The notes under the pieces: model-generated
Databases searched by the model: none
Told to the model about the DNA's origin: nothing
The model's input: only the letters and a program-made list of their open reading frames with translations
Translations under genes and position numbers: made by a program
Shown here: positions 1 through 64,000 of the stretch, piece by piece
Numbering within the stretch: position 1 is the stretch's first letter
How the letters are laid out: each line of letters begins with the position of its first letter
From: Streptomyces sp. NBC_01465
GTDB taxonomy: Bacteria > Actinomycetota > Actinomycetes > Streptomycetales > Streptomycetaceae
Length of the DNA: 64,000 bases
Direction: 5' to 3'
Assembly: GCF_036227325.1 (NCBI RefSeq)
Contig: NZ_CP109467.1
Span: forward strand, 8,866,001 to 8,930,000

Positions 1-1307
1 AGACAGTCGGTCAGGTCGATATCGGTCAGTACCAGGTGCGCAGCGTCCACCCCCTGCAACGAAGCCACTCGCACCCCGGCGATGCCTGTCAGCAGGCTCT
101 CATTCACTAGCGCGTCGCCCTCGGCCGCGAAGGGCACGGGGTAAGCAGTGATTGCTACGGGGAAGGACAGCGCCGCGTGGCTGAGGTCCGCTGTGGCGTA
201 GCGCAGACGCACGATCGCCGTCGACTGCCAGCGTGTCCGGGCACAGCGCACCTCACGCGCCGCGATTTCCAGCGTCACCGACACCTCGAATATCGCGCCA
301 GACAGATCAACCCTCTGCCCACACACGACCGGCCCGAACCACGACATCACCGCGAACTGCGTCCCGAAGAACTGGGCGTCGCCGGAGAACTGTGTCCCGC
401 CGAACCAGGCGTCGCCGGAGAACCGTGTCCCGTCGAACCGGGCAGGGCCGGAGAACTGAGCTTCGCCGAATCGGGCAGGGCCGGAGAACTGAGCCTCGCC
501 GAACGAAGCGTCGTCGGAGAACTGCGCCTGGCTGAACCCGGCGTCGTCGGAGAACTGCGCCCGGTCGAACTGGGCAGGGCCGGAGAACTGAGCCCGGCTG
601 AACTGGGCGTAGCGGGAGAACCGAGCCCCGCCAAACCGGGCGTCACCCGAGAACTGCACATCGTCGAACCAACCGTTGCCCGAGAACTGCGCCCCGACGA
701 ACCGGGCGTCGTCGGAGAACTGCGCCCGGCTGAACTCGGCGTCGTCGGTGAAGTGCGCCCCGCCGAACTGGGCGTAGTGAGAGAACCGAGCCTCGCCAAA
801 CTGGGCAGGTCCGGAGAACTGAGCTCCGCCGAACCGGGCAGGTCCGGAGAACTGAGCCCGGCTGAACCCGGCGTCGGAGAACTGCGCCCCGTCGAACTGA
901 GCATCGCGGGAGAACTGCGCCCGGTTGAACTGGGCAGGGCCGGAGAACTGCGCCCCGCCGAACCGGGCGTCGCCGGAGAACTGCGCCCGATTGAACTGGG
1001 CAGGGCCGGAGAACTGCGCCTCGCCGAACCGGGCGCGGCCGAGGCGGGGTTGCCGAGTAGTGGGATCACGCAGGGCGCGAAGGAGAGAAGCGAGGAGCGA
1101 CCCGGTGAAAGGGGTGCCGCGATAGTCGATGGCGGTACCGGGCGTCAGGTTGGCCAAGTGGGCATTGCGGTCCCTATCGGGCAGGTGGGCCAGGCATGCA
1201 CTGTGGTTAGAGACGTGGATGCCGCGGCAGCCGACGGGATCGCTGGCGGGGTCCGCACCATGTCCACAGTGCTGCCAAGAAGGTGCTGAGGCTGGTTCGC
1301 TACTCAT
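1..1307 (-). CDS. pentapeptide-repeat protein, C-terminus beyond window edge
   Basis: The frame is open from ATG at 1307 to the left edge (435 codons). The first ~85 residues hold Cys, His and Trp (WQHCGHGA) and a GTAIDYRGTPF stretch; I recognise this head from Streptomyces pentapeptide proteins. Residues ~86-320 are about 45 uninterrupted five-residue units of the form A-x-F-x-x (AQFSG, ARFGG), which should fold as a right-handed quadrilateral beta-helix. A non-repeat tail follows (VDLSGAIFEV, then LEIAAREV). The central residue is Phe rather than the more common Leu. The biochemical role is unknown and no enzymatic motif is visible. Longer-looking frames over this stretch are shadows created by the DNA repeat. 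Confidence 0.88.
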   Translation of the reverse strand, partial: MSSEPASAPSWQHCGHGADPASDPVGCRGIHVSNHSACLAHLPDRDRNAHLANLTPGTAIDYRGTPFTGSLLASLLRALRDPTTRQPRLGRARFGEAQFSGPAQFNRAQFSGDARFGGAQFSGPAQFNRAQFSRDAQFDGAQFSDAGFSRAQFSGPARFGGAQFSGPAQFGEARFSHYAQFGGAHFTDDAEFSRAQFSDDARFVGAQFSGNGWFDDVQFSGDARFGGARFSRYAQFSRAQFSGPAQFDRAQFSDDAGFSQAQFSDDASFGEAQFSGPARFGEAQFSGPARFDGTRFSGDAWFGGTQFSGDAQFFGTQFAVMSWFGPVVCGQRVDLSGAIFEVSVTLEIAAREVRCARTRWQSTAIVRLRYATADLSHAALSFPVAITAYPVPFAAEGDALVNESLLTGIAGVRVASLQGVDAAHLVLTDIDLTDC

Positions 1308-1725
1308 GGCCTGAGGCTCCGGTGCTGGTCGAGAGGAGAACAGAGGACGCGCTCTCACCTATGGAGTACTGCAGCAGACGGACGGTAGGAAGCCCGCGGT
1401 TCCAGAACCGGTTGCTCGCCTCGCGCCTCACCGATCGAGCGACTTCGCCTGTCACTCAAAGTTTGATGGCGCATGCTGAACATTCGCTGTCACAGGACAG
1501 CCACGTTCGTTTCTTGCCTCAACTGGCGGCTGCAGTCCGGGCGGCAGGGCTTCCCCGCGGTCGCTGCCTTGGCCGCAACGGACTGCGGCTTGGCCATCAA
1601 GACGGCCCCGCCGCCAGCGGTGGCGAACGGAGCCGTACAGGTTCCGGGGGATCTTGATGAGGCAACCATCGGCCCGAAGGAGGCGATGGCAGGTCTCCGC
1701 ACTATCGAGCCGGTGCAGGGCTGGC
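1308..1725. other. no convincing gene
   Basis: About 420 bp without a supported gene. A short minus-strand frame (about 1490-1700) contains a TAGKPCRPDCSRQ-like stretch. A related TAGKPYCSDCSRQ stretch occurs on the minus strand near 2585-2625, so both may be debris of one small Cys-containing family. Confidence 0.4.
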
Positions 1726-1944
1726 TCAGCGGCGGATTCGGATCCTTACGTGAACGGATCCACCGAGCGCGGCTGCAGCAGTGCCGATTGCGATGACCGG
1801 GCCGAGATAGTCAGCGTTGCCGGTCAGTGCGAGCACGATGACGGCAGCGAGCGTGCCGAGCACGGACAGAGCGCGTATCCAGATGAGCGCTGAACTGCCG
1901 GCGTTGGAGGTTGCAGGTGCGGTGCTTCGACCAAGCGGGGGCAT
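1726..1944 (-). CDS. small two-helix membrane protein
   Basis: A 72-residue protein with two hydrophobic segments (about residues 24-42, ALSVLGTLAAVIVLAL, and 46-63, LGPVIAIGTAAAALGG) and a basic C-terminus (RIRIRR), so probably an integral membrane protein. The family is not recognised. It is isolated between gene-poor stretches. Base use is typical of the window and the start ATG at 1944 is the only one in frame. It could be a remnant of a longer gene. Confidence 0.45.
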   Translation of the reverse strand: MPPLGRSTAPATSNAGSSALIWIRALSVLGTLAAVIVLALTGNADYLGPVIAIGTAAAALGGSVHVRIRIRR

Positions 1945-2122
1945 GGACTCGTTCTCCTCCGTTGTGGGTTGAGCAGGGGTGTCCAGGCTGGGAATGCCTG
2001 TTGATCTCAGTGCGCTCGAAGACGTCTCGCGCTACGTCTAGGGGGAGCTCCTTGTCGAGTGCGGCAATAGCGCCCTTCGCACTGCTCCGCGTGAAGTTGC
2101 CGTGGCCCTGACGGCCGTAATC

Positions 2123-2285
2123 GGACCCGCAGATACGGACACAAGTGGCCCCACTGCGGCGCCCTGAACTACGACGACTTGAAGTGGCCCAACGACCTGA
2201 CCAGTCGGGTCAAGGCGCACTGCGGGGCCACTTCAGCCCGCCTCGAACACTCAGCGGAGCCACCGATGTCCGTATCCGCGGGTCC
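2123..2285. repeat. 163-bp interrupted palindrome
   Basis: The outer arms 2123-2140 and 2268-2285 are inverted copies with 17 of 18 matches. Inner arms at about 2143-2160 and 2216-2233 (aagtggccccactgcgg against gcactgcggggccactt) are a second, imperfect pair. No gene is supported across it. The layout fits a miniature inverted-repeat element or a large cruciform/RNA hairpin. The rest of 1945-2671 holds nothing I can support. Confidence 0.6.
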
Positions 2286-2671
2286 AGTTGGCGCTGTCGC
2301 AGCCAAGGTTTCCGTCGCCGAGTTTGAACAGGTTGGGGCAGGACAGGCTCGAAACTCTGCGGCGGGCAGGCGGAGGGACTCCGCGAGGGCACATCATCAT
2401 CATGTAAATCGACTCCTTTGAGTGGTTGAGGTGCCGCGGTAGAGCCGTGTGCCGTGAACCGCCCTGGTCAGCAAGGCGCCCGCTGGCGAAGTGGCCGTCG
2501 GCGGGCCGCCACTCGTGATAGCGATTTAGGCCTCGGAGCCCAAGCACAGAGGGCTGCAAGGGAGGAGCGGGAAGAGGCACGACTGGCGGCTGCAGTCCGA
2601 GCAGTAGGGCTTCCCAGCGGTGTTGGCGCGCATGGGCACAGCTCTGACCTGCATCGACTGTCAGATGCGAT

Positions 2672-3637
2672 GTGTACTCTCACGCGGTGATCATTGACCG
2701 GAACGCGAGCGTGACACCGACTCGCTTCGAAAGCCCGTGGCTGCGCCGCACCGTTGGTAAACGGATAGGCCGCGCCGACCGCGACGCCATGCTTCGGGCG
2801 CTCCTTTGGGTGAGCGAGGTTCGCATGGCGGGCGCCGTCGCCTCCGCCTGGCGTGAGTTTCTCCAGGACATCAAGCGGGAGCTGAGCGAGGCCGAACAGC
2901 GGCGGGACAGGTACTGGCAGCGCAGTGATCAGGTTGCTGCTGGATGCCAGGAAGCCGCCGCGAAGCTGGCTGACGATCTGTGGCGTGAGCGAACGGCTGC
3001 CGAGGAGGTGCTGCAGCAGTGCGAGGTGATTGTGCGTGAGTTCACCGCACGACTGGGGCGGCACGAGCTTGACGATGAACGGTGCTTGCTCCTGGACTCG
3101 CGTGCCGCGCTGGGCGTCCTGAGTGACCATCTGGGGCCCGCGAAGCAACGGCTTGCGGAGCTGCTTGCGGACAACCGGGGATCCCTTCATCAACTCGCGA
3201 TGTTGGAACTGCGCCAGCGGCACAGGACAACCAAGTCTCTGGCGACACTCGAGCAACTTGACGCCATGGACCAGCACGAATTCGATGAGATCGTGTTCCG
3301 GGGCCTCTCACGAGGCGGCTTTCAGCCGCTCCTCCTTGAACCGCGCATTCTCACCTTCGTGGGCGCTGGCGCGAGGGGCCTCGTCTATTGCGCCAACGTG
3401 CAACGACCGCGCCACGATGCGGTGACGGACGCTCGCGCCATTCTGTCCGCGCAACGGGAGGCGAGGAGCAGAGACATCGGCCACGTGTTGATCGTCACCA
3501 ACCTGATGTTCATCTCCAGCATCGGCAACCAGATCTTCGACGCATCGGACCTTTCCATGACGCTGCTGCAGCGTCCGGATCTTCAGCGATGGATCGACTG
3601 GGGCATGCCGCTGCGCGATGTGGTGGCGGACGCCTGA
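2672..3637 (+). CDS. Mrr-like fold protein, catalytically degenerate, with coiled-coil N-terminus
   Basis: 321 residues. Residues ~55-125 are highly charged and helical, probably coiled coil. The last ~120 residues, beginning MDQHEFDEIVFRGLSRGGF, align by eye with the nuclease domain of the next gene (MTPNEFEQAVAALARRDGH) and share its downstream ITN/VTN and RW-WG landmarks. The Asp and Q-x-K residues of the PD-(D/E)xK site are absent here (the region reads FVGAGARGLVYCANVQRP). Its stop overlaps the next start by one base (TGATG), which implies translational coupling. It is probably a structural or regulatory partner of the active paralogue. ATG 2672 or GTG 2687 could be the start. Confidence 0.7.
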   Translation: MYSHAVIIDRNASVTPTRFESPWLRRTVGKRIGRADRDAMLRALLWVSEVRMAGAVASAWREFLQDIKRELSEAEQRRDRYWQRSDQVAAGCQEAAAKLADDLWRERTAAEEVLQQCEVIVREFTARLGRHELDDERCLLLDSRAALGVLSDHLGPAKQRLAELLADNRGSLHQLAMLELRQRHRTTKSLATLEQLDAMDQHEFDEIVFRGLSRGGFQPLLLEPRILTFVGAGARGLVYCANVQRPRHDAVTDARAILSAQREARSRDIGHVLIVTNLMFISSIGNQIFDASDLSMTLLQRPDLQRWIDWGMPLRDVVADA

Positions 3638-4629
3638 TGCACATCAACTGGCCAACGACCCTGTCCTTGCCTGACTACTCCGAGTCCCAGCTCCAGACGA
3701 GCTTGCAGCGCCGAGTTTCAGAGGCGACGGACGACGACCTACTGGCCGCCTTTCTCCACTGGACCGCGGGCCAGATAGCCCTGGACTTCATGGTGGAGGC
3801 AGAGTTCTTCGCAGAGAAGGTCCAAGCCGCACAAGATCAGTTGGAGGGTCTGGTGGTGCCCGCAGGGAAGCCCAACGCTGTGGGCTACCGCTACGCACAC
3901 GCAATTCTTCGCAGGGTGCTCAAAGAGGCTGGGGATGCGGTAGCGAGCGCCAGTCGGCAAGCGACGGACGTCCTGCTTCACCTGCGGGACCTGACAGTTC
4001 ACGACCTCACGAGCGGATACAGAGCCGGGGCAGAGGCATCACCTTCCGGGCTGGAGTGCATCGGCAAGCTGAGAACAGGTCTGCTCCACCTTGAACGTGG
4101 GGTGGCGAGAGCTCACGCGCGACACCGGGATGAGATGCACCATCTCGCCCTGGTCGAAGAGGCACTGGACCGTTTCCTGGCCTCGGACGACAGCATGCCC
4201 CTGGAACGCATCCACGCCATGACGCCGAACGAGTTCGAGCAGGCTGTCGCGGCGTTGGCGAGGCGCGATGGCCATCAAATCATTCGAGAATCCGGGGGCG
4301 CTCGTGACCTGGGAGCAGATGTGATCGCGATAACCCCCGATCAGCTGCGCATCGTGTTCCAGTGCAAGCACCGACAGGCCGGCGTCGGCAAGGTCGGTTC
4401 ACCTGACATCCAGACCCTCAACGGCACCGCCCGCCCGGAGCACAACGCTGACATCGTCATCGCCGTGACCAATGGGGCGTTCACCAAACCCGCGCGCGAC
4501 TTCGCGTACACGCATGACATCCACCTGCTGGGCCAGACACAACTGAAGCGGTGGGCCACTTGGGGTGAGCCTCTGCTGACCTTGTTGCAGCCCAGTGCAG
4601 ACAGACGACACAGCATCACAGCGAGTTGA
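3637..4629 (+). CDS. Mrr-type restriction endonuclease (PD-(D/E)xK), helical N-terminus
   Basis: 330 residues. The N-terminal ~190 residues are helical. The C-terminal domain has the Mrr_cat pattern: MTPNEFEQAVAALARRDGH around residues 195-213, the catalytic Asp in GARDLGADVI (Asp228) and the Q-x-K of IVFQCKH (Gln242, Lys244), followed by IVIAVTNGAFT. Mrr-family enzymes cut foreign or modified DNA. The start ATG overlaps the upstream stop, so the two paralogues are probably made together. The convergent DUF192 gene ends 40 bp downstream. The target specificity cannot be read from sequence. An antiphage or anti-plasmid role is inference from family and pairing. Confidence 0.8.
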   Translation: MHINWPTTLSLPDYSESQLQTSLQRRVSEATDDDLLAAFLHWTAGQIALDFMVEAEFFAEKVQAAQDQLEGLVVPAGKPNAVGYRYAHAILRRVLKEAGDAVASASRQATDVLLHLRDLTVHDLTSGYRAGAEASPSGLECIGKLRTGLLHLERGVARAHARHRDEMHHLALVEEALDRFLASDDSMPLERIHAMTPNEFEQAVAALARRDGHQIIRESGGARDLGADVIAITPDQLRIVFQCKHRQAGVGKVGSPDIQTLNGTARPEHNADIVIAVTNGAFTKPARDFAYTHDIHLLGQTQLKRWATWGEPLLTLLQPSADRRHSITAS

Positions 4630-4669
4630 GACGAGCGATGCCCGACGGAGAGCTGCCAGGCAGTGTCCG

Positions 4670-5048
4670 TCAGGGAGCAGGGACCGGAGCAACGCCGATC
4701 GACAGGGAAGTCCCCGCACCGATTCCCCAGCTCGCCATGGCGCCAGCTGCGGCTTCCAGGACGTAGCGGGCTCGGACTCGGGGGACTCCGACCCGGTTGG
4801 GCTTCATCGTGCGGACGTCGATGACCGTCAGGGTCTTGTCGACGTAGGCGACGTCGATGGCGAAACGCATCCGCAGTGAGTGAACGCTGGAGCTGGGGGC
4901 GAGGAGGATCGCCCCGTCGAATCCGGTCCGGCCGAGCAGGCCGCGGGTGCGGGCCTGGCGGGAGGCGGCTATCTCCAGGGGGATGTCGTGTCCTGCGCTG
5001 TCCAGGCGGGCGTGCCCGTCTTGCAGGGGATCAGGGAGGTTCGACATC
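4670..5048 (-). CDS. DUF192 family protein
   Basis: 125 residues from ATG 5048. DUF192 landmarks are present: RQARTRGLLGR near the N-terminus, the conserved SVHSLRMRFAIDVAYVD strand region, then RARYVLEAAAG. The family is a small beta-barrel often carried near secretion or pilus loci; its function is unproven. It starts 17 bp after the stop of the LysM-BTAD gene and is probably the last gene of the pilus operon. Confidence 0.85.
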
Positions 5049-5064
5049 GGGCAGCTCCGTGTTC

Positions 5065-8000
5065 TCAGTGATGGGTGGCGGTGCGCGGCAGCAGATCCTG
5101 CAGGAGTTCGGCGGTGTCGTCTTCCACGGTCACACCGCCGTCGATGCCGTCGTTGATGGTGCGCAGGCGATGGGCGGCATCCCTCAACGCGGCGATGTCC
5201 CCGGCCTGGTGGTGGGCGCGGAAGATCGCCCGGTGGAGGATTTCGTTGCTGTCGTCGGCGAGCAGCCCGCGGTGGGCCGCCCACAGGGCGCCGCTGGTGT
5301 CGCCGGCCTCGCGCCGTCGGGTGGACAGGTGGTGGGCGGTGTCCACGATCGCGGCGAGCATCTCCTCGATGTCGGTCGTGGCCCAGGTGTAGCGGGTGGT
5401 GTCGGTCGCGGAGAGCGGGCGCCCCCGTACGAGGGAGAGCGCACGGCGCAGCGCGAGATCACCGTCTTCGCCACGGTCCGCTTTCCCTTGGAGAGCAAGG
5501 TTCTTGAACTTCTCCCAGTCGCTGGTGACATTCGGGCCGAGGCGGTAGCGGCGGTCGGGGTTGTCCTGGATCCGGGGGAAGTTGGCGCGCCCGAGCCATG
5601 AGCGGGTGCGGCTGATGACGGGATCGCGGCGCTGCTTGCCGCCGACCTGGCCGGGCCAGAGCGCTTCATCGATCTCGTGGTGGTCGGCGCCGGGGTGCAG
5701 CGCGAGGAAGGTGACCAGCTCCAAGTTGATGCGTTTACGGCTGGGGTCGACACGTCCCTGTTCCCCGTCGATGCGCAGCGGTCCGAGCAGCGACAGGACC
5801 GGCCCCGGCCCCTCCACCATGACCGATTCCAACACGGGGCTTTCTGCGCCCGCCGAGGCCTCGGTCACGGCCTGCGCGGTTGGCGCGGGGGCGGTGACAC
5901 TGACCGCCTGCAGCAGGGGAGCGGCATACGCACTGGTCAGGGGGAGCACATCACCGGGAGCCGCGGGCGCCGCCGCGGCCGAGGCCTCGGGGTCGTCGTT
6001 GAGGACTTCGGCGAGCGAGAGCCCGGTCGCGGGCTCCTTCTTCGCCTCCTCCGGCGCGCCCGTTGCATCTTCCGCCGCCTCCTCCACGTCCCGGTCTTCT
6101 GGTTCTTCCGGGTCGTCTGTGCCCAGGAGGTCCTGCTCGAGTTCGGCGTACTCGGTGGGCAGGGCGCCCTCCTCCTCGTTCGCGTACGGGTTCTCCCAGA
6201 CCTGGGGCGCGGGCTGGGCCTCGGTCCACGCGGGGGCGGGCACGTCGGTGTCGCTCGCGGCGAGGGTGAGCAGCTCGATCGCGTCAGCGAAGTGGCTGTC
6301 GCTCAACCCTTGCAGATGCACCGGCAGTCCGGATCCGGGAAGCACGACCAGCTGATCTGCGCCCTGGCAGTCGAGCGTCCAGGCGCGGCTCGCGGACAGG
6401 TCCTGGGTGGGGGCGGCGGTCACCACCGCGCCGGCGGTGCGCGGCAGCGAGGAGAGCGCATCGAACAGTGCGGTGACCGCAGTGGGGTCGGCGACAGCGG
6501 TGTCCAGGTCCTGGGCGAGGACGACGTGCGGGGTGAACGCGCCCCCGGTGTCGTCCTGCAACCGGGCGGCTCGCAGGGAGTTGGCGCCGATGGTGGTCAG
6601 GGCGTGGCGTTGCTCGGCGGTATGGGCGGCGAGTTCGGTGACGGCCTGGCCCATGTCCTGGGTGCGGGCGACGCGTTCGGGAGCCGCTGCTTCCAGGCCG
6701 GGTGCGGTGGTTCCGAAGGCGGTGAGCTCAAGATGGTCCGACAGCGGGGTGTTGGCGAGTTCAACGGAGATGGCCTGCAGAACGTGCCGGGCCAGGTCCA
6801 CGTCGCCGGCGAGGTGGAGGATCCCGACGTGCTCGAGGTCGATGAGGACCAGATGTCCCTGGGGGTCCCAGCCGAGCGAGACCAGGGCCGGGTAGGGGGC
6901 GCCGGTGGTGGTGAGGGCCTCGGCATCTGCGAGGTCGGGGCTGGTGGCGGTGCAGGTCCACAGATCCTGGCGGCCGTTGGTGGCGGTGAAGGGCTTGCAC
7001 GGGGTCGTGTCGGCGGCCAGGTGGAGCTCGATGCGCGCATCGTGGAGAACGACCGCTTCGATGACGGGTAGTTCACGTCGGACGCTCGCGAGGTTGAGGG
7101 CGAGCGTACGCAGCGCGGTGTCCAGAAGATCGAGGGGTTGTTGGACCGCGCGCAGCGACTGCTCGGTGGCGGCCGCGCTCCCGGTGGGCATGGGGATGCG
7201 CCGGCCGACCCGGCGGCGGCGCTGCTGCAGCCTGCGCCGGGTGGCCAGCGTGCCGACCAGGGCGGCCGCCAGCACCCCGGCCCCAAGCCACAGGGTGGCC
7301 GGGGCCACGGACTGCTCGCCGTCCTCCTCGGCCGCCCGGGCTACCGGCACCGGGGTGCGGTGCGCGCTTTGATCTGGGGTGGAGGAGGCTGCTGGAGCGG
7401 GGGCCGGGGAGGTTGCCGACGGCCCGGCCGTACGGCTCGGGGCCGGACCGGGAGTGGTAGTGGCCCTCGCGGAGGGCGAGGACGGGGGAGCCGTGTTCTG
7501 GCGGCTGCCCGAATCTGGAGCCGACGGCGCGGTCGGGGTGGCCTTGTCCTGGTCCGGCGTCTGGGTTTTGGGAGGGTGCGTTGGGCTGTGACCGGTGCGT
7601 GGTGCGGGCGCTGTGGTGTGCCCGTCCTGCGGAGGGATGACGAGATGTTGGCCCGGGAAGATCAGATCAGGATTCCCGCCGATCACACCCTTGTTGGCGT
7701 TGTAGATCTTCGGCCACTTGTTGGCGTCGCCGTACGCGTCCTCCGCGAGGCCCCAGAGCGTGTTGCCGCTACGGACCGTCTCCTCCGTGGTGTGAGCGGA
7801 GTCGTTGCCGCTCTCCACAGAGGACAGCTCCTCCTTCTCCTTGTGGTCCTTGCCCGCGTCCTGCACGGGGGTGGCCGACTGGTGGGCAGAGGCCGGGGCC
7901 GTCCTCGTGGCGGCTGCGGCAGTTGTCGTACGGGGGGCCGGGGGAGAGGTGGTGATCTGGGGGCGGGCGTCGGCGGGCAGCTTGATGACCGTTCCGAGCG

Positions 8001-8619
8001 GCAGGTAGATGTCCCCGCCCTGGAGTTCGGGGATGTCGGGGTTGAGGGCGGCGATGTCCTTCCACCGTTGTCCGTTGCCGAGGGTGTCCACGGCCAGGCC
8101 CCAGGGGGACTCGGTCGTGGAAGTGACGGTGTGCGTTGGCCAGGCGGTGCTCTCCTCCGAGGACGCCGTCGGCGAGGTGCTCGTTGTGGTGCCGGGTGTC
8201 TGGTGGCCGGCGGACTGGGTCACTGCGTGTGCTGGGGTGGAGGTGGCCGCGGAGGCGGCGGTCGGGGCGAGCAGTACGATCGCGCCGACCAGGAACGAGG
8301 CGAAGGACTGCAGGCCGCTCAGGCCCTTGATGCGGGGGGCGGAGCGGCGGCGTGCGACGGCTACGACTTCGACCAGGGCGGAGAGGGTGAAGGCCGCCCA
8401 GGCGGCCCAGCCGATGAGGGTGACGACGACCAGGAGCAGGGTGCCGTCGTCGCGGGACATTAACCCGGTGCCGCTGCCGATGAGTTCGGCCGGCTGGTGG
8501 CCGATGGCCAGCAGCACGTACGGCACACCGCCAACCAGGGCGGCCAGCACGGCGAGGCCGAACAGCGCGCGGATGAGGAGGCCGAGGGTGCGCAGGGGGC
8601 CGGGGGTGTGGTGGGCCAC
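5065..8619 (-). CDS. large membrane protein with two LysM domains and C-terminal BTAD domain
   Basis: 1184 residues. Three hydrophobic segments lie in the first ~130 residues. LysM domains follow at about 160-215 (THTVTSTTESPWGLA) and 285-330 (VRSGNTLWGLAEDAYGD), separated by Thr/Ser/Pro-rich linkers. Another membrane helix lies near 445-465, then an acidic stretch. From about residue 930 comes a winged-helix plus bacterial transcriptional activator domain (LSLLGPLRIDGEQGR; DEALWPGQ). LysM binds peptidoglycan and BTAD is typical of SARP-like regulators, so it may link wall state to gene control. It sits 6 bp after the TadG-like gene. This architecture recurs beside actinobacterial Tad loci. 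Confidence 0.88.
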   Translation of the reverse strand: MAHHTPGPLRTLGLLIRALFGLAVLAALVGGVPYVLLAIGHQPAELIGSGTGLMSRDDGTLLLVVVTLIGWAAWAAFTLSALVEVVAVARRRSAPRIKGLSGLQSFASFLVGAIVLLAPTAASAATSTPAHAVTQSAGHQTPGTTTSTSPTASSEESTAWPTHTVTSTTESPWGLAVDTLGNGQRWKDIAALNPDIPELQGGDIYLPLGTVIKLPADARPQITTSPPAPRTTTAAAATRTAPASAHQSATPVQDAGKDHKEKEELSSVESGNDSAHTTEETVRSGNTLWGLAEDAYGDANKWPKIYNANKGVIGGNPDLIFPGQHLVIPPQDGHTTAPAPRTGHSPTHPPKTQTPDQDKATPTAPSAPDSGSRQNTAPPSSPSARATTTPGPAPSRTAGPSATSPAPAPAASSTPDQSAHRTPVPVARAAEEDGEQSVAPATLWLGAGVLAAALVGTLATRRRLQQRRRRVGRRIPMPTGSAAATEQSLRAVQQPLDLLDTALRTLALNLASVRRELPVIEAVVLHDARIELHLAADTTPCKPFTATNGRQDLWTCTATSPDLADAEALTTTGAPYPALVSLGWDPQGHLVLIDLEHVGILHLAGDVDLARHVLQAISVELANTPLSDHLELTAFGTTAPGLEAAAPERVARTQDMGQAVTELAAHTAEQRHALTTIGANSLRAARLQDDTGGAFTPHVVLAQDLDTAVADPTAVTALFDALSSLPRTAGAVVTAAPTQDLSASRAWTLDCQGADQLVVLPGSGLPVHLQGLSDSHFADAIELLTLAASDTDVPAPAWTEAQPAPQVWENPYANEEEGALPTEYAELEQDLLGTDDPEEPEDRDVEEAAEDATGAPEEAKKEPATGLSLAEVLNDDPEASAAAAPAAPGDVLPLTSAYAAPLLQAVSVTAPAPTAQAVTEASAGAESPVLESVMVEGPGPVLSLLGPLRIDGEQGRVDPSRKRINLELVTFLALHPGADHHEIDEALWPGQVGGKQRRDPVISRTRSWLGRANFPRIQDNPDRRYRLGPNVTSDWEKFKNLALQGKADRGEDGDLALRRALSLVRGRPLSATDTTRYTWATTDIEEMLAAIVDTAHHLSTRRREAGDTSGALWAAHRGLLADDSNEILHRAIFRAHHQAGDIAALRDAAHRLRTINDGIDGGVTVEDDTAELLQDLLPRTATHH

Positions 8620-8625
8620 AGGGGT

Positions 8626-9105
8626 TCAGCCTCCAGCGTGGGTCTGCAGATGGGCGGTTGCGCTGCCGGTCACGTTGATCGTCGGCTTGCCCACCAGCGG
8701 GGCGAACAGGGTCTTGTAAGTGGTGTGGACGGTCACGGTGAGGGTGGTGCCCCCGCCGGTGATCTGCACGTCGCCTTCTACGTGCGCGGCCGCCAGGTAG
8801 TCCTGGGCGGCGGCCTGCGCGGCCTGGGGGTCGATGGTGATCGCGGTGCCCTCGATGGCCTGGGCCGGGTCGAGTTGCTGGCCTGCGGTGCGGGCGGCCT
8901 CTTGGGCCAGCGAGGTTGCCCGGTTGCCCGCATTCAACGCGCCGCCGCCGTCGACGAGCAGCCCCAGCACCATGAACAGGGCGACCGCGACCACGGCGAA
9001 GAACACCGACATGGAGCCCCGCTCCCGCTCGCCTCTCGAAACCGCGGTGCGGTACCGGTTGAGGAAGCTGAGGAAGCGTCGGGGTGTGTGAACCGAAGGG
9101 GTCAC
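8626..9105 (-). CDS. TadG-like pilus assembly protein
   Basis: 159 residues, GTG start at 9105 overlapping the upstream stop (GTGA). The N-terminus is basic, then RGSMSVFFAVVAVALFMVLGL forms one transmembrane segment (about residues 30-52), followed by DGGGALNAGNRATSLAQEAA. That is the TadE/TadG pseudopilin-like pattern of a single helix with a Gly/Ser-x-Glu-like entry and an Ala-rich extension. The rest is an extracytoplasmic beta-rich domain. It is likely a minor pilin or assembly factor of the Tad system. Confidence 0.82.
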   Translation of the reverse strand: MTPSVHTPRRFLSFLNRYRTAVSRGERERGSMSVFFAVVAVALFMVLGLLVDGGGALNAGNRATSLAQEAARTAGQQLDPAQAIEGTAITIDPQAAQAAAQDYLAAAHVEGDVQITGGGTTLTVTVHTTYKTLFAPLVGKPTINVTGSATAHLQTHAGG

Positions 9106-9554
9106 TGTCGCCCCCGATAGGTGTCCAGGGGGCTGGTCCAGGATGCGGTGATCGTCTTGGATCCGGGCAGGCCGGGCAGGCCGATGTCGGAGAGGTCCGC
9201 GGTGCAGGCGATGGTCGCGGTGACCGTGGCGTCCTGGCCGATGTCCAGGGCGTATCCGGCGGTGTCGACGACGACGCTGGTGGTGCGGCAGGTGATCCCG
9301 TCACCGTCCAGGCTGCGTGCGGCAGCGGCCTGGGCCTGCTGCTGGGCGCTGCCCGCGTCGCGCTCCAGGGAAGCGGCCCGTGCGGCGGAGCGGGCGGCGC
9401 TGTCCACGGCGCCCTTCGCGTCGGTGATCCGCCCGAACGCGATCATCAGGCAGAGGATCGCGATGAGGCAGGGTGCCAGGATCGCGACCTCCACGGAGAA
9501 ACTGCCCAGGTCCCGGCCGCTCCGCGGGTTGAGGAAGCGCGCGAGTCGGCTCAC
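9102..9554 (-). CDS. TadE-like minor pilin
   Basis: 150 residues, GTG start at 9554 overlapping the preceding gene's stop by 4 bp. The TadE signature is clear: DLGSFSVEVAILAPCLIAI, with the Glu entering a hydrophobic helix, then SAARSAARAASLERDA, an Ala-rich helical extension. The C-terminal half carries two Cys (ITCRTTS; IACTADL) likely to form a disulfide outside the cell. Member of the pilus operon. Confidence 0.85.
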   Translation of the reverse strand: MSRLARFLNPRSGRDLGSFSVEVAILAPCLIAILCLMIAFGRITDAKGAVDSAARSAARAASLERDAGSAQQQAQAAAARSLDGDGITCRTTSVVVDTAGYALDIGQDATVTATIACTADLSDIGLPGLPGSKTITASWTSPLDTYRGRQ

Positions 9555-9976
9555 GGGTTCGTCCACCGCTCGAGTGGGGCGTCCGCGTACTGGGTGACGT
9601 CCAGTTCCAGGCCGGGGACGAGGGTGGCGACGTGCCCGGTGACGGTGATGCGGATCTCCACGGGGGTGCTGCCGTTCGCGGAGACCTGGGCGCCGCGCAC
9701 CGAATTCCCGAACCGGTCGAGGAACTGCCTCGCTTGGGCGACACCGTCGGAGTTGGTGGCGCCGAACTGTCGCCCGGCGTCGACTCCCTGGCGGGCCGCG
9801 GACTGGGCGACCTTGCGGGCATGGAGGTAGAGGCCGACCTGGATGGTGCCGACCGCCAGGATGAGGACCACCACGACGAGGATCGCGAGCTCGACACTGC
9901 CCGCGCCCCGGTCCCCGCGGGCCGCGAAACGGGCCCGCAGCCAGGCCCACCGCGTACGGTGCGCTGTCCGTGTCAT
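9551..9976 (-). CDS. TadE-like minor pilin
   Basis: 141 residues from ATG 9976. The basic N-terminus is followed by DRGAGSVELAILVVVVLILA, the TadE motif with Glu at the start of the membrane helix, then ARKVAQSAARQGVDAGRQF. It overlaps the next TadE gene by 4 bp. Two TadE paralogues plus one TadG-like protein is the usual actinobacterial complement. Confidence 0.85.
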   Translation of the reverse strand: MTRTAHRTRWAWLRARFAARGDRGAGSVELAILVVVVLILAVGTIQVGLYLHARKVAQSAARQGVDAGRQFGATNSDGVAQARQFLDRFGNSVRGAQVSANGSTPVEIRITVTGHVATLVPGLELDVTQYADAPLERWTNP

Positions 9977-10036
9977 GGAGCAGATCCCCGTTCTCGTCGA
10001 TGCGGTGCGATGTGGCGCTGTACGTCCTCCCCGGGG

Positions 10037-10225
10037 TCAGCCGGCGTTGATGATGCCGATCTTCTCCCCGACCTTGGTCTTGATGGCGACCAGCACGAGA
10101 CCGGCCACGACGACCAGCACGGCCACGATCACCGCCAGCTCGGTTGTCGACTGCCCCTCATCACGGGCGGACTTGAGCTGCTCCCACCGGGCGCGCAGCA
10201 GTTGGGTGAGGACCTGAATACTCAT
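10037..10225 (-). CDS. flp: Flp-like major pilin
   Basis: 62 residues from ATG 10225 (an upstream ATG at 10234 would add MIH). DEGQSTTELAVIVAVLVVVA shows the Flp prepilin pattern: a short charged leader, a Glu five residues after the probable cleavage point, then an uninterrupted hydrophobic helix, and a short polar tail (KTKVGEKIGIINAG). It lies between TadC and the TadE genes. No prepilin peptidase (TadV) is seen in the window, so processing must use one encoded elsewhere. Confidence 0.8.
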   Translation of the reverse strand: MSIQVLTQLLRARWEQLKSARDEGQSTTELAVIVAVLVVVAGLVLVAIKTKVGEKIGIINAG

Positions 10226-10256
10226 GTGGATCAACTCTCCTTGCGGGTGCGGTGGT

Positions 10257-11156
10257 TCAGCTGTCGAGAATGCTGTTGGTGATCGGGACGATGATGAAGA
10301 CGAGCATGAGGACGACGCCTGCGATGACGGGCAGGATCATCGTGGTGGAGGCCGCGTTCGCCTCCGCCTTCGTGTCGGTGAGCAGCGCGATGCGCAGCTG
10401 GCGGGCCTGGGCCTGGAGGGTGGTGTAGACGGCGGCGCCGTCCCCGGCCAGGGCCAGAGTGTCGGCGGGGCGGGCGAGTTCGGGGATGTCGAGTTCTTCG
10501 CCGAGCTGCTTGAGGGCGTCCCATGCGGTGACACCGGACAGCTCGGCCTGGTCGAAGACCTGCCGGATCCGCACGAAAATCCACCCGTCGCCGACCTCAG
10601 CGGTACGGGTCAACGCCTGGGATGCGGCAGATCCGGCGATCCTCGCCAGGGCCACGCGCTCCAGGTAGGAGGCGACGGAGTGGCGTACGACCAGGCGGGC
10701 CGTGGCCGCATCCCTGCGCACGTCGCGTCCCGGGGCCAGCCAGAACATGACCGCCAGCCCGAGAGAGCCGATCACAGGGATGGACAGCGGGAAGGGGCTA
10801 CCAGTCAGGAGCAGCATGCCCTGCAGCAACTGCGGGGCCAGCAGCCCGAACACGGCGGCCAGTACCCGCTTGCCCAGGTGCGCGGCCGGTGAGATCCGCA
10901 GCAGGTTTAGGTCCTTGTACGGCAGCGTGATGGAGGTGCCGGTCTCGGCCAGCAACCGGGAGCCGACCTTCTCGGCCAAGGATCCGGTGCCGGGCACGGC
11001 GGTGGGGGACAGGGCGGAGCCGGGGGTGAAGTTCGCCGCGTCCAGGCGGTGCAGGGCGGCGGCCAGGTCCGGGCGGGCAGGCCAGGCGGCCCCCACCGCG
11101 AGCCCGATCAGGACGCCGCTCGCAGCGGCGGGCAGCACCACATCAAGGGGGATCAT
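10257..11156 (-). CDS. tadC: Tad pilus inner-membrane platform protein TadC (T2SF)
   Basis: 299 residues from ATG 11156. A type II secretion F domain lies in the C-terminal half (LARPADTLALAGDGAAVYTTL, then LRIALLTDTKAEANAASTTM) with membrane helices near the N-terminus, about 130-170 and at the C-terminus (ILPVIAGVVLMLVFIIV). It forms the membrane platform with TadB. It overlaps tadB by 4 bp (ATGA). Confidence 0.87.
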   Translation of the reverse strand: MIPLDVVLPAAASGVLIGLAVGAAWPARPDLAAALHRLDAANFTPGSALSPTAVPGTGSLAEKVGSRLLAETGTSITLPYKDLNLLRISPAAHLGKRVLAAVFGLLAPQLLQGMLLLTGSPFPLSIPVIGSLGLAVMFWLAPGRDVRRDAATARLVVRHSVASYLERVALARIAGSAASQALTRTAEVGDGWIFVRIRQVFDQAELSGVTAWDALKQLGEELDIPELARPADTLALAGDGAAVYTTLQAQARQLRIALLTDTKAEANAASTTMILPVIAGVVLMLVFIIVPITNSILDS

Positions 11157-12079
11157 CGAAGGCCTCCGGCGGGGACAAGGAGTGCACCGGCCGACCCGAG
11201 CGGGTCCAGGAGGCGAGGGTCGGGCTGGGAGCGGGCAACGCGCCGCATCCACACCAGCGTTCCGGCGTAACAGCAGCCCAGGACGGCGAGAACGATCTGC
11301 CCCAACGGGGTGCTGTACCACGCAGACCAGGCCTGGTTGAGCATGCAGCCGACCACGACCAGGGTGATGACGACGGAGTTCATACGGGCGGATTTGCGGA
11401 CCTTGGCCCGGTCGGACTCCACGGTGCGGGCGTCGGCGGCCTGCTGGTCGATGGTGACGGCGAGGGCCTCCAGGGCGTCGGCCAGACCGCGGCCCTTGTA
11501 CACGGCGTGCGACTGCAGCAGCAGCACCACGTGGTCGACGACCCCGTCGGAGAGTTCGTCGGCGAACAGGGCGAACGCCTGGTGGGCGTCCATGCGGCCC
11601 GAGCCGAGGCGGTCGGCGAGCGCCGAGACCTGGGGGGCGATCGGGGCCGGGGCGGTCTTGGCGGAGGACCGTACGGTCTGCACCAGGGAGATGCCCGCAG
11701 TGTGGATGCCCGCCAGGTGGTTCAGCCACTGCGCGAGGGCCTCCAGGCGCTCGATCCGCACCTTCGCCGACCCGCCCGGATGCCACACATACGGGGCGCC
11801 GAGCACCGCCCCGCCCGCGATCAAACCCTGGACCGGCCAGCCGGTGTACGCCCACACCACCAGCGTCACCACGCCGGCCGCCCCCAGCAGGTGGCGCCAG
11901 CGGCGCTGCCACTTCTCCGGCAGCTCGGTCTTCGCCCGGTGCAGCCGCAGCGCAAGGCGGGCGGGGGGTTTCGCCGGGTCGGGAATGCGGCCGCGGATCT
12001 CGCGCACGGCCAGCGCCGCGGCGGCCACCGCGAGGACCGCGAACAGTGCGGCGTACAGGGCCAGCTGGGAGGTGGTCAT
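11153..12079 (-). CDS. tadB: Tad pilus inner-membrane platform protein TadB (T2SF)
   Basis: 308 residues from ATG 12079. An N-terminal helix (LALYAALFAVLAVAAAALAV), a further hydrophobic pair near residues 68-100, then a T2SF domain with GISLVQTVRSSAK and YKGRGLADALEALA, and C-terminal helices (VVITLVVVGCMLNQAW; LAVLGCCYAGTLVW). It shares its start base with the end of cpaF and overlaps tadC. Usual length for actinobacterial TadB. Confidence 0.87.
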   Translation of the reverse strand: MTTSQLALYAALFAVLAVAAAALAVREIRGRIPDPAKPPARLALRLHRAKTELPEKWQRRWRHLLGAAGVVTLVVWAYTGWPVQGLIAGGAVLGAPYVWHPGGSAKVRIERLEALAQWLNHLAGIHTAGISLVQTVRSSAKTAPAPIAPQVSALADRLGSGRMDAHQAFALFADELSDGVVDHVVLLLQSHAVYKGRGLADALEALAVTIDQQAADARTVESDRAKVRKSARMNSVVITLVVVGCMLNQAWSAWYSTPLGQIVLAVLGCCYAGTLVWMRRVARSQPDPRLLDPLGSAGALLVPAGGLR

Positions 12080-13683
12080 CAGGGGCCGACCTTCTGCAAC
12101 GGCGCCCGCCACGCGCCGTGCGGGTTGTCGAGCAGCCATGCGCGGTTGAAGCCGAAGGTGTTCCCGTACTGATCGGTGAACCGCGAGTGGTCCTCGAGCT
12201 CGTCGATGAACGTCGGCATCTGCTGATACACCGCCCGGACTTCTTTTCCGGCGGGGGCGAACAGCTCGGTGGTGATGGCCCGGCCGCTCTCGCCGACCTC
12301 GTCGTGGACCTCCAGGATGTGACTGACGTAGCGGTGCTTGTGGCCGCCGTACTTCAAGTCCGACCAGTCGTAGGCGAGATAGACGACGACGTCGACGGCC
12401 GCAGCGATCAGATGGTGGGCTTCGGTGTCGCTCATGCCCGCCCCGGTGCACAGCTGGGACAGGCGGTTGATGATGCCGCGCGGGCGCCGTACGTGAACCG
12501 TGCACATCGAGCCCGATCCGCTGCCCGACATCGAGTCGAGCATCGGCTTGATCTCCTTCGAGCGGACCTCACCGACGATCACCCGGGTCGCGTTGTACCG
12601 CAGGGCAACCTCGAACAGGTCGGAGATGGTGACCTCTCCGGCAGTGTCCCGCTCGCCGTTGGAGTGCCGGGCTTCGAACGCGAAGGTGGGCGGTCCCGGC
12701 ATGGGGCCCGGCTCGTCCAGGTACAGCTCCCGGTCCGATTCCAGCGTGACCAGCCGCTCGTCCTCGGGGATTTCCCGGCCGAGCGCACGCAGCAACGAGG
12801 TCTTCCCGGCGCCCATGCCGCCGACGATGAGGATGTTCATCTTTGCCTGCACACAGGCCCGCAGGAACAGCTCCAGCATCGGGTTGAGGGTGCCCCACTG
12901 CACCAGCTCGGGGATGCCTTGGTTCTGGATGCGGTGCTTGCGGATGACGACCGAGGGCCGGGAGGTCAGCAGGGAGGCGGTGACCCGGGACCCGTCGGGC
13001 AGACGGAATCCGGTGGAGGGCCGGCTCAGGTCCAGGCTGCGGTCGCCGTGCCCGGACAGGCTGGCCATCCGGTCCACCCAGGCGAGCACCTCCTCATGCG
13101 AGTTGGCGATCTTCTCGATGACCCGCCGCGGCTTGTCGTAGTACTCCACCATCGCGCGCAGCCCGTCGACCATGACGTCTTCGACGCCGTCCTCGTCCAA
13201 GAGGGACTGCAGGCGGCCGCCGCGGTAGATGGAGTCGTAGACCGCATTCGCGATGCGGGTCTCCTCCTCGCGGGCCAGCGGAACGTTCTCCGACGCGTAC
13301 TCCGACGCCCAGGCGGCCACCACTTCGGTGGTCACCGCGCGGGCGTAGGCCCGCCGGTCGTCCTTCTCCATCTTGTTGTTGGGGTCGCGCTGGCTGACCT
13401 GGGTGGAGACCTTCTTCTGCAGGTCCTGGATGATGTCCCAGCCCACCGGAAGATCGCCGGGCAGGTCGGCGAGGAGCGGCACGGCCCCCGGGTCCGCCGA
13501 CACCGTGTCCGCCGCCGGCAGCACGGGCGTTGCCGGTCCTGCGGTCGGCGGCAGGGGAGGAGCGGCGTGCTGCTCGGGCGGGCGCAGCCGGTCCAGTCGC
13601 TGGGTGAGCATCGCCGCGAGGTCGCTGCGGTCCATCGGGGCGCTGTGCCCGTTCACGCCGGGCTGCTGGTATCCGTTAGCCAT
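12079..13683 (-). CDS. cpaF: Tad pilus assembly ATPase TadA/CpaF
   Basis: 534 residues from ATG 13683. The first ~75 residues are a Pro/Ala-rich linker. The CpaF core shows EDVMVDG, the Walker A motif GGMGAGKTSLLRAL, the ATLES-type strand LVTLESDREL, an Asp/Glu box, and HVRRPRGIINRLSQL. A secretion hexameric ATPase that powers pilin assembly through TadB/TadC. It overlaps cpaE by 8 bp at the start and tadB by one base at the end. Confidence 0.92.
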   Translation of the reverse strand: MANGYQQPGVNGHSAPMDRSDLAAMLTQRLDRLRPPEQHAAPPLPPTAGPATPVLPAADTVSADPGAVPLLADLPGDLPVGWDIIQDLQKKVSTQVSQRDPNNKMEKDDRRAYARAVTTEVVAAWASEYASENVPLAREEETRIANAVYDSIYRGGRLQSLLDEDGVEDVMVDGLRAMVEYYDKPRRVIEKIANSHEEVLAWVDRMASLSGHGDRSLDLSRPSTGFRLPDGSRVTASLLTSRPSVVIRKHRIQNQGIPELVQWGTLNPMLELFLRACVQAKMNILIVGGMGAGKTSLLRALGREIPEDERLVTLESDRELYLDEPGPMPGPPTFAFEARHSNGERDTAGEVTISDLFEVALRYNATRVIVGEVRSKEIKPMLDSMSGSGSGSMCTVHVRRPRGIINRLSQLCTGAGMSDTEAHHLIAAAVDVVVYLAYDWSDLKYGGHKHRYVSHILEVHDEVGESGRAITTELFAPAGKEVRAVYQQMPTFIDELEDHSRFTDQYGNTFGFNRAWLLDNPHGAWRAPLQKVGP

Positions 13684-14539
13684 GGCTCTGCCCTCCTCTG
13701 CTGGGGTGGGTGAGACGTTGCAGGACACCGTTGGGCTGCGGGCTGTACTTCTGCTGGGTGTGCCGCGTAGAGGCGGCCGCGGAGATCTCCTCGCTTGCGG
13801 TGCGGGCACTGCGCAGCAGCGGGCTGTGGGCATAGCCGCGCGGCGGCGTTCCGCCGCCCGACAGGTAGGCGGCGGTCTCCGCATCCCAGGGCAGGCCGGC
13901 CACCACCGGTGTCTGCAGGGCGGCGGCGACCTGGTGGGTGCGGTAGGGGCCGCCCTCGATGACCAGCAGCCCCAGCGCATCGGAGCCGTTGCCGTGCTCC
14001 TGGAGCTCGGCGCGCAACGGCTTGATCAGATGGTGGGCCAGCGACAGCGAACGGTCGTCACTGCGGACGACCATCAAGACCAGGTCGGCCCGGTGCAGCA
14101 GCGGGGCCGGCGTGAGCGTGGGGTGCAGGCGCCCGGCGTCGAACACCAGGCGCCCGGCGTCCACGTACACCTCGTGCCCGCCTTCCTCGGTCATCCCGTC
14201 CAGCAACTCTGCCAAGTTGCCCCAGGTCCCGGCCAGGGACGCGGCCTGCGTGGGGTCGGTCAGCCCGGGCAGAACCTTCCGGTACCCCGCCTCGTCCATC
14301 GCCCACAGATGCGAGGCGAAGGCGTTGGCGAGGTGGGCCGGGCCGATACGGTCGGCGGCCGCCAGGTGGGACAGACCGAAGCCGGCGCTGAGACTGCCCT
14401 GCAGATATCCGGTGCGGATCGTGCCGCCGGCCGGATCGCACTCCGCGAGTAATGTGGTGTTCTTCGAGGCCAGAGCCAGCGCGAGAGCGGAGACCGTCAC
14501 GCCGCACGACTTCGCTGAGACCAAAGCGGTTACCGGCAT
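13676..14539 (-). CDS. CpaE/MinD-like P-loop protein with degenerate Walker A
   Basis: 287 residues from ATG 14539. The N-terminus has the MinD/ParA layout (VTALVSAKSCGVTVSALALA, then LLAECDPAGGTIRTGYL), but the deviant Walker A Gly-Lys is replaced, so nucleotide binding is doubtful. LVMVVRSDDRSLSLAH and GLLVIEGGPY match the following ParA-fold strands. CpaE homologues localise Tad assembly. The Ser/Gln-rich tail runs into the cpaF start. Confidence 0.78.
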   Translation of the reverse strand: MPVTALVSAKSCGVTVSALALALASKNTTLLAECDPAGGTIRTGYLQGSLSAGFGLSHLAAADRIGPAHLANAFASHLWAMDEAGYRKVLPGLTDPTQAASLAGTWGNLAELLDGMTEEGGHEVYVDAGRLVFDAGRLHPTLTPAPLLHRADLVLMVVRSDDRSLSLAHHLIKPLRAELQEHGNGSDALGLLVIEGGPYRTHQVAAALQTPVVAGLPWDAETAAYLSGGGTPPRGYAHSPLLRSARTASEEISAAASTRHTQQKYSPQPNGVLQRLTHPSRGGQSHG

Positions 14540-14540
14540 C

Positions 14541-15242
14541 TCAACTGCTCCGCGGCTGACGGACCAGTGCGATGCGGCCCAACGCGGCGCGGGTGGCCAA
14601 CAGCGGCCCGTCCGTGGGGGAGACCGCGAGGTTGACCACGACCGTGCCCGACGCGTCCGGGCGCGACACCGACACCACCGTCGCCTCGAGCGAGGTCGGC
14701 GGCGCCTCCGCCTTGTCCGGGTCCGGGGTGTCGCCCTGGGCCGGAGTGGTGACAGCGAGGACCTTGTCACCGGGCTGCAGCGTGCCCGCCGGGGCCTGCC
14801 CGCGCTTCACTTGCACACCGACCTGCTGCTGCTTGTCACCCAGCCCGGATCCGGTGGCGAGCTGCGCGAGTTGCAGCAGACCGCCCTGGTGAAGGTCGAC
14901 GGCGGGGCGCCGTCCGATCAGCGCCGCCTTCTCGGAGGCCGGCACCGGGGACAGGACCGCGTCCGCCGACACCTCCGCCACCACCAAATCCCCATCGCTC
15001 AAGGCCTGTTCGGCGGGTACGTCGCGGGCGATCGCCAAGACCGGGACGCGGTTGCTCGAGGAGGTGGCCAGATACACCGCGCCGAGCGCGGCGACCACGG
15101 CCAGGACGACACACAGCGCGACCACCGACCAGCGGCGCTCCCGTTTGACGGTGGGCGGCGGTGTCGTCGTGATCGGAACGTCCGTACGCACCGGCCCTTG
15201 TGGCGGGCGTGGCACCGAGGGGGCGGGAACGGGGGAAGTCAT
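14541..15242 (-). CDS. SAF-domain pilus protein (CpaB/RcpC-like)
   Basis: 233 residues from ATG 15242. A Pro-rich N-terminus, one membrane helix (VVALCVVLAVVAALGAVYLA, ~residues 40-60), then a SAF domain (VLAIARDVPAEQALSDGDL) and a beta-rich extracellular part (GTLQPGDKVLAVTT). CpaB/RcpC proteins accompany Tad pili. The stop is one base from the cpaE start. The frame extends upstream, but this ATG avoids overlapping the preceding gene. Confidence 0.82.
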   Translation of the reverse strand: MTSPVPAPSVPRPPQGPVRTDVPITTTPPPTVKRERRWSVVALCVVLAVVAALGAVYLATSSSNRVPVLAIARDVPAEQALSDGDLVVAEVSADAVLSPVPASEKAALIGRRPAVDLHQGGLLQLAQLATGSGLGDKQQQVGVQVKRGQAPAGTLQPGDKVLAVTTPAQGDTPDPDKAEAPPTSLEATVVSVSRPDASGTVVVNLAVSPTDGPLLATRAALGRIALVRQPRSS

Positions 15243-15303
15243 GGCGGTCAGTGCCCTCTCGAACTCGGGGTGCCTGCTCTGCACAGTTGTCTCTGGCGGT
15301 ACA

Positions 15304-16155
15304 TCAGTTGAGGACCTGCACCTCGGCGACCGTGATGTCCACGGCGCTGTTGCGGACCTCGGTGAGTACCCCGTTCTGGCCGCCGCCCGTCCAGTCGACC
15401 GTCCACGTCGACGTCGCAGTGACGTGGAACTTCCCAGACGGGGTGGTCGAGGAGGGCTGGGTGTAGTGATGACCGCAGTCGGGGGAGGGGCTCTTGCCGT
15501 ACGCCGCCTTGTAGGGAGTGCCAGCGGTGGTGCAGGTGACGGACTTACCGTCACCCATGTCCCACACGATCTTCGACACCTGGGCGATCGCCGTCACGGT
15601 GACCGCGCCAGCCGTCGCGGAAGCGACGTTGGGTCCGTACGTTTCCTTGTTCTTCGCGGTCCACAGGTAGACCGGCATGCCGACCACGCCCTTGCCGCCA
15701 GGCTTGGGCGTGATCCCGATCTCGGCGCCGCGCAGCAGCATCTTGTCCACCGCCTGCTGCGCCAGGACCGCCGGGTCGACCTGTCCCGCAGGAGGGTCGG
15801 CGGACCAGATGTTCGTGACGGTGACCATGCGCTTGTTGTTGTCGTAGATGCACGACTTCTCGTACACGGCACCGTCGCCCGGCTTGTGCCCCTCCCAGTC
15901 CAGGCTCCCCGCTCCGGGCTGCGGATCGACGAGCTTGTAAGTGCAAACCCACTTGCTGGTGTTCTTTGAGCTCCCGGTCTGCTGCGCAGAGTCGCTGCCA
16001 CCAGCTTCTCCGGGCGTCTCGGCTTCGACGCACAGGAAGCGTTGGCAGTCGTGCACTCCAGTCCCCGGCTTACCGTCGGCGTGTGCCTGACCGGCGGCTA
16101 TGAGTACCGCTGGGGCCAAGAGGCCTAATCCGAGGGCCTGCCGAAAGGTCAGCAT
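15304..16155 (-). CDS. secreted protein of pilus operon, function unknown
   Basis: 283 residues from ATG 16155. A Sec signal peptide is visible (ALGLGLLAPAVLIAAGQAHADG, likely cleavage after AHA). The mature part has paired Cys residues (DCQRFLCVEA; WVCTYK; KSCIYD; VTCTT; DCGHHY) and WDMGDGKSVTC, a PKD-like turn. It overlaps the lipoprotein gene by 7 bp and precedes cpaB by 61 bp. Probably an exported accessory of the pilus. Confidence 0.75.
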   Translation of the reverse strand: MLTFRQALGLGLLAPAVLIAAGQAHADGKPGTGVHDCQRFLCVEAETPGEAGGSDSAQQTGSSKNTSKWVCTYKLVDPQPGAGSLDWEGHKPGDGAVYEKSCIYDNNKRMVTVTNIWSADPPAGQVDPAVLAQQAVDKMLLRGAEIGITPKPGGKGVVGMPVYLWTAKNKETYGPNVASATAGAVTVTAIAQVSKIVWDMGDGKSVTCTTAGTPYKAAYGKSPSPDCGHHYTQPSSTTPSGKFHVTATSTWTVDWTGGGQNGVLTEVRNSAVDITVAEVQVLN

Positions 16156-16760
16156 GCCTGCCCCTTCGGGTCGTTTCTGGTGACCTTCCACCCCTCAGGA
16201 AAGTGCTCGACCGTGGCGACGATGACGTACTTCGTGAGCCGCGTGGACGGAAGCGACGCTGGCTTTTTGGTGGTGGCGTTGATCGCCTTCCACTGGGAGA
16301 TGTCCAGGCAGCTGGAGATGACCACGTTGGGGACTTGGCGATTGAGGTTCGCTTGAGTGGCGGTCGGGTTGTCCACGACGACGTGCCCGACATTGATGAG
16401 ATGGCGGTCGTGGGCGCTCTTAGCGTCCACGTTGGCCTGAAGCAGGGCGTTGGATGCGGCGTACTTCTTGAGGTTCGCCTTTTTGCCCGTGCTGTCGGCG
16501 TAGAGGACCTCCATCTCCTGCCAGAACTGCTTGTACACACCGATGGCGGTGATCTTGGCTGCCTCGGTGGGGTCAGTGGATTTCGTGGCGGAGGCTGTTG
16601 TGGAGGGGGACGGGCTGGGGTCTTTGGCAACGGAATCTCCACTTCCAGAGCTGCACCCCGTGACTGCCGCGAGCGTTCCAACTGCGAAAAGCAATGTCAT
16701 TATGCGTGTGCGGTTCCGGTTGCAAACCTGTCCACGCCTCTGTCGTGTTGACTGTTCCAC
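16149..16760 (-). CDS. lipoprotein at head of pilus operon
   Basis: 203 residues. A lipobox-like N-terminus (TLLFAVGTLAAVTGCSSGSGD) with the lipidated Cys near residue 36, then a Ser/Thr/Pro linker and a folded domain containing YKQFWQEMEVLYA and VVDNPTATQANLNRQ. The N-terminal extension before the signal is long, so a start nearer RIMTLLFAV is possible. It is the first gene of the minus-strand run. No promoter motif is certain in the 400 bp upstream. Confidence 0.72.
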   Translation of the reverse strand: MEQSTRQRRGQVCNRNRTRIMTLLFAVGTLAAVTGCSSGSGDSVAKDPSPSPSTTASATKSTDPTEAAKITAIGVYKQFWQEMEVLYADSTGKKANLKKYAASNALLQANVDAKSAHDRHLINVGHVVVDNPTATQANLNRQVPNVVISSCLDISQWKAINATTKKPASLPSTRLTKYVIVATVEHFPEGWKVTRNDPKGQAC

Positions 16761-17183
16761 TACGCCTCCCCGTACGTTGCCCCTGTCGGGCCCGTCACCT
16801 GCTTCTACTGCACTACGTGATCAGTCCGTAGCGGAAAAGTCTGGGTGCCGTGCAACTGCACACGCTACGCAAAGTTTGGCCAACGATGCACCAGGTTCTG
16901 ACAGTTGGCCGAAACCCCGTGACACATATCGCGCACCAAGGGACACACCGGTAATGCCTCTCTCGGCATCTAGTCAGTCCGCTCCTGGCGAGTGAGCCCG
17001 GCGGCTGGAATGGATCGTCCGTGCACACATTTGAATGGCGCGATTCCGCATAACGTTGGTGGCTCGGTCCTTCAGATCACGATCGGGGCTGACTCTGCAG
17101 GCGGCACCCGATGTGTGCTCAAGAAGCAAGGTGATCTGTCCGTGGAGTGGGATTTCGCGGGGTGCGAGTTTCCGTACTTTCCG
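16761..17183. other. intergenic stretch, probable promoter region of pilus operon
   Basis: About 420 bp upstream of the pilus operon without a supported gene. Plus-strand frames here have no recognisable protein content. No clear operator palindrome was found. Confidence 0.4.
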
Positions 17184-17486
17184 TCACAGGGGAAGTACGG
17201 GCTCCAGGAGCAGGTCGTCTATCGTCCCGGTGCCATCCGTCTGGTGCTTCCAGCCTTCCAGGACGTGATGGATGACGGAGCGTGCCATCAGCCGGTACTC
17301 CTCGGTGCAGCGCTGGCGTTGGGACAGCCCCGCGAGCATCCGGGTGTGGCAGAACACCGCCATGAATTCTGCGATCACCGAGGGAAGCACCCGCGGCATC
17401 GCGTCCAGATCTGCGCAGGCGGCTGGCACGCAGGACGGAGGCTGAACAGCGCGGGGCGTAGAAGGCCTCCGTGGGGTGAAGCGCAT
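17184..17486 (-). CDS. hypothetical protein
   Basis: 100 residues, not recognised. A Pro-rich start gives way at about residue 25 to a well-behaved helical sequence (LDAMPRVLPSVIAEFMAVF, then RQRCTEEYRLMARSVIHHVL). It lies in the same direction as the replication-relaxation/ATPase genes and could be the last member of that group. The start is uncertain. Confidence 0.45.
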   Translation of the reverse strand: MRFTPRRPSTPRAVQPPSCVPAACADLDAMPRVLPSVIAEFMAVFCHTRMLAGLSQRQRCTEEYRLMARSVIHHVLEGWKHQTDGTGTIDDLLLEPVLPL

Positions 17487-17580
17487 CAGGTGCTCCTTGA
17501 GATCGGTTGGCGTTCTTGGAAAGAGAGGAAGGAGCGCTGGCGGGGTGCGTATGGCACCTCCGTCTCCGCCCCCCCCGGGG

Positions 17581-17883
17581 TCAGGTGGGTGTGCTTGCGG
17601 ACAGCTCGGCCGGCTGTTGTGCGGGGTGGGCGTCGGTGATCTGCGCGAGGAGGTGGCGGATCTGGGCGAGGTTCCCGATCACCCACTGGCTCATCCGGTC
17701 AGTAGGCACCGTGCCGCCGTGGGGGAGCCGGTGCCCGGCGGGCGTTCCGGCGAGGTGCTGGGCGCGTTCGAGGTGGCTCGTTACGGCGACCAGTTCGTTG
17801 ATCAGCGGGGATTCGAGAGTGGTGAGGTGGCGTACGAGCGAGCAGTCGGCTGCTTCGAGCGGGCGCAGAGTGTTTATGGGCAT
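17581..17883 (-). CDS. hypothetical small helical protein
   Basis: 100 residues from ATG 17883, with ATCCTCC (a GGAGGAT ribosome-binding site) just upstream. Helical throughout (LVRHLTTLESPLINELVAVT; MSQWVIGNLAQIRHLLAQI). Family not recognised. It lies 43 bp after the replication-relaxation gene in the same direction, so probably the same operon. Confidence 0.6.
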   Translation of the reverse strand: MPINTLRPLEAADCSLVRHLTTLESPLINELVAVTSHLERAQHLAGTPAGHRLPHGGTVPTDRMSQWVIGNLAQIRHLLAQITDAHPAQQPAELSASTPT

Positions 17884-17926
17884 AGATCCTCCTGGTTTGA
17901 GAGTCGGGCGCATCCGCAGCGGCGGG

Positions 17927-18877
17927 TCAGGCGGCGGAGGTACTGGTGGACGACTGCGGGCGCAGGAGTGCGTCGGTGAGATCGCCTGGTCCAAGGACGG
18001 GGGTGAAGATCGGGGCGAACGGGCCCTGGCTTTGGAGCTGTTCGAGAGTGGTGACTCCGGCGCGGAGCGTGCCGGCGCTCAGTGCGGGGTCGGCGGCGGC
18101 GAGGCTGCGCAGGTCGGCGATGCGGCGGGCGAGCCGGGCTGTGGAGGCGCCGGTGAGGACCAGCAGGAGGCGGGGGAAGGTGGGGTAGCGGGAGCGCCAG
18201 GCTGGGACGGTTGAGGTGCGGTGTACGGTGCGGGCCCCGCGGCTGGCGGTGAGCTGGGGAGTGTGGCCTTGGTAGGCGGCGTAGGCGTGGAGTTTTTGGG
18301 CGAGGCGGGCGACGGTCATCTGGGTGCGGTCGACCTCGATGAACAGGGTGAGCAGGGTGCGCTGGGCGGGGGTGGTGTGGACGTAGTGCAGGACGGCGTC
18401 GGGGATCAGGGTGAAGTCTTCGCCGGGGCGGGTGTCGTCGCGGTAGGGGTGGGCGACTTCCGGTGACCAGTCGAGCGGTCCGCATTCGTGGCCGAGCGTG
18501 CGGGCCCATTCGGTGAACGCGAGGCCGGTCTCCACGGTGGCCAGGGTGTGTTCCTGCAGGGGACCGGCCGCGGCCTCGGCGCTCATGCGGTAGGGGCGTG
18601 CGGTGAGTAGCCCGGTCGCCTCGACGGCGGTGGCGCCCTTGTGGGTGAGCCACCACAGCAGGTCGCTCTGGCCGTGGAGCCGCCGTGCTGCGTAGTCGGC
18701 CATGCCGGCGGTGCGGATCTGGTGGAGCTGGCGGCGCAGGTACTCGGCCCGGCTGTGGTGGGGGGTGATCAGGCGGTGGAGCTGTCGGGTGGAGACCAGG
18801 CGGTGTTGGTAGAGGACGTCCATGGCGTGCTGGCCGATGGACCCGACGCCAGCAGGTGCGGGGTGTGCGTAGGGCAT
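17927..18877 (-). CDS. replication-relaxation family protein
   Basis: 316 residues. The N-terminal winged-helix part (AMDVLYQHRLVSTRQLHRLI, then RRQLHQIRTAGMAD) and the core (FTLIPDAVLHYVHT, FIEVDRTQMTVARLAQKL) match the replication-relaxation family of actinobacterial mobile elements. The family is linked to plasmid and integrative-element replication or transfer; the mechanism is unproven. The start overlaps the upstream ATPase gene by 109 bp. An internal Met (AMDVLYQ) would shorten that overlap. Confidence 0.82.
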   Translation of the reverse strand: MPYAHPAPAGVGSIGQHAMDVLYQHRLVSTRQLHRLITPHHSRAEYLRRQLHQIRTAGMADYAARRLHGQSDLLWWLTHKGATAVEATGLLTARPYRMSAEAAAGPLQEHTLATVETGLAFTEWARTLGHECGPLDWSPEVAHPYRDDTRPGEDFTLIPDAVLHYVHTTPAQRTLLTLFIEVDRTQMTVARLAQKLHAYAAYQGHTPQLTASRGARTVHRTSTVPAWRSRYPTFPRLLLVLTGASTARLARRIADLRSLAAADPALSAGTLRAGVTTLEQLQSQGPFAPIFTPVLGPGDLTDALLRPQSSTSTSAA

Positions 18878-21072
18878 GGCAGGGGCCTTTCCGCTGGGTC
18901 GGTGAGCGTGGTGGGGTCGCCGCTGTCGCCCGCGGCGGGGCGCCCGGTGTGGTGGGCGAGGATGAGCTCGTCCAGTTCCTCGAGGTCGGTGAGGATCTCG
19001 CCGACCGGGCGGCGGCGCAGGTTGCTGTCGATCGCCGCGTCCAGGTCGGGAATCCCGGCCGGATTCTTGTACTTCGCGAAGATCCGCTCGACCGGCAGGC
19101 CACGCACCCGAAACGGGGTGGTCGGAACGCCGTCCAGGGTCACCGACATGACGTAGTGGTACTTGGGGAGTTCAGTGATCGTCTCCGCGGTGACACGGCC
19201 CTTCCACCGTTTAGCGATGAAGGCCGCCTCGTCGAAGTCCGCGGCGCAGGTCGAGAGCATCGACTGGTTCTGCAGCAGCGCCTGACGCGTGATCGGAGAC
19301 AGGCGCAGCACCATCTGTGTCATGCCAGTGAACCGCACCTCGTACTTGCGCAGCTGCTCGGCGATCGCGGCGAGGAACCCTTTGGAGGAGGAGTCCACAG
19401 CGGTCAGTTCATCACCCCAGGAGAAGAAGGTGCGCCGCAGCTCGCGGGGGGTGTCCTGGCGTGAGAGGCCAGCGCGGTGCAGGTCATGAATGAGCAGGCA
19501 CGAGACCAGGGCGTCGGACTCCGACCCGGAGGGGCACACGAACACCACCCGGCCGGTGTCCATCGCTGTGCGCACGTCGTAACCGGAGCGCGGGTTGCCG
19601 AAGAACGCCTGTAATGCCGCACTCGTATCGAGGCGGTCGATGGCATAGGTCACGGTGGGCACAGCGTCGGAGGCCAATCGGGGGAAGGTCTGCTCCCAGT
19701 ACGCCCGCACCCTTCGGGGCAGGTGCGGCAGCAGGACCTCGCGCCATCCGTCATCGGTCAGCCACGTCCGCACCTGAAAGAGCGTGCACTGCAGATCGGG
19801 CCGCCCCTCGCCGACGGCCTTGACGTTGAGCAGGGCAAGCGCCTGCGCGGTGCGCGCCAAAATGGTGCGGGCCCTGGGCGCGCTGTCACCCCAGTTCTGG
19901 GCAGCGGCGATGCCCTCCGTGACAGACAGCACGATCTTCTGCACATCACAGGACCTGCGGCCCTCCATCGACAACGGATTCCACGACACCACCAGCTGGT
20001 CCGGCTCAGCCTCGGCCAGATTGATCTCCCACACCCGCGACTGGATATGAGGGTGCGCCAGATACGGCTTGGCTCGCGCCCATGCCTCACCGTGCGGATC
20101 CAAAAACCAGGTCCCGAACCCGTTATGCGCGAGAGCGATGGCCGCCACGAGGGCCTGCTCCGTCTTGCCGTGACCGGACTTCCCCAAGGCCAGTCCGAAC
20201 AGATAGTCCTGCACCCGGGCGGCGCCAATCCGCTCGCGCCCGTCGGGGTAGGCGACCGCACCAAGCGGAATCAGCCCCGGCTGCCCGGTATACACGGGCA
20301 GGGTTGCCGGAGCCGGTGGCACCTGACCGCCAGAGCGCACCACCCCCGCACCACCACACCGCACCGTGGGCGGCTTCAGGAAGGCAGCCAGCTCGCGCAC
20401 GGTGATCCACTGCCGGCGGCGCGGAGCGAACTCGCCTGTCTCAAAGCGCCGTTCAAAGCCTGCGACGGCCCGGCGGGTCCGCGGCTTGTGAGGGCGTAGA
20501 TAGTTCTCCTCTGATGTGGCCGCAAACACCGCCAGAAGCTGGTGCATGCGCTCCAGCGCGGCCTGCGGGTGCCCGGCCTCGGTACGCAGCAGCAGCTGCA
20601 CGGCGAACACCGCACCCGCACCCGGCTCGAACTTCCCCATCCCCTGACGCACATCGGTCATCCGCGGCACCCGCTCGCGCGACCTGGTCTTCGCTCTACC
20701 TCCCGACCAGGCCGAAGTGAACGACTCCAGCAGACCAATCCCACTGAGGCCGCCGCTGATTTTCATGCCGTAAGCGGAAGGACCGCGGCGCTTGGCGGCC
20801 GCGAGCAGACGCCGACGGCGACGGGCAAGCGGCCTCTCCGAGATAGGGATCAAGTCCAGGACGACATCGGCGCGCTCGCCGTCCTGGGTCCGCACACTGC
20901 AGAGCGCCGTCGCCAACTGCTGCAACGGATCGGGGTCAAGCCCCAGCGCAGCCAGCGGACGCTGATCAGGCAGCGCCAGCACCAGCTCGGCACGCTCGAC
21001 ATACCGGCGACGTGCAGGCGCCGATGCAGGGGCGGCGGCGGGTTGCGTGAAATCCACGATCGCCGTGGTCAC
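18769..21072 (-). CDS. VirB4/TraG-like conjugation ATPase
   Basis: 767 residues. A Walker A motif near residue 300 (LGKSGHGKTEQALVAA) is followed by TWFLDPHGEAWARAKPYL (VirD4/TraG-type strand with an Asp) and, further on, RRTFFSWGDELTAVDSSSKG, the Walker B/sensor region. This is the layout of membrane-associated DNA-transfer ATPases found next to replication-relaxation proteins. The last ~35 residues overlap the next gene in another frame. With the small membrane protein upstream it probably forms a transfer complex. Confidence 0.8.
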   Translation of the reverse strand: MTTAIVDFTQPAAAPASAPARRRYVERAELVLALPDQRPLAALGLDPDPLQQLATALCSVRTQDGERADVVLDLIPISERPLARRRRRLLAAAKRRGPSAYGMKISGGLSGIGLLESFTSAWSGGRAKTRSRERVPRMTDVRQGMGKFEPGAGAVFAVQLLLRTEAGHPQAALERMHQLLAVFAATSEENYLRPHKPRTRRAVAGFERRFETGEFAPRRRQWITVRELAAFLKPPTVRCGGAGVVRSGGQVPPAPATLPVYTGQPGLIPLGAVAYPDGRERIGAARVQDYLFGLALGKSGHGKTEQALVAAIALAHNGFGTWFLDPHGEAWARAKPYLAHPHIQSRVWEINLAEAEPDQLVVSWNPLSMEGRRSCDVQKIVLSVTEGIAAAQNWGDSAPRARTILARTAQALALLNVKAVGEGRPDLQCTLFQVRTWLTDDGWREVLLPHLPRRVRAYWEQTFPRLASDAVPTVTYAIDRLDTSAALQAFFGNPRSGYDVRTAMDTGRVVFVCPSGSESDALVSCLLIHDLHRAGLSRQDTPRELRRTFFSWGDELTAVDSSSKGFLAAIAEQLRKYEVRFTGMTQMVLRLSPITRQALLQNQSMLSTCAADFDEAAFIAKRWKGRVTAETITELPKYHYVMSVTLDGVPTTPFRVRGLPVERIFAKYKNPAGIPDLDAAIDSNLRRRPVGEILTDLEELDELILAHHTGRPAAGDSGDPTTLTDPAERPLPCPTHTPHLLASGPSASTPWTSSTNTAWSPPDSSTA

Positions 21073-21536
21073 TTCTCCCCCCGAACCGAAGCAGGGAGCG
21101 TGAACGTGACGGGCTTAATGTCACGACGGGAACGCGCCGAGCGCACCTCCACCTCGGCGAAGCCAGGCATCGCCAACACCGCGTCAGCCGCGGCTGGCCC
21201 CTCCAAGTAGCAGTGCATCCGCCCCGCCTCAGCGCTGTAGCGCAGCCGCACCCCGGCCCCGCGGGACGGAGTCTTGCCCACCGCATACCGCACCCGCCCC
21301 AAATGGCGGGCCCAGCGGGCAACCTCGCGCTCGCCCGGGTCGAACGTCGAGGTCGGGACCAGTTCCACACAGACGCGACCGGCAAGGGACTCCTGTACTC
21401 GCCGCGCCCCAACCCAGGTGCGCCAGACCCAGACGATGCCCCCGAGCAGGACCAGGGCGGCCAGGATCGGGGAGGACCAGGCGATCCAGTGTGCGGTCTC
21501 CAGAACCAGGCCGCCCGTACGGGTTTCGATGATCAC
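21069..21536 (-). CDS. membrane protein, transfer-module partner
   Basis: 155 residues with one hydrophobic segment (WSSPILAALVLLGGIVWVW, ~20-40) and a cytoplasmic alpha/beta domain (GRVCVELVPTSTFDPGE; GAGVRLRYSAEAGRMHCYLEG). It overlaps the ATPase gene by 4 bp, so it is co-translated. Similar proteins accompany this ATPase in streptomycete elements; the exact role is unknown. The 21537-21747 gap upstream holds nothing I can support. Confidence 0.65.
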   Translation of the reverse strand: MIIETRTGGLVLETAHWIAWSSPILAALVLLGGIVWVWRTWVGARRVQESLAGRVCVELVPTSTFDPGEREVARWARHLGRVRYAVGKTPSRGAGVRLRYSAEAGRMHCYLEGPAAADAVLAMPGFAEVEVRSARSRRDIKPVTFTLPASVRGEK

Positions 21537-21747
21537 GACGCAGGCCGGTGTGCTGTAAGGGCGGCGAGGGTGTGCTTCATGCGCGGGGCCTCCATGAGTG
21601 CGGGGATTGCTTCCCTTTCACCCGGCCCAAGTCAGGCGCGACGCGACGCTCAGACACTCACCCCACAACAGTGACCGCACCGTGATTTAGGTGGTGGTAC
21701 GGCGTAGGACCTGCTCACCTGAGATCTCCCTGGCGTTTCCGATGCCG

Positions 21748-22221
21748 CTACAGGCACGCACCCGTGGGAGCGGCAGCCGGACATGGCGAAAGGTCGCCAC
21801 CGTGCGGCCCTTCGCCATACAGAAACGCCGCCCGCCGCCAGCTGGAGTTGATCCAGACGCAAGCCCACCGGTGCCACATCACGTGCACGTCCTGCTCGAC
21901 TTCGTGCACGTGGCCGAGTACGTCTGGGCAGCGCCCCACTGCTTCCAGAAGGTGGGCACGCCCAAGGCCGAAGCCTGGGTCGCGGGCCACCTCACCACGG
22001 TCCTCCGCGGGCAGGCCGACCGAGCCGCCACCGAGATCATGGCCGACGTCTGGCGCGTCGGCTCCGTGAACCAGCAACTCCTGCACGATGTGCGAGATCT
22101 GGCGCTCACCTGGGTCGAGGTCGTGGACTCACCCGACCGCATGGACGCCGCCGTACACGCCCTCACCGAGCCCGCCGACCCCGACCAACTCGACACCGGA
22201 GTTAGCCTCGCGCTTTCATGA
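21748..22221 (+). pseudogene. ISKra4-like transposase remnant interrupted by IS1380
   Basis: The frame reads VLLDFVHVAEYVWAAPHCFQ and GTPKAEAWVAGHL, resembling ISKra4-family transposases, but the N-terminus is lost. It is cut by the IS1380 element at a TTAG duplication. Removing the element and one TTAG restores the frame to a natural stop at 23904-23906 (VSALNDKRLDGRR). The original element was already truncated. Confidence 0.6.
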
Positions 22222-23865
22222 AGCGGGCTGTCCGACGGGTGGTCAGAAAAGCAGAAAGTGCCCCTGACCAGCGAGAATGAGGATTGTTGAGGCCCTTGTT
22301 CCCGCCACCGTCGGAGGCACTTCCCAGGTGAAGAAGAGTAGCGGGTCGTACCCGCGCGTTCGCGTTGAGGGCAACGGTCGCGGGGTGGTCTCGCAGGCGG
22401 GGGCGACGCTACTGGTGGAGACCGTCCGCAAGACCGGGCTGGATCAGGCGATATCGACGGCCCTGGCTCCGTGGCGAAAGCCGCGGGCGGTGCACGATCC
22501 GGGGAAAATCCTGCTCGATATGGCCCTGACGGTCGCACTCGGCGGCGACTGCCTGGCCGATGTGGGCATGCTGCGGGCCGAGCCGGCTGTGTTCGGTGCG
22601 GTCGGCTCCGATCCCACGGTCTCCCGCCTCATCGACACACTCGCCTCGGCCGGGCCGAAGGCCCTCACCGCGATCCGCACCGCGCGGGCGCACGTCCGCG
22701 AACGGGTCTGGACGGTGGCAGGTCCGGCGGCTCCGGACGCGGGCGGGCAGGTGATCGTGGATATCGACGGGGTGCTGGTGCTGGCGCACTCCGAGAAACA
22801 GGACGCCGCTGCGACCTGGAAGAAGACGTTCGGGCACCATCCTTTGATGGGCTTCGTCGACCACGGAAGCGGCGGCAGCGGGGAGCCCGTCGCCGCTCTG
22901 CTGCGGCCCGGCAACGCGGGCAGCAACACCGCTGCCGATCACATAGAGGCCGCCCAACTGGCCCTGGCCCAGCTGCCGAAGAAGTACCGCCGCGGGCGCC
23001 AGACGCTGATGCGAACCGATTCCGGCGGCGGCACCCACACGTTCCTCGCCTGGCTCGCGAAGCGCGGCAGGTGGCTGTCGTACTCGGTCGGGATGACCAT
23101 CACCGACGCCATCCACCACGCTGTCCTGCACGTTCCCGTCTCCGCCTGGACGGCCGCCGTCGAGCCCGGCAACGAGATCCGCGACGGCGCCTGGGTCGCC
23201 GAGCTCGACGGCGACGTCCTCAGAGGCTGGCCGAAAGGGATGCGGCTGATCGTCCGCAAAGAACGTCCGCACCCCGGCGCCCAGTTGCGGTTCACCGATG
23301 CCGACGGGCTGCGGCTCACCGCGTTTGCCACCAACACCACCAGCGCCCCGATCGCGGAACTCGAACTGCGCCATCGTCAGCGGGCCCGCGCCGAGGACCG
23401 CATCCGCAATGCCCGCGCCACCGGCCTGCGCAACCTCCCCCTGCACGACGCCGCACAGAACCGGATCTGGCTGGAGATCGTCCAGCTCGCACTCGACCTG
23501 CTGGCCTGGATGCCGATGCTCGCCCTGACCGGCAAAGTCCGCAGGTGGGAGCCCCGCCGACTGCGGCTGCGACTCTTCTCGGCCGCCGCCCAACTCGTCA
23601 CGACCGCCCGCCGCCGGCACCTGAGATTCGCCCGCCACTGGCCCTGGACCGACATCATCACCGATGCCCTGGCACGGCTCGAAGCCCTCCCGAACCCAGG
23701 CTGACCAACAGCGCCCCATCCCGACGAGCAGCCCCACCCCGACCGGAGACGTGGAACCCGGCGCCCACCCGACGCGACAGCCGGGCCACGACCCTGCCCA
23801 GCATTACGCGAACAACCCCCAACGGCCCACCAGTTGACCTGATGAGCCGTCACGAAAGATCGAGG
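22206..23865 (+). mobile_element. IS1380-family insertion sequence, 1660 bp
   Basis: The ends are imperfect inverted repeats (cctcgcgctttcatgaag at the left, cgtcacgaaagatcgagg at the right). They are flanked by a 4-bp direct duplication TTAG (22202-22205 and 23866-23869), typical of this family. The transposase is intact, so the element may be active. Confidence 0.85.
22328..23704 (+). CDS. IS1380 family transposase
   Basis: 458 residues from GTG 22328 (VKKSSGSYPRVRVE, the usual N-terminus; ATG 22277 is a longer option). The DDE core includes GGQVIVDIDGVLVLAHSEKQ with the first Asp, LMRTDSGGGTHTFLAWL with the second, and a C-terminal NLPLHDAAQNRIWLEIVQLA. Full length, no frameshift. It sits inside an element with matching ends and target duplication. 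Confidence 0.92.
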   Translation: MKKSSGSYPRVRVEGNGRGVVSQAGATLLVETVRKTGLDQAISTALAPWRKPRAVHDPGKILLDMALTVALGGDCLADVGMLRAEPAVFGAVGSDPTVSRLIDTLASAGPKALTAIRTARAHVRERVWTVAGPAAPDAGGQVIVDIDGVLVLAHSEKQDAAATWKKTFGHHPLMGFVDHGSGGSGEPVAALLRPGNAGSNTAADHIEAAQLALAQLPKKYRRGRQTLMRTDSGGGTHTFLAWLAKRGRWLSYSVGMTITDAIHHAVLHVPVSAWTAAVEPGNEIRDGAWVAELDGDVLRGWPKGMRLIVRKERPHPGAQLRFTDADGLRLTAFATNTTSAPIAELELRHRQRARAEDRIRNARATGLRNLPLHDAAQNRIWLEIVQLALDLLAWMPMLALTGKVRRWEPRRLRLRLFSAAAQLVTTARRRHLRFARHWPWTDIITDALARLEALPNPG

Positions 23866-24098
23866 TTAGCGCCCTCAACGACAAACGGCTCGACGGGCGG
23901 CGCTAAACTGCGCGTTACGGCCCCATGAAGGAAACGGGCCAACCCGCTCCGATTTCCCTCGCTGTACTGCTTTCCGGCGCGTAAAACTTGAATCTGCGAG
24001 AGAGTGGCAGTGCACACACTGATGGTGTGTGCAAGGTGAAGAGGAGCGCCGACTGCCGGCCCCAAACCATGGCCGACGCCCCTCCCAGGTCCCAGTTG

Positions 24099-24200
24099 CT
24101 AGAAGTGGTTCCAGATCGCGATCGCAAGTTGGATCACGGGGAGCCAGACCTTCCAGCGGCTGGGGCCTTTCCCTTTGCGGTTCTTACCGCGGCGTCCCAT
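24099..24200 (-). CDS. small basic/hydrophobic protein
   Basis: 33 residues (MGRRGKNRKGKGPSRW then VWLPVIQLAIAIWNHF). It has a perfect AGGAGG ribosome-binding site ending 5 bases before ATG 24200, which is why I list it. Basic head, hydrophobic tail: a likely membrane-associated miniprotein. The rest of 23910-24355 has no supported gene. Confidence 0.5.
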   Translation of the reverse strand: MGRRGKNRKGKGPSRWKVWLPVIQLAIAIWNHF

Positions 24201-24355
24201 ACGGGCCTCCTGTTCTCCGTCACCCCGTGCCGCACTGTGCACTTCGAGGGTGGCGGGAATCGGAGGTCCGTCATCGACGCACTCCAGACGATACGGAGGC
24301 CGCACGCCTCACACGCCCAACTCGTGGGAAACGAAGGCTGCTTGTGGGTAACGAC

Positions 24356-24796
24356 ATGACCGCAAATCCTGAACTGAGCGCACAGATGCACGGATGGACC
24401 ATCGTCATCGCGGTGGTGATGCTGGTCATCGCAGGGGGAGTTGTCGCGTTCGCCGCGAGCAGCGGAGGCGGGGACGGTGTCGGCGGTGTGTCCTCGCGCG
24501 AGCAGCAGAACGAGCAGATCAAGGGCGAGGCTCAGACCCGCATGGACGAGTTACACCGCGTTCAGGAGCGCGGGCAGAGTGTGGGGGAGCAGATGCGCAA
24601 CGCGCGTCTTCGCCGTGGAGGCTTCACCCGGGCGGAGGCCTTGCCTTCGGAGGCGGATTGTGACCAGCAGTGGGATTCCCTGGACCTGGCGGAGGAGTTC
24701 GGTGACGAGCACCGCATCGACTTCGTCTACAGCTGCACTCACGACGTGAAGCTGGCGCAGGTGGACGCGGGCGGGACGATCGTCGAGGTGGGCTGA
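24356..24796 (+). CDS. membrane-anchored hypothetical protein
   Basis: 146 residues from ATG 24356. One membrane helix (WTIVIAVVMLVIAGGVVAFAA, ~14-34), then a Gly-rich linker and a charged helical domain (EQQNEQIKGEAQTRMDELHR) and a C-terminal fold with two Cys (EADCDQQWDSL; VYSCTHDVK). The bulk is probably extracytoplasmic. Family not recognised. Confidence 0.6.
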   Translation: MTANPELSAQMHGWTIVIAVVMLVIAGGVVAFAASSGGGDGVGGVSSREQQNEQIKGEAQTRMDELHRVQERGQSVGEQMRNARLRRGGFTRAEALPSEADCDQQWDSLDLAEEFGDEHRIDFVYSCTHDVKLAQVDAGGTIVEVG

Positions 24797-24851
24797 GCCT
24801 CTACTCTGGTCGGAGGCGGGCGCGGGGGCGTGCAGTCCTCGGAGGCCCGCG

Positions 24852-25121
24852 GTGCGCATCCGCGATGTTGTGATCGACGTCTGGTCGTGGCTCAACTACA
24901 AGCCGGTCATGGCGAACCCGCGCAGGCCGGGCGGGCCGCTCGCCGAGCTGGCTTCCACGTGGGTTCCGGATGAGGACCTGCGCCGCCTGGCCGCGTACAA
25001 GCTCCTCGCCGGGTACGACCAGGGGCAGGCCGGGCAGCTCGCAGTCGCCGCCACCGGGGATGAGTCGGCCCTGGAGCGCCGGGAGTTGGGTGACGAGGCC
25101 CTGCACGGCTCACTCCTGTGC
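24852..25121 (+). pseudogene. phage portal-like protein, N-terminal fragment
   Basis: It starts at GTG 24852 behind GGAGG. It reads VVIDVWSWLNYKPVMANPRR then DLRRLAAYKLLAGYDQGQA and ERRELGD, which I recognise as the N-terminus of actinophage portal proteins. Similarity stops near 25098 and the frame then runs into the opposite-strand pentapeptide gene. Part of a scattered set of phage head-gene pieces. Confidence 0.5.
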
Positions 25122-26372
25122 CTAGGCAGGAGCTGGCGGACCAGGTGTCTCGCCAGGTTTGAACTTCCTACGCGCGCGCTCTTGAATGCGCTCCTGTACA
25201 AGGGGAGATGCGTGCAAGTACTCGGGCAGTTTGGTTGTGGCGTAGAGACGAGCGGAGCAAATCTGAGCGGGGCCGTCCAACCGCGCGTCGGTGAGGTCTG
25301 TACTCGGGAGGTCGGCGTTGGTGAGGTTGGCGCCATCGAGTTGGGCGCCTGTGAGACTCGCGCCAGGGAGGTGTGCGCTGCTGAGGTTCGCGCCTCTGAG
25401 GTACGCGTCACTGAGGTTCGATTCTCTGAAGCGTGCGCCGGTGAGGTCCGCTTTCATGAGGCTCGCTTCTACTAGTTGGGCAGCTTCGAGGTCTGCGTCC
25501 CTCAGGTTTGCGTCGGTGAGGTTCGCGTTGCTGAGGTTTGCGAGCCTGAGGTCTGCGCTCCGGAGGTCCGCGCCGCTGAGGTCCGCTTCCTGTAGGCGTG
25601 CGTTCCTGAGGTGCGCGCCGGCGAGGTTGGCGCCTCTGAGGTCCGTCCCCCTGAGGTCCGCGGCCTGGAGGTTGCTCCCCCTGAGGTGCGTGTCGGTGAG
25701 GTTGACGCCTCTGAGGTCTGTCCCCCTGAAGTCCGCGCCGTTGAGGTCCGTTCCGCTCAGGTTCACGAGCGGCGAAGGGCTGCGTGGTGGTCGTCGGCCG
25801 ATGACGTCCAATGCGGCTTGAACATCTTGCGCTGGTCTGCCCACCGTGCTGCCGCCTGAGGTACTGATGGTGGCGGAGGGTGCTGAGGCCCGGACGAAGG
25901 CTGAAAGGATCGCAAGGACGGTGGGGTGGTCCCGTTCGGACTCGTGCATGTTGCGTTCGAGCGCGTAGATCCCGCCGAGGCGCTGAGTCAGGCTGTCATT
26001 CGACGCCAGCAACTTGACTGCGTCTACGTAGCGTTGATTGATTTGCCCTTCGGTGGCGGCCTTTTCTTGCTCGGCATCGCGCTTGCGTGTCTGCTCAAGG
26101 GTTTCAGCGTCGCGATGACGTGTGTGCTCAAGTGTGCGGTGTGTGTAGTACAGGCCGAGAGCGGCGATAGCACCGGCCCCGAGCGCGACAAGAGCCGTAC
26201 GGACGCCGGTGATCACCACGCCGTCGGCGGGTTGGAGGTCTGAGCTGCGGAGGTGGTCGCCGTCGATCCACCAGGGTCCTTGCCACAGCAACAGGGCGTA
26301 CCCGATCGACGTGAGGGTGAGTGCTGTGGTGAGGGCGGGCCGCTTCAGCCACGGTTTCATGATGGGCATCAT
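25122..26372 (-). CDS. membrane-anchored pentapeptide-repeat protein
   Basis: 416 residues from ATG 26372. Two hydrophobic segments (LTTALTLTSIGYALLLWQ and VRTALVALGAGAIAALGLYY) are followed by a charged coiled-coil-like stretch (RHRDAETLEQTRKRDAEQEK), a helical region (RLGGIYALERNMHESERDHP) and about 35 A(D/N)LxG pentapeptide units (residues ~215-380; ADLRGTDLRGANL). This topology is common in streptomycete pentapeptide membrane proteins with the repeat in the cytoplasm. Unlike the protein at 1-1307, the central residue is Leu. The precise role is unknown. Confidence 0.88.
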   Translation of the reverse strand: MMPIMKPWLKRPALTTALTLTSIGYALLLWQGPWWIDGDHLRSSDLQPADGVVITGVRTALVALGAGAIAALGLYYTHRTLEHTRHRDAETLEQTRKRDAEQEKAATEGQINQRYVDAVKLLASNDSLTQRLGGIYALERNMHESERDHPTVLAILSAFVRASAPSATISTSGGSTVGRPAQDVQAALDVIGRRPPRSPSPLVNLSGTDLNGADFRGTDLRGVNLTDTHLRGSNLQAADLRGTDLRGANLAGAHLRNARLQEADLSGADLRSADLRLANLSNANLTDANLRDADLEAAQLVEASLMKADLTGARFRESNLSDAYLRGANLSSAHLPGASLTGAQLDGANLTNADLPSTDLTDARLDGPAQICSARLYATTKLPEYLHASPLVQERIQERARRKFKPGETPGPPAPA

Positions 26373-26442
26373 GCTCGCGTTGGTGTCCCGGCGGCCGTGG
26401 TTCGTGGAACTCAGAGCAGAATCTGAGGTTCGGACGGGGCAG

Positions 26443-26601
26443 TCAGTCGACGATGCCGAGCGCGGTGTCCGGCCGGCACACGACACAAGCCGTGACGCTG
26501 CCCTCCGTCAGGGCGCGCCGAGCTGCCTCAGGGGTGGTCGGCTGGGTCCCGAAGTTGTCGGCGCGGGCGAAGCAGTCCTCCGCCCCGTGGACCACCCTCA
26601 C
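26443..26601 (-). CDS. small CxxC protein or C-terminal fragment
   Basis: 52 residues from GTG 26601, reading VVHGAEDCFARADNFG, TPEAARRALTEGSVTACVVC, RPDTALGIVD. The ending resembles C-termini of small actinobacterial proteins such as DUF6233, with a CVVC zinc-ribbon-like pair. A stop lies just upstream in frame, so it may be a broken relic rather than a gene. Confidence 0.4.
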   Translation of the reverse strand: MRVVHGAEDCFARADNFGTQPTTPEAARRALTEGSVTACVVCRPDTALGIVD

Positions 26602-26602
26602 G

Positions 26603-26869
26603 CCTTACTCGGCTTCCGCAAGGACGGCTGGCCCATCCACCCCATCCTTGGCGCCGATGAGCGCGACCCCTCCAACGACCCGTCCCCGCAGGGCGGTACG
26701 ACCGTGGACCAGGACACCCTGTCGTGGCTTCTGGCCCGCGAGAAGCAGCAGGGCGAACGGACCGGGATCAAGCAGCTCCTTGAGGGCCTCGGCTTCGCGA
26801 GGACCGAGGACCTCACCCAGTTCGTGACGGCACAGCACGACGCACAGACTGCGGAATCCGGTCAGGGAC
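26603..26869 (+). pseudogene. phage scaffold-like protein, internal fragment
   Basis: The plus-strand frame reads GFRKDGWPIHPILGA, DPSNDPSPQGGTTVDQ, LSWLLAREKQQGERTGIKQ, then LEGLGFARTEDLTQFV. It resembles the N-terminal half of actinophage scaffolding proteins that follow the portal gene. It has no start and ends abruptly at the neighbouring acetyltransferase gene. Confidence 0.45.
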
Positions 26870-27433
26870 CTACCGCAAGGGAAGGACCATGCACTCGTAG
26901 ACGGGCGCCGTGTCCCAGGGGCGCACAAGGCCGAGCCGCTGGTAGCCGAGGCTTTCATAGAGCGCGAGAGCTGCGGGAGCCTCCGGGCGAGCGGTTAGCG
27001 TGAATCGCTCGGCCGGGTTGCCGTGGAGGAGTGCCGCGTGTAGCCCCCGGGCGATGCCGTGGCGCCGGTGAGACACGAGTACCGCGAACTCCCGTATGGA
27101 AAAGGTCCGCCGGCCGTTCTCCGCAGTGAACTCCTCGCCAAGGTCAGGGGCAGGCGGAAGGAAGTTCCGCCACCAGCCAGACGTGGACGGCAGAGGGAAT
27201 CCGTACGAGAAGCCGACCAGCTCATCAGCAATGTGCGCGGTGGCCAGGCGGAACCCGTCGATGTGGATCTGCTTGGCGTAGAGGTCGAGCCATTCGGCGA
27301 CATCGCGAGGGCCTTCGTTGTACGGCGGATCCGCGTACACCTCTTCGTACACGGGGGCCAGGTCGTTGAGTATCCGGCTGGCTTCGGCCGGGTCGCTGAT
27401 GGTGCGGATGGTCGGGTGCGCGGTCTGCTCCAC
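26870..27433 (-). CDS. GNAT family N-acetyltransferase
   Basis: 187 residues. The GNAT core is visible: LATAHIADELVGFSYGFPLP (beta strands 2-4), FAVLVSHRRHGIARGLHAAL (motif A with the RxxGxA/G CoA-binding loop) and LALYESLGYQRLG (motif B). The substrate cannot be predicted. It lies 82 bp after a second GNAT gene in the same direction, next to the lanthipeptide regulator. Confidence 0.85.
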   Translation of the reverse strand: MEQTAHPTIRTISDPAEASRILNDLAPVYEEVYADPPYNEGPRDVAEWLDLYAKQIHIDGFRLATAHIADELVGFSYGFPLPSTSGWWRNFLPPAPDLGEEFTAENGRRTFSIREFAVLVSHRRHGIARGLHAALLHGNPAERFTLTARPEAPAALALYESLGYQRLGLVRPWDTAPVYECMVLPLR

Positions 27434-27515
27434 AGGGCCCTCTCTTACTCGTCAGAAGATGTGCCGCAGGGCGCTCGGGCCTCGGCCGGACACGGCGGCA
27501 CCGTAGACGGTTGGC

Positions 27516-28070
27516 TCAGGCCCGTGTGACGGGCCTGGTCATCGATGCGAAGACGGGAGAATCCGGGAACGGCTGCTGGTCGCCGACCTTCCGGTATCCC
27601 CAAGCCTCATACACGGCTTGCACGGCACCATCTCCGGCCGCCGGGTTGACGAGGAGCGTGACGCGTTCCTCCGCACGATGGGAGAGCCAGGCCTCGTGGA
27701 GCTGCCAGGCGACACCGCGGCCGCGCCAGGGCTTACGGACGACGATCTCGTTCAGAGCGACGGTGCGCTTGCCGTCCTCGCTGGTGTAGCCGTCGGGAAG
27801 CTCGGTGATCATCGACGACCACCAGCGGGTGTCGGCGCCGAGCGGCACACCGAACGCGAAGCCCACCGGCTCACCCTCCTCGAACCCAACCGTGGCGGCC
27901 CAGCCGGGGCGGGAGGCGTAGCTGTTAAGGCGCTCGTTGAACCGCTCGACGTCGTAGAACGGGCCGGTGAGGTTGAAGTCCCTGTGACGTACCTCGGCAT
28001 GGATGTCGAGGAGATTCTGCCGGATGTCGTCCAACTGCTCGGCGGTGTAGTGACGAATCTCGACGGTCAC
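27516..28070 (-). CDS. GNAT family N-acetyltransferase
   Basis: 184 residues from GTG 28070, which overlaps the stop of the upstream regulator by 4 bp. GNAT signature: TVGFEEGEPVGFAFGVPL, ALNEIVVRKPWRGRGVAWQL (RGRGVA acetyl-CoA loop) and VYEAWGYRKVG. Paralogous in layout to the next gene. Co-translation with the XRE/TPR regulator suggests a shared control circuit. Confidence 0.87.
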   Translation of the reverse strand: MTVEIRHYTAEQLDDIRQNLLDIHAEVRHRDFNLTGPFYDVERFNERLNSYASRPGWAATVGFEEGEPVGFAFGVPLGADTRWWSSMITELPDGYTSEDGKRTVALNEIVVRKPWRGRGVAWQLHEAWLSHRAEERVTLLVNPAAGDGAVQAVYEAWGYRKVGDQQPFPDSPVFASMTRPVTRA

Positions 28071-29356
28071 AGGGGGCGCCCCTTTCTGCTGGTGTACTCG
28101 TCTGTCCATTGGCTGGCGGCCTGCGCACCGGGGGCTGTTCTGGTGAGCTCGTGGTTGAACGTGTGCAGTAGCTTCCCGGTCCGCCCGGTCAGTGAATCAC
28201 TGGCGTCATCAGGGAGTACAGAGGTGGCGGTCATGCAGGCCAGCTCGACGTCGCCTTGGCGGAGTTGTGCGAGGGCGAGGTGCGCGCCGTAGTACGTACG
28301 GTTGCGGAGGTACTCGGGGCGGAGGCGGGCGAGAGTGCGATGCAAATAGGCCTCGGACTGGTCGTGTTGGCCGAGGCGGGCCATGATCAGTGCGGACAGG
28401 CCGTCGAGTTCGGCGCGGTCGTAGAAGCCGACCCAGGTGGGGCGGGGGATGGATGGTTCGGCGCGGTCGAAGGCGTCGATGGCGTGGTCGAGGTTGCGCA
28501 TGGCGGCTGTGCGCTCCCCTGTTCCGGCCTGGATCCCGGCGAGGCGAGCGGCTGCGAGGGAGCGGAGCAGCGGGTCGCGGCGGCAGGCTGCGGAGGCCCG
28601 GCCGGCTTGGGCTGCGGCGAGTGCGTCTGGGTGGTGCTGCAGCTGGTAGGACAGGAGCGCTGCGTGTCCCCAGAGGCGGAGTTGCATTTCGGAGTTCCCG
28701 GACATGCCTGCGAGGCGCATGGCGCGCTCCAGGTGGCGTTGTGCGCGTTCTGGTTCGTGGGCGTCGACGGCTGCCCACAGGGCTGTGCCTGTGAAGGCGG
28801 CTCCCAGGTAGTAGAGACGGCTGCGTACGCGTTGGCTGGCTGATCCGACGGCTTGGAGCTCGTTGGCGTGGTGGGCGAAGGCCAGGGCGCGAGTTTCCAG
28901 GCTGATGGTCCCGCCGTGCGTGTTGTCCGAGGAGACGAGTTGCGCGAAGGCGCCTTCGAGGCGGTCGGCGTCGGACATGCCGACGCGAAGGGCGCTCGTG
29001 GTGGGGGCGGGTGGCAGGGCAGCTGCGGCGACCAGGCCGGTCGCGGTGCTGGCGAAGGTGCGTCGCCGCACGGGGTCCTCCGTTGGTGCAGGCGGGGCGG
29101 GTGCCGAAGGGCGCGGGGCCGGTTTGGTGAAGCCCAGCTCTACGGCGGAACAGCCGAATTCTTCTTCGAGGGCTCGCCGTTGTCTTCCTTGCGGCCATCG
29201 AGTTTTACCGGTCAGCCAGTTGCGGACGTGCCGGTCCTGGAGGGTGCCGGGCTTGCCGGTGAAGGAGGCGATCCGCTTGTTCAGGGCGTCGGCAAGCTCG
29301 TGCTGTTTCAGGCCGTCGGCATGCATGCGGGCTGCGAGTAACACATTCCCCGTCAT
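28067..29356 (-). CDS. XRE-type regulator with TPR-like C-terminus
   Basis: 429 residues from ATG 29356. The N-terminal helix-turn-helix (VLLAARMHADGLKQHELADA, RHVRNWLTGKTRWPQ) spans residues 5-65. A Pro/Ala linker and a TAT-like hydrophobic patch (RRRTFASTATGLVAAAALPP) precede about 300 residues of helical TPR-like repeats (LAFAHHANELQAV; ERAQRHLERAMRLAGM). Such regulators commonly sit beside streptomycete lanthipeptide clusters. A CGGTAA-n3-TTACCG palindrome 45 bp upstream is a likely operator. A 430-bp piece of a paralogue occurs at 42444-42873. Confidence 0.83.
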   Translation of the reverse strand: MTGNVLLAARMHADGLKQHELADALNKRIASFTGKPGTLQDRHVRNWLTGKTRWPQGRQRRALEEEFGCSAVELGFTKPAPRPSAPAPPAPTEDPVRRRTFASTATGLVAAAALPPAPTTSALRVGMSDADRLEGAFAQLVSSDNTHGGTISLETRALAFAHHANELQAVGSASQRVRSRLYYLGAAFTGTALWAAVDAHEPERAQRHLERAMRLAGMSGNSEMQLRLWGHAALLSYQLQHHPDALAAAQAGRASAACRRDPLLRSLAAARLAGIQAGTGERTAAMRNLDHAIDAFDRAEPSIPRPTWVGFYDRAELDGLSALIMARLGQHDQSEAYLHRTLARLRPEYLRNRTYYGAHLALAQLRQGDVELACMTATSVLPDDASDSLTGRTGKLLHTFNHELTRTAPGAQAASQWTDEYTSRKGRPL

Positions 29357-29400
29357 GCACACACGGTAGCGGCCTGTCTCGCGGCTTGTGACTTCAAAGA

Positions 29401-29415
29401 CGGTAAAAATTACCG
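29401..29415. promoter_or_regulatory. candidate operator in divergent promoter
   Basis: Perfect palindrome cggtaa-aaa-ttaccg in the 203-bp gap between the divergently transcribed XRE/TPR regulator and the ATPase gene. Half-site-like copies (ttttaccggtc near 29197, cggtag near 29364 and 29413) lie close by. It could be the regulator's own binding site. Confidence 0.5.
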
Positions 29416-29559
29416 GTAGTTGGAGTCTGCACGCCCCCTTCAATTGCCTGTCCGTGGCGGACCGGGACCGGTTCGCTATTGCTGTGCCTCATTCACGGGG
29501 CGCCTCTTGGAGACCCGACGGCAGGCGGCGGCAGAGCCGCCCGCCACAGAGGGGGAGTA

Positions 29560-30009
29560 ATGGCCGAGGCAACGACTGAGCCCCACCCGACCGTCACCGC
29601 AGCTGTGGTGCGGGAGCACGCGATGGCGCTTCCGATGCTCACCCGCTCGGTGGGTCTCAGCCGGATACAGGTTCGGCGGCTGCTGACGATGTGGAGCTGG
29701 TCCGGCGATGTCGAAGACGTCGTTCTTGTGGTCAGCGAGCTCGTAACGAACGCCATCAACCATGGTCGCGTGCACGGCGAGCTCCTCGACCTGCGCCTGG
29801 CTGTCTTGGAGGACGGCAGTCTTCTCGTCGATGTGTCCGACCCCGTGACGGCGTTCCCCAACTTCGACCGGGTGATCACCCCGGGTGACGAGGACGAGCA
29901 GGGCCGGGGCCTTCGGCTGGTTCGTGCGGTCGGCGCGGACCTGTGGTGGTTCCTGAGACAGGGCGCGGGCGGGAAGACCGTGCGGGTCCTCATGAGGCCG
30001 TTGGGCTGA
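29560..30009 (+). CDS. HATPase_c anti-sigma-like ATP-binding protein
   Basis: 149 residues from ATG 29560. The GHKL N-box is clear (VVLVVSELVTNAINHGRVHG), followed by LVDVSDPVTAFP (G1-like box) and GRGLRLVRAVGADLWWF (G2 box, GRGL). This is the RsbW-type kinase layout found throughout Streptomyces. It probably acts as an anti-sigma or switch protein beside the lanthipeptide genes. Followed by a strong hairpin, so it is transcribed apart from the precursor gene. Confidence 0.85.
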   Translation: MAEATTEPHPTVTAAVVREHAMALPMLTRSVGLSRIQVRRLLTMWSWSGDVEDVVLVVSELVTNAINHGRVHGELLDLRLAVLEDGSLLVDVSDPVTAFPNFDRVITPGDEDEQGRGLRLVRAVGADLWWFLRQGAGGKTVRVLMRPLG

Positions 30010-30027
30010 TCGGCGGGGGCTTGCGCA

Positions 30028-30073
30028 CCCGGCTGCGGGGAGCTTGAGGGCTTTCCCGTTCCCCGCAGCCGGG
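30028..30073. terminator. hairpin between ATPase and precursor genes
   Basis: A 14-bp perfect stem (cccggctgcgggga and its complement) with an 18-base loop, starting 19 bp after the ATPase stop. It is a probable terminator that isolates the lanthipeptide operon. Confidence 0.75.
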
Positions 30074-30141
30074 CGCGGAGGCCCGCGCCTTGCGGAACTC
30101 TCCCGGCGGTCACCGCTGACTTTCTGATGCAGGAGGAACTG

Positions 30142-30318
30142 ATGCTGGAACAGGCACTGCTGGACGCCCCGGCCAAGACCTCGCCCGACGTGTCGTCCCT
30201 GTTCAACCTGGGGGCTATCGAGATCACCGACGACCGCGGTGGACTCGCAGCCCTGTCGTGCGGAACGGACGACGGCTGCTCGGCGAGCTGCGCGTCGTCT
30301 TGCACCAGCGCCGTGTGA
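30142..30318 (+). CDS. lanA: class I lanthipeptide precursor, FxLD-type
   Basis: 58 residues from ATG 30142, chosen over ATG 30127 because the AGGAGGA ribosome-binding site lies inside the longer version. The leader has an FxLD-box-like FNLG (residues 21-24). The core after Gly33-Gly34 is rich in Ser/Thr and has Cys40, 46, 50 and 54 (SCGTDDGCSASCASSC), suited to four thioether rings. Asp44-Gly45 is an ideal aspartimide/isoaspartate site for the PCMT-like enzymes downstream. No transporter or protease gene is seen nearby. Confidence 0.82.
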   Translation: MLEQALLDAPAKTSPDVSSLFNLGAIEITDDRGGLAALSCGTDDGCSASCASSCTSAV

Positions 30319-30329
30319 CACCGCTCCGC

Positions 30330-30360
30330 CCCAGGGACCGAGGCCACCTCGGTCCCTGGG
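30330..30360. terminator. attenuator hairpin between lanA and lanB
   Basis: A 14-bp perfect stem (cccagggaccgagg) with a 3-base loop, 12 bp after the lanA stop and 32 bp before lanB. It probably allows partial readthrough so the precursor is made in excess of the dehydratase. Confidence 0.8.
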
Positions 30361-30391
30361 CCTTTCCATCGGACACGAGGCTGGAGGATCT

Positions 30392-33300
30392 ATGGGTGGC
30401 GGCACGTACTACCGGCACACGGGGGTGGCACTGCTCCGGGCAGCTGTGACACCACTGACCGAGACCCCGCAGCGGTGGCCGGACATGGCTGATCCGGCGG
30501 ACTGCCGGACGTGGCTGGCGCAGGTCTGGGGCGCCTCCAGCTTCGCGGCATCCGTACGCGATGCCAGCGTCTGGCTTGCCGAACGGGTCGAAACGATCCT
30601 GGGCGGCGAGGACGTGCCGCTGAAGGCGGTCCACAGTGTCGTGTTGTCGGTCGCCCGGTATCACCTGCGCGCCACGGGGCGGCCCACTCCCTTCGGCGGG
30701 TTCGCCGGCGTCGCTGACGTGACGGTCGGGGAGAGGGCCGAAGTGCGCTGGGGGCAGGAGCATCGGTCGATTGCGCGCGCGGACACGCAGTGGCTGGCAT
30801 CCGTGGTCGACCGTGTCGAGGCGCTGCCGGAGCTGCTGGAGCGCACGGAGGTCGTCTTCAACAACCTGGCGGCTGCCCGAGGTTCGCGCCTTGAGGTTCC
30901 GCGGAGCGGCACGGACAGGACCTCGATCAGGTTCACGCCCGTTGTCCGTGCCGTACGCGAGGCTGCGCAGGGCCCGGTCGGGTTCTCGCTCTTGGGGGAC
31001 AAGGTTGCCGCGGCCTTCGGGGCGGAGCGGGCGACGGTGGTCGCGATGCTCACGGAACTGGTCCAGCGCGGGTTCCTCATCACTCGATATCGCGCCCCGC
31101 TCACCGTCACGGCCCCTCTCGCCTACGTGATCGCACAGCTGCGCCAGGTGGGCGCCGACGAAATCCCTGCCGCAGGCCCGACGCTCCGGATTCTCGAAGC
31201 AGCGGACTTTGGGTTACGCCGGCACAACGAACACAGCAGCAACCAAGCCGAATTGAGGAGGCGCCTGGCCGCCGGTATGCGGGAAGGCTCCTCGGCGGGG
31301 CGCAGCCCGCTGGCCGTCGATCTCCGGCTGGACTGCACGGTGGAGATCCCGCGACAGGTCGCCTGGGAGATGGAACGAGCTGCGCATGTTCTGCTGCGTC
31401 TCACCCGGCAGCCGACCGGGCAGGCGGTCTGGGCGCAGTACTTCACGGAGTTCTGGGAGCGGTATGGGACAGGAACCCTGGTCCCGGTCAATGAGGTCAT
31501 CGACCCAGCCGCGGGGCTCGGCTTCCCCGCCGAGTACCCCGGAAGCACCCGGACGTCTCCCGCCAGCAGGACCTCGGAGCGCGACGAACAGCTGCTCGCG
31601 CTGGCCTGGCAGGCAACCGTAGAGCGGTCCGGCGAGGTCATCCTGACCGATCAGCTGGTCGACGAACTCGCCGCGGACCGACTCGACGAACGGCGCATCC
31701 CCCCGCATGTCGAGATGGCCACCCGCGTGCACGCCGTAAGCGTGGAGGCCCTGACGCGCGGCCAGTTCACCCTTGCCGTCGCCCCGGCCAGGAGCGCGGG
31801 AACACTCACCTCGCGCTTCACCACAACGGCAGCCGGCTCGGGACTGCGGGAGGTGTTCCGGACGGTGCCCACCGAGGTTCACGGGGCGTTGCCAGTTCAG
31901 ATGTCGTTCCCCCCGGTCTTCCCCCACTCGGAGAACATCGCGCGCATCCCCGCCTACCTTCCGCATGTTGTCTCCCTCGGCGAGCACCGGCCGGCGGGCG
32001 GCACCGAGGAGCCGGAGGTCATTCCCCTGGACGATCTGGCGATCACCGCGACCCATAACCGGCTGTATCTGGTGAGCTGCTCGCGCCAGCAGGTCATCGA
32101 AACTCAGGTGTTCCATGCGCTCGCGCTCGACAAGCAGCCGCCGCCACTCGCCCGGTTCCTCACCAACCTGAACCGGGCGTTCTCACCCGCGTGGACAGGC
32201 TTCGACTGGGGGCCCGTCGCGTTCAAGCTGCTCTACCTGCCTAGGGTTCGATATGGGCGCACCGTGCTGAGCCCGGCCCGATGGCAGCTCTCACCAGACA
32301 CGCTTCCCTCCGCAGAGGGTGAGGCCCAGTGGTGTGCAGTGTTCAACAGGTGGCGTCAGCAGTGGAATTGTCCGCGCGATGTCGAGCTCCGCGACGAGGA
32401 GCGGTGCCTGCGCCTGGACCTCGATGTCCCCCTGCACCAGCGGATCCTTCGGACCCAGCTTGCCCGGTCGGGGACCGCGGTCCTGACGGAGGCGGCCGAC
32501 GCGGACGCCTACGGGTGGATCGGCGGGCACGTCCACGAGGTCGCCATGCCCCTGGTCAGGAAAGGGCCGCCCGCACAGTCCCCGCTCACTGGCCGCCGGT
32601 TGCCATTGAGCGCGAACTGCTTGCTCGGGTGGATGCCCGGAGCCCCGTCCACGCCGTGGATCAACGTGAAGGTGTTCACGCACCCCGACTACATGGACGA
32701 GATCATCACCGAGGGCCTGCCGCGTCTGCTCGCCGAGCTGGGAGTCGACCCGGAGTACTGGTTCCTCCGCTACCGAAGCCCGCACGAGAGCGACCACCTC
32801 CGGTTGAGGCTGCGCACCCACACCGCCGAGCAGTACGCCCTGTACGCGGCCCAGCTCGGGGCCTGGGCGGAGAAACTACGTGCGCAGGGCATGACGCACC
32901 GCCTCACCCTCGACGTGTACAGCCCCGAGACGGGCCGCTACGGCACGGGGGAGACCCTGGGCGCGGCCGAGACGGTGTTCGCCGCCGACTCCCGGACCGT
33001 CGCCGCCTCCCTACACCACCTTCCATCCGACCGTTTCAACCCGGCCGCATTGGCCGCGGTCAACATGGTGAACATCGCCCGGGGACTGCTGGGCGCGGAC
33101 GCCGGACTCCGCTGGATGGCGAACCACCCTGTTCCGGCCGGCACACCTACCGAGAGCAGGGCTGCGACGCTGGCCGTGATTCTCGCCGAGCACACTGAGC
33201 TGTGGCAGGCGCCGGGAATGCCCGCCGCCGTCACGGACGCCTGGTACGAACGATCCAACGCCCTTGCCACCTACGGTCATCATCTCGATGACGACCAGCT

Positions 33301-33436
33301 CCCGGCCGTGCTGGAGTCTCTGCTGCACATGCACCACAACCGGGCCCTCGGTATCGACCCAGCCGGAGAGAAATCGTGCCGTCACCTGGCCTTCAAGGTC
33401 GCGCGAGCTCTTCGCGCCCGGACGGAGACCAGATGA
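30392..33436 (+). CDS. lanB: class I lanthipeptide dehydratase LanB, full length
   Basis: 1014 residues from ATG 30392, with GGAGG 7 bp upstream. The N-terminal glutamylation domain spans about 1-700 (TPFGGFAGVADVTVGERAEV; RFTPVVRAVREA; ARFLTNLNRAFSPAWTGFDW). The C-terminal elimination (SpaB_C) domain spans about 750-1010, with WINVKVFTHPDYMDE, YWFLRYRSPHESDHLRLRLR and LDVYSPETGRYG. Single-chain LanB enzymes use glutamyl-tRNA to dehydrate Ser/Thr of the core. It overlaps lanC by 4 bp. Confidence 0.93.
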   Translation: MGGGTYYRHTGVALLRAAVTPLTETPQRWPDMADPADCRTWLAQVWGASSFAASVRDASVWLAERVETILGGEDVPLKAVHSVVLSVARYHLRATGRPTPFGGFAGVADVTVGERAEVRWGQEHRSIARADTQWLASVVDRVEALPELLERTEVVFNNLAAARGSRLEVPRSGTDRTSIRFTPVVRAVREAAQGPVGFSLLGDKVAAAFGAERATVVAMLTELVQRGFLITRYRAPLTVTAPLAYVIAQLRQVGADEIPAAGPTLRILEAADFGLRRHNEHSSNQAELRRRLAAGMREGSSAGRSPLAVDLRLDCTVEIPRQVAWEMERAAHVLLRLTRQPTGQAVWAQYFTEFWERYGTGTLVPVNEVIDPAAGLGFPAEYPGSTRTSPASRTSERDEQLLALAWQATVERSGEVILTDQLVDELAADRLDERRIPPHVEMATRVHAVSVEALTRGQFTLAVAPARSAGTLTSRFTTTAAGSGLREVFRTVPTEVHGALPVQMSFPPVFPHSENIARIPAYLPHVVSLGEHRPAGGTEEPEVIPLDDLAITATHNRLYLVSCSRQQVIETQVFHALALDKQPPPLARFLTNLNRAFSPAWTGFDWGPVAFKLLYLPRVRYGRTVLSPARWQLSPDTLPSAEGEAQWCAVFNRWRQQWNCPRDVELRDEERCLRLDLDVPLHQRILRTQLARSGTAVLTEAADADAYGWIGGHVHEVAMPLVRKGPPAQSPLTGRRLPLSANCLLGWMPGAPSTPWINVKVFTHPDYMDEIITEGLPRLLAELGVDPEYWFLRYRSPHESDHLRLRLRTHTAEQYALYAAQLGAWAEKLRAQGMTHRLTLDVYSPETGRYGTGETLGAAETVFAADSRTVAASLHHLPSDRFNPAALAAVNMVNIARGLLGADAGLRWMANHPVPAGTPTESRAATLAVILAEHTELWQAPGMPAAVTDAWYERSNALATYGHHLDDDQLPAVLESLLHMHHNRALGIDPAGEKSCRHLAFKVARALRARTETR

Positions 33437-34620
33437 TCACCCAACGTCCGTCACACCAGGTTGATTTCGCCCCGCAGTGGGCGCAGTCCCTCGACGTGGG
33501 GGCGGCAGGCATCGCGCTGTGGCACCTGGAGAACGTCCGCACCGGCGCGGGTGACTGGGAGACCGCGCACGAGTGGGCGGCCGCCATGGTCCGCCATCCC
33601 GTGATCGCACACCCGGACATCTGCAGCCTGTACGGCGGTGCCCCCGCCGTCGCATTCGTCATGAACGCCGCCGACCAACCCCTCTACACCCCTGCGCTCG
33701 AAGCACTCGACCCGCACATCACCGCCCTGATCCGCCGACGCCTGGCCGCCGCCCACCAGCGCATTGACGACCAGCAGCTCCCCGCCCTGCGCGAGTACGA
33801 CCTGATCGGCGGACTCACCGGGCTCGGCGCGTACGCCCTCCTTAGGCACGGCGACAGCGACATCGTGCACAGCGTGCTGTCCTATCTCGTACGACTCACC
33901 CATCCCCTGGCCACCACCACCGGCACACTGCCGGGTTGGTGGTGCGGCAACGCCCCCGACACGAGCACACCGGAAGCCTGGGACGGCGGTCACGGCGACC
34001 TAGGAATCTCCCACGGAATTACCGGCCCCCTCGCACTGCTGGCGACCGCACACCGCAGAGGCATTACTGTCCCCGGTCTGCCTGAAGCGATGATCAGGAT
34101 CTGTCACTGGCTCGACCAGTGGCAGACCGGACAGGGAGCGGCCGCGTGGTGGCCTGGCGCGATCAGCCGCCGTGAAGCCGCCGACTGGACACTCCACCAG
34201 CCGGGTCCATCCCGTCCCTCCTGGTGCTACGGCACCCCGGGCATTGCCCGCGCCCAGCAGCTCGCCGCCCTCGCGCTTGGTGACCGCCGCCGCCAACAGC
34301 TCGCCGAGACCGCCCTCGCCGGCTGCCTGGCCGACGAACGGCAACTCGCGCAGATCCGCGATCTGTCGCTGTGCCACGGCTGGGCCGGACTCATACAGAG
34401 CGTGTGGCGGTGCGCCGCTGACGCAGGCCGCGACAGCCCGCTCGCCACACGCCTCCCTTACCTGCACAGCCTCATGGACCAGCACCAGGCCCTCCACGGC
34501 CTTCCCGCCGACGCAGGGCTCCTGAACGGCACTGCTGGTGTGCACCTGGCCCGGCACACGACCACCACCAACTTCGCACCGCTCACCCGCTGGGACGCCT
34601 GTCTGCTCCTCGCCGGATGA
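33433..34620 (+). CDS. lanC: lanthipeptide cyclase LanC
   Basis: 395 residues, ATG 33433 overlapping the lanB stop. The alpha-toroid LanC pattern is present with the zinc ligands in SWCYGTPGIARAQQLAALAL (Cys265) and LCHGWAGL (Cys314, His315), plus GLTGLGAYALLR and DLGISHGITGPLALLA. It adds core Cys to dehydrated residues to form thioether rings. Usual length for the family. Confidence 0.92.
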   Translation: MITQRPSHQVDFAPQWAQSLDVGAAGIALWHLENVRTGAGDWETAHEWAAAMVRHPVIAHPDICSLYGGAPAVAFVMNAADQPLYTPALEALDPHITALIRRRLAAAHQRIDDQQLPALREYDLIGGLTGLGAYALLRHGDSDIVHSVLSYLVRLTHPLATTTGTLPGWWCGNAPDTSTPEAWDGGHGDLGISHGITGPLALLATAHRRGITVPGLPEAMIRICHWLDQWQTGQGAAAWWPGAISRREAADWTLHQPGPSRPSWCYGTPGIARAQQLAALALGDRRRQQLAETALAGCLADERQLAQIRDLSLCHGWAGLIQSVWRCAADAGRDSPLATRLPYLHSLMDQHQALHGLPADAGLLNGTAGVHLARHTTTTNFAPLTRWDACLLLAG

Positions 34621-34661
34621 CCGGCCGCCCGTTTCAACCCTTCGCGGAAGGACCCGCCCTC

Positions 34662-35873
34662 ATGACCACCCCGCCCGCCGCCCCTACCGCCGACGAACTG
34701 CGCAACCAGCTCGTCGACAGCCTCCTCACCTACCGCAAGATGTCGCCCGCCGTCGAAGAGGCCATGCGCACCGTCCCGCGGGAAGCCCACCTGCCCGGGG
34801 TGCGCCTGAAGAAGGCCTACGCCAACGAGGCGATCACCATCAAAGACAACCCCACCGGCCCACAGCCCCTGTCCTGCGCGTCCGTGCCATCCGTCGTCGC
34901 CCTGATGCTGGAGCAACTCGACATCCACCCCGGCGACCACATCCAGGAGATCGGCGCGGGCACCGGCTACAACGCCGCCCTCCTGGCCCACCTCACCGGA
35001 CCGACGGGGGAAGTCACCACCATCGACATCGACGCCGACGTGACCGCCCACGCAAGGACGGCCCTCGACGCCACCGGCCACCACCGCATCCACGTCGTCA
35101 CCCGCGACGGCGCCGAAGGAGCCCCCGAGTACGCCCCGTACCAGCGGATGACCGCCACAGTCGGCGTGTGGGACATCCCCGGCCCCTGGTGGGAGCAGCT
35201 CACCGACGGCGGCCGGCTCGTCCTCCCGCTCAGGTGGCGAGGACAGACCCGATCAGTCGCCTTCACCCGCCACGGAGACCGCATGGTCTCCGACTCGGTG
35301 GAACTCTGCGGCTTCGTCCCCATGATCGGCCAGGACGGCGAGAAGCAGGGATCCGTCGACAAGGACGGGCACATCACCTTGTACTGGGATGCCGACCAGC
35401 CCATCAACCCCGCCGCGCTGTCCGGCCTGACCGACGCCCCCTTCACAGCGGTCTGGACGGATGCCACGGTCGGCGGGGAGGAGTCCTTCGACGGGATCTG
35501 GCTGCGCCTGACGGCAACCGACCCTGCGACCTGCCGTATCGAGACGAAGCCCGAGGCGGTCGAAGCCGGCCTGCGCCGACCCGCGATCCCCAGCCGCACA
35601 CCCGCCCTCGTCGAGGGCGACTCGATGGCCTACCTGATCCTGGACCGGGTGACGCAGCCTGGCGCACCACTGCACCGGCTCGGTGCGATCGGCTACGGCC
35701 CGGCAGGGGAAGACCTCGCCCGCCGACTGTGCGCCCAGATCACAGCCTGGAGCCTTCAGCGCGCCGCTCGGCCCACCATTACCGCGTACCCCGCAGGCAC
35801 CTCTGACGATCAGCTGACCGAGGGCTTCGTCATCGACAAGCCGTCCGTACGGTTGGCCCTCGCATATCCGTGA
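34662..35873 (+). CDS. PCMT-like O-methyltransferase of lanthipeptide cluster (first copy)
   Basis: 403 residues from ATG 34662, preferred over ATG 34617 because GGAAGGA precedes it. The protein L-isoaspartate methyltransferase fold is visible: VPREAHLPGV, a SAM-binding motif I IQEIGAGTGYNAALL (~93-107), VTTIDIDADVT, then TATVGVWDIPGPWW. An extra C-terminal domain of ~190 residues is shared with the next gene. Homologues in class I lanthipeptide clusters methylate a core Asp, leading to isoaspartate. The target is likely in the Asp43-Asp44-Gly45 segment. Confidence 0.85.
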   Translation: MTTPPAAPTADELRNQLVDSLLTYRKMSPAVEEAMRTVPREAHLPGVRLKKAYANEAITIKDNPTGPQPLSCASVPSVVALMLEQLDIHPGDHIQEIGAGTGYNAALLAHLTGPTGEVTTIDIDADVTAHARTALDATGHHRIHVVTRDGAEGAPEYAPYQRMTATVGVWDIPGPWWEQLTDGGRLVLPLRWRGQTRSVAFTRHGDRMVSDSVELCGFVPMIGQDGEKQGSVDKDGHITLYWDADQPINPAALSGLTDAPFTAVWTDATVGGEESFDGIWLRLTATDPATCRIETKPEAVEAGLRRPAIPSRTPALVEGDSMAYLILDRVTQPGAPLHRLGAIGYGPAGEDLARRLCAQITAWSLQRAARPTITAYPAGTSDDQLTEGFVIDKPSVRLALAYP

Positions 35874-36035
35874 TCGTTGCTCGGTAGGCGGAGGTTGGGA
35901 CGGCTCATCACGAGGAGGGCCGTCCCAGCGTCGTCGTGGTGCCGCGTGATCTTCCACCGGGAGTCCATACCCGGGGACGCCCCACGAAGCGCCCGAAATG
36001 AACCCGCTTACCCCACTACCGTCAGGCCAGTGACC

Positions 36036-37253
36036 ATGCACTCCACCGACGCCCCTGCCCTCGACCCGCAGCAACTCCGCGCGGCGCTCAGCGCCAAGAT
36101 CGAGAGCCTCGGCACCTTCCGTACCGCAGCCGTCCGGGACGCCTTCCGCGTCGTGCCCCGAGAGGTCTTCCTGCCCGGTGTGGACCTGGCGACCGCCTAC
36201 GCGCCCAAGCAGGTGGTGACCAAACGAGCCGCCGACGGCACCGCAGTCTCCTCCGCATCCAGCCCCAACATCGTCGCCAAGATGCTGGAGCAGCTCGACG
36301 TCCGCCCCGGCCACCGGATCCTGGAGATCGGTTCGGCCACCGGCATCAACGCCGCTCTCCTCTCGGAGCTGACGGAGCCGAGCGGCTCGGTCGTCACAGT
36401 CGAACTTGACGAGGACCTCGCAGACGGCGCCCGCACCAACCTGGCCGCCGCTGGATACAACCAGGTCCAGGTGATCTGCGGCGACGGAGCCCTCGGCGAC
36501 CCCAGCGGCGGGACGTTCGACCGGATCATCGTCACCGCCGGCGCGTGGGACATCTCCGCCGCCTGGTGGCAGCAACTCGCCGTCGGTGGACGCATCGTCG
36601 TCCCCCTGCGCCTGCACGGCAGCGGGCTGACGCGATCCCTGGCCCTCGACCACACCGACAACGGGCTGATGATCTCCACCAATGCCGTCGTGTGCGGATT
36701 CGTGCCCATGCGCGGCGCATCCGAGATGGGCGAGCGCCACGTCCGCCTCGCCGAGGACATCATCCTGAAGGTCGACGTCGATGACCTCCCCGACGAAGGC
36801 GCACTCTCCCCGGCCCTCGCGTACCCCGCGCACCGGCAGTGGACCGGCATCGAGGTTCGGCACAACGAGCCCGCCGCCCACCTCGACCTCTGGCTCGCCA
36901 CGGTCGAGAGCGGCCTGAGCTTCGGCAAGCTTGCCGTCGCTGCCTCCGCCCGCGATCTGGGCCTGGCCGATCCCGCGCTGCGCTGGTCTGGTGCCGCCGT
37001 CTACAACGGCGGAACCTTCGCGTACCTCACGGTCCGCCGGGTCGACGACGACACCGACGAGCTGGGCATCGTGACCCACGGCCCGGACATCAACAAGATC
37101 AGCGGGCAGGCCGGCGACCTTCTCCGCCGCTGGGCCCAGGACCGCCCCGCACAGCCTGTCGTCACGGCGTACCCCTCGACCACGCGCGTCGGGCAGCTCC
37201 AGCCCGGTACCTACGTCGCCCGCCCGGACACCCGTCTGACCATCGGCTGGTAG
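36036..37253 (+). CDS. PCMT-like O-methyltransferase of lanthipeptide cluster (second copy)
   Basis: 405 residues from ATG 36036 (GTG 36030 is an alternative). Same architecture as the preceding gene: VPREVFLPGVDLATAYAP, SAM motif ILEIGSATGINAALL, VVTVELDEDLADGA, FDRIIVTAGAWDISAAWW. It keeps the PCMT-type substrate loop more faithfully (VSSASSPNIVAKMLEQL). Separated from the first copy by 162 bp and ended by a strong terminator. The two copies have diverged, so they may act on different residues or one may be spare. Confidence 0.85.
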   Translation: MHSTDAPALDPQQLRAALSAKIESLGTFRTAAVRDAFRVVPREVFLPGVDLATAYAPKQVVTKRAADGTAVSSASSPNIVAKMLEQLDVRPGHRILEIGSATGINAALLSELTEPSGSVVTVELDEDLADGARTNLAAAGYNQVQVICGDGALGDPSGGTFDRIIVTAGAWDISAAWWQQLAVGGRIVVPLRLHGSGLTRSLALDHTDNGLMISTNAVVCGFVPMRGASEMGERHVRLAEDIILKVDVDDLPDEGALSPALAYPAHRQWTGIEVRHNEPAAHLDLWLATVESGLSFGKLAVAASARDLGLADPALRWSGAAVYNGGTFAYLTVRRVDDDTDELGIVTHGPDINKISGQAGDLLRRWAQDRPAQPVVTAYPSTTRVGQLQPGTYVARPDTRLTIGW

Positions 37254-37268
37254 CCGGTTAGAGCCAGC

Positions 37269-37308
37269 GTGAGCGAGGCCCCCAGCCTGTGCTGGGGGCC
37301 TCGCTCAC
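37269..37308. terminator. strong terminator closing the lanthipeptide operon
   Basis: Perfect 18-bp stem (gtgagcgaggcccccagc and its complement) with a 4-base loop, 15 bp after the second methyltransferase stop. Confidence 0.9.
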
Positions 37309-37348
37309 GTCTCAGGGCGTGTCAGTGTGCCGTCCTACGCTGGATTGC

Positions 37349-37771
37349 ATGACAACACCAGTCGGGGGACTGCCGCTTGAGAGCGCCCGCCGGGTGGTGG
37401 AGCAGCGCGTCCTCACCGACGCGGTGAAGATCTTCATCCCTGGCGTCTTTGACCCAGACACGTTCGAGCAGACCCCGGACACGATCATCTGGGAGGGCCC
37501 CGGCGCGATCTTGCCCGACCACGGGGCGGACGTGACCGTACGGCTCACTGACGGGCAGGGCACATCGGTCGGCACGAGCGGCCGGTACCGGATGCTCACC
37601 CCGATCAGTGCGCCGACCCCCACCGCCGAGCACCGCATCACCCTGACCGCGTCCAAGGACCCTGACGCAGCAGGCCGCATCTGGACCCTGGACAGCGTGG
37701 AGCGCACCAGCACCCCGGTAATCCGGGTGAGCTGGCTGAAGTACGACACCACCCTGAACAACGGCAGTTGA
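37349..37771 (+). CDS. phage DUF6093 family protein
   Basis: 140 residues from ATG 37349. The sequence (ESARRVVEQRVLTDAVKIF; TPDTIIWEGPGAIL; GRYRMLTPISAP; DPDAAGRIWTLDSVERTS) matches the DUF6093 head-to-tail-region proteins of actinophages. Apparently intact. Three bases after its stop another phage-type start (ATG 37774) begins but is cut short. It is an isolated phage gene between the lanthipeptide terminator and a YdcF gene. Confidence 0.7.
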   Translation: MTTPVGGLPLESARRVVEQRVLTDAVKIFIPGVFDPDTFEQTPDTIIWEGPGAILPDHGADVTVRLTDGQGTSVGTSGRYRMLTPISAPTPTAEHRITLTASKDPDAAGRIWTLDSVERTSTPVIRVSWLKYDTTLNNGS

Positions 37772-37773
37772 CC

Positions 37774-37878
37774 ATGCTTGACATCGCCGCGACGAAGGCC
37801 GAACTGGATGGGCTGCTTGTCGACACGGTCAGGCGGGTAGGAGCCAGGTGTCGTAGCCGTGGGCACGAAGACGGTTGA
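37774..37878 (+). pseudogene. truncated phage gene start
   Basis: It begins MLDIAATKAELDGLLVDTVR directly after DUF6093, the spacing of a phage operon. Sensible sequence ends near 37833, where the opposite-strand YdcF gene begins. Probably the edge of an ancient insertion or deletion. Confidence 0.5.
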
Positions 37879-38500
37879 AGGTATCGCGGACCCTTTCCGG
37901 GACGTGCTGCTCGATAGCGAAGCCGCGCTTGGGGTACTCCATCACCCGTTCCATGTCGCCCATGAGCATGTCGATGAGCTGCTTCTCGTGGTCGTGCGTC
38001 GAGACGTACTCGTCGAAGGACAACGGCTGGGAGACGCAGACCGGTTGCACCTCGGGCCACAGCTTGCGACAGGTCGCGTAGGCGCGGCGCTGCATGTACG
38101 GCATGGAGATCAAGAGCATGGTGCTTACTGCGATGCCGGCGCGCTCCAGGACCTCGCGGGAGAAGCCGATGTTCTGCCCGGTGTTGGTGGCCTTCGGCTC
38201 CAGGAGGATCGCCTCATCCGGCACTCCGAGGGAGATCGCATGCTCACGGTAGTGGACGGCCTCGCCCCGGGGGAACCGCTCCTTGGTGGCGTCGCTGGTG
38301 TCGCCGGTGAAGACCACGACCGGGAACATGCCAGCGTGGTAGAGGTCGGCAGTGGTGGCGGCGACACCAAGATCGAGGCTGCCGAGGGTGATCGCGGCGG
38401 AACAGGGCTGCAGCTCGTGGCCCATCTGGTGGAAGGCCCAGATGGTGCGGGCGTCGGCCTGGTCCGCTTCGCTGATCAAGTCATCCTGGTGGTCGGTCAC
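37829..38500 (-). CDS. YdcF family (DUF218) protein
   Basis: 223 residues, GTG start. The DUF218 core is present: AITLGSLDLGVAATTADLYH, PVVVFTGDTSDATKERF, EAVHYREHAISLGVPDEAI, EPKATNTGQNIGFSREVL and MLLISMPYMQRRAYATCRKL. The family resembles ElyC/SanA proteins of the cell envelope, though this copy has no signal peptide. The exact activity is unknown. Confidence 0.85.
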   Translation of the reverse strand: MTDHQDDLISEADQADARTIWAFHQMGHELQPCSAAITLGSLDLGVAATTADLYHAGMFPVVVFTGDTSDATKERFPRGEAVHYREHAISLGVPDEAILLEPKATNTGQNIGFSREVLERAGIAVSTMLLISMPYMQRRAYATCRKLWPEVQPVCVSQPLSFDEYVSTHDHEKQLIDMLMGDMERVMEYPKRGFAIEQHVPERVRDTFNRLRAHGYDTWLLPA

Positions 38501-38577
38501 ATGGACTCCTCGCTGTTACGGACGGACTTGATGCTGCGCGGTTGGTGTTTCAGCCCATAGCTGGCGGATGCCCTGGC

Positions 38578-39624
38578 TCAGCAGAATGTCGCTGCACGGA
38601 ACGCGTTACGGACGTCGGTTAGAGGCTGGCGGTCGCGGGTGTAGTACAGCTTGTTGGTCAACAGGGCCGCCCAGCGGCCTTGGGAGGGGGAGATCCACAT
38701 GCCGGTGCCGGTGAATCCGTAGTGCACCCAGATGTCGTCCACGGCGGGGTCCGTTCCGGGGGCAGGGTGCCAGAACAGTCCGCGTACAGGCGTCAGGTCG
38801 CCCGTGTGGGGCCGGAGCGATTCCTTCACCCAGAAAGGTCCAAAGCCTGGCCGGTCCGCTGTGGTGGCGGGGTCGAGCATGTAGCGGAGGAAGGTAGTGA
38901 TGTTGTCGAGGGTTGAGAAGACGCCGGCGATGCCGCAGATGCCGACCAGGAGGCGGGCGGAGAAGTCGTGGGCTGTGCCTTTGAGGTGGAGTTCTGTGGT
39001 CTCGTCGAGTTCGGTTGGTGCGCAGCGCTCGTTTGCTGACGCGGCGAGGGGGCCGAAGGTGGTCTCGGTCATGCCGAGGGGCTGCCAGATGCGGGTGTGC
39101 GCGAGTTGGTCGAGCCTCTGGCCTGAGATGTATTCGGCGAGGTAGCCGAGGACCAGGGCGGCGCGGTCGGTGTACTCGACGGCTTCGCCGGGCGGCCGGT
39201 GCAGGGTCTCGTGCAGGACGCCGTCGCGGATGTCCTGGGCGTCGGTGCCGTAGAGGTTCTTGAGGTTGGCCCGCAGGGGGAGGCCGGCGGTGTGGGTCAG
39301 CAGGTGGTGGGCGGTGGTCTGGCCGAGGGGATGCCCGCCCACCTCTGGCCAGAAGTTGCCCAGCGGTTGGTCGAGTTGGAGCTTTCCATCTTCGATCAGG
39401 GTGCCGATGGTGGACCACACGGCGAGGATTTTGGTGAGGCTGGCAACGTCAAAGATGGTGTTGAGCCGCATCGGCTGGTCTGGCTGGTTGGGGTCCAGGA
39501 GGCCGACGGCTCCGCTCGCGGTGGACTCGGTGGCGTCGCCTGCTGCCCAGACGGCGCCGGGGTAGACCTTGGCCTGTACGCCGTCGTGCAGGAGCTGTTC
39601 GATGCGGTGGGTGTCGAGCGTCAT
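38578..39624 (-). CDS. serine hydrolase, class C beta-lactamase family
   Basis: 348 residues from ATG 39624. The active-site SxxK is in FDVASLTKILAVWSTIG (Ser then Lys three residues on). The Tyr motif is in EAVEYTDRAALVLGYLAEY, and the third motif is the HxG of VHYGFTGTG near the C-terminus. Members act as beta-lactamases, DD-peptidases or esterases. No signal peptide, so a cytoplasmic esterase is most likely. In the same direction as the YdcF gene but separated by 77 bp. Confidence 0.87.
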   Translation of the reverse strand: MTLDTHRIEQLLHDGVQAKVYPGAVWAAGDATESTASGAVGLLDPNQPDQPMRLNTIFDVASLTKILAVWSTIGTLIEDGKLQLDQPLGNFWPEVGGHPLGQTTAHHLLTHTAGLPLRANLKNLYGTDAQDIRDGVLHETLHRPPGEAVEYTDRAALVLGYLAEYISGQRLDQLAHTRIWQPLGMTETTFGPLAASANERCAPTELDETTELHLKGTAHDFSARLLVGICGIAGVFSTLDNITTFLRYMLDPATTADRPGFGPFWVKESLRPHTGDLTPVRGLFWHPAPGTDPAVDDIWVHYGFTGTGMWISPSQGRWAALLTNKLYYTRDRQPLTDVRNAFRAATFC

Positions 39625-39706
39625 GGTCTCCCGATCGTGTGCCGTGGATTCCCCGCCAGCCAGAGTAGTGAGAGGGCCGGGTGGGTCCGGCTGCGCCACG
39701 GATGGG

Positions 39707-40500
39707 TCAGCTGAGCTGCTTGCTGAGGCCGGACAGAGCGGTCGCGGTGCTGCTCAGGGGGTAGCGGGCCGCGTTGATTCGGCCTGCTGCCTGGAGGGCG
39801 GGCAGTAGGACCGGCATTGTGCGGAGGCGGCCCAGGTCGCGGGCGACTGCGGTCGGGGTTTGTGAAGTCGGTGGCCAGGCCGGTGGTGGCGAGTGTTTCG
39901 TTCAGCCCGGGGACCGGCTGGTACAGGACGGGCAGACATCAGGCTTGGGCTTCGCGGGCGACACTGGGAGCGGCGCAGTCAGCCGAGGTAATGGACGTGC
40001 ACGCCCAACCTTCGGATCAGCGGGGTCAAGGCGTGGAACTGTGCAGACGGGGCGGCAATGCTCAGTTCAAAGGCTGGTGCGAGCGGGATCGCGTGCAGCA
40101 GGGATTCGATTCCTTTCTCCTCCGTGAGGCGGCCGGCGTAGAGCAGTCGCAGGTGGCTCGTCGCACGGTGTCCCGCTCGTGTTGGCGGGTGGCCGAAGAG
40201 GTTGTCGGGGATGCCCCAGGGGGCCTGCTCGATCTTCCGGCGGCTGGTCTTGGGACTCAGTTTCAGCAGGCGGTCAGCCATGGCGTTGGTCGGCACCACG
40301 ATGCTGTCGGCGGCACGGGCCGACTGCTGGAGGATGTCGAGCTGGGCGGGATACCGCTCGGCGTAGAGAAGGTCGGTGCCGTGGACGAAGGCGAGGCGGG
40401 GCGGTGCGGGCAGCGTCCGGAGGAGCGCGGGTTTCGCGCCGAATGAGAGATGAAGCAGGTGAATGATGCCGATCTCGGTGGGGTCGATGGCAGACGTCAA
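39707..40500 (-). pseudogene. glycosyltransferase, internally deleted
   Basis: The N-terminal half (RLAFVHGTDLLYAERYPAQL, NAMADRLLKLSPKTSRRK, LRLLYAGRLTEEKGIESLL) is a GT4-type glycosyltransferase ending in a stop at 39979. The C-terminal tail (PVLYQPVPGLNETLATTGLA, INAARYPLSSTATALSGLS) continues in another frame to 39707. The middle, including the nucleotide-sugar region, is missing, and a stop lies just upstream of the N-terminal part. A second copy of the tail is at 46309-46525. Confidence 0.65.
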
Positions 40501-40923
40501 CGTGTTGCGCAGATCGGTGACCTACCGGTGCAGGCCCAGCCCCGTCAGGCACTAGCCGGAGACACTCAGAAGATCCAACCCTTATGGCGTGCAGGGGCGG
40601 GGCCCTGTCGGCGCGGGCATGAACGCCCCTGCTGATATGCGCGGTTGGGTCACTGTGCAGAGGTCGAAGAAGAGTTCGAAGCTTCCGCCAGGGCTCGGGA
40701 ACGGAAGGTCGAGGGGCGGTGGCCACCATCTGGTTCATGACCGGCCTCCTGGGATCTCCTCGTACAGGCGTGATGTCTCGATTCCCTGACTGGAGCAGTA
40801 CTTGAGGCCATGCTGCTGGTAGCAGGCGGGGTGCCGAAGGTCTGAAGGAAGGCCAACTTGCTTCCAACAGTTCTCGGTAATCCTGGCGGAATGTCAGAAC
40901 TGCAACTCAAGGGCGGGGTAAGC
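40501..40923. other. no convincing gene
   Basis: About 420 bp. The minus-strand sequence upstream of the glycosyltransferase relic reads LTGLGLHR then a stop, probably more of the decayed gene. Nothing else is supported. Confidence 0.4.
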
Positions 40924-41340
40924 ATGATGACCGAACCGACCACCGAAAAGGCGTGGGCCGAGCTGCCGGCGCTCATCGACTTCGCAGGCGGATACGACCT
41001 GTGGGACGTCGAGAGGCTGGTCCGCTTCGCTGGATCGCAGAAGGCCGGACTCCGCATCGTCGAGCGCGTCGAGCAGCAACTCGCCGAGAACAACATCGGT
41101 CACCTCCCGACCAAGCTCCCCACGGATGGCACCTGCAAGGTGCTCCTCTACAACAAGGACCAGCCCAATCTCGGGTACGTCTTGAGCCTGGTCCATGAAC
41201 TCGCCACCCAGGACGTGAATGACAACACGAACGGGTCGATCCATCAGTTGAAGTCGCTGCTGGACGGCATCATGTCGTTTAGGCCGACCGCCCAGCGGGA
41301 CGCCGTCGCGCGGCATGCTCCTCAGAGCAAAGCATTGTGA
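40924..41340 (+). CDS. hypothetical protein
   Basis: 138 residues from ATG 40924 (an in-frame ATG at 40891 is possible). Helical and charged, e.g. DFAGGYDLWDVERLVRFAG, ERVEQQLAENNIGHLPTKLP and VLLYNKDQPNLGYVLSLVHE. Codon use is normal for the window, so it is probably real. Family not recognised. The last ~20 residues look less constrained, so the C-terminus may be altered by the junk that follows. Confidence 0.55.
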   Translation: MMTEPTTEKAWAELPALIDFAGGYDLWDVERLVRFAGSQKAGLRIVERVEQQLAENNIGHLPTKLPTDGTCKVLLYNKDQPNLGYVLSLVHELATQDVNDNTNGSIHQLKSLLDGIMSFRPTAQRDAVARHAPQSKAL

Positions 41341-42163
41341 GCGACGCCAACCAGGCGATTTATGCCCTGTGCACCGTGAACACCTGGACGCTGGACACTT
41401 ACCGATCTCCTCTCTGCGAAAGCTCGGCACCCCCTGCATGCCCCTGCACGATGGGGACGAACACGTCGTCGACGCCGAGGACGGCGAGCTGGCGCCCCAC
41501 GTTGCGACGCCCGCTCGTCGACCACAACACCGTGCTGTATCCCGAGTAGGAGCCGCCCGTGCGACCGTCATGCCGACGTACACCAAGCGGGACTTGGACG
41601 TCAGCCCCGAGACCGAGGTGATCTTGCGGGCCTCGGAGATGATGGAGAAGCCGAGTCGGACGGTGGCCGGTGGGCACTTGTGACGCGGCCATGCCCGGAT
41701 TTGGGGATCGGTTCCTGGGCCGCAGCATCGAGGACGCCAGCACCATGTTTGAGGACCTGACGATCCTGACGACCGCATCACCAGTTGGGTCCCCGCGGCC
41801 GAGGCCCTGACACCCGGGATCAGGTTCCTGCTTGCCGGCTATCTCCGGCTCCTCGACCGGCAGCTGAGGATCGTGGCGGACCGCGAGGCCTCGATCTTCC
41901 ACCTGCCCACCGGCGGGCCCCCTCGCATCGCCGGGGAGTGGTCGCTCCGGACCGCCTCCACCCCTCGCCCCAGGGCTATCGGGCCTGGGCCCGGACGCTG
42001 GCCGCGGGCATCGTCCCGCTGACAGAAAACCTCACCGCGTAATCCTGAGCATCACTTCAAAGGACCCGCACCCATCTACGTTTGCCCCGCCGAGACCGGG
42101 AAGAAGGACGGCTTCGATGAGGTCCCCGTGCACAGAGTGGATCAGCGGCACGATTAGTAGGAG
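41341..42163. other. decayed region with gene scraps
   Basis: No intact gene. The minus strand near 41420-41580 reads YSTVLWSTSGRRNVGRQLAV, like a HAD-phosphatase strand. The plus strand ends in a hydrolase-like scrap (next entry). Frames change repeatedly. Confidence 0.45.
41930..42042 (+). pseudogene. SGNH-hydrolase-like C-terminal scrap
   Basis: Reads VVAPDRLHPSPQGYRAWA then a natural-looking end. D-x-xHPS-x-xGY is the Asp/His end block of SGNH/GDSL hydrolases. No upstream Ser block is in frame. Confidence 0.4.
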
Positions 42164-42437
42164 CTACAGAATTCCCTTCCATGGCCAAGGTCGCGGACCG
42201 GATCGACCGCGAAGACAGTCGATCCGGTACTGCGCTTGGCCGATCCACTCCTCATTGCTGGCTGCGTGCTGGGCCGCGAACGTCGTCATCCGCAACTCGC
42301 GGGCCCCCGCGAGGATGGGATAGCCCTCCCATGTGGTGACGTCGTACCCGTAGGCCTCGCAGAACTCGCCGTACTCTCGCGCGTTGACCGCACCGGTCGT
42401 CTTCGCGCGCACTGCGGTGGACACGAGATCCCACTCC
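42164..42437 (-). pseudogene. aminoglycoside-phosphotransferase-like C-terminal fragment
   Basis: Reads EWDLVSTAVRAKTTGAVNAR, FCEAYGYDVTTWEGYPIL, ELRMTTFAAQHAASNEEW and YRIDCLRGRSGPRPWPW, the C-terminus of actinobacterial APH-family phosphotransferases. It lacks the kinase core and is joined directly to a regulator fragment. Confidence 0.65.
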
Positions 42438-42443
42438 GGGGGG

Positions 42444-42873
42444 GTACAGAGGTGGCGGTGGTGCAGGCCAGCTCGACGTCGCCTTGGCGGAGTTGTGCGA
42501 GGGCGAGGTGCGCGCCGTAGTACGTGCGGTTGCGGAGGTACTCGGGGCGGAGGCGGGCGAGGGTGCGGTGCAAGTAGGCCTCGGACTGGTCGTGTTGGCC
42601 GAGGCGGGCCATGATCAGTGCAGAGAGACCGTCGAGTTCGGCGCGGTCGTAGAAGCCGACCCAGGTAGGGCGGGGGATGGCTTGTTCGGCACGGTGGAAG
42701 GCGTCGATGGCGTGGTCGAGGTTGCGCATGGCGGCGGTGCGTTCCCCTGTTCCGGCCTGGATGCCGGCGAGGCGAGCGGCTGCGAGGGAGCGGAGCAGCG
42801 GGTCGCGGCGGCAGGCTGCGGAGGCCCGGCCGGCTTGGGCTGCGGCGGGTGCATCTGGGTGGTGCTGCAGCTC
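42444..42873 (-). pseudogene. fragment duplicating the XRE/TPR regulator
   Basis: About 430 bp nearly identical to 28216-28644 (TPR-like region: MRNLDHAIDAFHRAEQAIPR, WVGFYDRAELDGLSALIMAR). Both ends stop abruptly: the APH fragment on one side and unrelated sequence after the shared gctgcagct on the other. Confidence 0.8.
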
Positions 42874-42987
42874 CGCGCGCTTTCGTTGAGAACACTTCCG
42901 CCCACTGCGCGCGCAGTACCGAGCGATCGCTGCCAGATTGACGTGGTCACGCTACTCTCTGGCCAACGCTAGGGGCGGCTGAACGAG

Positions 42988-45141
42988 ATGGGGGTAGCAG
43001 TGGCGCTGCTCGACGGGGATCCCGAGTCCATCGCCGCTTACCGCCTGCTTGACCGGTTGGGCGCAGGTGGCATGGGCACCGTGTATCTCGCGCAGGCCGA
43101 GTCCGGCAGGTTGGTCGCGGTGAAGGTGGTACATCCGCAGATCGCTGACGATCGCGAGTTCCGTCTGCGGTTCCGCCTGGAGGTTGCCGCAGCCCGCCGC
43201 GTATCCGGCGCCTTCACCACGCCCGTAGTCGATGCCGACCCGGACGCGGACCGTCCGTGGATGGCCACCGTGTTCACGCCAGGCGTCAGCCTGCGCCAGC
43301 GCGTGCAGCAGGACGGTCCACTGTCCCCGACCGAACTTCGCCAGCTGGCAGTTGGCCTGGTCGAGGCTCTACGTGACCTGCACCGGGCCGGCGTTGTCCA
43401 CCGGGACCTCAAACCCGACAACGTACTGCTCACTGATGACGGGCCTCGCGTCATTGACTTCGGGATATCCCGCGTCACGGACCAGCAAACGCTGACTGTG
43501 ACGGGCAGAATCCTGGGCACCCCGCCGTACATGTCACCGGAACAGCTGTCGTCGGCGCGCAAGGTCACCCCAGCATCCGACATCTTCGCCCTGGGCAGTG
43601 TGATCGTCTTCGCCGCCCTCGGCCACGGCCCATTCGACGCGGACAACCACTACCTAACTGCCTACAACGTTGTTCATGACCCTCCTAAAATCGCCGCCCT
43701 GTCGGGCACCGTCCGCGAAATCGTCCAGTGGTGCCTGGCCAAAGAACCCCATGAGCGCCCCACCCCCGCCGATCTGTTCGCCGCCTTCGACCGGGTTCCG
43801 GCCTGCGACTGGGGCCCGCGCCCCGACACGCTGGAACCGTCGCGGCACCGCCTGATCGCGGCCTCCCGCCCGCCTGCCAGATGGAGCCTGGCCATGCCCC
43901 GGCCACGGCTGGTGCTGGCTGGCGCTGTGTGCGCGGTAGTCCTGGCCGCACTGCCCTGGGCCATCCCTCAGTTCAGCGGTAACCCACAAGCGGGACCGAA
44001 AGACATCCACCCCACGACGCTGGGCCCGTCATGGCCCCCGAAGCTGCAACTGGAGCCGACTGCCGCGCAACAACCAAAAGGCTGGGGCATCTGGGAGACG
44101 AAGATCGCCTCCACGAGGGCACTAAGCAGCTCGGGCCAGCAAGGAATAGACCACTGCGTGGCGTCCCATCTCGCTCTGCTGTGCGGTAACCGTGGGGGCG
44201 CGCCCGGGCTGGTCTCCGGGTACAACGCGGCCACCGGCAGGCCCCTGTGGGAACCGCGCTACGAACCAGGTGAAAGTACCGAAGCCGTCGGCATCGATGA
44301 AGTGACAGGACTCGGCTACTACGCGACCAACGAGTCAGGAGTAATCACCGCAATCGATATGATCACGGGCAAGAAGCGCTTCACCCTCTCGTACGGGTAC
44401 GACGGCTCCGCACCCGTGTATCTTCCTCAGGCCATCGTCGTCATCTCCCATGGAAAGGGGATTACGGCCTGGGATCCGGCTTCGGGGAAGCGACTGTGGA
44501 ATCGCCCCTACCCAACAGGGGATGCCATCTCGAGCCTGCTGGAATCACGCGGCGCCCTCTACGCCCGTTCCGAAGGCGACAAAACCCAGATCGCCCGGAT
44601 CAACCCGCGCACCGGGGACCTGCTGTGGCAGCTGCCCCTGTCCGGTTTCAAGCTCCTGGCTGCCGGGGATGACACCCTGCTGCTCCAGCCCGTCGACAGC
44701 ACCGGGGAGTCATCCGGCGGCCAGGCCATCGTGCTGGACGCGAAGACCCACAAGCGCAAGACCGCCCATGCGCCGCCTGGACCGGCGAGCTATGCCTACG
44801 ACGGCGAGCGCTTCCTCGGATTGGAGCCGAACGGAACGGTCACCTCCATCGACTCCGCCACCGGCACCCAGCAGTGGTCAACCGAAACACGCACCGACAG
44901 CCGCACCGACACTGGCGGGAGCAGCCGTATCCTCGTTGCAGGTGACCGGGCCTACTTCATGACCACGAGTTCCCGCATCCTCTGCCTCGACCGCCGACAG
45001 GGCAACGTGTTGTGGCAGAGCGCCTCCCGCAGCGACGGAAGCCATCCCCCGTCCGCGCTGTCTCCGACGCCAACCAATGACCGCATCTACGGGGTGTCCC
45101 AGCGCGGCACGATCTTCGCCATCAAACCGCCCACCATGTGA
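42988..45141 (+). CDS. Ser/Thr protein kinase with C-terminal PQQ-like beta-propeller
   Basis: 717 residues. The kinase domain spans about 18-275: Gly loop LGAGGMGTVYLAQ, Lys46 in VAVKVV, catalytic HRDLKPDN, DFGIS and GTPPYMSPEQ. A membrane helix lies near 307-325 (LVLAGAVCAVVLAALPWAI). From ~370 there are repeated blades (ATGRPLWEPRYEPG; DPASGKRLWNRPYPTG; RTGDLLWQLPLSG; RQGNVLWQSASRS) of a PQQ-type propeller outside the cell. It probably senses an extracellular signal. Monocistronic. Confidence 0.92.
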   Translation: MGVAVALLDGDPESIAAYRLLDRLGAGGMGTVYLAQAESGRLVAVKVVHPQIADDREFRLRFRLEVAAARRVSGAFTTPVVDADPDADRPWMATVFTPGVSLRQRVQQDGPLSPTELRQLAVGLVEALRDLHRAGVVHRDLKPDNVLLTDDGPRVIDFGISRVTDQQTLTVTGRILGTPPYMSPEQLSSARKVTPASDIFALGSVIVFAALGHGPFDADNHYLTAYNVVHDPPKIAALSGTVREIVQWCLAKEPHERPTPADLFAAFDRVPACDWGPRPDTLEPSRHRLIAASRPPARWSLAMPRPRLVLAGAVCAVVLAALPWAIPQFSGNPQAGPKDIHPTTLGPSWPPKLQLEPTAAQQPKGWGIWETKIASTRALSSSGQQGIDHCVASHLALLCGNRGGAPGLVSGYNAATGRPLWEPRYEPGESTEAVGIDEVTGLGYYATNESGVITAIDMITGKKRFTLSYGYDGSAPVYLPQAIVVISHGKGITAWDPASGKRLWNRPYPTGDAISSLLESRGALYARSEGDKTQIARINPRTGDLLWQLPLSGFKLLAAGDDTLLLQPVDSTGESSGGQAIVLDAKTHKRKTAHAPPGPASYAYDGERFLGLEPNGTVTSIDSATGTQQWSTETRTDSRTDTGGSSRILVAGDRAYFMTTSSRILCLDRRQGNVLWQSASRSDGSHPPSALSPTPTNDRIYGVSQRGTIFAIKPPTM

Positions 45142-45245
45142 CAGTCTCCCGTCGAGGCCACCCTTAGCGCACCCGACAGTCTCCAACTGATGCCGAGGGT
45201 TCTTGCGTCCAACGCTCCCTCTAAACGCTCGTGGAGGCGGGTCGC

Positions 45246-46043
45246 TCACCCGGTCTTGCGGGCTACGCCGCCGAAGAACCCGATCTCGCCGGATCGCTCC
45301 GGCGGCGGCGCTTCGGGGCGCCAGAACGGGACTTGGGCTAGGCCCGGCTCGATCAGTTCGAAGCCGTCAAAGAGGTGCTCGACTTCGGCGCGGGAGCGCA
45401 AGTTCAGCGTGGCGGTGGCCTTGTTGTAGATGGCCTGCGCGGCGCTGCGATCAGCAAAATCACCGGTGGCGTGCGAGAGCACCAAGAAGCTGCCGGCTGG
45501 CAGGGCGTCTCGCAGGGTGGCAACGATCTGTTCGGGCTTCTCTGCGTCGGTGAGGAAGTGGAGAACGGCGACGAGAAGTAGGGCGACCGGCTGATCGAAG
45601 TCAATGACCCGGCGGACGTCTGGGTGCTCCACGATGGCCTGCGGGTTGCGCAGATCGCCGAGCACGATGCTGGTCGCGCCGGAGCTGCTGAGCAGCGCGT
45701 CGGCGTGTGTCTTCACGATCGGATCGTTGTCGACGTACGCGACGCGCACGTCGGGGGCCACCTGCTGAGCGGTCTCGTGCACGTTCGGTGCGGTGGGCAG
45801 GCCGGTGCCGATGTCGAGGATCTGGCGGATGCCACTGCCGACGACGCAGCGGACAGCGCGCTGCAGAAAGGCGCGGTTGGCCTGTAGGCCGATCCGTACC
45901 TCGGGTGCGGCGGCGGCCAGTTCGGCGGCAGCCTTCTGGTCCACCTCGTAGTTGTCCTTGCCGCCCAGCAAGTAGTCGTAGATCCGGGCAGGGTGCGGCC
46001 TACTGGTGTCTATGTTCTCGGCGCGGAAGCCGTCCTGTCTCAA
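45246..46043 (-). CDS. SAM-dependent methyltransferase, Methyltransf_19 (DUF574) family
   Basis: 265 residues. It starts with the family hallmark SRPHPARIYDYLLGGKDNYE, then RQILDIGTGLPTAPNVHETA (SAM motif I), VRVAYVDNDPIVKTHADAL and FDQPVALLLVAVLHFL. A large actinobacterial family; the substrate is unknown. Convergent with the kinase gene, 104 bp apart. Confidence 0.9.
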   Translation of the reverse strand: MRQDGFRAENIDTSRPHPARIYDYLLGGKDNYEVDQKAAAELAAAAPEVRIGLQANRAFLQRAVRCVVGSGIRQILDIGTGLPTAPNVHETAQQVAPDVRVAYVDNDPIVKTHADALLSSSGATSIVLGDLRNPQAIVEHPDVRRVIDFDQPVALLLVAVLHFLTDAEKPEQIVATLRDALPAGSFLVLSHATGDFADRSAAQAIYNKATATLNLRSRAEVEHLFDGFELIEPGLAQVPFWRPEAPPPERSGEIGFFGGVARKTG

Positions 46044-46156
46044 CGTTGCTCCTCTCGACGGCCGCCTCGGCCTGTTGCGCGTGAGCGGCTGAGGTCAGCG
46101 TGCCATATCAACTGCCGTGCTCATGACTGGAGTTAGCTTCAGTCTGCGGCGCAGTC

Positions 46157-46330
46157 ATGGCCACCGCGACCAGCAGCACCAACCAGGGATGGGATCTGGC
46201 CTTCATCACCAACCACCTCGGCCCGTTCGCCTTCTCCCAGGCCCTGATCCCGCACCTGCCCGACGGCACGAACGTCGTCTTCACCTGCTCGGCAGTCGAA
46301 GACCCCGAGAGGCCGGACAGAGCGGCTGCG
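46157..46330 (+). pseudogene. short-chain dehydrogenase scrap
   Basis: Reads WDLAFITNHLGPFAFSQALI then PHLPDGTNVVFTCSAVEDPE, the NxxG/F-T-x-x-L core of SDR proteins around the catalytic Ser. No Rossmann Gly-rich start and no YxxxK. Confidence 0.5.
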
Positions 46331-46525
46331 GTGCTGCTCAGTGGGTAGCGGGCGGCGTTAGTTCGGCCTTCTGCCTGAAGGGCTGGCAGTAGGCCAGGTG
46401 CTATGCGGAGGCGGCCCAGGTCGCGGGCGACTGCGGTCGGGTTCGTGAAATCGGTGGCCAGGCCCGTGGCGGCGAGCATTTCGTTCAGCCCGGGGCCCGG
46501 CTGGTACAGGACGGGCAGATCGCAG
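46309..46525 (-). pseudogene. second copy of glycosyltransferase C-terminal tail
   Basis: About 217 bp closely matching 39729-39945. Encodes LPVLYQPGPGLNEMLAATGL, ATDFTNPTAVARDLGRLR, RYPLSSTAAALSGLSG in one frame. Better preserved than the first copy but without the rest of the gene. Confidence 0.65.
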
Positions 46526-46981
46526 GCTGTTAGGTCGGCGTCATGATGGTCGAGGTCTTCGACGGGATCGGCTGTGGGTGGATCAGCCACCAGGACCCCG
46601 ACCTCGCCACCGGCACACTGCCCACGGTGGACGATGCGGCGTCGTGGCCGATCTCCCACCCGAGGTGCCGCAGGGCGTTCGGGCCTCGCCCTGATGCTGT
46701 TTCTCCGGGACGAGCGCCTGGCTTGTAGGTTCCCGTTTCCGATGTCCTCCGACGCGTCGGTGACCAGCAGTGACACCGCTTGTCTCACGCGGTGTCCCCG
46801 CCAGTTCGTCTCACGCCCTGTCCTTATTCCGCACTAATGGGCGGCAAGGATGACCTGACCCGCGCCGACTCCGTTGGCTACACCTTCGACCCGCCGTCGA
46901 CAACCCAGTGGCGCCCCGGCCGTCCCACAGCTCGGTGGTTGGTAGGGGGCGGTAGGGGGCGGCCCTGGCTGCGCCGACCAT
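46526..46981. other. no convincing gene
   Basis: About 455 bp of unclear sequence upstream of the insertion sequence. A plus-strand frame (MMVEVFDGIGCGWISHQDPD) may be a relic; the family is not recognised. Confidence 0.35.
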
Positions 46982-47856
46982 TGAGCATTTTCAGCGTTGC
47001 CTCTCCAGGGTGAGGACGGCCTTGGCGACTGACGTCATGCGGTTCGGGCTGATTCGGGATCTTCGGAAGATCCGCCAGGACTTCAGCAGTGCCATGCCCC
47101 GTTCGACGGGCGCTCGGGCCGTGGCCAACGCCCGGTTGGCCGTCTGCTGTGTAGGGGACAGCTGCCCGCCGGGCGGCCGTCTGCGCCCGGTGGTGACCCA
47201 GGGGCCGGCGCCCTGGTAGGCGCGGTCGGCCAGGACAGGGACACCTTGGCGTTCGCAGATCCGGATGATCCGGTGGGTGCGGGCCGCGGTCAGGTCGTGG
47301 CACCGGCCTGGCAAGGCCGGCGAGATCCACAGCATCTGCCCGGTCGGGTCGGTCACGACCTGCACGTTCACCCCATGGCGGCGGTGCTTGTGCGAGTAGT
47401 CGGCCTTTCCGTCGCCCACGCGGTCGCACTCGGCGAGCGTCCCGTCGAGCAGTACGTACTCCGGTTCGTGCCTCCGCAGGACTTTGAGCAGTCCCGGTGC
47501 CCGGGCGGCCAGGAGGTCGATCACCGCAGTGGCGTAGGCGTGGGCGGTGCCGACCGAGATGCCGAAGCCGGCCGCGATCTGGGCCAGGGTGTCGTGCTTG
47601 CGCAGGTACACCAGAGCGACGAGCGCGCGTTGGTGCGGCGGGAGCTTGCAGCGGCGGTCACCCTCGCGGGTGACGATGAGCATCGTGACCCACTCGACCA
47701 GCGCATGAGGCAGGTCAAGTGCGGCAGGATAGGAGACCAACGAGGCACCTGCGCTGATGAGTTGAGACGTCGAACACCTCCCTCAACGGCACGGGTGCCT
47801 CGTGCGTTGCGCCCTCGCCGCCGTCACCCCATCGGTGGCCACTCTGAAAATGCTCA
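46982..47856 (-). mobile_element. IS5-family insertion sequence, copy 1, 875 bp
   Basis: Terminal inverted repeats TGAGCATTTTCAG (left) and its complement (right). All four ends in the window are bordered by ATT, so the exact boundary and any target duplication cannot be decided. Nearly identical to copy 2 at 54997-55871, same orientation. Confidence 0.88.
46991..47740 (-). CDS. IS5-family transposase
   Basis: 249 residues. N-terminal helix-turn-helix ([20 protein letters not shown]), then a DDE core: [27 protein letters not shown] and [16 protein letters not shown] supply the Asp, Asp and Glu. Differs from copy 2 by one visible residue (ALVALVYL against ALVGLVYL). Intact. Confidence 0.92.
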
Positions 47857-47892
47857 TTGCTCAGTACCGGGTCTGACCTGCTGTTATGGCTG

Positions 47893-47934
47893 TCGGGGTG
47901 GCGGGATTTGAACCCACGACCTCTTCGTCCCGAA
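47893..47934 (-). tRNA. 3' part of a tRNA-Pro(CGG): attachment-site scar
   Basis: On the minus strand the sequence runs from the anticodon loop (ttcgggacgaagag) through a T-arm (gtgggttcaaatcccgc) to the acceptor strand caccccga. The 5' half is absent: bases before the anticodon loop do not pair with the stem. Homology starting exactly at the anticodon loop is the signature of tyrosine-integrase att sites in tRNA genes. Confidence 0.7.
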
Positions 47935-48039
47935 GCAACTTGGATGGGGGCGCTGCCTTGGGGTGGCGTGGCTCTGAGACGCGGCGATGGTCCGTGGGTG
48001 TGCGTGGGCGTCCGCCGGTGTTGTCACGCAGTTAGACAC

Positions 48040-48285
48040 TCACCCCGCTGCCCCTCGCTGCATGGTCGGTGTCCCAGAGATTTGGCGCGCCAACTCCTCG
48101 ACGACTTGGGGGACGACACGCTGAGCGTCCTCATGCTGTAGCGCTTCGACAAGTACTTGATGGACTGCCGCATACGGTTGTCCGGCATGTGAGGCGCGGG
48201 TCCGGTCAACGGCCCGCTCGATCTTCGCGAGGTGGGCTGCCACGATCGGCATTGCCTTGTCGTACTCGCTGGGGTCCGTGGCCAT
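48040..48285 (-). CDS. small hypothetical helical protein
   Basis: 81 residues from ATG 48285 (PSEYDKAMPIVAAHLAKIER; YAAVHQVLVEALQHEDAQRV). Helical and acidic, with a sensible start and codon use. Family not recognised. Alone beside the tRNA scar, so it may be a survivor of an integrated element. Confidence 0.55.
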   Translation of the reverse strand: MATDPSEYDKAMPIVAAHLAKIERAVDRTRASHAGQPYAAVHQVLVEALQHEDAQRVVPQVVEELARQISGTPTMQRGAAG

Positions 48286-48710
48286 CGGCTCAGCCGATCA
48301 GGACATGCCGATTGGGTCAAGGCCGGCAGCGGGCCATCAGCTTGGGAAGCTGGGGGCATTTGGGTGCGGATCCGTTGCTGACCTGGGCGAACGGCTGGGC
48401 TGGAGCCTCGTTGGGTCCGCAGGCTTTCACCGTGATTCCCCGCTGTTCCCCGTTCTATCTGGTGCGCTTGTGGTGCAGCCGGTGTCCAGGCGGCAAGACG
48501 TCAGATGTCACGTTCGCGTTGCGCGTTGGCAGTGGGCGTGGCTAGGTCTCAGCTCTGTAGAGCAGCTGCATCTCCGACTCTGCCTGGGGGCCCGGGTACG
48601 ACCAGGGATTTAACCAACGGTTGGGCTTCGGCGATAGCTAAGAACTCCAAAAGAAAATCTACGCGCACACCCCCGGGCGAACTTCTTTGCATTTCGCAGG
48701 TGCCAGAGTT
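48286..48710. other. no convincing gene
   Basis: About 425 bp with no supported gene. The end (48640-48710) becomes visibly AT-richer, like the regulator gene that follows. Confidence 0.4.
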
Positions 48711-49844
48711 TCAGAATGGGATTTCTTTTTCCAGTTCCAGCAGGCGATGAGCCTCGGACTTCATTCCGGCGCCGTTGAGTATGCGAGAAAAATCCGCATG
48801 CTTTCCTGTAGGTACCGCTGTCAGTAGATATTCCAACGCCCTGTGCGATTCGAGTCCCTGGATTTTCTCCTTTTTCAGGCAGTCGATCAACTTCAAGAGT
48901 CGATGCGGTCCACCCTGTGATCCTGCATGCAGGATGAGCTCTCGATCCCCCATAAAGGCTTCAGGGATAGCGCCGGCAGTCGCCAATGTTATTCTTGGCC
49001 ATGCGTGCAGCCCGATATTCTCTGCGAGTTTATCGGCGTCATCCTTCAAGGTAGCCGCGCGCAGCGCTCGCAGGACGTCGGCTAGATCTGACCTGGTTCC
49101 CCCTAGCCAGTCGCCTTTGCCGAGAATGGCGTCAACAAAATTATGCGCATACCAGAAGGTCAGCTCTCCTTCAGCCCGTCGAAGTGCCACCAGGAGCTTG
49201 GGTATCTCCGAGGGGTGCTGAGCCAGCAGGCAGGTCTGGAAGTATCGATTGCCGATATTTTCGGGACCGTCATCAGCTATCGATTCGAGGATCTTCACTA
49301 TCTGGCCAGGGGGTGCATGGGCTGCAATGTTGAGGAAACCTTGGTAATCCATATGTGCGTAGCCGAGTGCGACAACGACAGCTGGCAGCCAGGTTTCAAG
49401 GGGTTGGCCTACCCCCTGTCTTACGAGATTTAAAATATCGTCCATTCCAGCGTTGATGAGGGGCGGGATCAGTGCCTCTAGATCAGATGGGTCGCCGGGC
49501 TTTTGATCCTGAGATGCCTTATGGTCAGTCTCGCGTGGCGGTTCAACGACATTCCGCTTTTTGGGCTCATTGGGGCGCGATGCCTTTTCTTGCCAAATTT
49601 GCTCATCGGTATCTTCAGGCGGAAGCGGAGCACCGATCGAATGTGCGTACTCGGCGCAAGCTCGAACCAGAGCTAGCACCTGGACTAATTTCAGACCACT
49701 AGTTCCGGAGAGCTTATCCTGGATGGAGGCCCGACTCATCCTTCTGCCTTGGCGATCGGTGAGCTTTTCTAGTTCTCGCAGCGAGGGGTTGCCAGCCCGG
49801 ACACGCAAGCGAGCCAGCTGTTTCGCCAGAGAGTCATCAGCCAT
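48711..49844 (-). CDS. XRE-type DNA-binding protein with long helical C-terminus
   Basis: 377 residues from ATG 49844. N-terminal helix-turn-helix (LAKQLARLRVRAGNPSLREL, RMSRASIQDKLSGTS, ~5-60), a charged linker, then ~230 residues of helical repeats (LETWLPAVVVALGYAHMDYQ; FQTCLLAQHPSEIPKLLVAL; DKLAENIGLHAWPRI). Such proteins occur as orphan regulators in Streptomyces. It is AT-richer than the window average. Upstream of and divergent from the reverse-transcriptase operon; a regulatory link is possible but not shown. Confidence 0.75.
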   Translation of the reverse strand: MADDSLAKQLARLRVRAGNPSLRELEKLTDRQGRRMSRASIQDKLSGTSGLKLVQVLALVRACAEYAHSIGAPLPPEDTDEQIWQEKASRPNEPKKRNVVEPPRETDHKASQDQKPGDPSDLEALIPPLINAGMDDILNLVRQGVGQPLETWLPAVVVALGYAHMDYQGFLNIAAHAPPGQIVKILESIADDGPENIGNRYFQTCLLAQHPSEIPKLLVALRRAEGELTFWYAHNFVDAILGKGDWLGGTRSDLADVLRALRAATLKDDADKLAENIGLHAWPRITLATAGAIPEAFMGDRELILHAGSQGGPHRLLKLIDCLKKEKIQGLESHRALEYLLTAVPTGKHADFSRILNGAGMKSEAHRLLELEKEIPF

Positions 49845-50062
49845 CGTCCCGCCCCGTCTCATGGTCCATTGCTGCCGCCTGTCCAGAGTCGTCCAGCATC
49901 GGCCACAACTGTCCAGCTCAGTTCCGTTCAGACTAGGGCGTGATGAGCCGACTGTCCGGAGTTCAGCAGGAACGTCCGAGGTACTGGTGGACAGCTGCGA
50001 CGCACAGCTTCCCTTGGAGCGTGTCCCCAACAACGGGCGCGTTGTCAGACAGTGAGAGGAGC

Positions 50063-50308
50063 ATGGAATCAGTGGATGTGACCATCACGCTCTGGGTTCT
50101 GGCCGGCTCGGGCGTGGCGAGCGTGGCATTGTTCGCTGCCAAAGGCTTGCTTGATCAACTACCGGGAGTCTTCGACTCTTGGCGTGCTGCGCGACGCGCG
50201 TGGCGAGGAGACCCGCCACCAGCACTGGAGCTTCACTCCTGCCAAGGTGCCTGCACGCTGGATCACGCAGACGCTCGCCCTGTCCCGCCACGACCAGACG
50301 CCTGCTGA
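50063..50308 (+). CDS. small membrane protein, possibly frame-disrupted
   Basis: 81 residues from ATG 50063 behind GAGAGGAG. One hydrophobic segment (ITLWVLAGSGVASVALFAAK, ~8-27) then DQLPGVFDSWRAARRAWRGD. After that the sequence loses character (Cys/Pro-rich), suggesting a frameshift near 50215. Confidence 0.5.
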   Translation: MESVDVTITLWVLAGSGVASVALFAAKGLLDQLPGVFDSWRAARRAWRGDPPPALELHSCQGACTLDHADARPVPPRPDAC

Positions 50309-50848
50309 AGGTCGGGACAGCCAACACGCTTTCCAAGTCTGGTGACTGGCTACAGAGAGTGGCACAGGCCCAGTTACCTGCGTTCATCCACGTTCGGGTC
50401 TGCCGCACGATCGGGTGACTTCTGAACTGGCTTGCATTGGAAGCTCAGCGCCACGATGCATCGAACACCTTCGTCGTGACGCCCGTTTCGGGAGACCTCT
50501 CCCCGTGGGTTGCCACGGACGGCCAGGATCGAGACGCCCCCCGAGTCTGCCCGCAGCGTCCACTCGTACGGAAGGATCGAGTCTTCGGCACTCGGCCGTC
50601 AACGACAACGGATGGCGGTGGGACGAGTAGTCATCGAGACCATGGCTGCGCGGACCTGCGAGCTGGCGGATCCACAGAGGGCTGACGGGTCGGGCCCCAA
50701 CGGGGACACTCACTGAGCGAGGCAACGCGGATATCACCCATTTTCCCTTATCCCGGTGCGCTCCCTGCTGCGGTGGCTCATGCTTGTGTAGTCAGCAGCG
50801 TGGCTGGCCAGTTAGCCGCGCAGGCGTGACCGGCGAGAAGGGTACGCA
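50309..50848. other. gene-free stretch upstream of reverse transcriptase
   Basis: About 540 bp without a supported gene. A possible stem pairs ctgctg near 50765 with cagcag near 50802. Some antiphage reverse transcriptases use a noncoding RNA in this position, but I cannot demonstrate one here. Confidence 0.4.
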
Positions 50849-52345
50849 ATGAGCTCCCAGATTGATACATTTTCAGTCGCTAAGGATCTAAGTTCTGTAC
50901 AGCTAGATCGTCTACCTAATCTCATAATTGATGAATGTCTTCAGGATTGCGCAAAAGAGATATCTGCCACCGCAGATATGATTCTCTTGGGAGACTTTCA
51001 CTTGCCTTATGAAACACTCGCAATGCCGAAGAAGAAATTTGAGCCACGCCCTGTGACAGTGGCCAGCACCCCTGCGCGAGTGGCGTACGCGGCCTTGGTT
51101 AATAGCGTTAGCGATTCCTTGGGACCCAAGAGTAGGGAAGATGGGAATCTGGCGATACATAAGTCCTTTACGGTTAGGAATGAGAGTAATTATTTTGTGG
51201 ATTTCGACATTGCCTCATTCTATGAGTACATAGATCATGGCATCCTGGCCCAGCAACTTTTGACGCGCACTCTGAACTCAGAGGTCGTGGAAAAGTTCAT
51301 GCGTATTTTGAAATCCTTGACGAAAGGCGCTAGGGGCCTGCCGCAGCTTTTGTCGGCAAGCGATCACCTTTCAGATTCATACATTAGCGCACTTGAGCGC
51401 CGCCTTGTTCGTAACGGGTACTCAGTCGTCCGATATGCCGACGACTTCACCGTGGCGTGTCCCGACTGGGAGGCAGCGAATGTAATTATTGAAAGGGCCG
51501 CCGAGTACGCGCGAGATTTGGGTCTAGTTCTATCTAGCGAAAAAACCAACATCAGAAAACGCGCCACAATTATCGCTACTGAAGAATCGGAAGCGCGATT
51601 CATAAACAGGTACTCTGAAACGGCCGAGAATAAACTAGTGACACGCATATTCACTACTGGGCGCTATGGCGAATTCATAGAGGAGCTAGAAACCTTCAGT
51701 GAAAAGGAAGCCGCCGAAGGGACCATGTGGTCACTAGTCCGTGATTGGTATGAGGTTATGGAAAGGGCTGCACCGGAGGACTCGTTCCGTGTTGAGGGGC
51801 ATTTTCGAACTTTCCTCGGAGTTGCGGTCGACCGACTCCGTGGGCATGACGAGCGCATACCTGACTCAATACTCGAAGAGATTGTTTTCAAGCATCCTCT
51901 ATTTTTGGATTCAGTCTGCGAATACGTAGCAACTCGGGCGCATACGCATGAATCCCGCGAGGACCCATGGGAGAGCATGCGGATACTCTCCAACATGGGG
52001 AGGCAAAGTCCTTGGGCTAAAATCTGGATGCTCGACACAATTGCGCGCACGCACACTCGGAAAATGGATTCCTGTAATTACTCGCCCGTAATGAATTGGG
52101 TTGATGCTCAAGTAGAGGATCGCCACGAGGTTGTCCGTGCCCAGGCCGCCTGGGCAGCCAGTTGTCACGGTCGTCTATCCGAAAGTGCTCTAACGGGCGC
52201 CTACACTCACGCATCACCGTTGAGTCAGCATGCATTGGCGGCCTGTATGGGGAAGCAAGGGGGAATGGGGAATGGGATCGTCCAGGCTATTAGGCAAGAC
52301 GGCCCGTTGAATAGGAAGGCATTCGAATGGGCTCAGGGCGTGTAA
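50849..52345 (+). CDS. reverse transcriptase of the antiphage/unknown-group type
   Basis: 498 residues from ATG 50849 (GAGAAGGG upstream). RT motifs in order: motif A FVDFDIASFYEYIDH (Asp120), motif B-like GLPQLLSASDHLSDSYIS (163-180), and the catalytic motif C VVRYADDFTVA with YADD at 196-199, then LGLVLSSEKTNI (motif D/E). No intron maturase domain and no msr-msd sequence upstream. The C-terminal ~220 residues are a helical extension, as in Abi and DRT enzymes. Codons are AT-rich compared with neighbours, a sign of transfer. It overlaps the HEPN gene by 19 bp. Confidence 0.88.
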   Translation: MSSQIDTFSVAKDLSSVQLDRLPNLIIDECLQDCAKEISATADMILLGDFHLPYETLAMPKKKFEPRPVTVASTPARVAYAALVNSVSDSLGPKSREDGNLAIHKSFTVRNESNYFVDFDIASFYEYIDHGILAQQLLTRTLNSEVVEKFMRILKSLTKGARGLPQLLSASDHLSDSYISALERRLVRNGYSVVRYADDFTVACPDWEAANVIIERAAEYARDLGLVLSSEKTNIRKRATIIATEESEARFINRYSETAENKLVTRIFTTGRYGEFIEELETFSEKEAAEGTMWSLVRDWYEVMERAAPEDSFRVEGHFRTFLGVAVDRLRGHDERIPDSILEEIVFKHPLFLDSVCEYVATRAHTHESREDPWESMRILSNMGRQSPWAKIWMLDTIARTHTRKMDSCNYSPVMNWVDAQVEDRHEVVRAQAAWAASCHGRLSESALTGAYTHASPLSQHALAACMGKQGGMGNGIVQAIRQDGPLNRKAFEWAQGV

Positions 52346-52899
52346 GTTTCGATAGCCTAACAAGCTCTGGTGAGTCGTGCCTACATGACTTGGCGCGCTT
52401 GTCCACTCTGTCGGAACAGACTGCAGTGAGTCCCGAGTGGATAGTAGTAGACGCTGTGGCGGCCGTCGAGGTTCATGTTGACCGCTCCCTTGAATCCTTG
52501 ATCAACGATTCAGGGGTATCTGGCCTCCCCATTGGTGCTACCTTCCTTTCTCGCTACGGCGAGGATATGAGCAGAAGTTGGGATGCTCGATACGAATGGC
52601 TCTCTGACGGTTTCGGAGTAAAGGTAAAAGGCGCCAAGTTTCAGCAAGACTTCCACGCGGTCATTGAGTGCAGGAACGCGATCGTCCACGGGTCTGGAAA
52701 TCTAACCAAGAGGCAGCGGAGCAGCTTCGGCAAGTTCATACAATTGAGAAAGCAGATGGAATCCGTTCTAAACGTCAGGGTGCATGGGACGGAGGTATCA
52801 TTTTCGGTTGACTCGGCCCGAAATGCCCTGCGGGTGGCATCCGCGTTCGTCCAATGTTTCGACTCGGCAGTACATGGCGTAACCAACCTCGACTACTAA
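52327..52899 (+). CDS. HEPN-motif protein, probable RNase partner of the reverse transcriptase
   Basis: 190 residues, ATG 52327 inside the last codons of the reverse-transcriptase gene, so co-translated. The all-helical sequence carries the HEPN signature R-N-x3-H in VIECRNAIVHGSG (Arg116, Asn117, His121), preceded by the usual long helix (DAVAAVEVHVDRSLESLI). HEPN proteins of this kind are typically RNases that act as toxic effectors. AbiA fuses RT and HEPN in one chain; here they are separate. AT-rich like its partner. Confidence 0.75.
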   Translation: MGSGRVSFDSLTSSGESCLHDLARLSTLSEQTAVSPEWIVVDAVAAVEVHVDRSLESLINDSGVSGLPIGATFLSRYGEDMSRSWDARYEWLSDGFGVKVKGAKFQQDFHAVIECRNAIVHGSGNLTKRQRSSFGKFIQLRKQMESVLNVRVHGTEVSFSVDSARNALRVASAFVQCFDSAVHGVTNLDY

Positions 52900-52914
52900 A
52901 AGCTCGTAACAGGA

Positions 52915-53166
52915 TCATGGATGAGCCTTCTTGAGGCGCCTCCAGCAGATGAGGCTGCAGGCCAATGAGATGAAGGTGTCGTGGAGTTCGGGGCGTCGTT
53001 CCCAGCGCACGGCCAGGCGTTTGAACTGGTGGAGGAGTGCGAAGGTCTGCTCGACGACGTAGCGGAGCTTGCCCAGGCCCTTGATGTTCGGGCTGCCCTT
53101 GCGGGAGATCACCGGCATGATCCGGCGGCGCTGCAGTTCATGCCGCACGGCCTTCGAGTCGTACGC
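52915..53166 (-). pseudogene. C-terminal half of an IS5-type transposase
   Basis: Reads AYDSKAVRHELQRRRIMPVI, KLRYVVEQTFALLHQFKRLA, RRPELHDTFISLACSLICWR to a natural stop. It joins exactly to the N-terminal half at 54762-54996 (GDK followed by AYDSK) once the intervening IS110 element is removed. Confidence 0.85.
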
Positions 53167-53199
53167 CTAATAGGCACTGTGGGTTGGCCGTTGGGCCGG

Positions 53200-53460
53200 T
53201 CCTGGCAGGGGCCGGGTGAGACGTCTGGTCTGTATGCAGCGCCTGGAGCGCTTCGACAAGAGGGACGCAGACCGGCCCCTGCCGTTTCGGATTCGGTCGG
53301 CGTACCGTGCCGTGGTTCGAGCCGTCCCCAGGGCCACCTCCCGATCAGCCGGAGCCGTGGAGCTCTTCACAAGAGCGAGGACCCTGGGCTCAGCTGGGGC
53401 CACGGACGGCTGATGGGGTGGTGCGCCGACGAGCGCTTCTATTAGGTCGCCGGGTGGTCC
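53200..53460 (+). ncRNA. candidate IS110 bridge RNA (target and donor guide loops)
   Basis: Lies between the left end and the transposase start. Target-loop hairpin: stem 53206-53215 with 53272-53281 (caggggccgg/ccggcccctg) plus 53227-53232 with 53268-53273 (ggtctg/cagacc). Inside it, cgacaag (53254-53260) is complementary to the right half-target cttgtcg, and gcgcct (53239-53244) matches the left half-target with one wobble. Donor loop: atggggtg (53413-53420) equals the element's right end (54753-54760), and ctattag (53439-53445) is the complement of the left end ctaatag. A small hairpin gctctt-cac-aagagc lies between them. Confidence 0.72.
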
Positions 53461-53509
53461 CGCCTTGGCTCGACACCAAGGACGGCGAAGGGCTCGAGAG
53501 GAGCGCACG

Positions 53510-54740
53510 TTGTACGTGACCTGCGGAATCGACTGGGCAGAGGACCACCACGACGTCGCAGTGGTCGACTCCGATGCCAGGCTGCTCGGCAAGCTCAGGA
53601 TCAGCGACGACGCGGCGGGCTTGCAGGATCTGCTGCACATGCTCGCCGAGCACGGCGACAGCCCGGACACTCCGATCCCGATAGCGATCGAGACCTCCCG
53701 CGGACTCCTGGTGGCCTGCCTGCGGGCCACCGGTCGCCGGGTTTATGCCATCAATCCGATGGCTGTCGCCCGCTATCGCGACCGCCATGTCGTCTCCCGC
53801 AAGAAGTCCGACCACCAGGACGCACTGGTCCTGGCGAACATCCTGCGGACCGACGCCGAGCAACACCGGCCGCTGCCAGACGATTCCGATCTGGCCAGAG
53901 CAATCGCGGTCCTGGCACGAGCTCAGCAGGACGCGGTCTGGGACCGCACCCGAGCCCACAACCGGCTCCGGTCGCATCTGCGGGAGTACTACCCGGCGAT
54001 CCTCGAGGCGTTCACAGACAAGCGTGAGCGGCTGCTTGCCCGCGAGGCCCGCGCGATTCTGGCGATCGCGCCGACTCCGGCCACGGCTGCCCGTCTCACC
54101 CGCAGCCGGCTGAAGAGCGCCGTCACGAAGGCCGGCCGCCAGCGCCGGATCGAGGCCGAGACCGACCGGCTCCTCGAAGTATTCCGCCAGGTTCGGTTCT
54201 CCCAACCGGCCCTGGTGGAAACCGCGATGGGGCGCCAGACGCGCCCAGCTCGACGCCGCATGCCGGGCCTGCGAGGACCTCGCGCGTGACACTGAGGAGC
54301 TCTTCCTCCAGCACCCCGACGCGGAGATCATCACGAGCTTTCCCGGTCTTGCCGTGCTCACCGGCGCCCGGATGCTCGCCGAGATCGGTGACGACCGCAC
54401 CAGATTCGAAACGGGCCGGGATCTCAAGGCTTACGCCGGAAGCGCCCCGGTGACCCGCGAATCCGGCAAGAGCAGACGCGTCAGCCACCGCCGGATCAAG
54501 AACAGCCGCCTGGCCGCGACCGGACGGCACTGGGCGTTCGCCGCACTCACCGCCTCACCCGGCGCCCATGCTCACTACAACCGCCGACGAGACACCGGCG
54601 ATCGCTACCACGCAGCCCTCCGCCGACTGTTCAACCGCATGCTCGGCCAACTGCACCACTGCCTGACGACCCGCCAGAAGTTCGACGAAACGATCGCCTT
54701 CGCCCCACCCGCACCGCCCCCTCTCACAGCAGCTGCTTGA
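53510..54740 (+). pseudogene. IS110-family transposase (DEDD), one frameshift
   Basis: TTG start at 53510 behind GAGAGGAG. N-terminal RuvC-like DEDD domain (YVTCGIDWAEDHHDVAVVDS; IAIETSRGLLVACLRATG; KKSDHQDALVLANILRTD). The frame breaks near 54225-54260 and resumes in another frame with the C-terminal Tnp_20 domain (ITSFPGLAVLTGARMLAEIG; KAYAGSAPVTRESGKSRRVS; HWAFAALTASPG). A single-base change explains it. The protein is likely inactive unless frameshifting occurs. Confidence 0.85.
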
Positions 54741-54761
54741 CCCGATAACTGCATGGGGTGT

Positions 54762-54996
54762 CTTGTCGCCGAGTACGGCCTTGGGGCGTCGGCGTGGATG
54801 GCCGGGGCGTCCGGCCACCGGCGGGATGCCGTCGATGAGGGCGAGGGTCTGGGTGATGTCGTTGACGTTGGCCGCGGTGGTGATCACCTTGAGCGGGGTG
54901 CCCTTGCCGTCGCAGATCAGATGGTGCTTGCTGCCCGTCTTCCGCCGGTCGACCGGCGACGGACCGGTCGCGGAACCCCCTTTTTCGCGCGGACAT
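54762..54996 (-). pseudogene. N-terminal-side part of the split IS5-type transposase
   Basis: Reads VRAKKGGSATGPSPVDRRKT, GSKHHLICDGKGTPLKVITT, ANVNDITQTLALIDGIPPVA, RPKAVLGDK. Cut at 54996/54997 by IS5 copy 2, so its first ~100 residues are missing; they are not found to the right of that copy either. Confidence 0.85.
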
Positions 54997-55871
54997 TGAG
55001 CATTTTCAGCGTTGCCTCTCCAGGGTGAGGACGGCCTTGGCGACTGACGTCATGCGGTTCGGGCTGATTCGGGATCTTCGGAAGATCCGCCAGGACTTCA
55101 GCAGTGCCATGCCCCGTTCGACGGGCGCTCGGGCCGTGGCCAACGCCCGGTTGGCCGTCTGCTGTGTAGGGGACAGCTGCCCGCCGGGCGGCCGTCTGCG
55201 CCCGGTGGTGACCCAGGGGCCGGCGCCCTGGTAGGCGCGGTCGGCCAGGACAGGGACACCTTGGCGTTCGCAGATCCGGATGATCCGGTGGGTGCGGGCC
55301 GCGGTCAGGTCGTGGCACCGGCCTGGCAAGGCCGGCGAGATCCACAGCATCTGCCCGGTCGGGTCGGTCACGACCTGCACGTTCACCCCATGGCGGCGGT
55401 GCTTGTGCGAGTAGTCGGCCTTTCCGTCGCCCACGCGGTCGCACTCGGCGAGCGTCCCGTCGAGCAGTACGTACTCCGGTTCGTGCCTCCGCAGGACTTT
55501 GAGCAGTCCCGGTGCCCGGGCGGCCAGGAGGTCGATCACCGCAGTGGCGTAGGCGTGGGCGGTGCCGACCGAGATGCCGAAGCCGGCCGCGATCTGGGCC
55601 AGGGTGTCGTGCTTGCGCAGGTACACCAGGCCGACGAGCGCGCGTTGGTGCGGCGGGAGCTTGCAGCGGCGGTCACCCTCGCGGGTGACGATGAGCATCG
55701 TGACCCACTCGACCAGCGCATGAGGCAGGTCAAGTGCGGCAGGATAGGAGACCAACGAGGCACCTGCGCTGATGAGTTGAGACGTCGAACACCTCCCTCA
55801 ACGGCACGGGTGCCTCGTGCGTTGCGCCCACCCCGCCGTCACCCCATCGGTGGCCACTCTGAAAATGCTCA
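54997..55871 (-). mobile_element. IS5-family insertion sequence, copy 2, 875 bp
   Basis: Same ends, length and orientation as copy 1 at 46982-47856, with only a handful of visible base differences. Inserted in the older IS5-type transposase. Confidence 0.88.
55006..55755 (-). CDS. IS5-family transposase (copy 2)
   Basis: 249 residues, intact, with the same HTH and DDE residues as copy 1 ([38 protein letters not shown]). One Ala-to-Gly change near residue 47. Because both copies are intact, either can mobilise the other or the DNA between them. Confidence 0.92.
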
Positions 55872-56007
55872 TTGAGCGATGAGTCATCAAATATCTTGCT
55901 TTCCAGCCAAATTGACGACGCCCACTCGTCGCCCATTGCCTTCCTCCACGGCGGGACTACGTTCATCCCGTGGAAGCACCATCCCTGGTGAACGGAAGGG
56001 GTTCCAC

Positions 56008-57213
56008 ATGTCCGGTTTCGCAGTCCATCCCCTCGGTGCGACGCAAGCCCCCACGGAACCACGCGGCGGAATCCGCGTACCCGAGGCGACGTGGCAGCTC
56101 GACGGCGGCTGGGGCTGGGTGTACTTCGCCCAGGGCCACGACGCCATCCAGCAGCCGATCATCCTCTCCGACGGCTTCCACCCCGGTGAGTCCGACCGCA
56201 ACACGCTCTACCTGGGGTTCAACGACCCGAGCGGCTACCCGCTGATCAACGAACTGAACCAGCGGGGCTACGACGTCATCATCCTCGGCTACCAGGACTG
56301 CACCGCCTCGATCTACGACAACACCAGGACGGCGACCACCGCGATCATGCGGGCGAACGCCGAGAACCTCACGGACACGCCGTTGGTCGTCGGGGGCTTC
56401 AGCATGGGCGGGCTGATCCTTCGCTACGCGCTGCTGCGCCTCGAAATGATGAGGATGGACCACCGGGTCTCGGTCTACTTCTCCTTCGACACCCCGCACT
56501 CGGGCGCCTGGATCCCGGTCAGCCTGCAGTCCTTCGCGTACCACATCCAGCCCGCGTACTCCGGGCTGGCCGACATGATCGACAGCCCCGCCGCCCGGCA
56601 GATGCTGTGGCGGCACAAGACAAACCTGGCCGCGGAACCCGTCGAGCACCCGGACCGCACGGAGTTCGTGGCGCAGTTGAAGCGCATGGGCGACTGGCCG
56701 ATGCGCCCGATGAAGATCGGCCTGGCGAACGGCCGCGGCGACGGCCAGGGCAACGGCAACCCGGCCGGCAGCGCCGCTTTCAAAGTCACCGCCGGGCTGT
56801 ACACCAACACCGAGCTGTACCTGCAGCCCAGCGGAGAAGCGGAAACTGTCGCCAAGCTCTGCAGGCTGCTCGGCTTCCCGGTCTACAAGCGCACTTCCGG
56901 CTACCCGGAGCTCGACAGCGCCGCGGGCGGCACCCTCGACTCGTTCGGAATCGCCGCCGAGACGCTGAACGCCCTCACCGGGCAGGCCGCCGAGGCGCCG
57001 TATCCGACCATCACCTTCGTGCCCAGTATCAGCGCCCTCGCCGTCGACGGCGCCGACATCAGCAATCAGCAGGACCTCGATCTGAATATCGACGCCCTCA
57101 CCCCGGACCGCCTCCCCTTCGACGTCTACAAGACGTCGCCCGACAACACCGGCCACACCGAGATCACCCGCGATCTCTGCGCGTGGCTCATCGACCAGCT
57201 CCCGGCCAAGTAG
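56008..57213 (+). CDS. alpha/beta hydrolase (esterase/lipase-like)
   Basis: 401 residues from ATG 56008 (GGAAGGGG upstream). The nucleophile elbow is VVGGFSMGGLILRYALL (Ser132 in G-F-S-M-G), preceded by QPIILSDGFHPGESDRNTLY (oxyanion region) and GYDVIILGYQDCTASIYDN. FSFDTPHSGAWIPVSLQSF resembles triacylglycerol-lipase folds. The C-terminal DNTGHTEITRDLCAWLI may carry the catalytic His. No signal peptide. The substrate is unknown. Confidence 0.85.
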   Translation: MSGFAVHPLGATQAPTEPRGGIRVPEATWQLDGGWGWVYFAQGHDAIQQPIILSDGFHPGESDRNTLYLGFNDPSGYPLINELNQRGYDVIILGYQDCTASIYDNTRTATTAIMRANAENLTDTPLVVGGFSMGGLILRYALLRLEMMRMDHRVSVYFSFDTPHSGAWIPVSLQSFAYHIQPAYSGLADMIDSPAARQMLWRHKTNLAAEPVEHPDRTEFVAQLKRMGDWPMRPMKIGLANGRGDGQGNGNPAGSAAFKVTAGLYTNTELYLQPSGEAETVAKLCRLLGFPVYKRTSGYPELDSAAGGTLDSFGIAAETLNALTGQAAEAPYPTITFVPSISALAVDGADISNQQDLDLNIDALTPDRLPFDVYKTSPDNTGHTEITRDLCAWLIDQLPAK

Positions 57214-57590
57214 CCACCACATAGGCGCCTCCCCGATACGGGGCCCGCCTGCAGCTCGATGCCACGCCCCTTCGCCATCAGCTGAAGGCGGGCCCGACTC
57301 ATCGCGGAGCCGCCCCTTCGGAAGGGCACTTGACTGCGCTGCGGCGGCCTCGCACCGATCGGCCCAGCCGGTCTGCCCAGGCACGTGCCCAACATGCCAG
57401 AGACAATGTGAGACGTAACATCTGGCCTTCTTAGGCTGACCCATTGATAGAGAGCGTTGTCCTGTCGCAGTACATCTGGCGGGCTGTTGGTGGCCATGAG
57501 AAAGTCCAGGTCGGTGGTTACCAGGGGGTTCCTGGAATTGCATAACGCAGCGTGACTGAATCTGGTGCTCGGATGTGGGGTGTCGGCGGG
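57214..57590. other. intergenic stretch between convergent genes
   Basis: About 375 bp between the hydrolase and decarboxylase stops. No gene and no clean terminator hairpin recognised. Confidence 0.4.
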
Positions 57591-59102
57591 TCAGTTGTTC
57601 CGGAGGTGGTCGGCGGCGGCCTGAACCTCCTTGAGCAAGGTGTCCACGTCGTCGGTGGTCGTCAGGTAGTTGCAGACGCAGGCGCGGAGGACCGTTTCGC
57701 CGTCGTGGCAGACGGTGGCGAGATAGGCGTGGCCGCGGGCCTGGACGCGTGCGGCCACTGTCGTGTGCAGGTTCGCTCGCGCGTCCGGACGGCCGGTATC
57801 GGGGCTGTCGGCCAGGCGGAAGCAGACCACGGGCAGGGGGCCGTCGGTGCACAGTTCGAGTCCGGGGTGCTCCTGGACGCGTTGGCGCAGGTACCGGGCG
57901 AGGTCCTGGTAGTGCTGGAGGAGGGCGATCGCGCCGGAGCGGCCGAGCTGGCGCAGGGTGGCCCAGAGGGTGAGGGCGCGGGTGCCTGGCCGGGTGAGTT
58001 CGATCGTGTAGTCGGACATCCAGGGCCAGTCCTGGTCACCCTCCAGGTAGGAGGCGCGGAAGGTGAACGCGTCGCGCAGCCGGGTGGGGTCGGTGACGAG
58101 GGCGGCGCCGCAGCCGACCGGTACCGACAGGGTCTTGTGGGGATCGACGGTGAGTGAGTCGAGGTCGGCGACGCCTCGGTAGAGGGGGGCCAGTTCGGGG
58201 ACGAGGCCGCCGAGCCCGCCCCATGCGCCGTCGGCGTGGTGCCACAGGCCCTCACGGCGGCACACCTGGGTGATTGCCTCGATCGGGTCGACGGCGCCGC
58301 TGGCGGTGCTGCCGAGGTTGGACACGACGCAGAACGGCAGCAGGCCGTTCGCGCGGTCGGCTTCGACCATGGTCTGCAGGGCTTCGACGTCCATGCGCCG
58401 ATCGGCCGTGGTGGGTACCGCGCGCAGCCGCCACGGTGGGATGCCGATCACGGCGGCGGCCTTGGCGACCGACATGTGGGCCTGGTCGCTGTGGTAGGCG
58501 GTCAGGCGCGCGTGGGCCTGGTCGAATTCGGGGCCGTCGGTGGCGCCGTGGCGGTGCAGGAACCAGGTGCGGGCGGCGCCCAGGCAGAGCAGGTTAGCCA
58601 TCGAGCCGCCGCTGGTCAGCACTCCGCCGGTGGTCGGTGCCATGCCGGCCAGCGAGGCAAGGTCGCGGACCACTCCGCGTTCGAGGTCCATCAGGGCGTG
58701 CTCGCCCATGCCGCAGGTCGCGTTGATCGCAGTGGCCAGCAGTTCGGCGATCACCCCGGCCGGGGACGGCGGCGAGTTGATCCAGGCGAAGAAGGCGGGA
58801 TGGCCGTTGCCGGTCGGGTACGGGGCGATCGCCTGCTCGACGAACTCCAGCAGGGCGCCGAGGTCCTGGCCCTCCTGCGGCAGCGCCCCGGTTGCCAGTG
58901 CCTGCCGGTGCGCCGGTGGGATGGGCCGGGCTACCGGATGCAGTGTGATCTGGGCGAGGTAATCGGCGACCCAGCTCGCTGCCGCTGCCAACTCGTCGCG
59001 AAACACCTTCGGGTGCACTGCCAGCGGCCCGGTGCCGCCACCGGACTGCAGTTGGGCCGACTGCGGGCGGGGCGTGCGGCTGGTCTTCGGCGTTGCCGGC
59101 AT
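57591..59102 (-). CDS. PLP-dependent group II decarboxylase (aromatic amino acid/glutamate type)
   Basis: 503 residues. Group II decarboxylase landmarks: NGHPAFFAWINSPPSP, TTGGVLTSGGSMANLLCLGA (phosphate-binding Ser/Gly), WHHADGAWGG (His289, Asp291 contacting the cofactor) and the PLP lysine in LTVDPHKTLSVPVGCGA (Lys323). Such enzymes decarboxylate tryptophan, tyrosine, DOPA, aspartate or related acids; the substrate is not readable. Stands alone, convergent with the hydrolase. Confidence 0.92.
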   Translation of the reverse strand: MPATPKTSRTPRPQSAQLQSGGGTGPLAVHPKVFRDELAAAASWVADYLAQITLHPVARPIPPAHRQALATGALPQEGQDLGALLEFVEQAIAPYPTGNGHPAFFAWINSPPSPAGVIAELLATAINATCGMGEHALMDLERGVVRDLASLAGMAPTTGGVLTSGGSMANLLCLGAARTWFLHRHGATDGPEFDQAHARLTAYHSDQAHMSVAKAAAVIGIPPWRLRAVPTTADRRMDVEALQTMVEADRANGLLPFCVVSNLGSTASGAVDPIEAITQVCRREGLWHHADGAWGGLGGLVPELAPLYRGVADLDSLTVDPHKTLSVPVGCGAALVTDPTRLRDAFTFRASYLEGDQDWPWMSDYTIELTRPGTRALTLWATLRQLGRSGAIALLQHYQDLARYLRQRVQEHPGLELCTDGPLPVVCFRLADSPDTGRPDARANLHTTVAARVQARGHAYLATVCHDGETVLRACVCNYLTTTDDVDTLLKEVQAAADHLRNN

Positions 59103-59657
59103 CGGAGGATCGTGCCTTCGTTCAGGGATTCGGCCAGATGGCCATGATCCAGAACGACTGCAGTCTGGGTCGGTAACGGTCCTGGCCAGGACGAATCCAC
59201 CGATCTGATTCCGGGAGCCCGACGAACCGACGAGGCTCGGATGTTCCTTGCCTCAGTGCCCCGGAAGCAACCGACGCTGACCACACACTGTCACCTGATG
59301 GCCGTCCACCTGGAGCCGACGTGGCCACCCGCCCGCACCAAGCTGGCCACCAGCCGGGAAGATCCGGTGGCCACTGACACGGGCAGAGGGCTGCTGACCT
59401 GCTGAGGTGCCACGTCGTTTGAGAACATCGCCCCCGGCGTTCTCAAACGACATGGCTCTCGCGGAAGTCTGCTGCCGGTTCAACGACGACGGTGCGACCC
59501 GCGGCGAGGCCCGGCCTTCCGTTGCCGTAGCCGCGCTTCCCCCGCGTACTCGGTCGCGGCGCCTTGCTGCGGCGAATTATGCTCACTCGCGTGCGTCGGA
59601 GGCCCTCACGGGGGACCTACCCTCGTTCAGCCCAACATCCTGCCAGGGGGTGCGTCC
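59103..59657. other. gene-free stretch with repeat motifs
   Basis: About 555 bp. Between ~59320 and 59376 the core ggccac recurs three times (cgtggccacc, ctggccacca, ggtggccactgacac), reminiscent of multiple-terminal repeats at IS21-type ends. A perfect inverted repeat follows (next entry). No gene supported. Confidence 0.4.
59414..59451. repeat. 13-bp perfect inverted repeat
   Basis: gtcgtttgagaac at 59414-59426 and its exact complement at 59439-59451, with a 12-base spacer. It could be a terminator for nearby transcription, an operator, or two abutting transposon ends. Confidence 0.65.
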
Positions 59658-59873
59658 ATGATCACGGCGACCGTACGCGAGTGGCACGAAGAAGAAGGCT
59701 GGGGAGTGCTCGACTCAGCTGAAACGCCTGGGGGTTGTTTCGCGCACTTCAGCGACATCAAGATGGCCGGCTTCCGCACCCTCGACCCGGGTCAGCAGGT
59801 TCAGCTCGAATGGGAGGCCCCTGGTTTCCAGCAGGACGGCTACGACTTTCGCGCCCGCCGAGTGGTTCCCTGA
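59658..59873 (+). CDS. cold-shock-domain-like protein
   Basis: 71 residues from ATG 59658. The cold-shock OB-fold pattern is visible: ITATVREWHEEEGWGVLDS (beta1-2, RNP1-like GWGVL), GGCFAHFSDIKMAG (RNP2-like CFAHF), PGQQVQLEWEAPGFQQDGYD. RNP1 is divergent from classical CspA (no KGFGFI). A recurrent actinobacterial subfamily, probably binding single-stranded nucleic acid. Confidence 0.85.
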   Translation: MITATVREWHEEEGWGVLDSAETPGGCFAHFSDIKMAGFRTLDPGQQVQLEWEAPGFQQDGYDFRARRVVP

Positions 59874-60290
59874 CGCCTCGGCCGTCGGTGGTCGCAACAC
59901 GAACCACCAGTCCGCCGCCACAGAAACCGAAGGTGACAGGTGCGGTGAGAACGAGGCCAGCACAGTGAGATCGAACCCCACGATCGAAGGCAAAACCTCC
60001 GCCCCGGCCGCGTGCCATTGAGAATCCGACACACCGCTTGAGGCTGCGTGAGAATCCGACCAGCTTCAATGCGACAGGACAGGAGTTCGTCTCACCGCGG
60101 CGTCCTTTGGGCCGGACAAGGGCCACGGTGAGTGAGAAAGGGACACGCTAAATGCGAACCTACATGGCTGGAAGTGTTCCTATGCGTAGCCGCTGAACCA
60201 AGTTGCGTGCCAAGGTTGGTTGTTGGTTGAGGGATCGCCGGAGTGTTCGTTCTGCAACATCGCGCAACCATCTAGACGCGGGAGGCAGTC
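59874..60290. other. intergenic stretch
   Basis: About 415 bp between the cold-shock-like gene and the regulatory cassette; no gene or clear structure supported. Confidence 0.4.
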
Positions 60291-60551
60291 ATGGCACTAA
60301 CTTTCATTGGGATCGATCCGGAGACGGGTGGGGGCAACTGTCCTGCTGTCTGGGTGGACACCACCACTTCGGTGGAGCCCGACCTGATCTTTCAGGGCTA
60401 CGTAGCCGACGCGGCGACGCTTGCCGAGTGTGAGCAGGATGGCCCTCGACCGGACACTGAAGCGGTAATCCGAGTTCCGGCACGTATGGTGCCGCTGATC
60501 AGGGAGGCGTGCGATGCCGCCGAGCGTGCCCAGCTTCGATCAACTGCTTGA
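60291..60551 (+). CDS. small hypothetical protein of regulatory cassette
   Basis: 86 residues from ATG 60291 with GGGAGG just upstream (TFIGIDPETGGGNCPAVWVD; VAAELATLAECEQ-like acidic middle; VRVPARMVPLIREACD-like end). It overlaps the next gene by 38 bp. Small proteins of this type precede DUF6879/HTH pairs in Streptomyces. Function unknown. Confidence 0.7.
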   Translation: MALTFIGIDPETGGGNCPAVWVDTTTSVEPDLIFQGYVADAATLAECEQDGPRPDTEAVIRVPARMVPLIREACDAAERAQLRSTA

Positions 60552-61035
60552 TTCGGCACGGCACTCCGCGGTCCACCTGGAGATGCGTGACCACTACGGT
60601 GTCGACGAGGAGAAGGAAGTCGTCGAGGCGTGGCGGGCTGACGGGACGGTTCCGGCTTACGACTCTGAGTTCTGGCGCCCGTGGGTGTCATTGGTGGAGC
60701 GGACCGTGGCTCGTGGTGTCGTGGTTCGCCGTGCCCGCATCGTGTCCGAGCCGGTCACCGAATACATTCGCTTCGAGCACGCGATCACTGGTGTCAACCT
60801 CCAGGCGGGGGAGGGTGTTCGGTGGCTGCCGCGCAGCGAGGCCTCAGGTGTGGCGCTTCCTGGCAACGACTTCTGGTTGATCGACCGGCGTATCGTCCGG
60901 TTCAACCTGTTCACTGGTGACGGCCATGCCGTTGACCCGCTTGTCTCCCATGAGGAGGCGGTCGTACGCCTGTGTGCTGAGGCGTTCGCGGCTGTCTGGG
61001 AGCTCGGCATTCCGCACGACGAGTACAAGGTCTGA
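60514..61035 (+). CDS. DUF6879 family protein
   Basis: 173 residues from ATG 60514. The family pattern is clear: LDSARHSAVHLEMRDHYGVD, DSEFWRPWVSLVERTVARGV, VVRRARIVSEPVTEYIRFEH, GEGVRWLPRSEA and DFWLIDRRIVRFNLFTGDGH. Commonly coded directly upstream of Scr1-type HTH proteins, as here, and probably the effector or toxin-like partner. It overlaps the preceding gene. Confidence 0.85.
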   Translation: MPPSVPSFDQLLDSARHSAVHLEMRDHYGVDEEKEVVEAWRADGTVPAYDSEFWRPWVSLVERTVARGVVVRRARIVSEPVTEYIRFEHAITGVNLQAGEGVRWLPRSEASGVALPGNDFWLIDRRIVRFNLFTGDGHAVDPLVSHEEAVVRLCAEAFAAVWELGIPHDEYKV

Positions 61036-61068
61036 GACGTCGCACGCGCCCACCGGGACAGCTACCTG

Positions 61069-61917
61069 ATGAACGCTTCGCCCTCGTCTGCTGCGCAGGC
61101 CGCCCGTGAGGGTGTTGCTGCACGCCTGGTGGACCTGCGTAGGACGGCTGGGCTGAAGGGGTATGAGGTGGCTGCCCGGTGCGGGTGGCACAAGTCGAAG
61201 GTGTCCCGGCTGGAGAACGCCGTGACGCTGCCGACTGACGAAGACATTCGGAAGTACCTGGCCGTGTGCGCGGCCCAGGAGCATACGGCGGAGTTGATCG
61301 CTCAGACCCGTGTCGCTGACCAGATGTATGTCGAGTGGAAGCGGATCCACCAGACGGGCATCAAGCGCCGTCAGGAAGTCGACGTGCCGCTCTACGAGCG
61401 CACCCACCTGTTCCGGGTGTACTGCTCGAACGTCGTGCCCGGTCTGCTCCAGACGCAGGGGTACGCAGAGTCGCTGCTCACGACCATCAGCAATTTCCAG
61501 GGAACGCCGAACGATGCGCCGGCGGCAGCTGCGGCTCGCCTCGCACGGTCGCATGTCATCCGGGATGGGGATCACCGGTTTGTTCTGCTGGTCGAGGAAG
61601 CGGTGCTGCGCTACCGAATCGGCGGCGCGTCCGTGATGGCCGGGCAGTTGGGCTATCTCCTGGAGGTCATGTCGCTTCCTTCCGTGGCCTTCGGAGTGAT
61701 CCCCTTCGCGGCACAGCGCAGGATGTGGCCGCTGGAGACGTTCATGGTCTTCGACGACGAACGCGTGCAGGTGGAGAACCTGTCTGCGGAAATCAACATC
61801 ACTGTGCCTGACGAGGTGGGTGTGTACGTCAAAGCCTTCGCGGCAGTGCTGCGGATGGCTGTGTATGGTCCGCAGGCGCGGGCGTTGATCACAGCGGCTA
61901 TCGACGCGCTCGGGTGA
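61069..61917 (+). CDS. Scr1-family HTH regulator (DUF5753)
   Basis: 282 residues from ATG 61069. HTH at 10-70 (RLVDLRRTAGLKGYEVAARC, GWHKSKVSRLENAVTLP). DUF5753 follows: LFRVYCSNVVPGLLQTQGYA, HRFVLLVEEAVLRYRIGGA, MSLPSVAFGVIPFAAQRRM, PLETFMVFDDERVQVENLSA. Acts as the antitoxin-like regulator for the partner upstream, 33 bp away. Confidence 0.92.
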   Translation: MNASPSSAAQAAREGVAARLVDLRRTAGLKGYEVAARCGWHKSKVSRLENAVTLPTDEDIRKYLAVCAAQEHTAELIAQTRVADQMYVEWKRIHQTGIKRRQEVDVPLYERTHLFRVYCSNVVPGLLQTQGYAESLLTTISNFQGTPNDAPAAAAARLARSHVIRDGDHRFVLLVEEAVLRYRIGGASVMAGQLGYLLEVMSLPSVAFGVIPFAAQRRMWPLETFMVFDDERVQVENLSAEINITVPDEVGVYVKAFAAVLRMAVYGPQARALITAAIDALG

Positions 61918-61980
61918 ATCTGCGCAACTTCGTAGAACTTCGTTGAGGCTCAAGTGGTGTGCTCCCTAACGTCGTTGGTA

Positions 61981-62396
61981 TGAATCAGGCCGACATGGAA
62001 CACCCTCCCGGGGGGATCGCCGGGGCTGAAGCCGCCAATGGGCGGTTGGTCGACGGCAGGGCCATAGAGGCGCATTACGAGAGCGCCCTGCGGACGCGCA
62101 GGACGGTGCCTTCCGAGCAGGAGTTGCGGGCTGCTACGGACCGTGTGACGGCGGACATTCGCCTGCTCATTCCCTGTACCGAGCGCATACCTGCAGAGAA
62201 GCGTTCCCCGCAGCTGATTGGTGCGCTGAGCGATGCGGAGCATCTGCTGCTGCCGCGGGACTCTGCTGACGGTGAGGTTGGCGCCCGCATCCGTATGGCG
62301 CACTGGGTGCACCTTCGAGCCCTGGCGCGGGTGTGCAGGGTTCTCCTCAAACAGCACGAGGCGCAGCTGCGCAGCTCACTGATCTTTAATGCGTGA
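61981..62396 (+). CDS. DUF6415 family protein, 3' end altered by IS630
   Basis: 138 residues from ATG 61981 (VDGRAIEAHYESALRTRRTV; RLLIPCTERIPAEKRSPQ; ARIRMAHWVHLRALARVCRV), the DUF6415 pattern. The last residues (SSLIFNA) are read from the terminal repeat of the adjacent IS630 element, so the native C-terminus was lost or replaced. Probably co-regulated with the Scr1 cassette. Confidence 0.75.
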
Positions 62397-63542
62397 AGTT
62401 ACGGTGGTTGGCGGGTCAGGCCGGTCCCGGTGAGGCAACCGTCGATCAGGTCCGGCCGGTACTGAAGCCGCTTGAGGCCGTGCTTCATCGCGGTGATGAG
62501 ATGGTCGAGGCTGGGCACGGCAAGGTTGGCCAGGGTGCTGCGGTTCAGTTCGGCCCAGATTCCCTCGGCCGGGTTCAGATCCGGTGCGTACGACGGCAGT
62601 TGGATCACCGTCAGCCAGTCCTGGTGGTCGGCGATGAACGTGCGTATCGGTGCGCAGGTGTGGCGGTTGAGGTTGTCCCAGACGACCACCAGTGGTGCGC
62701 CCAGCTGGGTGTGGGCGGCGATCAGCAGATCCCGGTAGTCGCGCCAGGTGAAGCTGGGGGCCTCCTCCCTCCGGCGGCGGTAGACGTGCAGCCGGTAGAT
62801 CAGCCGGGAGCGGTGTCCGTGCCGGTAACAGACCAGGTCGGCCACCGAGATGCGACCGCCGCGGCTGCCCGGCACCGCCACTACCGGAGTGTGCCCGCGC
62901 GGCGCCCAGGTCCTGGCCCGCGGCGGGATCATCGTGCGGCCGCACTCGTCCTCGAAGCAGACCCAGGCATCCAGGTCTGCCGCCCTCTTTCCGCCGCCGG
63001 CCACACCTCGCTCTTGAACACCTCGACGGCCGCATCATCCCGCTCCACCGCCCGACGGGCGGGCATCTGACACGACCAGCCATGACGCCGCAGCAGCTTC
63101 CACACCCCCGCCAGCGAATAGCTCACATGGAACTTCCGCCCGATCACCGTCTTCACCCGCACCAGCGTCCACCGCTGATCACTCCAGCCGTGTGCTCCCG
63201 GACCCTGCCGCAAATAGGCTTCCAGCTTTGCGAACTGCGCATCACCCAGCCGCGGCCGACAGGCCGGTCCCCTCGACACCAGTGCGCGGCTGCCACCGCT
63301 CCGCCAGGCCCGCCGCCAGCGGTTCGCCGACATCCGCGTCACCCGCAACTCACCGGCCACGTCCTGATCGCTGCGGCCCAACGCGAACAACTCGGCCGCC
63401 CGCAAACGCACCCGCTCACGCCGAGCCCGCTCCGCATCGCTCATCCCACCGCCCTGCGCATACCTCATACCCACGGGCATAGCCCACCAGCCGGACCACG
63501 TCATCACCCCGCAGAACACCACGAGTTAAAGATCAGTGAGCT
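62373..63542 (-). mobile_element. IS630-family element, ~1170 bp
   Basis: Perfect 17-bp inverted repeats at 62373-62389 (agctcactgatctttaa) and 63526-63542. The outer AGCT is palindromic, so it may instead be a target duplication; no TA duplication is evident. Both flanking genes look truncated, which suggests a deletion on insertion. Confidence 0.82.
62399..63444 (-). CDS. IS630-family transposase in two overlapping frames (-1 frameshift)
   Basis: The first frame from ATG 63444 encodes the HTH part ([56 protein letters not shown]). The second frame encodes the DDE domain ([55 protein letters not shown]). They join through a -1 shift around the ggaaaga run in the 62929-63004 overlap, giving one full-length enzyme. 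This is probably programmed frameshifting, as in other streptomycete IS630 elements. Confidence 0.87.
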
Positions 63543-63810
63543 CGACACCCGGTACGCCAGACTCGGCACCGCGCGGGCGGTCGCGCTCGAGGTACTGGCC
63601 GAGCGTCGGGCCCAGATGCTCGCCGAGCCGCTGCGCGTCACCGTGGACGGGGTCGTGACCGTCGACCAGACCAACAACCTCACCGGCACCGAGCGCCAGA
63701 TTGCAGGACTCGCCAACCTGGTGGGCCCGGACGAGACAACCACCGTGGCCGGTGACGACGTGCCCGAGCTCGTGGCGGTCCCGCTGGTTCCCGCACGGCG
63801 CAGGCGGTGA
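63526..63810 (+). pseudogene. 5'-truncated gene beside IS630, possibly phage-derived
   Basis: The open frame enters from the IS end and reads ELDTRYARLGTARAVALEVL, AERRAQMLAEPLRVTVDG and RQIAGLANLVGPDETTTV to TGA 63810. The native start is missing. Family not recognised with confidence; helical start and short beta-rich end would suit a phage structural or tail-assembly protein. Confidence 0.5.
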
Positions 63811-63814
63811 CCGG

Positions 63815-64000
63815 GTGCCGTACGACTGGCCGCCCCTGACCCCCGGCGATCCCGATGTCGTGGCCCGCCGGGTTGCCGCAGTTCTGGAGGACGCCTGGCA
63901 GCGCCTCGCCGACAAGCAGACTGCCGTCGTCGCGTCGATCGTCGCTCGGTGGCGACTCCCGTACGTGCTGACGACGCTGGAGGAGTTCAAGGCCGCCGTC
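63815..64000 (+). CDS. hypothetical protein, truncated by window edge
   Basis: GTG 63815, 62 codons to the right edge (VPYDWPPLTPGDPDVVARRV, EDAWQRLADKQTAVVASIVA, WRLPYVLTTLEEFKAAV). Starts 4 bp after the previous stop, so same operon. Not recognised. Confidence 0.5.
   Translation, partial: MPYDWPPLTPGDPDVVARRVAAVLEDAWQRLADKQTAVVASIVARWRLPYVLTTLEEFKAAV

Follow-up and report, generated by a model that had tools for sequence, protein, structure and literature searches.

A UG22-type reverse transcriptase and a HEPN protein encoded by overlapping genes of a Streptomyces: a candidate antiphage operon

Two overlapping genes of Streptomyces sp. NBC_01465, encoding a reverse transcriptase (RT) and a HEPN protein, form what is almost certainly a UG22-HEPN operon of the DRT group. 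Both the RT and the HEPN protein are named by PADLOC models, and the operon is thus a new representative of a category already listed there; by model scores it is not a split AbiA. A function in defence is likely, to judge from the class, and the explanation that seems to us the best for the whole, which we hold at about even chances, is that DNA made by the UG22 RT in the manner of Class 1 enzymes would control a HEPN RNase and so bring about abortive infection.

The two genes and their products

The window, that is, the whole stretch of DNA analysed, comprises 64,000 nucleotides (positions 8,866,001-8,930,000) within the single 9.14-Mb contig of this strain. The operon has the following features, in window coordinates.

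50849..52345, plus strand: UG22-type RT gene, 498 aa, ATG start, ORF open and intact
51206..51223, plus strand: RT motif A, D120-I-A-S-F-Y125, with the first catalytic Asp (D120) and a candidate dNTP-selecting Tyr (Y125)
51434..51445, plus strand: YADD box, residues 196-199, with two catalytic Asp (D198 and D199, identical in 15/15 aligned RTs)
51665..51667, plus strand: Tyr273, in the linker from RT palm to helical tail, candidate protein-priming residue
51716..52342, plus strand: helical C-terminal domain of the RT (approximate limits), with alphaRep/HEAT-like repeats towards the end
52313..52319, plus strand: AGGAAGG, RBS-like sequence, putatively serving the HEPN gene
52327..52345, plus strand: overlap of the RT and HEPN genes, 19 bp
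52327..52899, plus strand: HEPN protein gene, 190 aa, ATG start, ORF open and intact
52672..52689, plus strand: catalytic-type HEPN motif, R116-N117-A-I-V-H121 (R-N-x3-H)

A preliminary description of this DNA had recognised an RT gene overlapping by 19 bp the gene of a protein with a HEPN motif, and this layout is borne out by the two intact ORFs. The AGGAAGG sequence lies within the RT gene, seven bases 5′ of the HEPN ATG. A scan for promoters and terminators returned nothing above the level of shuffled sequence.

Both products were named with the models of PADLOC-DB 2023; the RT_UG22/RTasHEPN classification reportedly originates with Mestre et al. 2022. The window RT matches Pfam RVT_1 (E 9.1e-15) and, over residues 4-495, the PADLOC model RT_UG22 (PDLC03760; E 1.5e-144), the runner-up model being UG21 at E 8.3e-29. 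The enzyme, for which the preliminary description had found no named DRT type, can thus be called UG22. That description had also seen a YADD RT devoid of intron and retron features, and had named, as an outcome that would refute its reading, a place of the protein among group II intron or retron RTs. Model scores uphold the former and speak against the latter: the NCBIfam models of RTs from group II introns, retrons and Drt2-Drt5 all score far under their cut-offs, with 68 bits for the group II intron model TIGR04416 (cut-off 300), 28.5 bits for the St85 retron model (cut-off 235) and 24.1 for the TIR retron model (cut-off 600). A split AbiA was likewise considered and rejected, the RT scoring as UG22 and AbiA lying outside its best 25 of 71 PADLOC matches. 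Among RT relatives, the AbiA model appears in four, at E 2e-6 to 6e-9; for the L010 RT, PADLOC gives 1.2e-7 with AbiA versus 3.9e-149 with UG22. The residues D120, D198, D199 and Y125, the last of which is a candidate steric gate in motif A, are identical in all 11 RTs that are paired with a HEPN protein (see below), and polymerase chemistry therefore appears to be selected, the catalytic Asp triad being invariant throughout this set.

The presence of the R-N-x3-H motif in the second ORF was confirmed, and HEPN models match the protein, PADLOC RTasHEPN (PDLC03820) doing so over residues 35-183 at E 4.8e-41. With Pfam, the window protein stays under the curated cut-off (HEPN_Apea, E 0.029), and the 11 paired HEPN proteins, searched at E up to 1, match RiboL-PSP in six cases (best 4.6e-6) and Apea HEPN in three (best 0.0021). 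A HEPN profile found no meaningful match in the PDB (best E 0.5). The paired proteins are 17-59% identical to the window HEPN, and R116, N117, H121, G122, G124, T127 and Q130 are the same in 11/11. Since catalytic-type residues, beyond the mere fold, are fixed, we favour the reading that the HEPN protein would act as the effector of the operon. The predicted structures of the RT and the HEPN protein, obtained from two-sequence alignments, have mean pLDDT values of 38.0 and 41.8, too low to reveal an interface between the two.

Relatives and genomic setting

UG22 RTs are rare and scattered among the sampled genomes. Such an RT was found in 4/392 genomes of a genus sample (protein query, E 1e-20), and the UG22 model at E 1e-40 identified 4/396 genomes in a phylum sample, 3/249 in a sample of a single family and 6/394 in a class sample, one of these six being UG32; the samples overlap. 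Two further UG22 RTs are encoded on Rhodococcus plasmids. The window RT protein matches 84 plasmid records, of which the best two are UG22 pairs, while the other 38 matches listed of the 84 are mostly named group II intron RTs. A tblastn search of plasmids with the window HEPN gave nothing at E 0.01, so that the two divergent plasmid HEPNs were missed by that search. Viral contigs yielded no relative of the window RT or of the window HEPN, and phage records yielded two partial matches to the RT, at 25% identity.

In all, 14 distinct RTs, the window enzyme and 13 more, have UG22 as their best PADLOC model. Three entries (L002, L003 and L010) represent one locus of Streptomyces sp. man185 and contribute a single RT to this total, and L035 (genome G1136), initially a UG22 match, proved to be UG32 and was dropped from the 14. 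A HEPN gene directly follows the RT gene in 11 of the 14 (the window, L010-L013, L026, L027, L032, L033, L036 and L037), a recurrence that takes the pairing beyond chance. The HEPN partner was recognised by PADLOC RTasHEPN in nine of these pairs, while those of L010 and L011 were identified by their similarity to the window HEPN (51-59% identity). In 11/11 pairs the RT gene runs 4-34 nt into the HEPN gene, assuming for L037 a GTG start at 5341, which is not that of the annotation, and for L033 a start at ATG 2142, which is internal to a longer ORF. The idea that the operon is a split, co-translated variant of AbiA, put forward in the preliminary description, finds no support; by model score the RT is UG22, and its HEPN partner is a separate gene in every pair.

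That description had also regarded homologues lacking the HEPN partner as grounds for refutation, an outcome that did not occur, 11 of 14 having one. The survey of homologues suggested there found the partner absent in three cases (L014, L015 and L034), no HEPN being detected by profile within the fetched 13-14 kb; for two of the three, the whole genomes (G723 and G468) contain no RTasHEPN match at E 1e-5. It follows that a UG22-scored RT can do without HEPN at these loci, a point against the explanation favoured below. The three RTs, encoded at 5483-7237 (L014), 5493-7361 (L015) and 6218-7888 (L034), have HGDD or VGDD where the others have YxDD or FxDD, and are distant from the HEPN-paired enzymes; when the 14 RTs and the UG32 enzyme of L035 are placed in one tree, the 11 paired RTs lie on one side of a branch with support 98/94. 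The three unpaired RTs possibly represent a separate UG with other partners. A 171-aa ORF lies upstream of the L015 RT gene and overlaps it, and a small membrane-like ORF lies upstream of that of L014. Conversely, weak RTasHEPN matches (E 2e-6 to 2.5e-9) occur at L021 (5932-6630), L022 (5659-6378) and L023 (5611-6321), where the UG22 RT profile detected no RT in the fetched stretch; related HEPNs may therefore also stand alone, and these loci were excluded from the pair counts.

The distance matrices of RT and HEPN correlate across the 11 pairs with r 0.971, a value reached in 0/20,000 permutations. This points to co-inheritance and not to contact, since any jointly inherited genes would give such a correlation. 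The RT proteins of the window, L010 and L011 are 61-62% identical. In comparisons of both genes among these three loci, codon positions 1, 2 and 3 are 59-72%, 72-81% and 33-41% identical, and the low identity at third as compared with second positions points to selection at the protein level; dS was saturated in five of six comparisons, so that no formal dN/dS is given.

The surroundings of the operon contain the following features.

46979..47850, minus strand: left IS copy, DDE transposase (edges approximate)
47892..47934, minus strand: 3′ part of tRNA-Pro, exact 43-nt copy, resembling an attachment scar
48683..50284, no strand assigned: HTH-like gene and small membrane ORF, a block also found in two relatives without the RT
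54994..55866, minus strand: right IS copy, near-identical to the left and in the same orientation (edges approximate)

The RT and HEPN genes together have a GC content of 0.52, versus 0.67 for the window. They are indeed AT-richer than their surroundings, as had been noticed, but the AT-richer stretch is wider than the genes and extends over about 48-53 kb. The bracketing by IS copies and the nearby tRNA attachment scar, both already pointed out, are corroborated by two near-identical copies in the same orientation, whose transposase is DDE_Tnp_4 by a Pfam scan of the right copy, and by the 43-nt copy of tRNA-Pro. Elsewhere on the contig, an intact tRNA-Pro(cgg) lies at 3.812 Mb, with a second partial copy at 3.832 Mb. 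Exact copies of the 43 nt number three in all, two of which lie 20 kb apart within contig positions 3,812,140-3,832,124; this interval has the appearance of an element that inserted at tRNA-Pro, and the copy in the window resembles a stray attachment site.

To the left of the operon, at 48711-50284, an HTH-like gene (EAD2 match below threshold, E 0.16) is divergent from a small membrane-like ORF. Genomes G054 and G059 match window positions 48683-50284 and 48695-50237 at 91% and 88% and have no UG22 match; similarity stops on both sides, hence neither offers a clean empty site. Because the block occurs in these genomes without UG22, it is probably not part of the UG22-HEPN system, and the left junction of the operon probably falls between 50285 and 50848. 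The HTH-like gene and the membrane-like ORF may even form a separate mobile unit, since their surroundings in G054 and G059 are different. On the other side, a short minus-strand ORF (52915-53148), located 15 bp past the HEPN stop, resembles by eye the end of a transposase, and an insertion may accordingly have removed the original 3′ flank.

At the other UG22 loci, seven of ten neighbouring proteins scanned match PADLOC models. They include a Lamassu-like LmuA/LmuC/LmuB set at L032, a C5 methyltransferase with Vsr at L026, an AAA protein at L033 and a Swt1-type HEPN protein at L012; a protease-NTPase (L011), a phage-type integrase (L033) and a membrane protein (L013) gave no PADLOC match. As the ten were chosen by eye and without a control, the matches are not counted as proof of defence islands.

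A possible mechanism and its rivals

Searched against the PDB, a profile built from 11 RTs finds designed alphaRep chains (best E 9.3e-16), the match lying at profile positions about 430-510 of 516. An alphaRep HEAT-like C-terminal repeat is described as a mark of Class 1 UG/Abi RTs (PMC12489045, PMC13174585), and the best reading of the tail match is that the window RT would be a Class 1 DRT. The Class 1 members studied are reported to synthesize DNA without a nucleic-acid template (PMC13174585), and AbiA to prime on Tyr298 or Tyr303, in the loop joining its RT and helical domains (PMC11077055). The UG22 linker is 59-89 residues long, and in 11/11 RTs it carries a Tyr at a distance of 33-38 residues from its beginning. 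The Tyr273 column is Tyr in 11/11 in one alignment (A9) and in just 8/11 in another (A4), and this invariance in only one of two alignments counts against the best explanation. Y359, in the helical domain and identical in 15/15 RTs, is a second candidate priming residue.

According to the best explanation, the RT would add untemplated DNA to itself, as other Class 1 DRTs do, probably at the linker residue Tyr273. The simplest resting complex would unite a HEPN dimer with the RT and the DNA that the RT carries, coupled translation setting the RT:HEPN ratio at a fixed value. Phage interference with the DNA or with the complex would then free or activate the HEPN protein, which would cut cellular RNA, and the infection would be aborted. 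That the HEPN is controlled by RT-made DNA seems to us no more and no less probable than its opposite. It is tempting to speculate further that the operon is an RNA-free, two-gene counterpart of a retron, in which a self-attached, untemplated tail at the linker Tyr would be both lock and sensor for HEPN, and the RNase would be released when phage proteins bound single-stranded DNA or cut it; this more specific form we regard as possible rather than probable.

With 1-kb flanks included, blastn aligns the window and L010 in a single block, 1000-3053 in both, the operon occupying 1001-3051; DNA similarity thus ends at the first and last codons, and no conserved flanking RNA is seen. Comparison of the flanks of the window, L010 and L011 gave a best E of 0.47, and Rfam, searched over 44-58 kb of the window, no match at E 1. 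The 600 nt upstream fold unremarkably in the window and in L010 (z -1.7 to 1.5, the lowest values being -1.7 and -1.6, respectively); in L011, one of 11 windows reaches z -3.0. For L036 and L037 the aligned block starts at 986 and extends to 3187 and 3214; further downstream the two have in common a 652-bp block (88% identity), located at different distances in annotated hypothetical genes of the other strand, which we take for shared plasmid sequence. L010 and L012 have in common a 96-bp stretch (81%) about 1 kb and 0.3 kb, respectively, upstream of the RT gene; it contains no tRNA and was found neither in the window nor at the other UG22 loci searched. Like the z -3.0 window of L011, this stretch weighs against the best explanation. 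The search relied on sequence similarity and single-sequence folding, and an RNA encoded elsewhere, or conserved in shape alone, could have escaped it.

Class 2 DRTs and retrons are reported to use an RNA (PMC12489045, PMC13174585), and an unrecognised ncRNA, near the operon or elsewhere, might template DNA here as well. A fast-diverging or distant RNA would escape blastn, and the z -3.0 window of L011 and the 96 bp of L010 and L012 could be traces of one; but the window, L010 and L011 have no DNA similarity beyond the two ORFs, the 44-58 kb region has no Rfam match, upstream folding is ordinary in the window and L010 and the 96 bp do not recur at the other loci searched, which makes this alternative very unlikely. 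Alternatively, the pair could be a plain toxin-antitoxin system, in which the RT protein would neutralise a HEPN toxin by binding it and DNA synthesis would be dispensable. HEPN toxins are common in pairs of a small toxin and a larger partner, and the operon, with its short HEPN protein, longer RT and gene overlap, would fit; nevertheless, the invariance of the catalytic Asp triad argues against a dispensable polymerase, and we regard this reading as decidedly unlikely. A role outside defence, as a stress or dormancy module or as mobile-element cargo with another function, would suit the IS copies and the attachment scar around this operon, near which no other defence gene was found in the part of the window genes scanned. 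Against it stand two intact genes under protein-level selection across homologues and the PADLOC-matching neighbours at homologous loci (seven of ten, by eye and without control), and such a role appears most improbable.

The remaining alternative is an AbiA-like logic distributed over two chains, the HEPN being a non-catalytic partner for dimerisation and polymerisation and the DNA product or the RT itself harming the phage. The AbiA HEPN is reported to be enzymatically inactive, none of four RNAs being cut by it, to bring about dimerisation and to be required for polymerisation and DNA synthesis (PMC11077055); a catalytic-looking HEPN therefore need not be a killer. Fixed pairing and gene overlap would suit a structural subunit equally well. 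On the other hand, a scaffold would not require R, N and H to be invariant in 11/11 HEPNs down to 17-20% identity, although even this conservation is inconclusive, since AbiA keeps R-x6-H (R-x4-H in UG22 HEPN) and yet is inactive. On balance we deem this logic unlikely, though less so than the other three alternatives. In this respect, UG22-HEPN has the advantage that RT and RNase-type HEPN are encoded by separate genes, so that each can be mutated alone, and whether DNA controls an effector is directly testable in a 2-kb cassette.

Comparison with known systems

The operon agrees with the PADLOC category RT_UG22 + RTasHEPN of the DRT group in its full-length RT match and its HEPN match, and shares gene order and overlap with the relatives of that category. 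A search of the open-access literature, outside which subscription papers mostly fall, found no experimental paper on UG22-HEPN or RTasHEPN.

AbiA resembles UG22-HEPN in combining an RT, a helical domain and a HEPN, and in having a Tyr in the linker between the first two; untemplated synthesis is likely in UG22-HEPN as well. However, the AbiA HEPN is part of the RT chain and has an R-x6-H motif, whereas UG22-HEPN consists of separate genes and its HEPN, with R-x4-H, is closer to other Pfam HEPN families; the RT clade is UG22. Because the RT is UG22, the HEPN is nearer to RiboL-PSP and Apea and that of AbiA is reported inactive, the partnership looks independent of AbiA.

DRT1, of Class 3, is comparable in its proposed logic, that of template-free, protein-attached DNA regulating an effector; it is a single RT-nitrilase protein, in contrast with the two genes, the HEPN and the alphaRep tail of UG22-HEPN. 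Its priming residue is reported to be Ser402, and its authors compare it with a minimal retron with antitoxin DNA (PMC13275509). The same report describes DNA adducts that drive dormant filaments, a precedent for the best explanation. It also has DNA synthesis activate the nitrilase, which is the opposite of a lock and counts against that explanation.

Type IX retrons, represented by retron-Kva2, comprise an RT, an ncRNA/msDNA, a winged-helix protein and a HEPN. The complex of RT and DNA in retron-Kva2 is reported to enclose a HEPN dimer, which stays silent until triggered and is then released to cut tRNA (PMC13405049), and the likeness lies in the proposed logic, whereby the product of the RT restrains a HEPN RNase. 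UG22-HEPN differs in having two genes and no conserved RNA that could be seen, and in its canonical HEPN motif, which type IX HEPNs are reported to lack (same report). If the lock-and-sensor form proved true, the untemplated DNA of Class 1 enzymes would gain a defined job, and immunity based on an RT and a HEPN would have arisen independently of both AbiA and type IX retrons.
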